Source: Lachnospiraceae bacterium (lineage in GTDB: Bacteria; Bacillota; Clostridia; Lachnospirales; Lachnospiraceae). Taken from it: DNA of 42,801 bases. The notes beneath the pieces were generated by a model that worked only from the letters and a program-made list of their open reading frames with translations, did not search any database and was not told where the DNA came from. This document shows positions 1 to 42,801 of this stretch, one piece after another. Positions within the stretch are counted from its first letter, which is position 1; each line of letters begins with the position of its first letter. Location: assembly GCA_015057615.1 (NCBI GenBank), contig SVEA01000019.1, forward strand, positions 1-42,801. The letters are read 5' to 3'. The translations under genes were made by a program, and so were the position numbers.

Positions 1-438
1 AATTAATTCTGGCAATGTACCTAATAGATAACTATACTGATTTACTGCAAACTGCTGCAGATTTCCATAATCATAAGTTACTGTTCCAGACTGTGAACCT
101 ACAATGATGATATCTTTCCCCGCGATCTCCATATTATGAATTGCATTATTTAAATATGTAATAGTATCATATTCATGGATACTGACCGTACTGTTATACC
201 CCATTGGAAATACATAGTCCATACCAAATAGTAATGCACTTGGTTCTGTACCAATTTGACCTATGTTGTAACCCATTTGAACGAATCGTTTTCTCAGCAT
301 CAATTGTAATGTATATTTCCCTTGCTTTGAACTAGTTCCAAATACACCAACAATCAGTTTAGTCATTCGATATAACTTTCCAAATCGATTCCATGATACA
401 TCAGTTTTATCTACATGCGGATATTGAACTAGTTTCAT
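1..438 (-). CDS. P-loop/DUF1611-like peptide-maturation-type protein (partial, C-terminus off the edge)
   Basis: An open frame of 146 codons reads from an ATG at 438 to the left edge without a stop. The start has AGGAAAAG about 8 bases upstream. The protein opens MKLVQYPHVDK, then has a nucleotide-binding-like segment LIVGVFGTSSKQGKYTLQL at about residues 27-45. Next comes LRKRFVQMGYNIGQIGTEPS, then LFGMDYVFPMGYNS. A hydrophobic strand DIIIVGSQSG follows at about residues 108-117. A Rossmann or P-loop strand followed by a Gly/Lys/Thr turn and a QIGTEP segment recalls DUF1611-type proteins and the clostridial TIGR04066-type peptide maturation proteins found beside radical-SAM peptide systems. 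This is recalled resemblance, not a search result. It sits 14 bases beyond a broken S8 protease and in line with an ABC exporter and a Cys-rich peptide, which supports a peptide-modification locus. The C-terminal part is outside the window, so its function cannot be fixed. Confidence 0.6.
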   Translation of the reverse strand, partial: MKLVQYPHVDKTDVSWNRFGKLYRMTKLIVGVFGTSSKQGKYTLQLMLRKRFVQMGYNIGQIGTEPSALLFGMDYVFPMGYNSTVSIHEYDTITYLNNAIHNMEIAGKDIIIVGSQSGTVTYDYGNLQQFAVNQYSYLLGTLPELI

Positions 439-452
439 TTGATCTTTTCCTA

Positions 453-740
453 CTATATAATTAAATTCTTTTCATCTACTCCGTTCTCAATCCCAATCAA
501 CTTTATATTTATTATTTTAATATTGCTAATCTTTCTTAGTATATTATATACAGCTGTTCCATGCCCATATTAGTCTTCAAAGTCCTTTCTAATTTTGCCA
601 TTTTCACATGAAAAACCCAGTATTGGCTCATAACTAGCTCTTTTTTTATCAATATGAACTCCACTGTCAATTATTACTGCTGTAACCTTGTCCATATCAA
701 TACTATTTATTTGTTGAAATATTGCGCTATGCAATCTCAC
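453..740 (-). pseudogene. S8 (subtilisin-like) peptidase fragment with an internal stop
   Basis: Reading from a GTG at 740 (AAGGATG just upstream, overlapping the end of the exporter gene) or an ATG at 695, the frame shows the subtilase Asp box VTAVIIDSGV. It then reads IRKDFED, a TAA stop at 570-572, and the His box YGHGTAVYNIL in the same frame. The frame continues through KISNIKIINIKLIGIENG to a TAG at 453-455. D-x-GHGT is the family His-box pattern, so the stop replaces a single residue inside a conserved motif. The part that should carry the catalytic Ser is absent and the next gene starts 14 bases later. So this is an inactivated and truncated protease, unless the stop is a sequencing error or is read through. 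Proteases of this type trim leader peptides in some peptide natural-product systems, which fits the neighbouring exporter and Cys-rich peptide. Confidence 0.7.
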
Positions 741-2511
741 TCACATCCTTATAAAATTCTGCCTGCTTATTATACATTTCATAATATAATGCATCTTGAT
801 TACGCATTAATTCATTATGTGATCCAGTCTGTACGATCTCTCCATTATGAAACACAAATACTACATCACAATATTTTGTAATAGACAATCTGTGAGAAAT
901 AAATACAATACCTCTATTTTGAACATTGTGATTTATAGTATTGTAAATTTCATACTCCATTAATGGATCCAATGCTGAAGTGGGTTCATCAAGAATTAAA
1001 ACTTGGCTATTCTTATACAATGCTTTTGCAATCATAATTTTTTGCTGCTCTCCACCTGATAATTCGAGACCATCGCGTTCAAATTCTTTTGATAAAATCG
1101 TATTCATTTTGTTCGGTAATGAAAATACTTTATTTTTCATATTTACTACATCTAATATTTTTATAACTTTATCCTTATCGCCATTTTCATTCGTCGATAC
1201 ATTTTCAAGAACAGAAAAAGCTTTGATATGGTAATCTTGAAATACCGCTGAAAAGAGGCGAATATATTCTTCATACTTAATCGTATTTATATCAATGCCA
1301 TTTAACAGAATATGCCCCTCTGTAGGCTTATATAGTCGCAAAAGAAGTTTTATAAATGTTGTTTTTCCCGAACCATTTGTTCCTACAATTGATATTTTTT
1401 GATTGCTGCAAAACTTGACATTAATATTTTTCAATACAAATAAATCAACACCGGGATATTTAAAACTAACATTCGAAAATTCAATTGTAAACTCTTGATC
1501 TTCTTTATATGTGAGTCCCTCATGACGAGATTCTTCAGCAAGATTTATTAACGTCATAAGTTCTTCAATATATTTACTATAATTTTTCAGACTTACAACA
1601 CTACCTGAAATATTAATCAAGCAATTAGTTAGCTGACTAATAGATGCAATAAGCATGCTAAATCCACCAATAGTAATCTGTTTGACATAAACCTTATAAG
1701 CCAAATATAAGTACATTCCACCTTCTTGTGCGACATTAAAAATCGTGGTCAATGTATTTAACCGTAAAAACTTAATCGTAATCGTAAATAACTTATGTAA
1801 ATACTCTTTGTTAAACTTGCTATACTTATCTACAAGATAATCGGATTCGCCAAATACACGAATTTCTTTACCATATTTAAAATTTTGCATCAAATTCATT
1901 AAGTAGCTTGATTTTCTTTGATACGGTGCTGCTTCTTTATGCCATGCATAATCATAATTTTGTATCTTTCTATTGCATATTACGTTAATAAATACAACTG
2001 CTAAAATGATACCAATAATCAAAATATTAAGACTTGATAGAACATAAATAAGACCAATCGCAGTTAATATATTAGTAATTGATTGTGCTAAAGAGTAAAA
2101 GATTGACTCACAATACTTGGGATCCTTCGTTCTTTCAAATAAATCAAGAATCTCTGTATTTTCTATTTTATCATAATCAATTGACATCACTTTTTTTCCC
2201 AAGTAAGTGTTGTGTTTACAACTAAATGAATTCCACGTGTTCGTAACACAGGTATATAAGATACGTAATAATAAATTAATTGTCATATTTAGAATAATCA
2301 TAAGAATCGAAATTTTACATACTCGTATCCAAGTTTGATTATTAAGTGGATTCATTGTTAATAAATCAATAATTAGCTTTGGAAAAATAATCATGATAAA
2401 TGGCTTAATTGCTTCAAGTATAATTTGCGGAATTCGAACCAATACATATATTCTCTCTATCTTCCATATATACTTCATTATGAAAATAAAACGCTTAATA
2501 TCTTGCCGCAT
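727..2511 (-). CDS. ABC exporter, fused membrane and ATPase domains
   Basis: This is a half-transporter ABC exporter of 594 residues from the chosen start. The N-terminal 300 residues hold five or six hydrophobic membrane segments. The ATPase domain has Walker A GTNGSGKTT (about residue 377), signature LSGGEQQ (about 484), Walker B VLILDEPTSALD (about 505) and the H-loop FISHRLS (about 539). No N-terminal C39 peptidase domain is present, so leader removal would need a separate protease, such as the broken S8 gene just downstream. An in-frame ATG exists at 2583, but I prefer the ATG at 2511. It has GAAAGGTG five bases upstream, and the longer version would overlap the Cys-rich peptide frame that ends at 2555. 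Export of a small peptide is the likely role, inferred from context. Confidence 0.88.
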   Translation of the reverse strand: MRQDIKRFIFIMKYIWKIERIYVLVRIPQIILEAIKPFIMIIFPKLIIDLLTMNPLNNQTWIRVCKISILMIILNMTINLLLRILYTCVTNTWNSFSCKHNTYLGKKVMSIDYDKIENTEILDLFERTKDPKYCESIFYSLAQSITNILTAIGLIYVLSSLNILIIGIILAVVFINVICNRKIQNYDYAWHKEAAPYQRKSSYLMNLMQNFKYGKEIRVFGESDYLVDKYSKFNKEYLHKLFTITIKFLRLNTLTTIFNVAQEGGMYLYLAYKVYVKQITIGGFSMLIASISQLTNCLINISGSVVSLKNYSKYIEELMTLINLAEESRHEGLTYKEDQEFTIEFSNVSFKYPGVDLFVLKNINVKFCSNQKISIVGTNGSGKTTFIKLLLRLYKPTEGHILLNGIDINTIKYEEYIRLFSAVFQDYHIKAFSVLENVSTNENGDKDKVIKILDVVNMKNKVFSLPNKMNTILSKEFERDGLELSGGEQQKIMIAKALYKNSQVLILDEPTSALDPLMEYEIYNTINHNVQNRGIVFISHRLSITKYCDVVFVFHNGEIVQTGSHNELMRNQDALYYEMYNKQAEFYKDVSEIA

Positions 2512-2554
2512 AAATTCACCTTTCTTCTTAATTCCCACTATAACTTTCTGTATA

Positions 2555-2671
2555 TTAGCAATTATTTCCTGGAGAGCATTCATTACCTAAAGTACAGTTA
2601 TTTCCAAGCTTATTTTCTTCAGCATTCTCTCCCCACTTTTTTCCTTTTGGTAATATATTTTGTTCACCAAT
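2555..2671 (-). CDS. Candidate Cys-rich precursor peptide (start unresolved)
   Basis: Immediately upstream of the exporter, 43 bases before its start, a 38-codon open frame ends with GNNCTLGNECSPGNNC and a TAA. The three Cys are spaced C-X5-C-X5-C and embedded in a repeated G-N/P-G-N pattern, with the last Cys at the C-terminus. Upstream of them is an acidic/Asn-rich stretch, WGENAEENKLG. Such a Cys pattern next to an exporter, a protease and a P-loop maturation-type protein looks like a ribosomally made, modified peptide precursor. The frame has no ATG, GTG or TTG after the upstream stop. Translation could use an ATT, or a one-base change in the A-run near 2640-2650 could join it to a frame beginning MYFKLVNKIYY. 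It may therefore be a broken precursor. I do not recognise the family. Confidence 0.42.
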   Translation of the reverse strand: MGEQNILPKGKKWGENAEENKLGNNCTLGNECSPGNNC

Positions 2672-2886
2672 TTAAAATACATTTTAGAGCAAAAGAACAA
2701 AAATCTATATATTATTTTCTTCGTCGGAAACAAACCTAAATTTTATATAGATGCCTCAAAGAAAATCTATAAAGTTATTAGATCTTTGACCTTGTCTAAA
2801 ACAGGAATTATAATGACTTAAATAATCATAATTTTCTATATTAATCCATTATCGTCATTGCCAGTATTTTCTCTATGTGCTTATAT

Positions 2887-2915
2887 ATTATAGTTCTAAT
2901 TGACATTAATTACAA
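2887..2915 (-). promoter_or_regulatory. Sigma-A type promoter for the peptide/exporter locus
   Basis: Read on the minus strand, TTGTAA (2910-2915) is followed after exactly 17 bases by TATAAT (2887-2892). It points toward the Cys-rich peptide and exporter, leaving a leader of about 210-230 bases. The stretch is very AT-rich, so chance matches are likelier here, but the spacing and the perfect -10 support it. Confidence 0.5.
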
Positions 2916-3082
2916 TTTTTTATATAATTTTGTAATTGCTTTCATCGGTTTTGGTGATATTGTACATATATTACTCATTTTTTAATTAAATATTATATTT
3001 AATAATAATTTATTTCTTAATACTTTCATTGTATACATCAACTTAGGTCATTATTAACCGCCCAGCCCATGGCGGGCAAACT

Positions 3083-3111
3083 AAAAAAGGAGCGGGATTC
3101 AGAGGAATCCC
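3083..3111 (-). terminator. Rho-independent terminator
   Basis: On the minus strand a perfect 7-bp stem GGGATTC/GAATCCC (3105-3111 and 3094-3100) with a 4-base loop is followed by GCTCC and six T (3083-3088). It separates the remnant region at 3160-3640 from the exporter locus. Confidence 0.6.
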
Positions 3112-3177
3112 ACCCTAACTATTGACACAGAGCCCTCAAAAAAGATCCCCTGTTTCTAAGAGTTTCTTTTAAATATG

Positions 3178-3420
3178 CTTTATTATTTGGTCATAAGTTG
3201 GTCGTAAATCTTGACCTTTATTTTCTCAAACCCGCATAAATACAGGGTATAATTTACATGTTCTTCCTCATCTGGATTAATAAAATGTCTGTTTTGCCAT
3301 AAATGACTGGTCATCATTTTCGAAAGATTCTCCTTCATTATAGTCATAACACATATCAGCAAAAAATTCAGTAAATACCAAAACCTCTTGATTTACATCT
3401 CCGGTTTTACGTTTACCTTT
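3178..3420 (-). pseudogene. Unidentified decayed coding remnant
   Basis: Two overlapping minus-strand frames read like protein but have no credible start. One contains VLVFTEFFADMCYDYNEGE and stops near 3285. The other contains HFINPDEEEHVNY then TLYLCGFEKIKVKIYDQL and stops near 3180. The change of frame around 3290-3330 suggests a gene broken by an indel. I do not recognise either part. The stretch between this and the peptide locus (2916-3080) is AT-rich and I see no gene in it. Confidence 0.3.
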
Positions 3421-3598
3421 CGGGCTTAAGTTTGATATGTAACCTTACCCACCTAATCGCCTTATCAAGTTCCTGTTCGTGTCATAAGAATATAGCTCTC
3501 CAAGTCATTACAGACACCAACTTGTGGTTCACTACACTTGGCGGTAAATACCCATGGCTAGACTTTCACTAGCTAGATTAGTGCATTGCCTGCCACAC
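3410..3598 (-). ncRNA. Possible group II intron RNA remnant (5' part)
   Basis: On the minus strand the stretch begins GTGTG at 3598, matching the GUGYG 5' end of group II introns. It runs through TAGCTAGTGAAAGTCTAGCC, then CCGCCAAGTGTAGTGAACC, then a segment ending ACACGAACAGGAAC. This GTGAAAGT stem-loop and the Gly/Ala-rich non-coding layout resemble domain I of bacterial group II introns as I remember them. I find no domain V and no reverse transcriptase frame, so it would be a truncated remnant. The assignment rests on pattern memory only. Confidence 0.35.
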
Positions 3599-3711
3599 AA
3601 AAAAAGGACTGATTATCTACCTACCAATCCTAATGAAAGTAATATTTAAATGCTTAAATAAAGTTCAAATCTCCAGCAATCTGCAATTGATTTTAATATA
3701 ATATTCTAGGT

Positions 3712-3784
3712 GATTTGCGTAAACTTCGCCAAAGATTGTTGTACGCAAATTCTGTTTTGCGTATACGCAAATTTTACGCAAATC
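3712..3784. repeat. Nested inverted repeats of an 8-mer (iteron- or operator-like)
   Basis: The octamer TTTGCGTA or its complement TACGCAAA occurs five times in 70 bases, at 3714-3721, 3742-3749, 3756-3763, 3764-3771 and 3775-3782. The two central copies form the perfect 16-bp palindrome TTTGCGTATACGCAAA. The outer copies lie in a perfect 12-bp inverted repeat GATTTGCGTAAA (3712-3723) / TTTACGCAAATC (3773-3784). No gene overlaps it. Such an arrangement suits a protein-binding site (regulator operator, replication or recombination site of a mobile element), but no partner protein is visible nearby. Confidence 0.7.
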
Positions 3785-3836
3785 GAGTCAAGTTTCCATA
3801 TCGATTCACGAGGTTTTACGAGGTTTTCAAATCAAA

Positions 3837-3898
3837 ACCAAAAAGGCTCTAAAATTCTGTAAACAGCATATATGCAATCGTTACAGGCTTTTAGAGCC
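3837..3898 (-). terminator. Terminator-like nested hairpin after tsf
   Basis: A perfect 10-bp outer stem GGCTCTAAAA/TTTTAGAGCC (3889-3898 and 3845-3854 read on the minus strand) is followed on the minus strand by TTTTTGG. Inside are an inner CTGTAA/TTACAG pair and the palindrome GCATATATGC (3866-3875). It lies about 90 bases past the tsf stop and would end the rpsB-tsf transcript. The 34-base interior is long for an intrinsic terminator. Confidence 0.6.
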
Positions 3899-3988
3899 TC
3901 CTATAAAGTCATTATTAAATTATACTAAATTAACCTTACTGACCCATTTGTTTCGCAATCTTCTCAAAAAAGTTGCTTTTAGGCTTTC

Positions 3989-4921
3989 TTAGTTTCCCAT
4001 CTGCTTTGCAACTTCTTCGGCGAAGTCTTCGCTCTTCTTTTCAAGACCTTCACCGGTCTCATAACGAACAAAACGCTTTACAGATACTGGAGCACCAGCC
4101 TCTTTGGATACATTTGCAAGGTATTGGCGAACGGATAAGTCGCCATCCTTAACATATACCTGGTCAACTAAGCAGATTTCCTTTAATTCTTTCTTTAAAC
4201 GGCCTTCGAGCATTTTCACAAGAATATTTTCAGGCTTCTTGGAATTGCTAGGATCGTTTTTAATTTGAGCTAATAGAATTTCTCTCTCATGTGTAAGGTA
4301 ATCTGCAGGTACTTCTGCTTCACTTACATATTTCGGAGACATAGCAGCGATCTGCATTGCAATGTTTTTTGCTGCTTCTTTCGTCACATCATTATTTACG
4401 GAAGTCTCAACTTCTACAATAATACCGATTCTTCCGCCGCCATGAATATAAGATGTTACGAAGCCATTTCCTGCTTCAATTTTCTCAAATCTTCTGATAT
4501 TCATATTTTCGCCGATAACAGCAATCATGGAAGATAATTCTTCCTGAACGGATAAAGAGGTATCCAGTGCCCAAGGCTCAGCAAGGAACTCGTCCACGTT
4601 TGCTGCTTTTGTTTTAGCAGTCTGCGCTGCAACTGCTGCAACATATTCTCTGAACTTTTCATTCTTTGCAACGAAGTCTGTCTCACTGTTCACTTCTACG
4701 ATAGATGCAATCTTACCATCTTCACTAATATAGGCATCTACAATACCTTCTGCTGCAATTCTGCCAGCTTTCTTCTCTGCTGCAGCAAGTCCCTTTTCTC
4801 TTAAGAACTCAACTGCTTTATCCATATCACCTTCCGTAGCAGCTAATGCTTTCTTACAATCCATCATTCCCGCTCCGGTTAATTCTCTTAATTCTTTTAC
4901 CATTCCTGCAGTAATATTCAT
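3989..4921 (-). CDS. tsf: Translation elongation factor Ts
   Basis: EF-Ts is the guanine nucleotide exchange factor for EF-Tu. The 310-residue product opens MNITAGMVKELRELTGAGMM and continues DCKKALAATEGDMDKA. This is the conserved N-terminal UBA-like domain, and the TDFVAKNEKF motif follows at about residues 79-88. Length and motifs match the full-length family. I chose the ATG at 4921 because the longer frame would begin with a TTG inside the GGAGG ribosome binding site. It is co-directional with rpsB upstream, the usual pair, but a perfect hairpin at 5012-5038 lies between them. The usual downstream genes pyrH and frr are not here; AT-rich accessory DNA follows instead. Confidence 0.98.
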   Translation of the reverse strand: MNITAGMVKELRELTGAGMMDCKKALAATEGDMDKAVEFLREKGLAAAEKKAGRIAAEGIVDAYISEDGKIASIVEVNSETDFVAKNEKFREYVAAVAAQTAKTKAANVDEFLAEPWALDTSLSVQEELSSMIAVIGENMNIRRFEKIEAGNGFVTSYIHGGGRIGIIVEVETSVNNDVTKEAAKNIAMQIAAMSPKYVSEAEVPADYLTHEREILLAQIKNDPSNSKKPENILVKMLEGRLKKELKEICLVDQVYVKDGDLSVRQYLANVSKEAGAPVSVKRFVRYETGEGLEKKSEDFAEEVAKQMGN

Positions 4922-5002
4922 TCTATTTCCCTCCAATATAAATTTGTTCCTATATTTTACGTTCCGATAAAAATGAATCTATCTTATTATTTCCCTACGC
5001 TA

Positions 5003-5038
5003 TTTATAAAAATGCTTCAACCAAATTGGTTGAAGCAT
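5003..5038 (-). terminator. Intercistronic terminator/attenuator between rpsB and tsf
   Basis: A perfect inverted repeat of 13 bp arms (ATGCTTCAACCAA / TTGGTTGAAGCAT, 5012-5038) around one central base is followed on the minus strand by TTTTTATAAATAG. It starts 8 bases after the rpsB stop and lies about 90 bases before tsf. It should stop or slow part of the transcription into tsf, lowering tsf relative to rpsB. Confidence 0.75.
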
Positions 5039-5045
5039 TCACATA

Positions 5046-5801
5046 CTATTCTGTAACCGCTTCTTCCATCTCAGCATCCACGGATGCTTCCTCAGCTTCT
5101 GCAGTATCATTTAACTGCATTCCCTGATTTGCTTCGATAACAGCGTCAGCCATCTTAGATACAATTAATTTAACGGCTCTGATAGCATCATCATTACCCG
5201 GAATTACATAATCTAATTCTTCCGGATCACAGTTTGTATCTGCAATACCAACTAAAGGTATACCAAGGTTATGTGCTTCCTGAATACAAATTCTTTCCTT
5301 TTTTGGATCTACTACGAAGATGATATCAGGGATCTTCTTCATATTCTTAATTCCGCCAAGGTTCTTCTCAAGCTTATCCCATTCCAGCTTTAATTTTATA
5401 ACTTCTTTCTTAGGAAGTACATCAAATGTACCATCCTCAGACATCTTCTCGATTTCTCTTAATCTCTCTATTCTGCTACGAATGGTTTTGAAGTTGGTAA
5501 GCATACCACCTAACCATCTTTCATTTACATAAAACATACCGCAGCGTTCTGCCTCTAACTTGATTGCATCTTGCGCCTGTTTCTTTGTACCTACAAAAAG
5601 AACACTTCCGCCATCAGCAACAACATTCTTAATTGCTGTATAAGCCTCATCTACTTTACCTACTGATTTCTGTAAGTCAATAATGTAGATTCCGTTTCTC
5701 TCTGTGTAGATGTACTCCGCCATTTTAGGGTTCCATCTTCTTGTTTGGTGTCCAAAATGTACACCGGCTTCCAATAATTGTTTCATTGAAATAACGCTCA
5801 T
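5046..5801 (-). CDS. rpsB: 30S ribosomal protein S2
   Basis: S2 is a small-subunit ribosomal protein. The 251-residue product opens [20 protein letters not shown], continues RRWNPKM, and contains [11 protein letters not shown] and the conserved [13 protein letters not shown], all S2 signatures. Residues 165-200 contain [12 protein letters not shown] and [15 protein letters not shown]. The C-terminal tail after about residue 225 is acidic ([17 protein letters not shown]) and variable in the family. A GGAGG motif precedes the ATG at 5801. The gene has its own promoter about 110 bases upstream (5910-5938). It lies downstream of the flagellar operon as in Bacillus subtilis, but separated from it here by an accessory island. 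Confidence 0.98.
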
Positions 5802-5909
5802 AATTTTACCTCCATTTGGTTTATATCTTCCGCATACATCACATCCCAGACAGACCAGTGATTGGCACCGTGCCCAAAATCCATATGCGTGTGTTATTTA
5901 GACGTTGAG

Positions 5910-5938
5910 ATTATACCATAATACAGTAGCCTTTGCAA
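5910..5938 (-). promoter_or_regulatory. Sigma-A promoter of rpsB-tsf
   Basis: On the minus strand TTGCAA (5933-5938) and a perfect TATAAT (5910-5915) are separated by exactly 17 bases, with a GG before the -10. The transcript would have a leader of about 100 bases to the rpsB ATG. That leader contains GC-rich complementary stretches (GGGCACGGTGCC, CACTGGTCTGTCTGG) that could hold an autoregulatory fold, but I cannot identify a known ribosomal leader. Confidence 0.8.
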
Positions 5939-6003
5939 GTTCTTTTTGTTTTAGCCAGCTCTGAAAGGTAAATCTTTTTATATCCTCAATTGAAAAAGTA
6001 AAA

Positions 6004-6685
6004 CTCATGTCTTTCTGCCTCTTTGCATCCTCCCCATTATTCTATATGAAGTCACTGCATATGCTGCATACCAGATCAGAGCCAAAATATATTTTTGCTT
6101 CCAGTACATCGTTATGGTAATTCACCTTTTCCTGCTCTTCCCTTTGTTGTGATGACATTCCAGGCACTTTTCATTTATCCGCCTGTTACCGGAATAAAGC
6201 TGCGTCCCGTCTATTATGATAAGCCATTTCTTCATGAATTTTACATCATCAAAGCTTTTTCTGCGAATCAGCTGATATACCATGTCTTGAATTACTTTTT
6301 GTAACTCATCAGGATTCAACCGTTCCAGATATTCGTTTTCGGTTACATGATGTGGCAGGTATTCATCCAAATCCACTCCCATAAACGCTGCGATATTGTC
6401 TATAATCTGCTGATTGTTAAATTTGTCTGTCATATCCTTATCCTTCATGCTTGTAATACCGGCGATGCCTTTATAATAGAGCTGTCCCAGCATAATCCGA
6501 TTTGTATATGTGATATAACCCTGATGTCTTGGATCGACTGTCTGGCCAAATCTGTTGAATAAATCAGGACAAAATCTTCTCTGGACCATATTACATGCCT
6601 TAATTGGATTCTTTTCAAGGGCTTTCGCAGCCCTATCTTCTTTTCTTCCCATTGTATACCTCTCTGCGAAAAAGTTTTTCTTCAT
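6004..6685 (-). pseudogene. Transposase remnant (frameshift, stop and 3' truncation)
   Basis: The first part (187 codons) reads MGRKEDRAAKALEKNPIKAC, then MVQRRFCPDLFNRFG, GYITYTNRIMLGQLYYKGIA, NEYLERLNPDELQKV and IIIDGTQLYSGNRRINEK. It looks like the N-terminal half of a DDE-type transposase that I associate with Lachnospiraceae; the D in VDGT/IDGT is a likely catalytic Asp. Near 6130 the frame breaks. In another frame the protein continues VNYHNDVLEAKIYFGSDLV, hits a TAG stop after SDFI, then resumes NNGEDAKRQKDMS and ends about 6006. The C-terminal half is missing. It is a dead insertion sequence placed between the secreted-protein gene and the rpsB promoter. The likely original start is the ATG at 6652. 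Confidence 0.85.
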
Positions 6686-6691
6686 GATATG

Positions 6692-8320
6692 TCATATGAT
6701 CAACCCCTTATCTATCGTTTCTGCTTTTGATATATATTTCTTCGTTTGAACATTAATATCGGGAGTATCAGGCTTCCTGGTAAATGCCACTTGAACTTTA
6801 AAATTTTTATTCGAATCTAGTAAGAATTTCCATGATTTTTCATCCTTTTTTCCATTTATAAAGATTGTTAATTTGGGATCATCATTTATTACGTCGCGAT
6901 CTTTGATTTCTACAGGATTTTCCCCTGGAGCTATGGTTGATTCCACCTTAAGAGTGCCCTCTGCTTTTGGATTTTCCAACGGTAAAGGATATGCTGGGAT
7001 TAAATTGGTTCCATAATATTTTGATTTTAAATAAACATATTCAATATAATCATCATCTGCACCCCATAGTCCACTTTTCCACGATACATTAGTACCATTA
7101 ATGATTGGTTTAGTCCTAAGTATTCTGTTAATAATGGCCGATCCCCATAAGCCCTCAGTATTGGCATATGTCCGAATTACCTTCTCATTACTCTTTGACT
7201 GTTTAACTACACTAAGTCGCAATGCTTCCAGTAACCGGTCATAATAGGTTGTACCTTTCCCCTGTTTTAATAAACCTGCTGCAATTTTATCTGCTGTCGT
7301 TTTATTCGTTAGAGAGTATTCTCTATCTATACAAAGAGCTCTTTCTACAAAATCCTCGCACCCCGAAATGATATTGACCTGCTTATCATTTCCATTTACA
7401 TCAACCCATCCTCTAGCTGCAAACCCGGCAGAAATCGCTATATTACAGTCATTTTCCTTTTCAAAAATTCCTATAGCATACTTATTAATCACATCTTTCC
7501 ATTTGGCTTCGGCAGTTGACCCTTGAATCTGTGTATATATAGTCATAAGCAAATCCATATAACGTAATCTTAATTCGGCAGCATCTTTTAGGTCAGCATC
7601 TCCAAGTTTATTAGGATTAATTCCTAGTTCATCTATATGTAAATATTCATCTATACGCTTAGTTACACTAAATTGGCTCGTTTTATCATCTAATTTTGTT
7701 ATATAGCTCCAAACCTTTTCACACTTTATATTTGCATTAGCAACTTTACTCTGATCAATTATTAATTTCTTCCATTTTGGCAAGTCATTTACTGATAACT
7801 TGACAAGACAATCATAATAAACCCCTTTCTTGAAATCCTCCGATTTTTCATAGGATTCTTCCATCATTAAAACTGCCTTCATATCCTTTGCTTTGGAAGT
7901 AATGCTTTGTGTAGAGGGATCAAGGATGTCTGTTCTCTTGACAGCAGAAAGATTCGTAAACCCATGCCGCTTGATATATGCTCTTAAATCATAAGGAATA
8001 ATAGCTACCGTATCATCCCCATAGGCGGGAATGGTGTTCTCAAATTCTTTGATCATTTTCTTTTGACCATCTACTTGAGCCATAGTGGTTAAGTAATAGG
8101 GATTAAGCAAAAAAACTGTTGACCTTGTCATAACCCAATATTGTCCGCCATATTTAGTAGGCACTTTTACATCACCTAATTTCCCCGATTCTCCCACACT
8201 CCAACTATTCCCAGCTTTTAAAACCTTCGTGCTGGCCGAAAGAAAGCAGATAAGTATTAAGCTCAGAGTAATCAATCGTCTGTAATATTTATTCCATATT
8301 GGTAACAATTTATTTTTCAA
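6692..8320 (-). CDS. Secreted protein of unknown function
   Basis: A 542-residue protein with an N-terminal signal peptide: basic residues, then a hydrophobic run LITLSLILICFLSAS (residues 16-30) ending near KVLKAG. The mature part is mixed alpha/beta, with no repeat or catalytic motif I can name. The start is a TTG at 8320 with GAGGGTG seven bases upstream. The last codons (DKGLII and stop) run directly into the start of the transposase remnant 7 bases later. The natural C-terminus may therefore have been replaced by insertion-sequence DNA. It follows another secreted-protein gene on the same strand but has its own promoter-like region. Product unrecognised; the call of secreted is from the signal peptide only. 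Confidence 0.75.
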   Translation of the reverse strand: MKNKLLPIWNKYYRRLITLSLILICFLSASTKVLKAGNSWSVGESGKLGDVKVPTKYGGQYWVMTRSTVFLLNPYYLTTMAQVDGQKKMIKEFENTIPAYGDDTVAIIPYDLRAYIKRHGFTNLSAVKRTDILDPSTQSITSKAKDMKAVLMMEESYEKSEDFKKGVYYDCLVKLSVNDLPKWKKLIIDQSKVANANIKCEKVWSYITKLDDKTSQFSVTKRIDEYLHIDELGINPNKLGDADLKDAAELRLRYMDLLMTIYTQIQGSTAEAKWKDVINKYAIGIFEKENDCNIAISAGFAARGWVDVNGNDKQVNIISGCEDFVERALCIDREYSLTNKTTADKIAAGLLKQGKGTTYYDRLLEALRLSVVKQSKSNEKVIRTYANTEGLWGSAIINRILRTKPIINGTNVSWKSGLWGADDDYIEYVYLKSKYYGTNLIPAYPLPLENPKAEGTLKVESTIAPGENPVEIKDRDVINDDPKLTIFINGKKDEKSWKFLLDSNKNFKVQVAFTRKPDTPDINVQTKKYISKAETIDKGLII

Positions 8321-8366
8321 AACAAATCACCCTCTCTAACTATTATATTTTCTCGTTAAATAGTAT

Positions 8367-8426
8367 ACAGATTTAATCTGTTACGAATTCAACCTATCAT
8401 AGTCAGAACTTGGCTATATTTGTCAA
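8367..8426 (-). promoter_or_regulatory. Promoter-like region and palindrome upstream of the 542-residue protein gene
   Basis: On the minus strand TTGACA (8421-8426) is followed after 19 bases by TATGAT (8396-8401), a longer than ideal spacing. Just downstream is the palindrome ACAGATTTAATCTGT (8367-8381), which could be an operator overlapping the transcription start. Confidence 0.4.
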
Positions 8427-8527
8427 TACCTCTCTAAATAATTTTCAATCATATTTAATAGCATAAGTTTCAAATATTCTAATTCTATATTGCTACCTCT
8501 TAATTGCAGATATTTTTCAAGAAAACA

Positions 8528-8555
8528 GCCCGTAGTTTTAATAATTACTACGGGC
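8528..8555 (-). terminator. Terminator downstream of the Big2-like gene
   Basis: A perfect 9-bp stem GCCCGTAGT/ACTACGGGC (8528-8536 / 8547-8555) with a 10-base AT loop is followed on the minus strand by TGTTTTCTTG. It sits about 130 bases past the stop at 8689 and separates the two secreted-protein genes. The rest of 8321-8688 holds no gene I can see. Confidence 0.65.
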
Positions 8556-8688
8556 ATGTTTTACTTCATTACCATTATCTAAAATAATTTAATATATGGT
8601 GCTCTACTACAATTACGATATCATCTTGGACACATAACTTATAGCTCTCTATATTTTAATTCAATTAGATAGTGCTCGTTTATAAACT

Positions 8689-10190
8689 TTAATAATCAAA
8701 TTTATAATCAGTATCATCGAATATTTTCTCTTTTTTACCGTTAGCATCTATAACATATACCTTCAAATATCCGTTTTTATAAGTTGTCTGCAATTTACCA
8801 CCATTTAATGCCGGTTCAAGAATATATAACGACGTTTCGTCCCATATATCACCTCTTAGCGTTTCATCACTACTTATTATAAATCGATGACTTGATATAT
8901 CAGAAGTTTTATAACTCAAATAATTCTTGCCGTCCTTTTTATAATTCAGGGTTAACTTTTGAGATTCCGGTTTTTTGTCTACAACAACATAGAATGCATC
9001 ACAGAATTTATCATCATATCGATATACGATTGCAATTCCTTCCTTTACACCGACCATTTTATTATTTTCAATCTTTACAATAGATTCATCCGAAGAAGAT
9101 ACGTTCGTGGACAAACGATCCTTCGGTAGTTTAACCGATTTTCCTTTCTGTATGAATTGCTGTGGTCTATCACAATCAATTAACCACGCGGGAAGATGCG
9201 ATTTTCTTGCTGTAGATAAATAGAGTAACTTCTCATCTTGTGTTTTAAGAAACTCTCCATTAGTAGTAAGAAATTCATTATTTACATCAAAGGTATAGTT
9301 TTCTATCTCCTCATCTGATATAATTCCATTCTCATCATAATATAAACTTCCCTGTAATGTCTCACCTGCTTCATTCGTGTAGGTTCCTTCTCCAGCGTAA
9401 ATATAATCTAAATATTCACTTCCTAAAAAGAGATTACCTCTATCAGAATATAAGTCATAACAATAATATACTCCCTCTAATAGAATCTTACTTACACATA
9501 AATCCAATAATGCCGGTAGTAAAGTTGTATTAAAACCTAAGTTTTTAATTAACAAATGTGACCCTTGATTAATTCCTGTCCCTGTCAGCTTTTTCACTAA
9601 TGCTCCATAAGCAGCAGAATCAATGTATGTTTCATAACTATAATAGCTCATCGTTATAGTATTATGCAAATATTTAGAAACTTCAGCAATTCTTTCCTTA
9701 TCCGAATTACATTGATCTAATTTTAGAATTTTTAAAATATCCTGAGCAGTCTGATCCGTTTTCTTTGCATAATAGTTCCTCCCCGAGGAAATAAATTCAT
9801 CTTCTTTACTTAGTCCAAAGAAAGATGTTATGGAATCTAATTCTATTCGTTTTACCGTAATGTTATATTTTATGATATTGTTGTTATATGTATATTGATA
9901 GATGGTAGCCTTCCCCGGACGAAGTCCTACCATATAGCCATCCCATTCCTCCTTTTTTTATCATATCGGCATTCGATGCCAACAATACTACTATCACTTA
10001 TTTTATATTTACCTTGGGGGGTATACACAGACTGACCTACAATAGCATTGACAAGGCTCTTTTTAATACCTACATTGATCGTCATATCGTACTCTTTTAG
10101 TATTGTTGATGCTCCCGCTGTATAAGTAGAAATACTCATTGAATTAATTATTAGTACTAATATTATTAACCTTAATATTATTTTTTTCAT
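8689..10190 (-). pseudogene. Secreted Big2/transglutaminase-like protein with a one-base frameshift
   Basis: Two frames belong to one gene. The first, from the ATG at 10190 (GGAGG just upstream), has a signal peptide MKKIILRLIILVLIINS and begins a Big2 (bacterial Ig-like) domain, YKISDSSIVGIE. It goes out of frame at a run of seven A (9953-9959 on the plus strand as T). Adding one base to the run gives DKKKEEWDGYMVGLRPGKAT, which completes the Big2 domain, and the frame stays open to 8689. Next is a transglutaminase-like stretch (KERIAEVSKYLHN then YGALVKKLTGTGINQGSHLL). There the usual GVCxGYA catalytic Cys position reads GTGINQGSH, so it should be inactive. A second Big2 domain (SSSDESIVKIENNKMVGVKEG) follows. 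The break could be a sequencing error, phase variation or real decay. Confidence 0.75.
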
Positions 10191-10290
10191 AATCCTCCTT
10201 TTAGAACTCATCTTTGTATTTTTAAATATATTAGTGTTTACCTCTGTGTATTAATATTTAGAAATGTAGTTAATTCATCCATATAATGGT

Positions 10291-10319
10291 ATAATAGTCC
10301 ATTTGGTATATTATGTCAA
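10291..10319 (-). promoter_or_regulatory. Sigma-A promoter of the Big2-like gene
   Basis: On the minus strand a consensus TTGACA (10314-10319) and TATTAT (10291-10296) are spaced 17 bases apart, about 95 bases upstream of the ATG at 10190. This is a strong vegetative promoter and shows that the gene is not simply read through from the flagellar operon. Confidence 0.75.
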
Positions 10320-10387
10320 ATAAAATTTTAGCTATGTTATTTACGAATTTGTAAAATAGAACCTAGCAGATTTGAAATGGCAGAAAA

Positions 10388-10433
10388 AATCGGAAATATT
10401 CTGCAATTTTTTCATCGCGGAATATCTCCGATT
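10388..10433. repeat. Imperfect 17-bp inverted repeat
   Basis: AATCGGAAATATTCTGC (10388-10404) pairs with GCGGAATATCTCCGATT (10417-10433) at 15 of 17 positions, the two mismatches being G-U compatible. The loop is 12 bases with a T-run. On the plus strand the same bases are open as MAEKIGNILQFF, then HRGISPIRGNFYSVLKG, to a TAA, so it may also be the end of a decayed gene. I could not decide between a structural repeat and a coding remnant. Confidence 0.4.
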
Positions 10434-10511
10434 CGTGGTAACTTTTATTCAGTTCTGAAAGGTAAAAATAATTCGCATTAATTTATCCTTAGAAACAAAC
10501 TTCTCTATAAA

Positions 10512-10567
10512 AAAATGTATAATGAAAGAAAAAACTTTTTCGCAGAGACGTATACAATGGGAAGGAA
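10512..10567 (+). mobile_element. 5' fragment of the same transposase family, opposite orientation
   Basis: The plus-strand run AACTTTTTCGCAGAGACGTA followed by TACAATGGGAAG matches, with about two differences, the sequence around the transposase start at 6650-6685 on the minus strand. Homology stops after GGGAAG. It is a short relic of a second copy, so the element has been active or rearranged in this island more than once. Confidence 0.55.
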
Positions 10568-10587
10568 CTTAAGTAATAGGATATATT

Positions 10588-10888
10588 TTAAATAACTCCA
10601 TATTCTTTTAATAGCTGCTCAATCTCTGTTCCTGCTATTTGCTTTAAAATTTTTCGTCGAACCAGGGGCGGCAAATCCAGCTTTGGCTTTTCTCCATCCA
10701 GCAGACATGTTCCTGCATTTAACAAAGAGCGGATATCGTATTTGGAGGCAAATACCTCTGGTACTCCTTTTTCAACTCCGGTCAAAACATAGTTTTCAAC
10801 TCGAAAAAATTTGATCCTCAGAGCTGTGTTTGTCCCTCTGATCCATCGAATAAAAAACCAAATTCCCTTTCCTACTGAAATTTAAGTT
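10588..10888 (-). pseudogene. C-terminal gene fragment, product unrecognised
   Basis: A minus-strand frame open from about 10888 to a TAA at 10588. It contains WFFIRWIRGTNTALRIKFF, then VEKGVPEVFASKYDIRSLL and LDLPPLVRRKILKQIAG, and ends LLKEYGVI. There is no ATG. The first usable codon is a TTG at 10785 without a convincing ribosome binding site, and the frame before it still reads like protein. It therefore looks like the tail of a longer gene cut at its 5' side. The composition is that of a soluble bacterial protein. No domain recognised. It sits between IS relics. Confidence 0.4.
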
Positions 10889-11035
10889 TTTACACAGTCT
10901 TGATCTCCATTGTACTTAAAGCAGATTTATAATATTAACGAACATAACCTAAAAAATGCTGGTCATATTTTCAAGGATGGTTTCACTTTTCATATCATGT
11001 GTAAAATCAGATAATTATAAGTATTATTACATCAC

Positions 11036-11064
11036 TTTACATAAAATTACAATTTTGTTATTAT
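11036..11064 (+). promoter_or_regulatory. Sigma-A promoter for the small plus-strand membrane protein
   Basis: TTTACA (11036-11041) and TATTAT (11059-11064) are spaced 17 bases apart, 46 bases upstream of the ATG at 11110. It is the only promoter in the window pointing rightwards to a credible gene. Confidence 0.6.
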
Positions 11065-11109
11065 ATGTAATATACAATGTTAGTAAATTACGAAAGGAGA
11101 GGATATGAA

Positions 11110-11355
11110 ATGGCACTTAGTCTAATCATTACAGTACCAGTTTTATTGCTGATCTTAGTACTATTCGGTATTTTACTGAAATATTTACTGAGAAATAGAG
11201 ATGCAACTCCTATTATTCTTTTAGGAATACAAATTTCAATCATCGGTATTTATTTTTCATTAAGTACATACTGTAATTTGAACGGCTATGAAATTATTAT
11301 AGTTCTTGCGGGTTTCGTATGTTCTTTAACCGGTTTATTAAAAAAAGAGCATTAG
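11110..11355 (+). CDS. Small membrane protein, unknown function
   Basis: An 81-residue protein made almost entirely of three hydrophobic segments (ALSLIITVPVLLLILVLFGI, then PIILLGIQISIIGIYFSL, then IIIVLAGFVCSLTGLL) with a basic/His tail KKEH. The chosen start has AAAGGAG ten bases upstream; an upstream ATG at 11077 lies before that site and is unlikely. It is the only plus-strand gene I accept, is convergent with the end of the flagellar operon and has its own promoter. No family recognised; it could be a stress or toxin-like small membrane protein, but nothing in the sequence settles that. Confidence 0.65.
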   Translation: MALSLIITVPVLLLILVLFGILLKYLLRNRDATPIILLGIQISIIGIYFSLSTYCNLNGYEIIIVLAGFVCSLTGLLKKEH

Positions 11356-11381
11356 AAAAGAAGGCATCAAAAAAAGGAAAC

Positions 11382-11430
11382 TAAAAATGGTAACAGAACC
11401 GCCACTTTCCGGCTAACGCTCTGTTACCAT
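11382..11430 (-). terminator. Terminator closing the flagellar/chemotaxis operon
   Basis: A perfect 11-bp stem ATGGTAACAGA/TCTGTTACCAT (11387-11397 / 11420-11430) has five T directly after it on the minus strand and a longer T-run slightly further on. It lies about 100 bases past the last operon gene (stop at 11526) and also separates it from the convergent plus-strand gene. Confidence 0.85.
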
Positions 11431-11525
11431 ACCTCAAAAGTGAACCACGACCAGCCTAATATGTAATAACGGGTGAAATTCACTTTCATAAAACTCGTTT
11501 TTTAATTTTTTAAACTTGATCCTCG

Positions 11526-12356
11526 TTATTCCGCAATTTTTTTAATTATATCATCATAGGAAGCATTCTTAGAGAACGTAAATTCCCCTATCAAAATCTT
11601 CGTTGATTTTCCGGCTTTTACGATATAATTATTAAATTTCTTTGCATCATCAACGATTCCCGCTTTATATAGAAGCTTGGAAACTGAATCCGAAGTCATT
11701 CCCTGCTTTATTGTTATTGTTGCTTCTTCATGATCCGTCTGTGTGGTATTTTGAGTTGATTTAAATGCTGTATCGGATGATTCTGCGGCTGACTCCGAGG
11801 TTTGTCCTGTTGTTGCTTTCTCGTCCGTTTCCGCTGTCTGTCCTTCTGCCAGCTCTCCGCCCGTTCCTATTGCCTGTCCTTCTGTAGATTTCACACTCTG
11901 CTCCGGGGTTTGACCCGCTGCCTGCCCTTCCGGTGCTTCTCCACCCGAATTCGCTGTCTGCCCTTCTGCTTTGGACTCACTGTTTGCTCCCGTTGTCTGC
12001 CCTTCCGCAAACTCACCATTCGAATTCGTCGTCTGTCCTTCCCCAAACTCACCATTCGAATTCGTCGTCTGTCCTTCCCCAAACTCTCCATCCGAATTCG
12101 CCGTCTGACCTTCCGTAGCATCCGGTTTTGCCTCGGAAGAAGAATCCTGCTCGTCCGCCTTTGCCATTTCTCCAAGGACTTTATCCAGGGGATCTTCCTC
12201 GTTCTCTGCGGTTTCCATTCCGAGTCCTTTTGCCAAGTTAATAATCTCTTGATCGGATAATTTTTTCTGGTATCCGCACAGCGTAAACAGTAACGTAGTC
12301 AGAAGGATGCCGATGCCCAAGCCTCTCATATAATATTTTAATTTCATAAGTGACAT
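11526..12356 (-). CDS. Membrane-anchored MltG/YceG-like protein with repeat linker
   Basis: 276 residues. An N-terminal membrane segment (GLGIGILLTTLLFTLCGY, residues 12-29) leads to an acidic, low-complexity linker of about 140 residues. The linker is built from degenerate units around GEFxEGQTTNSN. The C-terminal 65 residues (TITIKQGMTSDSVSKLLYKA, then AGIVDDAKKFNNYI, KILIGEFTFSKNASYDDI) match the LysM-like N-terminal subdomain of endolytic transglycosylase MltG/YceG. The catalytic domain is absent, so it is probably a peptidoglycan- or septum-associated adaptor, not an enzyme. The Cys in FTLCG is not in a good lipobox. GAAAGG lies six bases before the ATG. It is the last gene of the operon. 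Confidence 0.75.
   Translation of the reverse strand: MSLMKLKYYMRGLGIGILLTTLLFTLCGYQKKLSDQEIINLAKGLGMETAENEEDPLDKVLGEMAKADEQDSSSEAKPDATEGQTANSDGEFGEGQTTNSNGEFGEGQTTNSNGEFAEGQTTGANSESKAEGQTANSGGEAPEGQAAGQTPEQSVKSTEGQAIGTGGELAEGQTAETDEKATTGQTSESAAESSDTAFKSTQNTTQTDHEEATITIKQGMTSDSVSKLLYKAGIVDDAKKFNNYIVKAGKSTKILIGEFTFSKNASYDDIIKKIAE
12003..12110. repeat. Three tandem 36-bp repeats inside the MltG-like gene
   Basis: Units at 12003-12038, 12039-12074 and 12075-12110 encode GEFGEGQTTNSN-type 12-residue repeats. The first two differ at about one position and the third is more diverged. Further degenerate units extend to about 11820. The near-identity of adjacent units suggests recent duplication, so the number of repeats probably varies between strains. 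Confidence 0.85.
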
Positions 12357-12371
12357 ACCGTACCTTTCAAA

Positions 12372-13025
12372 TTACTTCTTTCCATAAAACAGATCAATTA
12401 CTAATTTTACTTCTCCCTGTCCAAGATCCAATAATTTAGAGATTTCAACGATGGATCTTCCTTCGGAATAAAGAGATAGAATCTTTTTATTGTTGTTTGC
12501 CGTTTTATTTTCTGCCATATCTGTTTCTATCGATGCATTTGAAGGTGTTGCAGCCGGTTTTACCAACGGCTTCGGTTCGGATGGAGCCACTGTTTCGTTC
12601 TTCTCCGCCGAACTCTTTATTTCTTTTACTTTTCTTTGCACCCGGTCAATCTCTCTCACCGTGTCTTTGATATCTTTTTCCTTATCGTTTAACATATTAT
12701 AGAGGAATACTACCTCTTCATGGTTTCGGCTTATCTTTTCTAAGATTTGATCCGAAAACTCACTTACCGCCATTATTTTTTCATTGGAAAGCCTGCTTAA
12801 ACCTTCCTCCGTACGATTTAGCATTTCCTCATTGGATCTTAAGAGCAGCTCCTCGGTCTGATCCTTTAGATGCTTTCTTTCCTCTTCGGAAAATATTTTA
12901 TCCAGGGACAGATCCTCCTTTAAAAGCGCCTGCCTCCCAGTATCCTGTGAATTACCAACTAACATACAGCTGATCAGGATGATAATAATTCCTAATATGA
13001 TTAAGATGATTTCTAAAAGGCCCAT
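12372..13025 (-). CDS. DUF6115/SwrB-like membrane-anchored coiled-coil protein
   Basis: 217 residues. It has an N-terminal transmembrane helix (LLEIILIILGIIIILISCML), then a long charged, coiled-coil region (residues 35-135) and a Pro/Ala-rich spacer. The C-terminal helix-turn-helix-like motif reads KKILSLYSEGRSIVEISKLL then DLGQGEVKLVIDLF. This layout and its place downstream of the flagellar sigma gene match SwrB/YlxL of Bacillus subtilis, which activates the flagellar export apparatus. The C-terminal motif is the DUF6115 signature as I recall it. It ends 16 bases before the MltG-like gene. Confidence 0.75.
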   Translation of the reverse strand: MGLLEIILIILGIIIILISCMLVGNSQDTGRQALLKEDLSLDKIFSEEERKHLKDQTEELLLRSNEEMLNRTEEGLSRLSNEKIMAVSEFSDQILEKISRNHEEVVFLYNMLNDKEKDIKDTVREIDRVQRKVKEIKSSAEKNETVAPSEPKPLVKPAATPSNASIETDMAENKTANNNKKILSLYSEGRSIVEISKLLDLGQGEVKLVIDLFYGKK

Positions 13026-13038
13026 GTCTCCTCCATAG

Positions 13039-13344
13039 CTAGATCAAGATGTCAATACCACCCTTTCGCGGCGGTGATTTTTTATCTTCCTTGCTGTCCT
13101 TCTTGTTTTTTTTCTTTTGCGTGCCCGAACCATAATATTGATTGTTTCCCTTTTCCTTAGCGTCATAACGGTATTCGCTGTTTTCGCTCTTCGTTGGTTC
13201 TTTGGTTTTCATCCTATCTTGCTTGACCTGATTTTGAAAATGATTGTTGTTTTGAACCTGCTCATGTACGGTTCTCTGGCTTTCTATATGCTTATACTGT
13301 GATGCCCCCTGAGATTGGATGATTTCAACCGGCCGTATTGGCAT
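13039..13344 (-). CDS. Small basic hydrophilic protein of the fla operon
   Basis: About 101 residues, starting MPIRPVEIIQSQGASQ. The rest is Gln/Asn/Lys-rich and looks disordered, ending KKSPPRKGGIDILI. The ATG at 13344 has GGAG eight bases upstream; the codons before it (GTG ATG GGT) overlap the ribosome binding site. It lies between the FapA-like and SwrB-like genes and is presumably co-translated with them. I know of similar short proteins in clostridial fla operons but no function. Confidence 0.65.
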   Translation of the reverse strand: MPIRPVEIIQSQGASQYKHIESQRTVHEQVQNNNHFQNQVKQDRMKTKEPTKSENSEYRYDAKEKGNNQYYGSGTQKKKNKKDSKEDKKSPPRKGGIDILI

Positions 13345-13368
13345 ACCCATCACTCCTTTGTAGGAACA

Positions 13369-14970
13369 TTAATAAGGTATAATTTTTATATCTGCTTTCT
13401 CTCTGACAAATCTGCTGTGCTGTACGGTATCCTTTACATAATAGGTCACATTGGAAATGACGATTTTTGTGCCAGGATGAATGGTATCCTGTACTTTTAT
13501 CATTCCGCTCGTATTGTTCTCCATCTGTGCTCTCAGCGCTTCATAACGGCTTTTTTTCACTTTCGTCTGTGCCTCTAATTGGATGTTTTTCTGTGTTACC
13601 TGCTTTAATATTTCCCGGATCTCTTTGCTGACAGGAACGCCCGGAGTAATTCTCTTACGCAGCATATTGAGTGCCTTAATCAATTTTTCTTTGTCCTCTG
13701 CCATGATCGTAAGTTCCTTTTCCAATTCCCTGAATTCCTCCGATATTCTTGGATCAATTCCGACCTCAAGCAGCGTTGCGCTGCCCATATCCGAACCTGC
13801 CGTCTTTACGGAGATCATCGTACCGGATTTCAGCTTACATCCCGAAACAAAACCTCTCTTGCCTCCTACGATGATATCCCCCTGCGCAGAGACATTACTA
13901 TGCATGATTGATTCCGTGGACACATATCCGCCTGCAATCACTTCTGAATTTTCTATAAATTTGGATACGATGTTGCTATTTGCCTTTAAAACGCCTTTGT
14001 TCATGCCCTGCATACCCCGGCGAAGGACGATCTGTCCTCCCGCTTCCAGGTAAGCGCCTTCCACGACACCATATACTTCGATGTCTCCCTTTGCCTTGAC
14101 CGTATATCCGGTCAGCACATTTCCTTTTACAAGGATATTTCCGTCATAATCAATATCACCAGTGGATGCTCCGACATCGGCTGGAATATTATAGGTGTCT
14201 GATACAAACACCCGATCATCCGTTAAGGTAACATGCCCATCTACATCGGAGAACATCTGCAGTCCGTCCTCTGACACATGGATATTATTTCCGTGGCGTA
14301 GAATCTTGTTTACCACCCGGTTCGGACGTATGGTATTTCCATGGACATCCGTTCCCGGAATTCCGGGATCGGCAGGCAGTAAAGTAGCAAGCAGATCTCC
14401 TTTTCGGCAATGGGAAATGGTATCCAGATGATGAAAGTCTACCGAACCATCCGCATTCGTCTTTGGCTTATGGGATAGATCTGTGTTAAAATGATAGGTA
14501 ATTACCGCATCCTTCCCTTGGACCGCTTGCGCCCCTTTCGCTACGGTGTAGTCCGTACAGTATTTTCTGTCCTGTAAAAATAAATTGATAGCAGCTTCAT
14601 CGATACCATATTTGATTCCCGCCTGTTTCAGCGTCTGGATGATATCCTCCTTCGTCAATAGAGCGCCATTATTCGTTGGCGGATAAAATCTTCCCTGAAC
14701 ATAAAGACGATTCTCTGCGATATTGAATATCAGACGCTCATTCTGCGGCGTTATTAACGTCGGAGTAAGTTTAACCTCAATCGTCCCTTTCAAGGCTGCC
14801 AAAGCTTTTCCTACCGCTATCTTATCATAGTCATAAATCTTTACCTCACCAAGATATCGATTGATTTCATCAAATATAACCGGCTGTCCTCCAAGTTCTG
14901 CGTCAACTATTTTTAAATACAATCCGTCATTCTTGTTAATTAACTGAAAATAACCATTCCTACCACTCAT
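13369..14970 (-). CDS. FapA/DUF342 family protein
   Basis: A 533-residue member of the FapA (Flagellar Assembly Protein A, DUF342) family. The N-terminal half has mixed alpha/beta segments. The region from about residue 165 carries the typical GDLLATLLPADPGIPGTDVH and GNTIRPN motifs. Residues 255-390 form a beta-helix-like series of short Gly-rich repeats (GDIDYDGNILVKGNVLTGYT, VKAKGDIEVYGVVEGAYLEA). A coiled coil follows (about 410-490), then a small beta domain. The family influences polar flagellar assembly in Vibrio; its role in clostridia is less certain. A strong GGAGGGGGG precedes the ATG. A foldback element separates it from the sigma gene upstream. Confidence 0.88.
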   Translation of the reverse strand: MSGRNGYFQLINKNDGLYLKIVDAELGGQPVIFDEINRYLGEVKIYDYDKIAVGKALAALKGTIEVKLTPTLITPQNERLIFNIAENRLYVQGRFYPPTNNGALLTKEDIIQTLKQAGIKYGIDEAAINLFLQDRKYCTDYTVAKGAQAVQGKDAVITYHFNTDLSHKPKTNADGSVDFHHLDTISHCRKGDLLATLLPADPGIPGTDVHGNTIRPNRVVNKILRHGNNIHVSEDGLQMFSDVDGHVTLTDDRVFVSDTYNIPADVGASTGDIDYDGNILVKGNVLTGYTVKAKGDIEVYGVVEGAYLEAGGQIVLRRGMQGMNKGVLKANSNIVSKFIENSEVIAGGYVSTESIMHSNVSAQGDIIVGGKRGFVSGCKLKSGTMISVKTAGSDMGSATLLEVGIDPRISEEFRELEKELTIMAEDKEKLIKALNMLRKRITPGVPVSKEIREILKQVTQKNIQLEAQTKVKKSRYEALRAQMENNTSGMIKVQDTIHPGTKIVISNVTYYVKDTVQHSRFVREKADIKIIPY

Positions 14971-15072
14971 TTTTTAGCCCCCCTCCAGCTTCTCTAAATG
15001 AATTTTATTATCAGGTAGTCTCAAAAGTATGCCGTTATTTATGTAAAGTCTATGTCAATTTATGATTAGCCC

Positions 15073-15359
15073 GACAAAAGCCGATTTATAAACTTGACTT
15101 CGTCAATTTGCACAATCTATGTGTTGACAAGTAATATGAAACAAATTTCATTCATCAACACGCAGTTCCGCAAAGCAATGCGCAAAACGCAATACTTGGG
15201 TTGAAGTACATAATGGTATATAAGACCACAAAATACGTGGTCTAAGTGCCAACAACTTCAAACAGTTGCGCAGTAAAATATTGTTTCCTATTACTTAAGT
15301 TTTACCTGGCTTTGTGCAAATTTATGAAGACGATTTGTTAAGAAGGCTTTTGTCACTCA
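15073..15359. repeat. MITE-like foldback element, copy 1
   Basis: The right end GGCTTTTGTCACTCA (15345-15359) is nearly the inverse of the 15-bp terminal repeat of copy 3; the left end starts GACAAAAGCC (15073-15082). Inside are subterminal inverted motifs TTGCACA and AAGTAATATGAAACAAA / TTGTTTCCTATTACTT. Its body reads CAGTTGCG, TTGAAGTAC and TAATGGTA in the reverse order of copy 3, so it is inverted relative to that copy. It has an extra small hairpin GACCACAAAATACGTGGTC lacking in copy 3. It fills the fapA-sigD gap and carries no gene. The flank continues into ATCAATTGAT with ACTCA/TGAGT arms. Confidence 0.8.
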
Positions 15360-15385
15360 TATCAATTGATGATTTGAGTGCCCAT

Positions 15386-16153
15386 CTATGAATTAAGAAA
15401 TACATCTATATTCTTTCCAAGCTTTATTTTCATCTTTTGCAGAGCTTTGGTATGCAGCTGTGATACTCTTGATTCCGATACTTCGAGAATAAGGCTGATT
15501 TCTTTTAAGGTTAATTCTTCAAAATAATAGAGGATGATAACCGTTTTTTCTTTCTCGGTCAGCGTATCCAGCGTCTTTATAAGTAAATCCTTAAGCTCCT
15601 GCTTTTCTACAATTCTCTCGGGTTGTTCATAGGATAGAGCAAAGTTCTTCTCTATGCTCCCCTCACTCCCCTGCTCCATGAATTCATCTAAGGATATTAA
15701 ATTCGTTACTTTCGTCTGATTTTGCCACAGTTCCAATTCTTCCAGAGGAATATCCAGCTCCTTCGCTATTTCCTCATCGCTTGCCGCTCTTCCATTTCTT
15801 GTTTCCAGACTTTGGTACGCCTGATCCAGCCTTCTCTGCTTTTGACGAATACTTCGTGGAATCCAATCCATCTTCCGTATTTGATCTAAGATCGCTCCCC
15901 GAATTCTTAGTGATGCATACGTCTCAAATTTAACACCCTTACTGTAGTCAAATTTATCAATTGCGTCGATTAATCCAAAAACGCCATACCCTACCAAATC
16001 ATCGTATTCCACATTGTAACCCAGATACATGCTTAATCGGCCGGCTACAATCTTTACTAATCCTGCATATTCAATTATTAACTTTTCCTGCAGCACGGGA
16101 GATTTTTTTATAGAATATTCCTCCCAGAGCCTTTCTCTATAATCTGCGTTCAT
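15386..16153 (-). CDS. sigD: Flagellar sigma factor (sigma-28, FliA/SigD family)
   Basis: 255 residues. Region 2 contains LVGYGVFGLIDAIDKFDYSK, then GVKFETYASLRIRGAILDQI and RKMDWIPRSIRQK, the hallmark of FliA/WhiG/SigD sigma factors. Region 3 follows (residues 115-150), then region 4, LTLKEISLILEVSESRVSQL, a helix-turn-helix that reads the -35. It directs RNA polymerase to late flagellar and chemotaxis promoters. GTAGGAGG lies just upstream of the ATG. It sits near the end of the fla/che operon exactly as sigD does in Bacillus subtilis, so it is probably made only when the operon is transcribed to its end. No flgM is visible in the window. Confidence 0.96.
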   Translation of the reverse strand: MNADYRERLWEEYSIKKSPVLQEKLIIEYAGLVKIVAGRLSMYLGYNVEYDDLVGYGVFGLIDAIDKFDYSKGVKFETYASLRIRGAILDQIRKMDWIPRSIRQKQRRLDQAYQSLETRNGRAASDEEIAKELDIPLEELELWQNQTKVTNLISLDEFMEQGSEGSIEKNFALSYEQPERIVEKQELKDLLIKTLDTLTEKEKTVIILYYFEELTLKEISLILEVSESRVSQLHTKALQKMKIKLGKNIDVFLNS

Positions 16154-16274
16154 GATGCCTCCTACTATGCAGAATTTTTTTGTATTCCCTTCGGATTCTT
16201 TACTTTCTAAAACGTAGTTACAAATTTGTACGAATTAACAATGAAATAGCTCTGATTTAAGTGGTACGCGTAAC

Positions 16275-16631
16275 CTATCTTTCCTTGTTTTCTTTCCGCA
16301 GATCGCTGTTATTCTCAGAAAGCCTTTCTTTTCGTATATCGTTGCCTTTCTCAGAAGACTTTTCCTTCTTCTCTTCCTCTGCCTTCTGCGGATCCTGACC
16401 GGTTTCTTCCATGTTTTCCTCGGCTTCCGCGTCTTGTTTTTCCATCGGTCTTTCCTGCAAAGCCTTTTCAATCAACGCCTTGGCGATCAGTCCCAGGATA
16501 TAAAACAGAACCAGCACAAGAAGAAGCCGCTTTAATGCAGCAAACAACTCTACCTTATGTATGATATCGATGATACTGATTATGGCTCCGGCGAGCAGCA
16601 TAATCAGAGCCGGAAGATATTTTAAACGCAT
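16275..16631 (-). CDS. Small membrane protein with charged tail, fla operon
   Basis: 118 residues: two hydrophobic helices (LPALIMLLAGAIISIIDII and LLLVLVLFYILGLIAKALI) followed from about residue 62 by a highly charged Glu/Lys-rich tail. AGGTG lies before the ATG. It sits between cheD and the sigma gene with 40 bases to cheD, so it is almost certainly in the operon. Comparable two-helix proteins occur at this place in other clostridial fla operons; function unknown. The 120 bases before the sigma gene hold a CGTACAAATTTGTAACTACG near-palindrome. Confidence 0.7.
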   Translation of the reverse strand: MRLKYLPALIMLLAGAIISIIDIIHKVELFAALKRLLLVLVLFYILGLIAKALIEKALQERPMEKQDAEAEENMEETGQDPQKAEEEKKEKSSEKGNDIRKERLSENNSDLRKENKER

Positions 16632-16670
16632 TCTTTCACCTACCCTTGATGCTAAACTTGAACATAGCTG

Positions 16671-17156
16671 TTAAATTATTTTACGTTCCTTTCCCACAGA
16701 TTTAATATATAATTCCCCGGTCTCGGGGTAAAATTCAATCGTTCTTCCGTAATTTGCGCCGGTGTCTTCCGCCCGTATCATGATTCCAAGCTCTTTCAGC
16801 TTCTGCTTGGTTGCTACGACATTCCGTTCTCCGATCCGCATCATGTCACTATTGTTGCTAAAGGCAAACATCTGCGCACCTCCTGCAATCTTTGCAATCA
16901 GTGCGCTGCGTTTTGCACCTATTCCCGTCATACGTTTTATCAGTGCTTCGATTCCCGTATCAGCAAATTTTGCTTTGTTCTCGTTGTTCAATATTTTTGT
17001 ACTGTCCGGCAGCATGACATGTACTAAGCCTGCGATCTTTGTTACCGGATCATATAATACGATACCGACACAGGATCCAAGCCCCAGTGTGGTAATTGCA
17101 TCCGGAGAGACACATACATTTAAATCTGCCATCCCTACCTTTATCATTTCGTTCAT
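16671..17156 (-). CDS. cheD: Chemoreceptor glutamine deamidase CheD
   Basis: 161 residues, the usual length. It contains the catalytic Cys in TTLGLGSCVGIVLYD (about residues 23-37) and the active-site His in AGLVHVMLPDS (about 42-52). It also contains KIAGGAQMF and IGERNV, the characteristic CheD signatures. CheD deamidates Gln residues of chemoreceptors and is a partner of CheC, whose phosphatase activity it stimulates. Its gene follows cheC with a few bases between them, so the two are likely translated together. Confidence 0.96.
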   Translation of the reverse strand: MNEMIKVGMADLNVCVSPDAITTLGLGSCVGIVLYDPVTKIAGLVHVMLPDSTKILNNENKAKFADTGIEALIKRMTGIGAKRSALIAKIAGGAQMFAFSNNSDMMRIGERNVVATKQKLKELGIMIRAEDTGANYGRTIEFYPETGELYIKSVGKERKII

Positions 17157-17165
17157 TCGTCCACC

Positions 17166-17786
17166 TTACAACCCTAATGATGATAAAATAGCTCCATAGG
17201 ATTTTAATGACGGAATTAGAATAAAATACCCGTTCACCGCTTTCAGATCATCACCAAATTCTGTTTCAATCAAAAGTGCTTTATCTCCGATCTTGCCAAA
17301 CTCGATTGCCGGTACGCTTAAAATTGCTCCAGCCATGTCGATCGACAGGTAGGGAATACTTGAGGTTATGACCAGATTCGTCAGTCCGGAAAGCGAAGAA
17401 AGGTAAGCTCCGGCGATAATATTGCCGATTTCGTTCAACGCGGACAATTCCATTTCGGTAAAATCCTCCGTGCCGCTGTTCTTTGCTTCGCCCATCAGCA
17501 GATTGACTAAGTGACGGGATGCCGGCATGTCCATCATGAACATCATCATGCCGTCGATTTGCCCCTGCAGGGTAAAAAGGATACCTACCACAATCTTTTC
17601 TGCCCCTCCGACGATATCCGGCAAGTTCTTAAATTCTAATAATTCCACATTGGGAACCTTCATATCAATCTTGGAATTTATCATCTGGGATAGTGCTGTG
17701 GTGGCATTCCCTGCACCGATATTTCCAATTTCACGAAGTACATCATATTGCATATTATTCATCTTATCGAGATCTATATGGGACAC
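17166..17786 (-). CDS. cheC: CheY-P phosphatase CheC
   Basis: About 206 residues with the two CheC active-site helices: DVLREIGNIGAGNATTAL (near residue 13) and TEMELSALNEIGNIIAGAYL (near 110). Each has the E-x2-N pattern needed for dephosphorylating CheY-P. An ATG at 17840 would add MPKRHGRKYKK, but that stretch is encoded by hairpin repeat DNA. The AGGAGG at about 17795-17800 points instead to the tandem GTG codons at 17789 or 17786; I use 17786. The gene follows cheW across a 240-base repeat array, the largest gap between chemotaxis genes here. Confidence 0.93.
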   Translation of the reverse strand: MSHIDLDKMNNMQYDVLREIGNIGAGNATTALSQMINSKIDMKVPNVELLEFKNLPDIVGGAEKIVVGILFTLQGQIDGMMMFMMDMPASRHLVNLLMGEAKNSGTEDFTEMELSALNEIGNIIAGAYLSSLSGLTNLVITSSIPYLSIDMAGAILSVPAIEFGKIGDKALLIETEFGDDLKAVNGYFILIPSLKSYGAILSSLGL

Positions 17787-17821
17787 CACGAACACCTCCT
17801 GCTCTATTTTTTTATACTTGC

Positions 17822-18033
17822 GCCCATGTCTTTTGGGCATAATCCTGAAGAATAGATGCTTTTGCTATTCTTTATAAAGGCTCGCAGTTCTTTTGCGAGA
17901 CTATTCTTACTAACGCCCGTGCCTTTTGGGCATAAATCCTGAAGAATAGCTGTTTTTGCTATTCTTGCTAAGTCTCTCGTACTTAAAAAGACTTTTTACT
18001 TGCAGTTCTTTTGCGAGACTATTCTTACTAACG
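17822..18033. repeat. Tandem hairpin array between cheW and cheC
   Basis: Two related units, each a chain of small hairpins with CTTTT-type loops: GCCC..GGGC (17822-17838; 17915-17931), GAATAG..CTATTC (17850-17870; 17944-17964), CTCGCA..TGCGAG (17881-17899) and a partial match (18002-18017). A 32-base segment beginning GCAGTTCTTTTGCGAGACTA is identical at 17884-17915 and 18002-18033. The cheW stop codon lies inside the right-hand unit, and the unused upstream extension of cheC inside the left-hand one. None of the hairpins has a terminator T-tract. Confidence 0.85.
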
Positions 18034-18480
18034 GTTTTGTTTATCCTGGTCTGCCATGGAAGTAATATTTAAGATATTGATTAGCTCATCTCCATATTTA
18101 CCGATTCCACCACTATAAGCCGCCTTATCGTTCTTATTATCGTAACCTAGCTTTTCGATATCTGCATTTGCAAGGCTAATAACTTCTTTTACTTCGTCTA
18201 CGATAATCCCGACCAGAGACCCCTGTTCCTCCGGCCTCAAGATAATGATACGAGTGGAAGAGGTATCCTCTGCCTCCTTCAGTCCCAGTTTTAACCGAAG
18301 ACTCATCACCGGTACCACTTCTCCCCGAAGATTGATTACCCCTTTAAAATAGGATTGTGCCTTGGGTACTCTTGTTATCTTCTGCATGACGATAATGCTC
18401 TCTATGTATTTTATTTTAATACCATAGGGGTCGTCCCCTAATTTAATAATGATATATTGCTTTGCTTCTTCAACAGCCAT
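18028..18480 (-). CDS. cheW: Chemotaxis coupling protein CheW
   Basis: 150 residues with the CheW fold: KQYIIIKLGDDPYGIKIKYI, then VPKAQSYFKGVINLRGEVVP (the most conserved stretch) and VGIIVDEVKEVISL. It joins chemoreceptors to CheA in the polar or lateral array. The ATG at 18480 is preceded by GGGGGGTGCGATAC; the longer frame would use a GTG within that site. It starts 14 bases after the cheA stop. Its TAG stop is part of a repeat shared with the cheC side of the gap, so the final residues (QDKQNR) may have been changed by insertion of the array. Confidence 0.96.
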   Translation of the reverse strand: MAVEEAKQYIIIKLGDDPYGIKIKYIESIIVMQKITRVPKAQSYFKGVINLRGEVVPVMSLRLKLGLKEAEDTSSTRIIILRPEEQGSLVGIIVDEVKEVISLANADIEKLGYDNKNDKAAYSGGIGKYGDELINILNITSMADQDKQNR

Positions 18481-18493
18481 GTATCGCACCCCC

Positions 18494-20575
18494 CTACACC
18501 AAAGAATTTACATCTAGAATCAATGCCACTTCACCATTGCCCAGGATCGTTGCACCGCTGATCAGCTTCGGATACTTAATATACTTGCCGATGGACTTGA
18601 TAACAATCTCCTGCTGTCCTAACAGCCGATCAACAACCAAACCAGCGAAACGCTCGCCCTTCTTAACAATCGTGACAAGAAGCTCCTCTGGATTCTCTGC
18701 TTCGGCATCCCCTTGCTTTTCACAGTCTAAGACCTGATTTAAGTGTATGATCGGAATAATGCTGCCTCTTAAGTTAATCACTTCTCTTCCCTGTACCTGC
18801 TTAATATCGGATAATTGAATATTTTCAACCGTCTGAATACTTCCCAGGGGAAGCGCATACTTCTCCGTACCGATAACTACCATAAGCGATTGGATAATAG
18901 CAAGCGTCAGAGGAAGGCGAATAATAAAGTCCGTTCCTTCACCCAGCTTTGTCTTTGCTTCAATTTCACCGCCTAAGGCTTCGATCTTCGTCTTTACGAC
19001 ATCAAGACCAACTCCACGACCGGATATTTCGGAGACCTGATCCGAAGTGGAGAAGCTCGGCTTGAATAGAAGATCGATAACATCCTTGTCCGTCATTCGC
19101 TCCGCCTGCTCCTCGGTTATACTGCCCTTCTGGACCGCCTTATTTTTAACCTTCTCGACGTCAATTCCGCCGCCGTCATCTCTTACCTCGATCACAACAT
19201 TGTTGCCTTCCTGGTAAGCATCTAAGAAGATGGAGCCAACCGGATTCTTCCCAAGCCGCTCTCTTTCCTCATTGGACTCGAGACCATGGTCTGCCGCATT
19301 ACGAAGCAGATGCATCAGCGGATCCCCGATCTCGTCGATTACCGTTCGGTCAAGCTCGGTATCCTCACCGGTCATATATAATTCCATATTTTTATTTAAC
19401 TTCTTATTTAAGTCACGAATCATTCTTGGGAAACGGTTTACGACACTTTCAATCGGTACCATTCTGGTCTTCATTACGGATTCATGTAGATTTGTCGTAA
19501 TTCGCTCCAGATACTCGATCTGTTCATGATAGGTACTATCCAGCATCAGCTCGGATTCACTGCTAATCGAGATCAATCCATTCTTTGCAATGATAAGCTC
19601 ACTGACCAGATTCATAAGAACATCCAGCTTGTCGATATCCACACGAACCGAACGATTCACAACCGGTTTCGATGCTGGTTTTTTTGCTGCCGCAGCCTTC
19701 CCTGTCTTAAAATCATTCCCCTTCGCCTTTTGTTCCTTCCCTGCGCTTCCTGCGGATACCTTGTCTGCCTCAGACAGCTGATAATAATCGGCAACCACCT
19801 CTTTGACTTCCGATACATTCATTGCACACTTAATAAGTGCCTCGGGGGTCTCCTTGGTGATTACAATGGCGGAGTAGTCAAAATCATACTTCTCATCCTC
19901 CAGATCCTGTGCACTTGGATCTAATTTGATAATTTCTCCGTGCTCCTCCAGGGCGCGGTTTACCATAAATGCTCTTGCACCCTTTAAAACGCAGTATTCT
20001 TGGATATATACCGTCAGCCCGACTACCTTCAGTCCCATTTCGCCGGCTTTTGCAATTGCATGTCTCTCATGGTCTTCCAGCTTTAGATATTTGAATTTAT
20101 ACTTATCCGTCGTTGCTGCCGTATCTGTTTTTACCGCGGATGTACTTGCAGCGGCCTTCGCCGCCGGCGCCTCTTCTGGTGCACCGCCAACGCCCGCCTT
20201 TAATATATTATTAAGGTCATTGATGATGTCCTCATTGTCCTCGGTACCTTCATCTGCACTTTCTAAGATATTGGCAAGATAAGCCTCCAGCGCATCCAGT
20301 CCGCGGAATAAGACATCGACCAGATCCGAAGCCACCTTCATGTTCCCGGCACGTACCTCGGAAAAGACATTCTCCATATCATGGGTCAAGCGCTGCATCC
20401 GCTTGTATCCCATGGTTCCTGCCATACCCTTTAAGGAATGTGCCGCTCGGAAAATCTCATTAATGGTGTTCTCATTCTCCGGCTCTTTTTCTAGGATCAA
20501 AAGATGCTCGTTTAAGCTTTGTAAATGTTCTCTTGTTTCATCGATAAAAATCTCAAGGTATTGACTTACGTCCAT
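18494..20575 (-). CDS. cheA: Chemotaxis histidine kinase CheA
   Basis: 693 residues with all CheA domains. P1 (HPt) carries the phosphorylated His46 in FRAAHSLKGMAGTMG. P2 (about 170-265) binds CheY/CheB. P3, the dimerisation helices, starts near SVRVDIDKLDVLMNLVSELI. P4, the kinase, has the N-box LLRNAADHGLESNEER, G1 VRDDGGGID, G2 GRGVGLDVVK and GEGTDFIIRLPLT. P5, CheW-like, ends the protein and includes IIPIIHLNQVLD. The linker between P2 and P3 is Lys/Ala-rich. It phosphorylates CheY and CheB in response to receptors. The ATG follows the cheB stop directly (TAAATG), a sign of translational coupling. Confidence 0.98.
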   Translation of the reverse strand: MDVSQYLEIFIDETREHLQSLNEHLLILEKEPENENTINEIFRAAHSLKGMAGTMGYKRMQRLTHDMENVFSEVRAGNMKVASDLVDVLFRGLDALEAYLANILESADEGTEDNEDIINDLNNILKAGVGGAPEEAPAAKAAASTSAVKTDTAATTDKYKFKYLKLEDHERHAIAKAGEMGLKVVGLTVYIQEYCVLKGARAFMVNRALEEHGEIIKLDPSAQDLEDEKYDFDYSAIVITKETPEALIKCAMNVSEVKEVVADYYQLSEADKVSAGSAGKEQKAKGNDFKTGKAAAAKKPASKPVVNRSVRVDIDKLDVLMNLVSELIIAKNGLISISSESELMLDSTYHEQIEYLERITTNLHESVMKTRMVPIESVVNRFPRMIRDLNKKLNKNMELYMTGEDTELDRTVIDEIGDPLMHLLRNAADHGLESNEERERLGKNPVGSIFLDAYQEGNNVVIEVRDDGGGIDVEKVKNKAVQKGSITEEQAERMTDKDVIDLLFKPSFSTSDQVSEISGRGVGLDVVKTKIEALGGEIEAKTKLGEGTDFIIRLPLTLAIIQSLMVVIGTEKYALPLGSIQTVENIQLSDIKQVQGREVINLRGSIIPIIHLNQVLDCEKQGDAEAENPEELLVTIVKKGERFAGLVVDRLLGQQEIVIKSIGKYIKYPKLISGATILGNGEVALILDVNSLV

Positions 20576-21664
20576 TTAATGCACCCCCACGTTCTTTATG
20601 ATTGCACCGGAAATGTCCTGCAGAGGCAGTACCTCATCAACGAGTCCCGTCTCCTTCATAACCTTCGGCATACCATATACAACACTGGTCTCTTCATCCT
20701 GTGCAATCACATAAATATTTTGGCTTTTGTAAAGTTTCGAAATTCCGGCGGTTCCATCGCTGCCCATTCCTGTTAAAACAACACAGGTGATCTGGTCAAA
20801 TGCCATATCGGATAGTGATTCATACATAATATCCGCACAGGGCAATAATCCGCGTCTAGCAGCCTCCTTGGAAACGGATAGAGCGTAAGCTCCATCCTCT
20901 TTCTGCTGCAGCCGCATCTGGTAGCCGCCCTTTGCTATGTAAACGGTGCCTTTTTCTAAAAGATCACCGTCCTGCGCTTCCTTAACCTGAATAGGACTTA
21001 ATTCATTTAGCCGGTCCGCTAAGGACTTCGTAAATCCTACCGGCATATGCTGTACAACAAGCACCGCTGCATCCAGATTCGCTGGTAATGCGGGAATTAC
21101 CGTATGCAAAGCTTTCGGTCCGCCTGTGGAACAGGCAATTGCCACAAGCTTATTCGCATTTTGATTTCTTGCCTGTGCTTTCCTTTTACGAACCCTTTCC
21201 TTCCCATTCTCTGCCGCCGCAGCAAGTGCAAAAGCGGTTATTATCTCCGGCATCTGTATGGCTTTGGTTGCCTCGCTAAGGCATTCGAGCAGACGTTTGG
21301 AGAATTTATTACTGTTTACCTCCGCAAAGCTTTCCGGCTTTGTTACAAAATCAAAGGCTCCAAGCTCCAAGGCTTTGATAGTTTCCTTCGCATCCTGCCG
21401 GGCTATTGTGCTAACGATAATGACCGTAGCCTTTATCTTCTGCTTCTTAAGCTCTGCCAGGAATTCAATTCCATTCATTCTGGGCATCGTGATATCCAGA
21501 AGAACAGCATCAAATTTTTCTGCTCTGTTTTTCATTATGTACATAGCTTCCAGGCCGTTTGCAGCGAACTCTGCCGCATGGAATCTTTCATCTGAATTTA
21601 TTATATCAGATAACACCCTTCTCATAAGTGCAGAGTCATCTATAATAAAAATATTTTTTTTCAT
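20576..21664 (-). CDS. cheB: Chemoreceptor methylesterase/deamidase CheB
   Basis: 362 residues. The N-terminal receiver domain has the acidic pair in FIIDDSALMRR and the phosphorylation site Asp57 in LLDITMPRMNG. The C-terminal methylesterase domain has Ser179 in IACSTGGPKAL, His206 in VVQHMPVGFT and Asp303 in LTGMGSDGTAG, the full catalytic triad. It removes receptor methyl groups during adaptation, when phosphorylated by CheA. Its methyltransferase partner CheR is not encoded in the window. Confidence 0.97.
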   Translation of the reverse strand: MKKNIFIIDDSALMRRVLSDIINSDERFHAAEFAANGLEAMYIMKNRAEKFDAVLLDITMPRMNGIEFLAELKKQKIKATVIIVSTIARQDAKETIKALELGAFDFVTKPESFAEVNSNKFSKRLLECLSEATKAIQMPEIITAFALAAAAENGKERVRKRKAQARNQNANKLVAIACSTGGPKALHTVIPALPANLDAAVLVVQHMPVGFTKSLADRLNELSPIQVKEAQDGDLLEKGTVYIAKGGYQMRLQQKEDGAYALSVSKEAARRGLLPCADIMYESLSDMAFDQITCVVLTGMGSDGTAGISKLYKSQNIYVIAQDEETSVVYGMPKVMKETGLVDEVLPLQDISGAIIKNVGVH

Positions 21665-21681
21665 TCTATGCTGATACCTTT

Positions 21682-22443
21682 CTAGCCTTTTTCATTCTTC
21701 CTTCTGCGCCGTTCCTGCTCAAATATAAACTTAATCAAGTCTTCCCGATCCCTCTTGTGAATTTTCTTAAACTCCACCCGGTATTCATATATTCCAGGAA
21801 GATGGATCAATTTGTTGGCGGCTATAATCTCACCCTCGATCGTCATCTTCTTCAGCTTGCCGTCGGTAATGAAATTCAATCGTATCCGCATCCGATCCCC
21901 CGGCTGATGTGCATTTTTCGAATTAAATCTGGTGCCTCCGCCACTTAAGTCATTGACCGACGCCTTTTCCCATACGCTATCCAGTTCTTTCAATCGTTTC
22001 TGGTAATTCTCTACTTCAACGGAATTGACCGAGGCGCTTTGAAACAGCTTCTGATTCAGCTGCTCCTCTTCCTCCGTAATAATACGATATTGAATATCAT
22101 GCACCATCTCCAGACGATAATATTGCCTTCTCTGGATCTTTTCTAAATCAGAAGAAAGTCTGACCTTAAAAATAATAACATTATTATCTTTATTCTTTTC
22201 ATTAACTTCACAGATACCATGATATAAGCCCTTATTTGTGAAAAAACAAAGACTGTATTTTCTGCCCGATTCAAGTAAGAATATCCGGCTATTGATGATT
22301 GGGGCGGAAATATGGAAGACATCTGACTCACCATAATCCACCAGTTGGCTAACGAAAGGCCGTATTTTTGTTATAGGCTTACCCGTATGATCCAGTAATC
22401 TTATGTGAATCTTATCACCAATCGATAATATATCCTGAAGCAT
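21682..22443 (-). CDS. PilZ-domain c-di-GMP receptor (YcgR-like flagellar brake)
   Basis: 253 residues. The N-terminal YcgR-type beta domain covers about 1-100. The C-terminal PilZ domain has the c-di-GMP-binding RxxxR motif in IQRRQYYRLEM (about 104-114) and the second motif in SVNDLSGGGTRFNSK. The PilZ domain contains an unusual charged insertion between the two motifs (about 120-160: EEEEQLNQKLFQSASVNSVE). Proteins of this kind bind c-di-GMP and slow or stop the flagellar motor. The gene lies between flhG and cheB, separated from flhG by foldback element copy 2, and has GGGAGG before the ATG. Confidence 0.88.
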   Translation of the reverse strand: MLQDILSIGDKIHIRLLDHTGKPITKIRPFVSQLVDYGESDVFHISAPIINSRIFLLESGRKYSLCFFTNKGLYHGICEVNEKNKDNNVIIFKVRLSSDLEKIQRRQYYRLEMVHDIQYRIITEEEEQLNQKLFQSASVNSVEVENYQKRLKELDSVWEKASVNDLSGGGTRFNSKNAHQPGDRMRIRLNFITDGKLKKMTIEGEIIAANKLIHLPGIYEYRVEFKKIHKRDREDLIKFIFEQERRRRKNEKG

Positions 22444-22547
22444 TACGTCCCTCCCATGAATATTAATGATCTAACTAATTAATACTATACAACACAATAT
22501 ACTAAAATACAACGAAACCAAAACTAATTTCTCATATGGAATCGCCT

Positions 22548-22745
22548 TCTTCCATATGCACAAATCAAGAAAAAATCCTAGTAATATGTAACAATATTTT
22601 AATGAGCAACTGTTTGAAGTCGTTGGTACTTAGACCCACGTATTTTGTGGTCTTATGTATCATTACGTGCTTCAATCCAAGTATTGCGTTTTTGCAATAC
22701 TTTTTGGAACACGTGTTATGAATAAAATTTATTTCATATTACTTC
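22548..22745. repeat. MITE-like foldback element, copy 2 (end-truncated)
   Basis: It shares the body of copies 1 and 3: GCCTTCTT, then TAATATGTAACAATATTTT, then CAACTGTTTGAAGTCGTTGG, ATTACGTGCTTCAATCCAAG and a final TTTCATATTACTT. It is oriented as copy 3. It keeps the ACCCACGTATTTTGTGGTC hairpin found in copy 1, and has another stem AAGTATTGC..GCAATACTT. The outer terminal repeat is missing on the right, where the element runs straight into flhG. The flhG TAA stop (22739-22741) lies in the conserved AAGTAATATGAAATAAA end motif. Confidence 0.75.
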
Positions 22746-23620
22746 CTATTTCTGGAAAGCAGAAAACGGGAGATCATTTGCGCAATTCCTCTCCGTTCCT
22801 TCCTTGGTTCCACTTCCTTTTTACATAAAACATCTGCAAATTCATAGATTTTTTTAGAAAAATGGGAATTAGGATATAGAAGCAATGCCGGCTTCTGATG
22901 GATGACTGCTTTGGATACCATATCTTCCTGCAGTAACGTCCCCAGATAGTCCATCTTAATATGTAAGAACTTATGTACAACTGCACTTAATTTATCAAAA
23001 AGCTCTCTGCCCTCTTCCTCCGAGGAAACCCGGTTTGATATCATTCGTATCACCGCATCTTCATGAGAAAAATCCGCCTTGCGCTTCAAGGTTTTCATAA
23101 GGGCATAGGCATCTGTGATCGACGTTGGCTCCGGAGTCGTTACCAGCAATACCTCCGAGCTGGCTGCGATAAATTCCAGAACCGCATCGGTGATTCCCGC
23201 ACCGGTATCGATAATAATTACATCCGCCCGCTGATCCAGCTCCGACAGCTTTTGAACAAGATATACGATCTGATCTCTTGTCAAATTGTTCATTTCCTGA
23301 ATTCCGGAGCCGCCCGAGATAAATCCGATATTCTCCGGACCCCTCGTTATGATATCGGATAAGCTTTTTCCACGGAAAATAAGATCCGCCAAGTTAGACC
23401 TCGGACGGATCCCCAGCATAACCTCTACATTCGCCAGACCAAAATCTGCATCTAGGATGACGACTCTTTTTCCTGCCTGGCTTAGTGCAATACCAAGGTT
23501 TACGGATATGCTGGACTTACCGACCCCGCCTTTTCCACTGGTAACGGTAATTACTCTTGCTGTTCTTTTGGGAGCATCCTGATTCCTGACCATTTCCCTT
23601 AATCTTTCTGCCTGGTCCAT
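22739..23620 (-). CDS. flhG: MinD-like ATPase FlhG (YlxH/FleN)
   Basis: 293 residues of the ParA/MinD superfamily. The deviant Walker A is VTSGKGGVGKSSISVNLGIA (about 26-45), switch I is VVILDADFGLANVEVMLG and switch II is VIIDTGAGITDAVLEF. A basic C-terminal tail could anchor it to the membrane. FlhG works with FlhF to set the number and position of flagella. The start (GGGGGT upstream) lies 4 bases from the flhF stop. Its last codon and stop fall at the boundary of foldback element copy 2, so the C-terminus may end earlier or later than in relatives. Confidence 0.95.
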   Translation of the reverse strand: MDQAERLREMVRNQDAPKRTARVITVTSGKGGVGKSSISVNLGIALSQAGKRVVILDADFGLANVEVMLGIRPRSNLADLIFRGKSLSDIITRGPENIGFISGGSGIQEMNNLTRDQIVYLVQKLSELDQRADVIIIDTGAGITDAVLEFIAASSEVLLVTTPEPTSITDAYALMKTLKRKADFSHEDAVIRMISNRVSSEEEGRELFDKLSAVVHKFLHIKMDYLGTLLQEDMVSKAVIHQKPALLLYPNSHFSKKIYEFADVLCKKEVEPRKERRGIAQMISRFLLSRNRK

Positions 23621-23624
23621 ACTA

Positions 23625-24821
23625 TTACCCCCTTAAAAGTTTCTTCGCAATGCTCTGGGCATCAATTTTATCGATATCATCCGGTACGTTCTGCCCAAAA
23701 GTAACATAGGATAAAGATGCATTGGTAAGCATTCGGATATTAAACAGATTACCAATACTACTGGTTTCATCAAGCTTTGTAAAGATGAGATTATAATTCG
23801 TAATATCGGAATAGACTTCCGTCATTTTAATGAGGTCCCTATATTTTGTTGTTGCGCTTAAAACAAGATAAATTTCCTTCTTCTCATCGGGTATTATATT
23901 CAGAAGGCGCTCCATATCATCTCGCTGCTCTTTGTTTCGATGGGAGCGGCCTGCCGTATCAACGAATACGATATCATAGTCTGCAAATTTTTCCTCTGCC
24001 TGCTTAAGATCCTCCTCTGTATAGATCACTTCGATGGGAATCCCAAGAATATTCGCATAGGTGCGCAGCTGCTCAACCGCAGCGATCCGATAGGTATCCG
24101 CAGTCAGAAAGACGATTTTTGCATTCTGCTCCATCTTGTATTTGGAAGCGATTTTAGCGATCGTGGTCGTCTTACCCACACCGGTGGGACCGATAAAGAA
24201 CACGAATTTGGGACCTTTTTCCCCCAGCTTGATCGTCTTTGGCTGCCCCAGCTTTAACACCAGCTTTTGATAGATACTTGCGAGAATCTTATCAACGGAG
24301 ACGTCATTACGGAACGTCCCGTCAATCTCACTAAGAAGCTGATTAGCATAGATCTCATCCACTTCATTGGATACCAGTTGATTATAGACCAATTGTACGC
24401 AGGCAAGATTCTTATTCGGCTCTGCTGCCTTCGGTTCTCTCAGTTCCTCCGGTTCCTTTGTATTCAGCTGCTTTTCCAGCAGGCTTTGCAGATTATTTAG
24501 TTTCTGTTCGATCGCCGAGGATTCGCCGGATGCTTCCTTTGCGGATGCCCCTGCCGGCTTGACACGATCCTCATAGATAATGTCCGGATGAAAGCTCATA
24601 CGGGGCTTTCTCGGCGGCTCCTCCTCCGGCTTATCATTCTTATAGGGGACGGTATCATCCACAGCTGCGGTTATTTCAACCAAAGGCTTACGAAAAAGCT
24701 TATAGATTCCCTTTGGCGCGATCGTTTTAATATTCATAACGATCGCATCTTTTCCCATTTCCTCTTTCGCAAGCATGATTGCTTCCGTTTCTGTATTCGC
24801 TTGAAATTTCTTAATTATCAC
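23625..24821 (-). CDS. flhF: SRP-type GTPase FlhF
   Basis: 398 residues. The N-terminal 100 residues are a basic/proline-rich region. The NG GTPase domain has P-loop GPTGVGKTTT (about 211), DTAGR (about 288) and the specificity motif TKLDE (about 348). FlhF is an SRP-family GTPase that selects the site of flagellar assembly and is stimulated by the N-terminal helix of FlhG. Its ATG overlaps the flhA stop by four bases, so the genes are translationally coupled. Confidence 0.96.
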   Translation of the reverse strand: MIIKKFQANTETEAIMLAKEEMGKDAIVMNIKTIAPKGIYKLFRKPLVEITAAVDDTVPYKNDKPEEEPPRKPRMSFHPDIIYEDRVKPAGASAKEASGESSAIEQKLNNLQSLLEKQLNTKEPEELREPKAAEPNKNLACVQLVYNQLVSNEVDEIYANQLLSEIDGTFRNDVSVDKILASIYQKLVLKLGQPKTIKLGEKGPKFVFFIGPTGVGKTTTIAKIASKYKMEQNAKIVFLTADTYRIAAVEQLRTYANILGIPIEVIYTEEDLKQAEEKFADYDIVFVDTAGRSHRNKEQRDDMERLLNIIPDEKKEIYLVLSATTKYRDLIKMTEVYSDITNYNLIFTKLDETSSIGNLFNIRMLTNASLSYVTFGQNVPDDIDKIDAQSIAKKLLRG

Positions 24822-26854
24822 GATACTGTCACCATCCCTATTGACTGTAATTCTACATTTGAATCAATTTCGTTATAGGATACAACAATCAGGTCTTTAA
24901 AATAATCCTGCGTTAACCTTTTAAAATACATCCGAACAATCGGAGAAGTAATGATAATCGGGTTCTTTCCCAGATCCTCTAATTTTTGCAGCTCCGTCTG
25001 CACCGAATCAACGATTTCCTTTGTAACGGCAGGGTCTAAGGTAAGGTAGGCTCCCTGCTCCGTTTGCTTGACCGAGCCCATAATTTCCTGCTCCACCTTC
25101 GGATCTAAGGTTACCACGCTGGTCATCTCATTTGCAGGGAAATATTTGCTGGAAATCGCACGCTTTAAGCTCTGCCGTACATATTCGGTCAAGACATCCG
25201 TATCCCTGGTCGTCGGCGCATAATCCGCCAGCGTTTCAAAGATCGTTACCAGATCACGAATCGAAATTCCTTCCTCCAGAAGATTTTGCAGTACCTTCTG
25301 TATCTCACCAACGCTTAGCAGCTTTGGTACTAATTCGGATATCAGCGCCTGATTCGCCTCCTGAATATTGTTGACAAGATTCTGTACATCCTGCCTGGTA
25401 AGCAGCTCATGGATATGGCCGCGGATAATTTCAGTCAGATGGGTGGCAATGATGGACGGCGGGTCTACTACGGTATACCCCAACGTCTCCGCTCTCTCAC
25501 GCTGCCCCTCCGTAATCCAGATCGCAGGCAGATGAAAGGATGGCTCAAAGGTCGGTATTCCGGTAATCTCTTCCTCTACATAACCGGGATTCATCGCCAT
25601 ATAATGGTCAAATAGGATTTCACCCTCACTGACCTGAATTCCCTTGATCTTGATAATATATTGGTTCGGATTCAGCTGAATATTATCCCGTAATCGAATC
25701 ATCGGAACCACACAGCCAAGCTCCAGTGCGAGCTGCCTTCGGATCAAAACAACGCGGTCTAATAAGTCTCCGCCCTGATTGGTATCCGCCAGAGGAATGA
25801 TTCCATAGCCGAATTCCAGTTCGATCGGATCCACCTGTAGAAGGGAAGCAACATTTTCCGGCTTTCTGATTTCATTTGCCGAAGCCTCTTCCTCGGATAC
25901 TTCATTTTCAATCTCGGTAATCTCAAGCTTCTCCGCAATTCTTCTTCCGCAAATGATAAAAATCAAACCGTAAATCAGGAACATCAAGGTATTTAAAGGG
26001 GTCAGGATACCCATTCCGATCATACTTGCTCCGACGATATATAATACCTTCGGAATCGAGAAAAGCTGTGTGATCAGGACATCGCCAAAATCGGCTTCCT
26101 TTGACACCTTCGTAACCAAAATACCGGTAGCCATAGAAATCATCAGCGACGGTATCTGGTTGACCAGCCCGTTTCCCATCGTAAGAACAGCATAATGCCG
26201 AAACGCATCCATTGCAGGCATTCCCATTTTCATCATACCCATAACGGTACCGCCGGCAAGATTGATCACCGTGATAATAAGACCTGCGGTAGCATCTCCC
26301 TTAACATACTTGGTAGCACCGTCCATGGAACCAAAGAACCCTGCTTCTTCCTGTATCTTTTCCCTGCGCTTTTTTGCTTCCACATCCGTAATAGCACCCG
26401 TATTCAGATCCGCATCGATTGCCATCTGTTTTCCGGGCATAGCATCCAGAGTAAATCTTGCGGTTACTTCGGAAACTCTCTCCGATCCTTTATTAATTAC
26501 CATGAATTGAACCAGAAGTAATATAATAAATACTATGATACCAATGACAATGTCTCCTCCGCCTACAACATCACCAAAAACCTTAACAATATTGCCCGGG
26601 TTACCGGTCGTTAAAATTAATTTTGAGCTGGACACATTCAGAGAAATACGAAATACTGTCGTTAATAGGAGCAGGGTCGGAAATGCGGACATACCCAGAA
26701 CATCCTTAGTAAACATAGCATTGAATAATATCACCAGAGAAATCGATATATTCAAAGCAAGTAACACATCGAGTACTACAGAAGGCATAGGTATAATCAA
26801 AAATACGATTGCGGCTAATAGGTACAGCCCGACAGCAATATCACTCTTCTTCAT
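24818..26854 (-). CDS. flhA: Flagellar export gate protein FlhA
   Basis: 678 residues, full length. About eight membrane segments lie in the first 320 residues, with the conserved FHIPEP-type loop region VTARFTLDAMPGKQMAIDAD and LNTGAITDVEAKKRRE. The large cytoplasmic domain contains NPGYVEEEITGIPTFEPSFH. FlhA couples the proton motive force to export and docks the chaperone-substrate complexes. GAAGGAG precedes the ATG. The gene is tightly packed between flhB (70 bases) and flhF (overlap). Confidence 0.98.
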   Translation of the reverse strand: MKKSDIAVGLYLLAAIVFLIIPMPSVVLDVLLALNISISLVILFNAMFTKDVLGMSAFPTLLLLTTVFRISLNVSSSKLILTTGNPGNIVKVFGDVVGGGDIVIGIIVFIILLLVQFMVINKGSERVSEVTARFTLDAMPGKQMAIDADLNTGAITDVEAKKRREKIQEEAGFFGSMDGATKYVKGDATAGLIITVINLAGGTVMGMMKMGMPAMDAFRHYAVLTMGNGLVNQIPSLMISMATGILVTKVSKEADFGDVLITQLFSIPKVLYIVGASMIGMGILTPLNTLMFLIYGLIFIICGRRIAEKLEITEIENEVSEEEASANEIRKPENVASLLQVDPIELEFGYGIIPLADTNQGGDLLDRVVLIRRQLALELGCVVPMIRLRDNIQLNPNQYIIKIKGIQVSEGEILFDHYMAMNPGYVEEEITGIPTFEPSFHLPAIWITEGQRERAETLGYTVVDPPSIIATHLTEIIRGHIHELLTRQDVQNLVNNIQEANQALISELVPKLLSVGEIQKVLQNLLEEGISIRDLVTIFETLADYAPTTRDTDVLTEYVRQSLKRAISSKYFPANEMTSVVTLDPKVEQEIMGSVKQTEQGAYLTLDPAVTKEIVDSVQTELQKLEDLGKNPIIITSPIVRMYFKRLTQDYFKDLIVVSYNEIDSNVELQSIGMVTVS

Positions 26855-26924
26855 TACCCAATTCTCCTTCGTCTTTCATGGAGGATTTCTTCGTGAATCT
26901 TTAAAGATACTTCCTCCTGATGAT

Positions 26925-28052
26925 CTATTTTTTTAACCCATATACATAAGCCAGGACCTCTGCCGTCATCTGGTAAAGTTCCGGAGGGATTTCCGCTCCA
27001 AGCTCCACATTATAGTACAGCATCCTTGCCAAGGGCTTATTTTCTACAATTTCTATATTATTTTCCTTCGCAATCTCTTTTATCTTCTGCGCAAGATAAT
27101 CCGCACCCTTTGCAACAAGAACTGGTGCATTCTCCGTATCCTTGTCATACTTGATCGCCGCCGCCAGATGGGTAGGGTTCGTGATGACAACATCGGCCTG
27201 CGGTAAAGCCTGCATCATTCTTCTCTGGGATGCCTCCCGCATACGGCCTCGGATCTTACTCTTCACCTGAGGATCTCCCTCGGTGTTTTTAAATTCGTCC
27301 TTGACCTCCTGCTTCGACATCCGCATATCTTTTTTATACTTTAGCTTTTGGTAGATCAAATCTCCTAAACCAATCACCAGAAACAGCATACTGATCTTCA
27401 GACCAAGATCAATAATGATACTACCGATTAACATAATTGCCTGCAGAAGGCTGATATCATATAGGGTTACCAGAAGGCTCCAATGATCCTTTAAGGCATC
27501 CGAGACAATATAAAAAATCAGAACCATTTTAATTATGGAAACGATTAGCTGCACGATCTTATCCTTGTTGAAAATTTTAGAAAAACCACTGATCGGGTTG
27601 ATTCTGCTGAATTTCGGCTGAATCAGCTTAGCGGATACCTGCCATTTTACCTGGAACAGAATCACCGAAAAGGAAACGATTGCTGTGGTCAGAAAAATCG
27701 GCAGACAGATCCGGATCACGGTTAAAATCCCATCGCGAAACAGAGCATCGGATACCGTCACGTTAAATTCTTCCCCCGCTATTTTCTCAATACTTAGGTA
27801 GGTTTTACGAAAATTATTAATTAATTGCTCCGCCATAAATTGAACAAATAGCTTTAAAATAACAAAAAGGGTTACCAGCGCCGAAGCGGTAATCAGCTCC
27901 GTACTGCGCGCTACCTGACCTTCTTTTCTGGCATCCTGCAGTTTCTTTGCGGTAGGTTCCTCGGTTTTGTCACCTCCGGAATCCCCCTTTGCAAAAAACT
28001 GAAGATTATAAGGAATCCGATAGGTTACGTTATGTAATGCTTCCTCTTTCAT
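26925..28052 (-). CDS. flhB: Export specificity-switch protein FlhB
   Basis: About 375 residues from the ATG used here. The N-terminus has the family pattern LQFFAKG then KTEEPTAKKLQDARKEGQVA. Four membrane segments follow, then the autocleavage site NPTH (about residue 292) in VVITNPTHLAAAIKYDKD. Cleavage at Asn-Pro switches export from rod/hook to filament substrates. A GTG at 28103 would extend the frame through hairpin DNA, so I chose the ATG at 28052; its ribosome binding site is weak, so the start is uncertain. The gap to fliR is filled by two strong inverted repeats. Confidence 0.95.
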   Translation of the reverse strand: MKEEALHNVTYRIPYNLQFFAKGDSGGDKTEEPTAKKLQDARKEGQVARSTELITASALVTLFVILKLFVQFMAEQLINNFRKTYLSIEKIAGEEFNVTVSDALFRDGILTVIRICLPIFLTTAIVSFSVILFQVKWQVSAKLIQPKFSRINPISGFSKIFNKDKIVQLIVSIIKMVLIFYIVSDALKDHWSLLVTLYDISLLQAIMLIGSIIIDLGLKISMLFLVIGLGDLIYQKLKYKKDMRMSKQEVKDEFKNTEGDPQVKSKIRGRMREASQRRMMQALPQADVVITNPTHLAAAIKYDKDTENAPVLVAKGADYLAQKIKEIAKENNIEIVENKPLARMLYYNVELGAEIPPELYQMTAEVLAYVYGLKK

Positions 28053-28081
28053 TCCAATATCTATGCCTTTCTTCGCAACCT

Positions 28082-28130
28082 GCAAACTTTGGGCTACAGG
28101 CACAAAGTTGCAAAGCGAATTAATTCGCTT
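28082..28130. repeat. Inverted repeats in the fliR-flhB gap
   Basis: AAGCGAATTAATTCGCTT (28113-28130) is a perfect 18-bp palindrome. GCAAACTTTG/CAAAGTTGC (28082-28111) forms a second hairpin. They are adjacent, lack a T-tract and occupy most of the gap. This is the same kind of insertion as at cheW-cheC. Confidence 0.75.
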
Positions 28131-28136
28131 GCCCTT

Positions 28137-28904
28137 CTAATAAAAAAACTCTATGGCAGCTTTCATCATCGCAATCATTTCATTAAAAATAAAATCTGCA
28201 ACGGAAGGGACCAGTTCAATCACTAAGGACATCACAAAGAGGCCTACCAGAACCTTCATCTGCATACCAATGACAAACATATTCATCTCCGGCGCAATTT
28301 TTGCCAGTATCGCAAGAATTGTATTGACAAGCAATATCGCCGCAAAGATCGGTAAAACGATACGGAAGCCGATAATAAAATAATCCGTCATAAAGCGCAG
28401 CATCAGCTGATACATCATCGGGTCAAACACAGCCTTCCCCACTGGAACGATTTGAAAGGAATCTGCGATTGCTTTAATAAACATATGATGTAAATTGGTC
28501 ACCAGCATAATCAGAATAACCAGATAACCATAAAGATTCGATGTGATTGTTGTCTGTATCATAGAAACCGGATCCAGTTGATTTACCATGGAAAAACCAA
28601 TTTCCATATCCATAAAATTACCTGCAAAGCTTATAATATAATAGGCTATGTTGGCAAAGAACCCCAGCACCACACCAACGATTGCTTCCTTTACCACCAG
28701 GATAGAATATCCAATCACTCCGGTATATTCCGGCATTTGATCCGTTGATGTAAGCAGGAGGATGATCGCTAACAAGATCGAGAAGCCTACCTTTACCCGA
28801 AACGGCACATTTTTCAACGAAAAAAAAGGAGCCGTCATCATAAATCCGGTAATCCTCACAAGTATTAATAAAAAGAACTCAAAATCCTGTAGTGTGATTG
28901 TCAT
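28137..28904 (-). CDS. fliR: Flagellar export gate protein FliR
   Basis: 255 residues with about six membrane segments, including GFMMTAPFFSLKNVPFRVKV and NLHHMFIKAIADSFQIVPVG, both typical of FliR. It is part of the FliPQR-FlhB export pore. The ATG overlaps the fliQ stop (ATGA). The C-terminus is followed by hairpin DNA before flhB, whereas in some clostridia fliR and flhB are fused. Confidence 0.95.
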   Translation of the reverse strand: MTITLQDFEFFLLILVRITGFMMTAPFFSLKNVPFRVKVGFSILLAIILLLTSTDQMPEYTGVIGYSILVVKEAIVGVVLGFFANIAYYIISFAGNFMDMEIGFSMVNQLDPVSMIQTTITSNLYGYLVILIMLVTNLHHMFIKAIADSFQIVPVGKAVFDPMMYQLMLRFMTDYFIIGFRIVLPIFAAILLVNTILAILAKIAPEMNMFVIGMQMKVLVGLFVMSLVIELVPSVADFIFNEMIAMMKAAIEFFY

Positions 28905-29176
28905 AAGGCATCCACATAGTAGCTAAAATTCGTAAACAGCTCAATGGTAAAGTCTTTTAAATTAGTAAGGATCCAATTTCCAAACAGCATAAGCACTAAA
29001 AATACTGCAATTAATTTCGGAACAAATGTGAGGGTCTGCTCCTGAATGGATGTAACGGTTTGCAATACACTGACAATAAGACCAATTACCAAAGAAGCAA
29101 TTAACATCGGGGCTGCCAATTTAAGTACAAGAAAGATTGCTTGTTTTGCTATATCGATCACAATAATCTCATTCAT
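28901..29176 (-). CDS. fliQ: Flagellar export gate protein FliQ
   Basis: 91 residues, two membrane helices separated by the conserved loop VLQTVTSIQEQTLTFVPKLI. This is the canonical FliQ length and motif. It lies 16 bases after fliP and overlaps fliR by 4 bases. It forms part of the FliPQR export channel. Confidence 0.97.
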   Translation of the reverse strand: MNEIIVIDIAKQAIFLVLKLAAPMLIASLVIGLIVSVLQTVTSIQEQTLTFVPKLIAVFLVLMLFGNWILTNLKDFTIELFTNFSYYVDAL

Positions 29177-29192
29177 GCTGCTTCAACTCCTA

Positions 29193-30038
29193 TCAATAAA
29201 ACGTCTTAACCACTTCTCCAACGATCAAATTCCAGCCATCCGCAATAATGAACAATAAGATCTTAAATGGCATAGAGATCATGGAAGGCGGCAGCATCAT
29301 CATTCCCATTGACATTAAAGTAGAGGCAACTACCATATCAATTATAATGAATGGTATATAGATTAAGAAGCCGATGATAAATGCGGTTCTTAATTCACTA
29401 ATAATAAACGAGGGAATAATTACGGTTAACGGAATTTCCTCCACCGTATCCACCGTCGGTATTCCGGCAATGTCCATAAATAATCGCAGATCCTTAACCT
29501 CCGTCTGCTCCAGCATAAAGGTCCGGATGGGTGCCGTTCCGATCTGAAAGGCTTCCTCCTTCGTAATTTCACCGGCAGACAGCGGCTTAATGGCCTCCGT
29601 ATTAATCTTTGTAAATACCGGAGACATAATAAAAAATGTCAAAAACAGTGCCAGCCCGATTAAAACCTGGTTGGGAGGAGTTGTCTGCGTTCCGAGAGCA
29701 GATCTTACAAAATGCAGAACAATTATAATTCTGGTAAAGGAAGTTACCATGATTAAAATGGAGGGTGCCAACGTAATAATCGTTAATACAAATAACATCT
29801 GCAGGGAGGATGCCAGGGTATCCCCATCCTCTGCCGTACTCAGGGTAAATTCCAAGGGTCCAAGAGACCCCTTTACATTATCACCGCTAACGGAAGGGTC
29901 CTCCGCTGTTATGGTATCTTTTACGGAAGCCGCAGAGGCAGTGGCGGAAATCCCAAAAAAGGTTAATATACACAGCATTAATATCATTGCTATCGCTATC
30001 GGCTTTCTTTTTATGTACTTACGCTTCTCTATGTTCAT
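29193..30038 (-). CDS. fliP: Flagellar export gate protein FliP
   Basis: About 281 residues. An N-terminal signal peptide (MILMLCILTFFGISATASA) is followed by a short acidic spacer. The FliP core has ITLAPSILIMVTSFTRIIIV, then LGTQTTPPNQVLIGLALFLT and MGMMMLPPSMISMPFKILLF, as in the family. The ATG at 30038 has AAAGG nine bases upstream. A TTG at 30092 overlapping the fliO stop could extend the protein by 18 residues but has no ribosome binding site. Confidence 0.96.
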   Translation of the reverse strand: MNIEKRKYIKRKPIAIAMILMLCILTFFGISATASAASVKDTITAEDPSVSGDNVKGSLGPLEFTLSTAEDGDTLASSLQMLFVLTIITLAPSILIMVTSFTRIIIVLHFVRSALGTQTTPPNQVLIGLALFLTFFIMSPVFTKINTEAIKPLSAGEITKEEAFQIGTAPIRTFMLEQTEVKDLRLFMDIAGIPTVDTVEEIPLTVIIPSFIISELRTAFIIGFLIYIPFIIIDMVVASTLMSMGMMMLPPSMISMPFKILLFIIADGWNLIVGEVVKTFY

Positions 30039-30088
30039 GAATACCAACCTTTGCTTCTTATTCTTTGCCAAATCCTCATCCGCTTTCC

Positions 30089-30529
30089 TCAAGTCTCGGA
30101 TTTATTCTTATCTTTTATCATCGCAAGCAGCTTCTTAAAGCTTTGCTTTTCACCGGATGGCATCTTCTTAAGCTTCACCTGTTCTTCCTCGAGTTCCGTA
30201 ATGAACTGGACGGAATCTTTTCCGACGGCGATCACAATATATTTATCCGTGACCTTAACAATTTGAAGCATTTTATTCGGTGCTATATTATAGGAATCAA
30301 TCAGCTGAAAATTATTGCTTTTTAACTGGCCAAATTTTATTTTTCCAATCCATTTGGTCGTATAATAGGTTGCAATTAAAATTACAGCTAACAATAAAAC
30401 CAGGCCAATGAATTCCCAAACATTGTCCGAAGTGGATATCCTCCCGGTGGTCTCCGCTTCGATATTTTTCGAATTAAGCTGGTCCACAATACTTGCTTCC
30501 AGCAATATGGCTCTGTTTTCCTGAAACAT
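30089..30529 (-). CDS. fliO: Flagellar biosynthesis protein FliO (FliZ in Bacillus)
   Basis: About 146 residues. One membrane helix, EFIGLVLLLAVILIATYYTT, is followed by a small basic domain (FQLIDSYNIAPNKMLQIVKV, then IVIAVGKDSVQFITEL) typical of FliO/FliZ. It assists FliP assembly. Divergent in sequence; identified by topology plus its place between cheY and fliP. Starts within 7 bases of the cheY stop. Confidence 0.85.
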   Translation of the reverse strand: MFQENRAILLEASIVDQLNSKNIEAETTGRISTSDNVWEFIGLVLLLAVILIATYYTTKWIGKIKFGQLKSNNFQLIDSYNIAPNKMLQIVKVTDKYIVIAVGKDSVQFITELEEEQVKLKKMPSGEKQSFKKLLAMIKDKNKSET

Positions 30530-30535
30530 CACAAA

Positions 30536-30898
30536 TTAACCCACTGCTTTCTTTACCGCTTCCAGAACACGGTCTGCCTGGAACGGCTTTACAATAAAGT
30601 CCTTTGCACCAGACTGAATCGATTCAATCACCATTGCCTGCTGTCCCATTGCGGAACACATGATAATATTGGCATTCGGATCCGCTTCTTTTATCTTCTT
30701 TAACGCTTGAATTCCATCCATCTCCGGCATGGTAATATCCATCATTACCAAGTCCGGCTTTGTTTCCATGTACTTATCAATCGCTTTTAAGCCATTCTCT
30801 GCTTCCCCTGCAATGTTGTAGCCATTCTTTGTCAAGATATCCTTGATCATCATTCTCATAAATGCCGCATCATCACAAATCAAAATATTTTTTGCCAT
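30536..30898 (-). CDS. cheY: Chemotaxis response regulator CheY
   Basis: 120 residues, a single receiver domain: acidic pocket ILICDDAAFMRMM, phosphorylation site Asp54 in VMMDITMPEMDG, Thr/Ser switch NIIMCSAMGQQ and the conserved Lys in DFIVKPF. Phosphorylated by CheA and dephosphorylated by CheC and FliY. It binds FliM to change motor rotation. AGGAGA precedes the ATG. It lies between fliY and fliO as in Bacillus subtilis. Confidence 0.97.
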   Translation of the reverse strand: MAKNILICDDAAFMRMMIKDILTKNGYNIAGEAENGLKAIDKYMETKPDLVMMDITMPEMDGIQALKKIKEADPNANIIMCSAMGQQAMVIESIQSGAKDFIVKPFQADRVLEAVKKAVG

Positions 30899-30926
30899 AT
30901 TAATTCTCCTATCCTTTTGTTTTTAT

Positions 30927-32117
30927 TTAGTATATTTTATTTTGTTTTGTAATCTCAGTAATACGAATACCAAATGCCTCTTCCATAACTACAACTTCAC
31001 CTTTTGCAACAAACTTTCCGTTGACTAATACGTCAATCGGTTCTCCAGCTAATCGATTCAATTCAATGATCGTTCCGGGCGCAAAATCCAGGATATCTTT
31101 AATCGATTTGCTTGTCCTTCCTAATTCTACGGTTACTTCAAGAGGAACATCCATTAGGAGGTCAATATTTTCTGGTGCTGTAACCGGAGCTGCAGCCGGC
31201 GTAAATGGTGCAAACTGAACCGGTGCCACATTTACATCCTGAATCGGGGGCATCCTATAAGTCGTTCCCGTCATATTCCCTGCCTGATTTTGTAACTCCA
31301 TTCCGGCGGCTAACGGAAGATTTCCCTGTGGCTGTGGCTGCTGCATTTGAGGCTGTGCCGGCGGTACCTGGTTTGGTTCGGGAGCCGGCTTCGGTTGTGC
31401 CTGCGCGCTTTCTTTCTTCGCTGGGCCCGATGTATCACTCTGAGCACCGGATGAGGTATGCATAAATTGCTGATATAGATTTCTTGCAAAATCAAAGGGA
31501 TACAGCTGCATCAATACGCTGTCCACCATATCGCCAATTTCCATATGAAAAGATACCCGTACAAAGGAACCTTTTAAGAATTCCGCTATGTTCTCCGCAT
31601 TTACATCGCCATCCAAATCCACGATCTGAGAAGCCGGAGGACTTATATTAACACGCTTATCAAGCATAGAAGAAATCGAAGTCGCCGCCGAGCCCATCAT
31701 CTGGTTCATTGCCTCGCTGATGGCACTTAAGTGCAGGTCGGTCAGACCACCTTCCAGAAAGGTACCAGTACCTCCCATCATCAAATCGGTAATCACTTTA
31801 ACATCGTTTTCTTTTAATATAAGGATATTATTGCCATCCAGACCATCCTCATAATAAATTTGTATAAACACGCAAGGCTTATCATAGCTTTCCGCAATAT
31901 CCTTCCATGATGCATATTCTACAACCGGTGTTGTTATTACAACCTTCTGATTTACAAGGGAAGACAATGTCGTCGCTGCTGTTCCCATGCTGATATTGGA
32001 AATTTCACCGATCGCATCTTTCTCCGAATCTGTTAACGTTTCTGTATCTACAGGATTGTCGTCGGACATCCCGTTCAATAAAGCATTTATCTCTTCCTGA
32101 GATAGCATACCATCCAT
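30927..32117 (-). CDS. fliY: Flagellar switch phosphatase FliY (FliN-type SpoA C-terminus)
   Basis: 396 residues. The N-terminal CheY-P-binding peptide is MLSQEEINALLNG. The CheC-like domain has two phosphatase motifs (IGEISNISMGTAATTLSSL and HLSAISEAMNQMMGSAATSI). A Pro/Gln-rich linker occupies about 225-300, and the SpoA domain at the C-terminus contains LEVTVELGRTSKSIKDILDF. FliY replaces FliN in the C-ring of many Firmicutes and removes phosphate from CheY-P. Starts 7 bases after fliM. Confidence 0.97.
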   Translation of the reverse strand: MDGMLSQEEINALLNGMSDDNPVDTETLTDSEKDAIGEISNISMGTAATTLSSLVNQKVVITTPVVEYASWKDIAESYDKPCVFIQIYYEDGLDGNNILILKENDVKVITDLMMGGTGTFLEGGLTDLHLSAISEAMNQMMGSAATSISSMLDKRVNISPPASQIVDLDGDVNAENIAEFLKGSFVRVSFHMEIGDMVDSVLMQLYPFDFARNLYQQFMHTSSGAQSDTSGPAKKESAQAQPKPAPEPNQVPPAQPQMQQPQPQGNLPLAAGMELQNQAGNMTGTTYRMPPIQDVNVAPVQFAPFTPAAAPVTAPENIDLLMDVPLEVTVELGRTSKSIKDILDFAPGTIIELNRLAGEPIDVLVNGKFVAKGEVVVMEEAFGIRITEITKQNKIY

Positions 32118-32123
32118 AGCATG

Positions 32124-33104
32124 TTACTCCTCTCCTCTAATTATTGATGAAACCTTTACCGCATATGTGCCTGAGGATGAACCGGGAAGTGCTTGAAATT
32201 TATGTATATTACCTACATAGACGTCTAATTCATCTTCCACTTTGGTATTTAACTTAATAATGTCACCCCGCTGCATATTCATAAAATCATTCACGGAAAT
32301 TGTACTTTTCCCAAGTACGGCACGAATTGGAACCTTCGCTTTCGCAATCGCGATTTCGATCAGATCCTGATAGGATTTATCATCCTTTAACTGCATCGTT
32401 GAATACCAGTACTTTGTATTCAGCTTATCAATTACCTTTTCCATGCTTACATAAGGAAGACAGATGTTCATCATTCCTTCCACATTACCGATCTTTAGAT
32501 TCAGGGTAACAATGGAAATCATCTCACTGGGTGATATAATCTGCGCAAATTGAGAGTTTGTCTCAATCCGCAGCAATCTTGGCTGCAGCTGAATTACATT
32601 TCCCCAGGGCTCCCGAAGCAAATTCGTGCATATATTAAAGATTCGTTCAATGATGGTAAGCTCAATTTCCGAGAAATCTCTCATCTTTTCTAAGGGGTAT
32701 CCCCCACCGCCCAGCATACGATCTACAATGGCATAACCCAGATTATCTGCTAATTCAATGATGATATTTCCCTCCAGAGGCGAGAAATCAACAATTCCTA
32801 ACAAAACAGGATTCGATAGCGCATTGGTAAATTCCGAATAGGTAACTGCTTCCGAGTTAACTACCTCAACCTGAACATTCTTCCGTAAATATGCCGGTAA
32901 GTTTGTTGATAACAATCTGGCATAATGCTCAAAAATAATATTCAATGTTCGAAGATGTTCCTTAGAAAACTTGGACGGTCTGGCAAAGTCATAGTTTTTA
33001 ACTTGCTTTTCATTCGTCTGCTTGAACTCATCCGCATCCAGTTCGCCACTGCTTAATGCCGCCAGCAGGTTATCTATCTCATTTTGGGATAAGACATCGC
33101 TCAT
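32124..33104 (-). CDS. fliM: Flagellar switch protein FliM
   Basis: About 326 residues. The N-terminal CheY-binding peptide is MSDVLSQNEIDNLLAAL. The middle domain has KVKNYDFARPSKFSKEHLRT-like and NPVLLGIVDFSPLEG motifs, and the SpoA-like C-terminus has VLGKSTISVNDFMNMQRGDI. It forms the C-ring with FliG and FliY. GGAGG is eight bases upstream of this ATG; the ATG at 33110 is only two bases from it. It shares the DVLSQNEIDNLL peptide type with FliY. Confidence 0.97.
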   Translation of the reverse strand: MSDVLSQNEIDNLLAALSSGELDADEFKQTNEKQVKNYDFARPSKFSKEHLRTLNIIFEHYARLLSTNLPAYLRKNVQVEVVNSEAVTYSEFTNALSNPVLLGIVDFSPLEGNIIIELADNLGYAIVDRMLGGGGYPLEKMRDFSEIELTIIERIFNICTNLLREPWGNVIQLQPRLLRIETNSQFAQIISPSEMISIVTLNLKIGNVEGMMNICLPYVSMEKVIDKLNTKYWYSTMQLKDDKSYQDLIEIAIAKAKVPIRAVLGKSTISVNDFMNMQRGDIIKLNTKVEDELDVYVGNIHKFQALPGSSSGTYAVKVSSIIRGEE

Positions 33105-33169
33105 TGTCATTACCTCCTAGTAATCTATTCCCATAATAGCATATTTTTCGAAGAAAATCACCATTTTTC

Positions 33170-33670
33170 TTACTGTAGCTTTATATTTCCGAAAGAAATC
33201 TTGATGATACAATCGGAATTAAAGTGATCCTGGATACGTGTCAGTGTATTTTCTTTTATTGTGTCTTTGCTCTCATTTACTTCATCAACTGTGTATTTTG
33301 AAAATTCCTCTGTTATGATCTCTGCAATTTCATTGGAATGGGTCTCCATGGCTGACTGGATCGTAGCAGCGTCCTCATGCAGTTTATTGATCGATAGGGA
33401 TGCATTTAAAACTGCATAATGGTTTACTTTATCTGTTTTCTTAAGATTAATAGTCAATGGTTCCGGAAGCTCATAGATATCGACATCCGATATTGCAATT
33501 TCTTCTGCTGGTTCCTTATCCAGTTCCAAGTCTATGATCTGTGCCACCTTATTTATCAAATTGTTCGTTTTATTCGCTGCAGGCACTATGGTAAATACAA
33601 TGACAGCAGACAACACTGTATTTATTAAGCAGACCGCCAACATAACGACGGTTAACATGTTTTTTTTCAT
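33170..33670 (-). CDS. fliL: Flagellar basal body-associated protein FliL
   Basis: 166 residues. A membrane helix near the N-terminus (LTVVMLAVCLINTVLSAVIV) precedes a periplasmic-side domain starting ELPEPLTINLKKTDKVNHYA and ending IQDHFNSDCIIKISFGNIKL, which fits FliL. FliL stabilises the stator near the motor. It lies downstream of motB, with GGGG before the ATG. Confidence 0.9.
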   Translation of the reverse strand: MKKNMLTVVMLAVCLINTVLSAVIVFTIVPAANKTNNLINKVAQIIDLELDKEPAEEIAISDVDIYELPEPLTINLKKTDKVNHYAVLNASLSINKLHEDAATIQSAMETHSNEIAEIITEEFSKYTVDEVNESKDTIKENTLTRIQDHFNSDCIIKISFGNIKLQ

Positions 33671-33705
33671 TATCCATTCCCCTTCACTTCATCCAAAATG
33701 CTATC

Positions 33706-34545
33706 TTATCTACCGCTCAGCTCGTTATATATCTTGATCTCTATTCTGCGGTTTTTCGCTTTGCCATCTTCTGTGTCATTGCTTGCAATCGGTTCATATT
33801 CTCCTCGTCCCGAATACTTTAATCTCTTCGGGTCAAGCTTTTTATATTGAATTAAATATTCCGCTGCATTCAATGCTCTGGCAGAGGATAACCAGTTATT
33901 ATCCTTATAGGTAGAGCTCGTCATCGGAACATTATCGGTGTGGCCTTCAATTTCAATCGTATAGCCTTCAAATTTTACAAGGACATCACCAATCTTCGAT
34001 AGAATTGGTTTTGCCTCCTCCTTAATCTCTGCCTTTCCCGGATCGAATAGAATAGACCCTTTCATGGAGAGCTGGACAAATTGATACTCCGGATCGATCG
34101 CCAATTCGACATAGCCACCAAGACTGTATTGCTCCGAAAGCTCCGATACTTCATCATACATTTCCGTCGTGACTTTCTTCATCTCATTCTGTATCTTATC
34201 CAGAGCTTCCTTGTATTCCTCGTTCTTTGCAGAACCGTCGGTTCTATCCCCCTCTTCGTCATCGATTCCCATATTGGAATAATATTGATCCAGGTCATTT
34301 AACTGGGATATCCCGGAGGAGATCAGCTGCCCATCAAAGATTGCAGCCCCGCCGCCTTGTAAAACGCCGAAGGAATTCGCCATTGATACCGACATTTCCC
34401 TGAACTTTTCCGCATTCACATCGGACATGGCAAATAACATAACGAAGAAGCAAAGAAGAAGATTCATCAGATCCGCGAAGGTATTCAGCCATGGCTGGCC
34501 TGGCCCTCCATCCGGTTCTCTTCTCTTTCTAGCCAATCTCTTCAC
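33706..34545 (-). CDS. motB: Flagellar stator protein MotB
   Basis: 279 residues. The plug/anchor helix FADLMNLLLCFFVMLFAMSD carries the ion-coupling Asp25. The OmpA-like peptidoglycan-binding domain has IEGHTDNVPMTSSTYKDN then LSSARALNAAEYL and KNRRIEIKI. Starts at a GTG overlapping the motA end by 17 bases, the usual motA-motB coupling. A stretch of about residues 60-115 before the OmpA domain is acidic and variable. Confidence 0.97.
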   Translation of the reverse strand: MKRLARKRREPDGGPGQPWLNTFADLMNLLLCFFVMLFAMSDVNAEKFREMSVSMANSFGVLQGGGAAIFDGQLISSGISQLNDLDQYYSNMGIDDEEGDRTDGSAKNEEYKEALDKIQNEMKKVTTEMYDEVSELSEQYSLGGYVELAIDPEYQFVQLSMKGSILFDPGKAEIKEEAKPILSKIGDVLVKFEGYTIEIEGHTDNVPMTSSTYKDNNWLSSARALNAAEYLIQYKKLDPKRLKYSGRGEYEPIASNDTEDGKAKNRRIEIKIYNELSGR

Positions 34546-35329
34546 CGCCTTCTTCCTGCATTGCTGCTCTACGGGCAGGGGATAGGAAAGATTTCAGCTT
34601 TTCTTCAATTACTCTGGGGTTCTCACCTGCCTGAATTGATAAAAGCCCCTCTACCATTACTTCTTTGATTTTAATCTCCTGGGCATTGTTTGCCTTCAGC
34701 TTTGTTGATATAGGGATACAGATCCAGTTTGCCAGCATGGAGCCATAAAATGTTGTTACCAAAGCAACCGACATATTGGGTCCGATCGACTTCGGATCTT
34801 CCATTTTCTGAAGCATGTTGATCAGACCGATCAGCGTACCGATCATACCCCAGGCAGGACCCATTGCCGCAAAGTTATCCCAGAAGCCGACCTTACTTGC
34901 ATGTCGGTCTTCAATACAATTTAACTCGGTTTCCATGATGCTTCGTACCAGCTCCGGATCGGTACCATCAACAATTAAAAGAACACCCTTTTTTAAAAAT
35001 TCATCCTCAATATTGTTTGCCGCTTCCTCAAGTGCCAGTAAGCCTTCCTTTCTGGCTATGTTAGAAAGCTCTATGATGGTCCGAATGGTCTCCTCCTCAT
35101 TGGAGGGTACCTTCTTAAAAATTAAAGTAAAGCTTTTTAAATTTTCCAGATATCCTTTTAAGTCCGGTGCCATCATAAGTACACAGCAAAACGCTCCGCC
35201 AAAGGTTATAAAGATGGAGGGAACATCAAAAAAGTTCTTTAATACCAGCAGACTCTCCTGCCCATTCAGAATACCATAAACTACTACCACAAAACACATT
35301 ATCAAGCCCAGTAGGGATGCAAAATCCAA
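34529..35329 (-). CDS. motA: Flagellar stator protein MotA
   Basis: 266 residues with four membrane segments, including DFASLLGLIMCFVVVVYGIL at the N-terminus and GTLIGLINMLQKMEDPKSIG in the conserved Pro/Gly cytoplasmic region. I use the TTG at 35329, giving MDFASLLGLIM. AAGGTG sits six bases upstream, and the family usually starts just before this helix. The GTG at 35338 falls inside that ribosome binding site. MotAB are encoded inside the fla operon here, whereas in Bacillus subtilis they form a separate operon. Confidence 0.96.
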   Translation of the reverse strand: MDFASLLGLIMCFVVVVYGILNGQESLLVLKNFFDVPSIFITFGGAFCCVLMMAPDLKGYLENLKSFTLIFKKVPSNEEETIRTIIELSNIARKEGLLALEEAANNIEDEFLKKGVLLIVDGTDPELVRSIMETELNCIEDRHASKVGFWDNFAAMGPAWGMIGTLIGLINMLQKMEDPKSIGPNMSVALVTTFYGSMLANWICIPISTKLKANNAQEIKIKEVMVEGLLSIQAGENPRVIEEKLKSFLSPARRAAMQEEGGEEIG

Positions 35330-35383
35330 AATTGTCACCTTCTATCTTTTGTTTTTTCCTTTTACAACGAATACTACGAAAAA

Positions 35384-35575
35384 CTACAACTCTCTACATA
35401 ATATTTCCTTTTTGTATAATATTACAAGATTCCTAACTTCTTGTCTACTTTCCTTAACTATTATTTTACTGCCTGAGGTCAATGTAATCATGGTATCCGG
35501 AGTTTCTTCGACGCGTTCAATCAGCTCTGCATTGATTGTCATTTTCTTATCATTTATTCTTGTTACTTCAATCAA
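35384..35575 (-). CDS. flbD: Small flagellar operon protein FlbD
   Basis: 63 residues starting at a TTG with GGAGATGG upstream: IEVTRINDKKMTINAELIER, then LTSGSKIIVKES. This is the FlbD (YlzI/FlgEa) family, normally 60-70 residues and found between flgE and motA. Function poorly defined; associated with hook/motor genes by conserved neighbourhood. Confidence 0.93.
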   Translation of the reverse strand: MIEVTRINDKKMTINAELIERVEETPDTMITLTSGSKIIVKESRQEVRNLVILYKKEILCREL

Positions 35576-35599
35576 TTTCCCATCTCCTTCTCCCTTTAC

Positions 35600-35835
35600 G
35601 GAGCTGCTTTTATGAAACTTTAGTGAAAGCAGACTAAAAAATCATCTGATTATGACATGCGGCAGTATATCTATGGTCTGCCGCATGTCACGGCTCCTTT
35701 TTAGAACCTTTCTCCGCAAAGCCTTGCACTCTTTGGAGGTTGTAAGTAAGCCTGACTTATGCTATTTTCGTATCAATCACGAAGAATAACCGTTTTTACT
35801 ATACTTCCAAAGTCTTGCCTCTTTTTAGCAAGACT
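35600..35835. repeat. Hairpin cluster between flgE and flbD
   Basis: The gap of 263 bases holds a perfect 12-bp stem GACATGCGGCAG/CTGCCGCATGTC (35654-35689). Also present are CTGCTTTT..GAAAGCAG (about 35603-35632), TATTTTCGT/ACGAAGAATA (about 35763-35788) and GTCTTGC/GCAAGAC (about 35812-35834). On the minus strand, after the strongest stem, a small palindrome AATCAGATGATT is followed by TTTTTT, so this point could terminate a fraction of transcripts before flbD-motAB. No gene is present. Confidence 0.75.
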
Positions 35836-35838
35836 TTA

Positions 35839-37311
35839 TTATCGTTTCAGATTAATCAGTTCTTCCAGTAACGTATCCGAGGTTGTGATAATTCTAGAAT
35901 TTGCCTGGAATCCTCTCTGGGTGGTAATCATATCCGTAAACTGTGCAGAAAGGTCAACGTTGGACATTTCCAGCTCACCAGTCGATAAACCTCCGCCTCC
36001 CTGGGAAGGATCCTGTCCGATTCCGTCAAAATCACCGGAGTTCTGCGTTGCCGCAAACATATTATCACCGACTGCTTCCAAGCCTGCAGGGTTAGCGAAG
36101 GAGGCAACAGCGATCTGTCCGAGAAGGATACGGTCACCATTGTCATATTTTCCATAGATCTTTCCTGACACATCAACGCCGATCCCCTCCATACTGCCAA
36201 ACCGTTTTCCTGCTCCGTTCCCGTCTAAGCCTCCCTTAACGGCGGTTAGATTCGAAGCACCGCTGGTTGCATAGTTAGTAACCGTAGAAAAGTCAAGGTC
36301 AACTTCACGAAATGCATTCTTCGTCGGATCTGAAACCGCATCTGAATTTGAATATACCGTAAAGCCAATGCTCTTTAAATCCTCCGGTAAAGTATCCGTT
36401 TCTGTACCAGTAACACTTACAAAATCACCAGTAGCAGCGTCAAATTTTAATTTTGCTGCTCCGCCCTTTAAACTGAAGGAGCCATCCTCCTGGCTGATTG
36501 TAGCAGGATCTACCGCATAATCAATACCTGCAAACTTAATTGTAACTCCGCTTGGTACATATTTTCCTGTTGCATCTTTCGTAATAAAAATGGAATCTCC
36601 GCTCTCATTAATAATGTCGGTAACCTCGACCCGGTACTCTCCGTCAGAATCCGCCTCATCCCTATAAATTTTTAAATCTGCGGTATAGCTGTGACCAGTT
36701 TTATCATAGAATGAAACATTAACGATCTTGCCGGTTTCACTGGTAAGCTGCGTGTCCAGGCTGTCAATATTACCGGCTACATAAGCTGCTTTGGTTGCTT
36801 CCGGTTTGGAATACATGTTCTCCGGCGACATAACATTTAATTGGCTTACCTTATCCCGTACGATCGTATTCGGATCGTTTCTATCTACCTGCCAGCCCAT
36901 CACCGCCGCACCGGAATAGGTACATAACGTACCATAGGAATCAACGGTGAACGCACCTGCCTTTGTAAAATAATTAGTTCCACCACTGTTAACGATAAAG
37001 AACTGGTTACCGTCAATCATAATGTCTAACGGGTCATCCGTTCTCTGGGATGCGCCCGGAGTAGAGATCAGCTTCGTGATCGAAGCTACACTAGCACCGA
37101 GACCGATCTGCATGGCATTGCGTCCCGTACTGCCGGTCATACGGTTGGGACCGGACGCACTCTGGGTTGTCTGATAGAAAACATCCGAAAAATTAACGGA
37201 GCTTGATTTAAAACCAACGGTATTCACGTTGGCAATATTATTACCTATAACGTCCATCTTTGTCTGGTGTACTTTTAACCCTGATACACCAGAGAATAAT
37301 GCTCTCATCAT
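35839..37311 (-). CDS. flgE: Flagellar hook protein FlgE
   Basis: About 490 residues. The N-terminal rod/hook motif is MMRALFSGVSGLKVHQTKMD followed by VIGNNIANVNTVGFKSS. The C-terminus ends with LSTGELEMSNVDLSAQFTDM, then ITTQRGFQANSRIITTSDTL. Both are axial-protein heptad regions. The ATG at 37311 has GGAG eight bases upstream; the longer frame to 37377 reads through hairpin DNA. FlgE polymerises into the hook under FlgD cap control. The middle (200-400) is variable. Confidence 0.96.
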   Translation of the reverse strand: MMRALFSGVSGLKVHQTKMDVIGNNIANVNTVGFKSSSVNFSDVFYQTTQSASGPNRMTGSTGRNAMQIGLGASVASITKLISTPGASQRTDDPLDIMIDGNQFFIVNSGGTNYFTKAGAFTVDSYGTLCTYSGAAVMGWQVDRNDPNTIVRDKVSQLNVMSPENMYSKPEATKAAYVAGNIDSLDTQLTSETGKIVNVSFYDKTGHSYTADLKIYRDEADSDGEYRVEVTDIINESGDSIFITKDATGKYVPSGVTIKFAGIDYAVDPATISQEDGSFSLKGGAAKLKFDAATGDFVSVTGTETDTLPEDLKSIGFTVYSNSDAVSDPTKNAFREVDLDFSTVTNYATSGASNLTAVKGGLDGNGAGKRFGSMEGIGVDVSGKIYGKYDNGDRILLGQIAVASFANPAGLEAVGDNMFAATQNSGDFDGIGQDPSQGGGGLSTGELEMSNVDLSAQFTDMITTQRGFQANSRIITTSDTLLEELINLKR

Positions 37312-37328
37312 AATATTTTCTCCATTCC

Positions 37329-37410
37329 TGCACATGTATTTTGTGCATCTGAATTTGTGCCGACACTTCACAGGCACAAATTTGTGGTTGAAAGTGCATT
37401 TCTTTCAACC
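37329..37410. repeat. Three hairpins in a row upstream of flgE
   Basis: TGCACA..TGTGCA (37329-37347), AATTTGTGCC/GGCACAAATT (37352-37382) and GGTTGAAAG/CTTTCAACC (37386-37410) occupy the gap between flgE and the TIGR02530-type gene. Stems are 6 to 10 bp, loops 6 to 12 bases, no T-tract follows. Same style as the other intercistronic arrays. Confidence 0.75.
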
Positions 37411-37490
37411 TTTGACATCCTAAAAGTTATTTGTAATCGTCGTACCCAATCTGTCATTCATGGATACTGGCGCCTCCCTAAGGTCCGGCG

Positions 37491-37958
37491 TTATATGACT
37501 ACTGCACCATCAATATTGGTAAACACCTTATCTTCCCCATCGTTTACCGCCGTAATCACGGTATTGTTCTTAACATTTACAATAAAGGCAAGATTGTCTA
37601 CCATTACTAGTGATTCATTAATTCCCTTCTCTAAAGCTTTCTTGGCCCCTGTTTCCAATCGTTCCAACTGTTCCTCTGTCAGATCAATATTACGGCTTGC
37701 CAGTCTTTCATTTGCATGCTTGGAGAACTTTAATCCTTGACAGGTAAGCTCATGACAGGCAAATTGCGGCTTTCTCTGCCGGCTGTCTACTTCGTTCTTC
37801 CAGCTGGTTTTCTCTACTTGCTGCTGCTTCTCTAATACCTCCTGGAAGGAAGTATTCGGCGTAATCTTCTTTGGATAACCGGTACCGTTTATACTGCCGG
37901 CACCAAGGTGCCTTGTCATCTGCTCAATCGAAGGAAATTGATTTACCGGAATATTCAT
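37491..37958 (-). CDS. Flagellar operon protein (TIGR02530 type)
   Basis: 155 residues. The C-terminal half, LKFSKHANERLASRNIDLTE, then EQLERLETGAKKALEKG, SLVMVDNLAFIVNVKNNTVI and TAVNDGEDKVFTNIDGAVVI, matches the short conserved flagellar operon protein found between flgD and flgE in Firmicutes. The N-terminal 60 residues are hydrophilic and variable. Role unclear. GGGG precedes the ATG. Confidence 0.9.
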   Translation of the reverse strand: MNIPVNQFPSIEQMTRHLGAGSINGTGYPKKITPNTSFQEVLEKQQQVEKTSWKNEVDSRQRKPQFACHELTCQGLKFSKHANERLASRNIDLTEEQLERLETGAKKALEKGINESLVMVDNLAFIVNVKNNTVITAVNDGEDKVFTNIDGAVVI

Positions 37959-38001
37959 ATCTATATCCCCTTCCTATCTGAATGAATTGGTTCCATTATT
38001 G

Positions 38002-38826
38002 TCATTCCACAGGATCTGGATCCGTTTCATCCTCCGGGTCTGTTTCATCCTCCGGATCCGGGTCCGGTATCTCTTCCTCCGGCGGGGCGACATAAGTGGA
38101 ATTGGAAACCTTCAATGATATCTTATCCGTTACCGTGGTAAGATAAGGGTCATTGAAAATCACGGCTACTACATATTCTCCATTTTCCAGCTTCTCAAAT
38201 GCTTTCTTATTAATCGTCACCTTATTTCCGGATAAGGAAACCAAATCCGAATCAAGTAAGGTTCCATTAATCACGATCGCTACCTGGTCTGCAACTGTAC
38301 TACCATCACCAAGATCGACCTTAAAGGAAACATCCGCGGGCTTCTCCGCATCGTATTCCAGTGTGACCTTATCCTTAATTCCAGGAAGTCCCTTCTCGAT
38401 AATGTATTCCTCGGAAATAACGCTGTCCAGCTGTTCTGCAGAATACAGTCTGTTGCCTACCGAAAGATAAGCCTTTCCCTTCGAGATGCTAACAAAATCC
38501 ACTCTGCCGCTTACAGTACTCACTTCTCCGGTGGAACTTTTCGTATTCAGAACGACATTCTTACCAACCAGACTAAATGCCTGAGAGCTCGTGGTCAGTG
38601 CGCTTAAGTTCTGAAGCTGCTCTAATTGAGAGAAGGTGGCAAGCTGTGCGATAAATTCAGTATCCGTATTGGGATTAAGTGGGTCCTGATACTTCATCTG
38701 CGCTACCAAAAGCTGTAGAAACGCATCTTTCCCAAGCGCACCGTTCGCGGAAGCTTCTTTTGCATCGGAAACACTTTTTTTCTGCTCGATAATACCATTC
38801 TTCACCGGTTGTATTAACTCTGCCAT
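38002..38826 (-). CDS. flgD: Hook-capping protein FlgD
   Basis: 274 residues. The N-terminus has the export/cap motif ALGKDAFLQLLVAQMKYQDP followed by LNPNTDTEFIAQLATFSQLE, highly conserved in FlgD. The middle is beta-rich. The tail after about 248 is a Pro/Asp/Glu repeat (PDPDPEDETDPEDETDPDP) that is unusual for the family and is reflected in repeated DNA near 38015-38070. FlgD caps the growing hook. Confidence 0.95.
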   Translation of the reverse strand: MAELIQPVKNGIIEQKKSVSDAKEASANGALGKDAFLQLLVAQMKYQDPLNPNTDTEFIAQLATFSQLEQLQNLSALTTSSQAFSLVGKNVVLNTKSSTGEVSTVSGRVDFVSISKGKAYLSVGNRLYSAEQLDSVISEEYIIEKGLPGIKDKVTLEYDAEKPADVSFKVDLGDGSTVADQVAIVINGTLLDSDLVSLSGNKVTINKKAFEKLENGEYVVAVIFNDPYLTTVTDKISLKVSNSTYVAPPEEEIPDPDPEDETDPEDETDPDPVE

Positions 38827-39063
38827 AGTATCCTCCTTTCTTTATTTTTCTGTCTTTCTTTAAATTTCTGTTTCTTCTATGTCTTAACCTTCTCTAGTAT
38901 TTCGCATCCTGCTTTGTACTTTATATTTTGTACTTCTTAATCCTATAATGTGTTTCTTAGGTCTTACCTTAAATCTCTAATTTTTTATGTATTTTAACTT
39001 TCTCTGTATTTCTTAATCTTACTTTTCTTGAACCTTGCTATCATGTCCCGGTTTTTCTTACCT
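38827..39063. other. Purine-rich intercistronic stretch (minus strand) with degenerate repeats
   Basis: The 237 bases between fliK and flgD are almost all pyrimidine on the plus strand, hence A/G-rich in the transcript. A degenerate unit recurs on the plus strand: TATGTCTTAACC (about 38876), GTACTTCTTAATC (38930), GTGTTTCTTAGGTC (38950) and GTATTTCTTAATC (39005). No open frame, hairpin or promoter is convincing. The only clear signal is the GGAGG for flgD at its left end. Confidence 0.55.
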
Positions 39064-40581
39064 TTATGCTGTGAAATCAATCTGACTTCCCCGCATTCCG
39101 GTAATATCTGCCGTTTCTGCTTCCTCTGGCAAAGACTCACCCATTTGCATTGCTTCTTCAAGAGTTATCTTTTTTCCTCCGGAGCTCTTCTGCTGCTTCG
39201 GTTTATTACTTTGCGAATCCGCCTGAGTGCTCTGCTCAAATTCATAATGAGCAACGGTTACTTCAATCGTTTCCACCTTTACCCCTTGCTGTTCCAGGGT
39301 ATCCTTCAAGGTGTAGATCTGACTTTCGATTGCTTCCTTTGTAAGCTCATTCTGTACCACAAACTGCGCAGTCATAACGCCTTCCTTCGCTCTTATGGAT
39401 AGATTGACTTTCCCTAAGTTTTCCGGATTCAGCTGCAGCTCCATAGAAGTCTGATCCTGCCGGACTACGACACGAATCTGTTCAATGATTTGATTGGCAA
39501 TCTCTCGAAGTTCTGTGAGCTGAGCCATTTCTTCATTAAAATCTGCTGGAAGATTTCTCTGCGTGGCATCCACCATCCGGTCTACAAAATCCGTAAACCG
39601 ATCCGCTGGTGCAGTTCCTCGCTGCTCTTCCTTCCGGTCCGCCAGAGACTGGCTGCTTCCTTCCTCTGCTTGTGAGAGCTCCAGTTCTGCTGCCGCTTTA
39701 CTTTCTGTGGCTTCTCCGACGGAAGCTTTGTCTTTTTTGTCCGTTTCCGAACCAGACTCGGCGGGTACCTTTGCCCCGTTCTCCTTACTTTCTTCCCGGA
39801 TCTTACCAAGCGTGGCATTCTCTGTAATACCTTCCTCTGACAGCCTTAGTTCCTGCTCTGCCAAAGCTTTCGCTTCCGCATCTAAAATCGCTGCATCCGA
39901 AGCTTTCGTCTCCATAAAATCCGAATTTTCTAACTGCGCAAGGATCTCCTTCACCTGCCGATCCGTTACATCCAAACCGGAAGCTGCACACAACTCTTCG
40001 GCTGTCTGTAAAAGCTGCTTCATGGAATCCGCAAGGCTTTCATCGGTAAGAGCTGCAGAAATCTCACTTTGACCGCTATTTGCAAGAACCAGCTGTCGAA
40101 GGAAATCTGGATCTAACAAGTCCGTTTCTTTCATCCCCTGCTCTTCCATCAGCTGCTGTAATTCCTCCGGGCTCAGATTAAGAACATCCATTACCGACTG
40201 CCAAATTGAATTAAGCAGCTCCATGATCCGGTTCAGTAAATGAGGATCCTTTGCAGCATCCTTCGCCGAATCTTCAGTTTCCTTTGCTGTATACCGATCG
40301 GTTTCCGTAAGAGTGTCTGCTTTCGTTTCGGGTCCGGTCACCGAAGGATTTAATTTATCGACGGATTTTACCGGAAGTTTTGTCCTTTGCCCGACGTCAT
40401 TCCTCTTCGACGATTCAGCCGGGGAAATGCCGCTGCCGGACGTATCCTGCTTTGTCCTTTGACTACTTTCCATAATGAGGTCAAAGCTGCTATCCGTCTG
40501 CCTAGTTTTTCCGTGGAAGCTTGCTAATGCTGCACCGTTTACGTTTGCCGTCTGCGCCTTAATGCTCTGTGTCATCACCAC
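39064..40581 (-). CDS. fliK: Hook-length control protein FliK
   Basis: 505 residues. A long, low-complexity, acidic N-terminal region (residues 1-345) precedes the conserved FliK C-terminal domain (about 350-455). That domain includes TSMELQLNPENLGKVNLSIR then AKEGVMTAQFVVQNELTKEA and LEQQGVKVETIEVTV. The end is a Gln/Ser/Lys-rich tail. FliK is exported as a ruler and triggers the FlhB switch. The start is a GTG at 40581, six bases after GGAGG; an in-frame ATG lies two codons further in. Confidence 0.93.
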   Translation of the reverse strand: MVMTQSIKAQTANVNGAALASFHGKTRQTDSSFDLIMESSQRTKQDTSGSGISPAESSKRNDVGQRTKLPVKSVDKLNPSVTGPETKADTLTETDRYTAKETEDSAKDAAKDPHLLNRIMELLNSIWQSVMDVLNLSPEELQQLMEEQGMKETDLLDPDFLRQLVLANSGQSEISAALTDESLADSMKQLLQTAEELCAASGLDVTDRQVKEILAQLENSDFMETKASDAAILDAEAKALAEQELRLSEEGITENATLGKIREESKENGAKVPAESGSETDKKDKASVGEATESKAAAELELSQAEEGSSQSLADRKEEQRGTAPADRFTDFVDRMVDATQRNLPADFNEEMAQLTELREIANQIIEQIRVVVRQDQTSMELQLNPENLGKVNLSIRAKEGVMTAQFVVQNELTKEAIESQIYTLKDTLEQQGVKVETIEVTVAHYEFEQSTQADSQSNKPKQQKSSGGKKITLEEAMQMGESLPEEAETADITGMRGSQIDFTA

Positions 40582-40612
40582 ATTCTACCTCCTTTCTTTC
40601 GTATTTTAATTG

Positions 40613-40873
40613 TGAGTGTCAAAAGCCTTCTTGTTAAATATTCTTCATCAATTTGCACAACAAGATAAAACCCAAGTAATAGGAAACAATATTTTTCTAC
40701 GCAACTGTTTGAAGTCGTTGGCATGTACCATTACGTACTTCAATCCAAGTACTGCGTTTTATGTAGTGCTTTGTGAGACAACGGATTGAGAAGAAATTTG
40801 TTTCATATTACTTGTCAATGCATAAATTATGCAAATTGACGAAGTTGGTTTATACATCGGCTTTTGACACTCA
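40613..40873. repeat. MITE-like foldback element, copy 3 (complete)
   Basis: A 261-bp element bounded by perfect 15-bp terminal inverted repeats TGAGTGTCAAAAGCC (40613-40627) and GGCTTTTGACACTCA (40859-40873). Subterminal inverted pairs are CAATTTGCACA / ATGCAAATTG and CAAGTAATAGGAAACAAT / TTTGTTTCATATTACTTG. The centre pairs TTTGAAGTCGTTG loosely with TACGTACTTCAATCC. It has no reading frame of note. The flanks carry AATTG on both sides. Confidence 0.85.
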
Positions 40874-40992
40874 TATCAATTGTATAAACCTGTTGCATTC
40901 CGTAAAAATCTGCCTTGTAAATCTGCGTCGCAAACCTTTACCATTGCATCGATTCATAAAGTCAAGTAAACCGACTTTACAAATCATGTATT

Positions 40993-41027
40993 ACAACGGA
41001 ACCATGATAAAGAAAAGTTCCGATTGT
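40993..41027. repeat. Hairpin just upstream of foldback copy 3, near the MotE-like gene end
   Basis: ACAACGGAAC (40993-41002) pairs with GTTCCGATTGT (41017-41027), one bulge, loop of 14 bases. It lies 13 bases past the MotE-like stop (41040). The 165 bases between it and the foldback element hold further weak repeats and no gene. Confidence 0.55.
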
Positions 41028-41039
41028 AAGCCAAATCAC

Positions 41040-41804
41040 TTAATCTGCCAATTTTTCTTTATCCATGTCCAGCATCTTTTTCGTTACCTTAGCGGCAAAG
41101 ACACTATCCATTTCTGCCATAATCTTAGCACTCTCGGCAGGCTTCATACTAAGTAGAATCTGTGCGACCGACTCGATATCAGCGGACATCGTTTCCAGGA
41201 TGTCCGCTGCTGCCTTCGGCTCCATCTTCCGGTAGATATCGGCTTTTTCCAAAATAGCATCCGCATATTCTAACTGCTCAACGACCTGCCGGTAAATGAT
41301 CTCTGCATTGGTCGGATTGATTTTTTCATAATAAGCCTTGTATTCCTTTAAGTCAGGTGCTTTCTCGTTAAATACGACCTTCTTATCAAATTCAAGCTGT
41401 CTTTCTTCGAATCCCGCCTGCTTTTCTTCAAAGCCTTTCAAGCGGTTGATCTCTGCTTGCAATTCTTCCGTATTTTCCTTCCTGTCCGTTCCCTTCTGAT
41501 TTAACTGCTCTATCATTAATTCCAATTCTTTTATCCTGGCAACTGCTTCCGGGAGCGATGAATACGAATAATTATTCTCGGATGCCATCTGTTCATCGGT
41601 CACGTCCGGAAGTATCCTATGAATAATAGGTACATCCTTCAGAATTGGTCTGAGAACCCCGGATCCAAACCCGCCGATATCCAGTTTGATCAGTAACGCA
41701 AAGATAGCGAGCCAGATGATAACAATCAGCAGTGCTATCACGATCGTCAATACCTTACTGTCTTCTTTTTTATTTCTGCCGTCGGCTTGTTTTTTTCTTG
41801 CCAT
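41040..41804 (-). CDS. MotE-like flagellar protein (MgtE N-terminal-like domain)
   Basis: 254 residues. An N-terminal membrane helix (VLTIVIALLIVIIWLAIFAL) is followed by a coiled coil (about 85-150). The C-terminal helical domain repeats a ME/K-P-x-x-A motif: YRKMEPKAAADILETMSADI and LLSMKPAESAKIMAEMDSVF. This is the layout of MotE, YlxF and related proteins encoded between fliJ and fliK. MotE in other bacteria supports MotC/FliJ-linked stator or export assembly; the exact role here is inferred. The ATG overlaps the fliJ stop (TAATG). Confidence 0.85.
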   Translation of the reverse strand: MARKKQADGRNKKEDSKVLTIVIALLIVIIWLAIFALLIKLDIGGFGSGVLRPILKDVPIIHRILPDVTDEQMASENNYSYSSLPEAVARIKELELMIEQLNQKGTDRKENTEELQAEINRLKGFEEKQAGFEERQLEFDKKVVFNEKAPDLKEYKAYYEKINPTNAEIIYRQVVEQLEYADAILEKADIYRKMEPKAAADILETMSADIESVAQILLSMKPAESAKIMAEMDSVFAAKVTKKMLDMDKEKLAD

Positions 41805-42265
41805 TACCTGTCCTCCTCACCCAGCGTAATATTACTGTATCGAAAGCTGTTTCGCTCATCTGCTTCTTTGCGTTCCTCTGCCTCATACTCCAGCATATAC
41901 TCTTCGAATGCATTCTGCTTCAGCTTATCCTGAATTTTACGTTCTGCCATTGCATTCTTTAATTTAATTCTTGCAGCTTCCAGACGTTTTTTTGCTTCCT
42001 TAACAATATTCTTCTGCTGGTTGATTTTTAACTTCATTATTTTAATAGCTTCCTCGCAATGTCGGATTTCTGTCAGATCCAGTATTGACCTTCTTAATTC
42101 TCTTAACATATCCTCATAGGAGCGCTTCTGCTCCTCCAGACAATCCAGTTTTTCCTCTTCCTTCGTAAGCTGGAGTCTTGCCATACTGTAGGCATTCTTC
42201 GCCTGCTCTTCCAGCTTCACTTTGATCTGCAGAATATTCTCCATACGATAACGAAATTTTTTCAT
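41804..42265 (-). CDS. fliJ: Flagellar export stalk protein FliJ
   Basis: 153 residues, almost entirely helical coiled coil, beginning KKFRYRMENILQIKVKLEEQ, which is characteristic of FliJ. It forms the central stalk of the FliI ATPase ring. Overlaps fliI by four bases (ATGA) and the following gene by one. Confidence 0.93.
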   Translation of the reverse strand: MKKFRYRMENILQIKVKLEEQAKNAYSMARLQLTKEEEKLDCLEEQKRSYEDMLRELRRSILDLTEIRHCEEAIKIMKLKINQQKNIVKEAKKRLEAARIKLKNAMAERKIQDKLKQNAFEEYMLEYEAEERKEADERNSFRYSNITLGEEDR

Positions 42266-42801
42266 TCTTTAAATATCTCCATAAGCGAATCAATTTCATC
42301 CTCAAATCCCAGCTTCTGATCGACATTCTGCATAAGGAATGCATTGACTTCCTTTATTTTTGATATCGCGTAATCGATCTCTTCATTGGAACCGCTCTTA
42401 TAGGCTCCTATATTGATTAAATCCTCCGCATCCTGATAGGTCGCCAAGACATTTTTCAGCCTTCCTGACGCAGCCTTATGCTCGTCGCTGATAATGCTGC
42501 TCATAACACGGGAAATACTTTGCAGAACATCGATGGCTGGGTAATGATTCTTCTGTGCCAGCTTTCGAGAAAGCATAATATGTCCATCTAAGATACTTCT
42601 TGCCGTATCCGTGATCGGCTCATTAAAATCATCTCCGTCCACCAAAACCGTATAAAGACCGGTAATGGAGCCGCAATCGGAATTTCCCGCCCGTTCCAGT
42701 AGCTTCGGCATTTCCGCATAGACGCTGGGAGGATACCCTCTGGATACCGGAGGTTCCCCGGACGCCAGACCGATTTCCCGCTGTGCCATAGAAAAACGGG
42801 T
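42262..42801 (-). CDS. fliI: Flagellar export ATPase FliI (C-terminal part only)
   Basis: 180 residues are in the window and the frame continues past the right edge. SVTRF-type sequence TRFSMAQREIGLASGEPP, then SRGYPPSVYAEMPKLLERAG, GSITGLYTVLVDGDDFNEPI and ILDGHIMLSRKLAQKNHYPA are the conserved C-terminal half of the F1-beta-like ATPase. The Walker A part lies outside the window. The ATG at 42789 is internal, not the start. Confidence 0.97.
   Translation of the reverse strand, partial: TRFSMAQREIGLASGEPPVSRGYPPSVYAEMPKLLERAGNSDCGSITGLYTVLVDGDDFNEPITDTARSILDGHIMLSRKLAQKNHYPAIDVLQSISRVMSSIISDEHKAASGRLKNVLATYQDAEDLINIGAYKSGSNEEIDYAISKIKEVNAFLMQNVDQKLGFEDEIDSLMEIFKE

Follow-up and report, generated by a model that had tools for sequence, protein, structure and literature searches.

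A probable relic of a TIGR04066/CLI_3235-type radical-SAM peptide locus downstream of tsf in a Lachnospiraceae bacterium

The window, by which we mean the whole stretch of 42,801 nucleotides that was analysed, is an entire contig of a Lachnospiraceae bacterium, and the contig end falls inside the locus described here. The locus adjoins the housekeeping gene tsf, on its downstream side, and the following features were read from it.

1..438, minus strand: TIGR04066/DUF1611-like P-loop fragment with GVFGTSSKQGK, running off the contig end (profile matches)
456..740, minus strand: N-terminal S8 (subtilisin) pieces with IIDSG and GHGTAV blocks (comparison with the fusions of relatives)
727..2583, minus strand: ABC exporter, open frame of 618 aa (ORF translation, domain search)
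2555..2671, minus strand: Cys-tailed frame, open from stop to stop at 2558-2671, IGEQNILPKGKKWGENAEENKLGNNCTLGNECSPGNNC, with the hexad repeat [L/P]GNxC[T/S]
2587..2625, minus strand: alternative short frame MLKKISLEITVL after GGGGAGAGA, possibly another way to read where the precursor begins
2887..2915, minus strand: promoter-like TTGTAA-17-TATAAT, 10/12 (motif scan)
3086..3134, unstranded: solo ISL3-like insertion-sequence end (further copies in the genome, comparison of flanks in the genus)

The leftmost piece matches TIGR04066 with 56.9 bits (E 1.7e-15), as a domain fragment only and short of the cut-off of 200 bits, which the open fusion of Anaeromicropila, at 81.6 bits, also fails; its match to PF07755 scores 25.9 bits. 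It corresponds to residues about 372-517 of that 611-aa S8-TIGR04066 fusion and is 58% identical to L051 and L091 (L numbers denote related loci). The S8 pieces lie in a different frame, are interrupted by an in-frame TAA at 570-572 and end at a TAG at 453-455. About 275 codons (residues about 98-371) are missing, and with them the Ser region and the start of the TIGR04066 part, so that only the Asp and His catalytic blocks are left. For residues 518-611 of the fusion, no piece was found on any contig of the same genome at E <= 1. An earlier sequence-only reading had seen an S8 wreck and a P-loop/DUF1611 protein here. The pieces are indeed present; they are not separate proteins, however, and by comparison with relatives they are one broken fused gene, because a single S8-TIGR04066 protein of 500-650 aa is found in 28/28 of the GTDB relatives fetched. 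The S8 and DUF1611 domains stand together in all 28, a count that partly reflects selection, since the query was made mostly from fusion proteins (six of the seven rows of its alignment, L049-L051, L054, L056 and L058, all six of which reappear among the 28 loci). Asp26 and His61 are nearly invariant in these fusions, and Ser207 is invariant.

The exporter frame is fully open, and a domain search found no C39 peptidase domain in it, as had been claimed. Its better start is probably the ATG at 2511, after AAAGGTG, which gives about 594 aa. In the exporter tree, whose end branches are long (0.96 for the window), it falls in a five-row group (support 99/91) that also holds the L091 and L112 exporters and one from the genus. 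Judged by sequence, the exporter is of the type that belongs to TIGR04066 peptide loci, and it is the only piece of the set still whole among those seen.

The short frame upstream of it ends in C-X5-C-X5-C exactly at its stop, as the sequence-only reading had noted, and its tail, LGNNCTLGNECSPGNNC, shows a non-random six-residue (hexad) repeat at the position held by the precursor in relatives. Dinucleotide shuffling of the 248-base region never gave the Cys pattern at a stop (0/3000), and in the window the pattern occurs once. Likewise, 0/3000 shuffles reached the tail's six-residue self-match, which 3/1433 frame tails of the window, its own included, also reach. The same Cys spacing no more than three residues from a stop was seen in nine short frames when both strands of 53 related loci, 955,392 bases in all, were scanned, and most of these frames look like chance; in a further relative, the precursor at L114:2164-2271 has a C-X5-C-X5-C end as well. 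ATG, GTG and TTG are all absent from the frame, whose first codon is ATT.

Similarity searches gave no significant match of the frame to the precursors of relatives. Against a profile of 29 precursors of relatives it scores -2.1 bits, and its ten-residue tail GNECSPGNNC alone 3.6; the members themselves score 28.7-49.3 bits, or 6.7-37.7 when left out. The best alignment score of the frame with the 29 precursors was matched by 47/500 permuted peptides. The 34-position TIGR04065 model has no match in the same genome at E <= 1, and none to the frame itself at E <= 5. With tblastn, the frame found nothing on plasmids at E <= 5, and four weak matches besides the window (E 0.0014-0.13) in 397 genomes of the family (E <= 0.05) and 34 of the genus (E <= 0.5). 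None of the four reads as a precursor, and two overlap nameable coding frames, which we take to be those of a carboxylase and a transporter, the latter inspected whole. The expectation of a peptide homologue upstream of related exporters was thus answered in two ways: no homologue by sequence was found, and precursors do lie there in L090-L094. Because significant similarity is lacking, the frame is linked to the family by its position, which is that of the precursor in L090-L094 and L149. We regard it as a probable remnant of a decayed precursor.

A reading with a frame change was also considered, in which MLKKISLEITVL followed by GNECSPGNNC would show the VxL-xxEC motif of relatives. As first posed it scored 0.7 bits. 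The best reading of the region gave 1.3 bits, reached by 1100/2000 shuffles and 141/676 other segments of the window, and a frame change allowed anywhere gave 3.3 bits at best, reached by 94/300 shuffles. This reading is not supported, and the frame at 2555-2671 is favoured because of its hexad repeat.

The related loci show what a complete set looks like. A radical-SAM-like protein is found in 23/28 (19 of these with 435-495 aa), a small acyl-carrier protein in 20/28, the maturase and carrier together in 20/28, and a short frame whose tail contains Cys in 24/28, the last picked by position and motif. These counts bear out the proposed peptide-natural-product origin, and the pointers to TIGR04065, TIGR04066 and TIGR04068 proved correct. 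In the nearest relatives the sequence of genes is a radical-SAM/SPASM maturase and carrier (where present), a short K-rich, Cys-tailed precursor, one or two ABC exporters and finally the S8-TIGR04066 fusion; others have the same parts in different orders. In the five best, L090-L094, the order is peptide, ABC, fusion, a minority arrangement (5/28), and exporters follow the fusion in 18/28. Maturase and carrier lie upstream of the peptide in L091, L092, L093 and the same-genus L149. The L149 fusion (G212:C145) reads in two overlapping frames of 103 and 503 aa, so a break or an assembly fault is possible there too; in L150 the genus has a further damaged copy. No radical-SAM-like protein is in view in L090, L100 and L105, and no precursor was seen in L095 (cut by a contig end), L100 and L105. 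The precursors of relatives are short, with a K-rich leader, LYxxE and a Cys tail, a shared motif that is partly the product of selection because they were chosen by position and motif. L117, whose peptides differ, and the duplicates of L106 were omitted from the set, and the first peptide of L092 is in the 29-row profile and absent from the 28-row alignment (A3). Only 3/28 of the relatives' precursors match TIGR04065 at E <= 0.1. The fusion subtype is found in Lachnospiraceae, Oscillospiraceae, Lutispora, Paenibacillus and Sutcliffiella.

In the window, no maturase or carrier piece lies upstream of the peptide frame, and no piece of a radical-SAM maturase was detected anywhere in it at E <= 0.1. 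The 99%-complete assembly to which it belongs has no TIGR04068 or TIGR04463 match over the cut-offs, which the L051 maturase would also fail, and the small acyl-carrier protein of such loci was not recognisable in the window or elsewhere in that assembly. Its best scores with TIGR04068 (134.3 bits) and TIGR04463 (119.7 bits) fall on one radical-SAM protein, C210; the corresponding values for the Anaeromicropila maturase are 97.6 and 199.3 bits, and the two models also match below cut-off in 13/14 control genomes. The C210 protein was rejected as a partner because it adjoins a six-Cys peptide, presumably SCIFF. All other matches (C37, C73, C92, C93) reach at most 61.9 bits and were likewise rejected.

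The ISL3-like end, which has three more copies in the genome, one of them beside an ISL3 transposase, lies between the locus and the DNA that relatives have in common downstream of tsf. Comparison of these flanks indicates that the site is variable in the genus. The sigma-A-like promoter that had been proposed was not confirmed: it is one of 13 matches in an AT-rich stretch whose shuffles give 8.1 +/- 2.6, which is not clearly above chance.

From these comparisons we consider it likely that 1-2671 on the minus strand is a decayed TIGR04066/CLI_3235-type radical-SAM peptide locus that occupies a variable site. Given the disrupted fusion, the peptide frame without a usual start and the lack of a maturase or carrier piece upstream of it, no finished peptide is to be expected. 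The clean hexad repeat of the peptide tail counts against decay, and so does the fully open exporter, which decay alone does not predict; the minority order of the parts in the window and the lack of significant similarity between its peptide frame and the relatives' precursors also weigh against this reading. The repeat and the open exporter would fit a working locus whose apparent breaks reflect faulty sequencing or assembly and whose maturase and carrier would be encoded past the left contig end. Since that end is inside the locus, a maturase to the left, absent from the assembly, is possible, and at least six relatives (L098, L106, L107, L109, L111, L113) do have, downstream of their fusion, a radical-SAM-like protein. 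Nevertheless, some 275 codons are gone, the Ser region among them, and the gene carries two stops in frame and changes its reading frame, which is more damage than point errors would leave; the assembly has no recognisable maturase of this kind, and we hold a working locus to be very improbable.

The exporter may simply not have decayed yet, or may have been retained for another use such as self-protection. That it alone is under selection, as a self-protection or multidrug pump outliving the peptide genes, is a real if minority possibility: it is the sole open gene of the set, and exporters of this broad type occur in 20/34 genomes of the genus at E <= 1e-60, this one included, although recent decay would explain the open frame equally well. 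Less probable, in our judgement, is that the Cys-tailed frame arose by chance, the true precursor having been lost together with the maturase. The absence of a usual start codon, a profile score below those of the members, the permuted peptides, the few tblastn matches and the chance occurrence of this Cys spacing in the DNA of relatives would all agree with such an origin, whereas both the Cys pattern at the stop and the hexad repeat were absent from all shuffles, and the frame occupies the position of the precursor in L090-L094 and L149. As a decayed locus, the relic by itself is an ordinary case of the loss of an accessory peptide locus.

The wider interest lies in the subtype that makes the protease and the TIGR04066 protein as one polypeptide. 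In an intact ancestor, the maturase would cross-link the Cys tail of the precursor, the S8 domain of the fusion would cut off the K-rich leader, and the exporter, which has no C39 domain, would secrete the product. We tentatively put forward the S8/P-loop fusion as an undescribed branch with its own K-rich, LYxxE, Cys-tailed precursors, most of which current models overlook. In this branch a single protein may couple cleavage of the leader to the binding of a nucleotide, and the window may hold a relic of the branch with a distinct GNxC hexad-repeat core. The fusion suggests that the TIGR04066 part acts in leader processing rather than immunity, and it makes the function of TIGR04066 directly testable.

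The kind of locus is already known, and the copy here is broken. The proposal of an undescribed locus, taken as a working one, is not borne out: the gene for processing is destroyed in this copy, its peptide frame lacks a usual start, no maturase of this kind is recognisable in the genome, and PMC10731318 reports a similar gene set to be expressed and active. That source, the only one among the literature matches listed to name TIGR04066/CLI_3235, describes an eight-gene clone of the SacP23/CLI_3235-type locus of Paenibacillus polymyxa #23 that is active in B. subtilis, and proposes an immunity role for the TIGR04066 protein. None of the matches listed names an S8-TIGR04066 fusion. The window resembles the L090-L094 loci, among them L091 of Anaeromicropila populeti, and L149 in its peptide-ABC-fusion order, its TIGR04066 identity (at most 58%) and an exporter that groups with that of L091; those loci, unlike the window, mostly have an open fusion (in two frames in L149), a maturase and a carrier, and the K-rich leaders and LYxxE of relatives' precursors are both absent from its peptide frame. 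The S8 domain of 28/28 fusions also matches the QhpE subtilisin-like protease model (NCBIfam NF049966) at E <= 0.001, with one fusion scoring 108.8 bits, under the curated cut-off of 165. As described in PMC10731318, the SacP23 locus comprises a Cys-rich precursor, an ABC transporter with six predicted TM helices, a TIGR04068 maturase, TIGR04066, a TIGR04069 acyl-carrier-related protein and a subtilisin-like protease. The window, in contrast, shows neither maturase nor carrier, and the TIGR04066 protein and the protease, listed as separate genes for the SacP23 locus, are fused in the relatives studied here and broken in the window.

The peptide locus in the window is of a known kind and has decayed. 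From tsf leftward, the minus strand carries about 1 kb without recognised genes and then a promoter-like site, the peptide frame, the exporter, the S8 pieces and the P-loop piece; because the window is the entire contig G000:C172, the contig end at position 1 truncates the locus. The sequence-only reading had proposed an undescribed peptide locus; the gene set is indeed that of a peptide locus, but the kind is known from SacP23 and this copy is decayed.

Recognisable features of the window locus
1-438, minus strand, P-loop piece (TIGR04066 and DUF1611 matches)
456-740 (573-740 plus 456-569), minus strand, S8 protease pieces (similarity to the Anaeromicropila fusion)
727-2583, minus strand, ABC exporter (ABC_tran match)
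2555-2671, minus strand, Cys-tailed peptide frame (frame translation)

A sigma-A-like promoter had also been proposed; a promoter-like site is present but not clearly above chance, with 13 in the window versus 8.1 +/- 2.6 in shuffles.

One sign of decay is the broken fusion gene. Seven TIGR04066 pieces, six of which came from fusions, were aligned as the query for a single GTDB genome scan. It returned 28 loci, among them the six records that had supplied the fusion pieces. In all 28, one protein of 503-652 aa matched both Peptidase_S8 and DUF1611, and QhpE and TIGR04066 matched likewise in 28/28 fusions. Ser207 and the P-loop residues are invariant and Asp26 and His61 nearly so; Asp, His and Ser at these positions are the catalytic residues of S8 proteases. 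Stand-alone TIGR04066 frames of ~350-380 aa occur too, so the fusion is a subtype. Among 200 family genomes 16 have TIGR04066 matches (6 above cut-off), and among 34 genus genomes 6 do (3 above cut-off), own genome counted in both.

In the window, the two S8 pieces share one frame, equivalent to residues ~20-97 of the 611-aa Anaeromicropila populeti fusion, divided by an in-frame TAA at 570-572 and closed by a TAG at 453-455. Homology resumes at residue ~372 in a different frame, with ~275 residues including the Ser region gone, and no contig of the genome gave a match to residues 518-611 (E <= 1). The P-loop piece scores 56.9 bits with TIGR04066 against a cut-off of 200, and 25.9 bits with DUF1611. 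The S8 protease wreck and the P-loop/DUF1611-like protein of the sequence-only reading are both confirmed, as pieces of one broken gene. Damage is also seen elsewhere in the genus: the copy in genome G208 (L150) has a maturase split over two frames and a shortened fusion. The L149 fusion spans overlapping frames of 103 and 503 aa, so that this locus may be damaged too.

Gene order varies among loci. The window order (peptide, ABC, fusion) recurs in L090-L094, the five top-scoring rows of the scan, and in same-genus L149; maturase and carrier lie upstream of the peptide in L091 (A. populeti), L092, L093 and L149. Exporters follow the fusion in 18/28 loci and precede the whole set in L110 and L116; none is labelled in L096, L098 or L113. 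A radical-SAM-like protein occurs in 23/28 loci (435-495 aa long in 19), and the carrier in 20, all within those 23. The five loci without a radical-SAM-like protein are L094 and L095, cut by contig ends, and L090, L100 and L105, with none in view.

The window exporter matches ABC_tran at 107.4 bits, with a transmembrane match of 14.6 bits, below the cut-off of 28; domain search found no C39 domain in it, in agreement with the earlier description. In a 67-row tree it falls in a five-row group (support 99/91) with the L091 exporter, the two from L112 and another from same-genus genome G212, a group of long branches and a top identity of 37%. L091 and L112 are S8-TIGR04066 loci; G212 has such a locus (L149), but on another contig.

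The peptide frame translates as IGEQNILPKGKKWGENAEENKLGNNCTLGNECSPGNNC and contains no ATG, GTG or TTG. The predicted C-X5-C-X5-C is there, directly before the stop, an arrangement reached in 0/3000 shuffles of a 248-base region of the window. Over the last 17 residues the six-residue self-match gives 7 matches, which 0/3000 shuffles reach and which 3 of 1433 window frame tails equal, the peptide frame itself among the 3. The end of the frame is non-random, and the frame is probably the remains of a real core. Against this, Cys spacing alone, within 3 residues of a stop, occurs in 9 short frames across 53 related loci, mostly by chance. A second window frame tail, PEDETDPEDETDPDPVE, carries a six-residue acidic repeat.

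In 24/28 of the relatives' loci a short frame, picked by position and motif, was seen near the fusion; it opens K-rich, contains an LY-xxE block and mostly ends in Cys. L149 also has a precursor-type frame (LMLYSTEGNSC...), and one of three precursors in L114 ends C-X5-C-X5-C, as the window frame does. TIGR04065, the CLI_3235 precursor model, matched 3/28 relatives' precursors at E <= 0.1 (best 8.5e-4), and a Pfam search of them gave no convincing match. Against the precursor profile the window frame scores -2.1 bits (members 28.7-49.3, or 6.7-37.7 when left out); its best alignment score to precursors is equalled by 47/500 permuted peptides, or 108/500 with Cys positions fixed, and one frame change allowed anywhere raises the best profile score to 3.3 bits, matched by 94/300 shuffles. 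Sequence thus does not establish membership in the relatives' precursor group, which rests on position. The homologue search that had been suggested found none on plasmids and, in 397 family and 34 genus genomes, 4 weak matches apart from the window, none with a precursor-like reading.

No maturase or carrier pieces were found in the window at E <= 0.1, and neither maturase model, TIGR04068 or TIGR04463, matched above cut-offs in the genome. These cut-offs are a weak test, because the Anaeromicropila maturase itself scores just 97.6 and 199.3 bits. The best match in the genome (134.3 and 119.7 bits; all others <= 61.9) is a radical SAM maturase on contig C210 (G000:C210:6756-8671, L002) adjoining a six-Cys peptide, which we take to be the common SCIFF pair. 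Elsewhere, G000:C93:3865-7290 (L062) encodes another S8-type protein (402 aa, PF00082, no TIGR04066 match) in the vicinity of ABC transporter genes and of a 79-aa frame like the TIGR04068 N-terminus (28.5 bits), and is perhaps a second peptide-locus relic. G000:C73:1-4700 (L063) has two radical-SAM frames with weak TIGR04068 matches and, judged by eye, a transporter-like gene in between and one more frame of this sort that is truncated at the start of the contig; it is possibly another peptide or cofactor locus.

The relic looks like an accessory insertion at a variable spot, since pieces from ~3138 to tsf are common, in order, to genus members G202 and G214, which beyond that border carry genes unlike the peptide gene set. 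The segment 3086-3134 has copies on three further contigs, one of them adjoining a DDE_Tnp_ISL3 transposase. The stretch 3138-3960, downstream of tsf, is repeat-rich and common to genus members, often in many pieces; those at 3375-3608 and 3840-3932 are widespread.

A side finding, worth a study of its own, is the fusion subtype with its precursor group. SacP23 of Paenibacillus polymyxa is described as comprising a Cys-rich precursor, an ABC transporter, a TIGR04068 maturase, a TIGR04066 protein, a TIGR04069 carrier and a subtilisin-like protease, and an eight-gene clone conferred antimicrobial activity in B. subtilis (PMC10731318). Its authors suggest immunity as the role of the TIGR04066 protein (PMC10731318). 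In SacP23 the protease is separate from the TIGR04066 protein (PMC10731318), whereas in the GTDB relatives' loci the two are fused; this fusion would argue that TIGR04066 takes part in leader processing instead of immunity.
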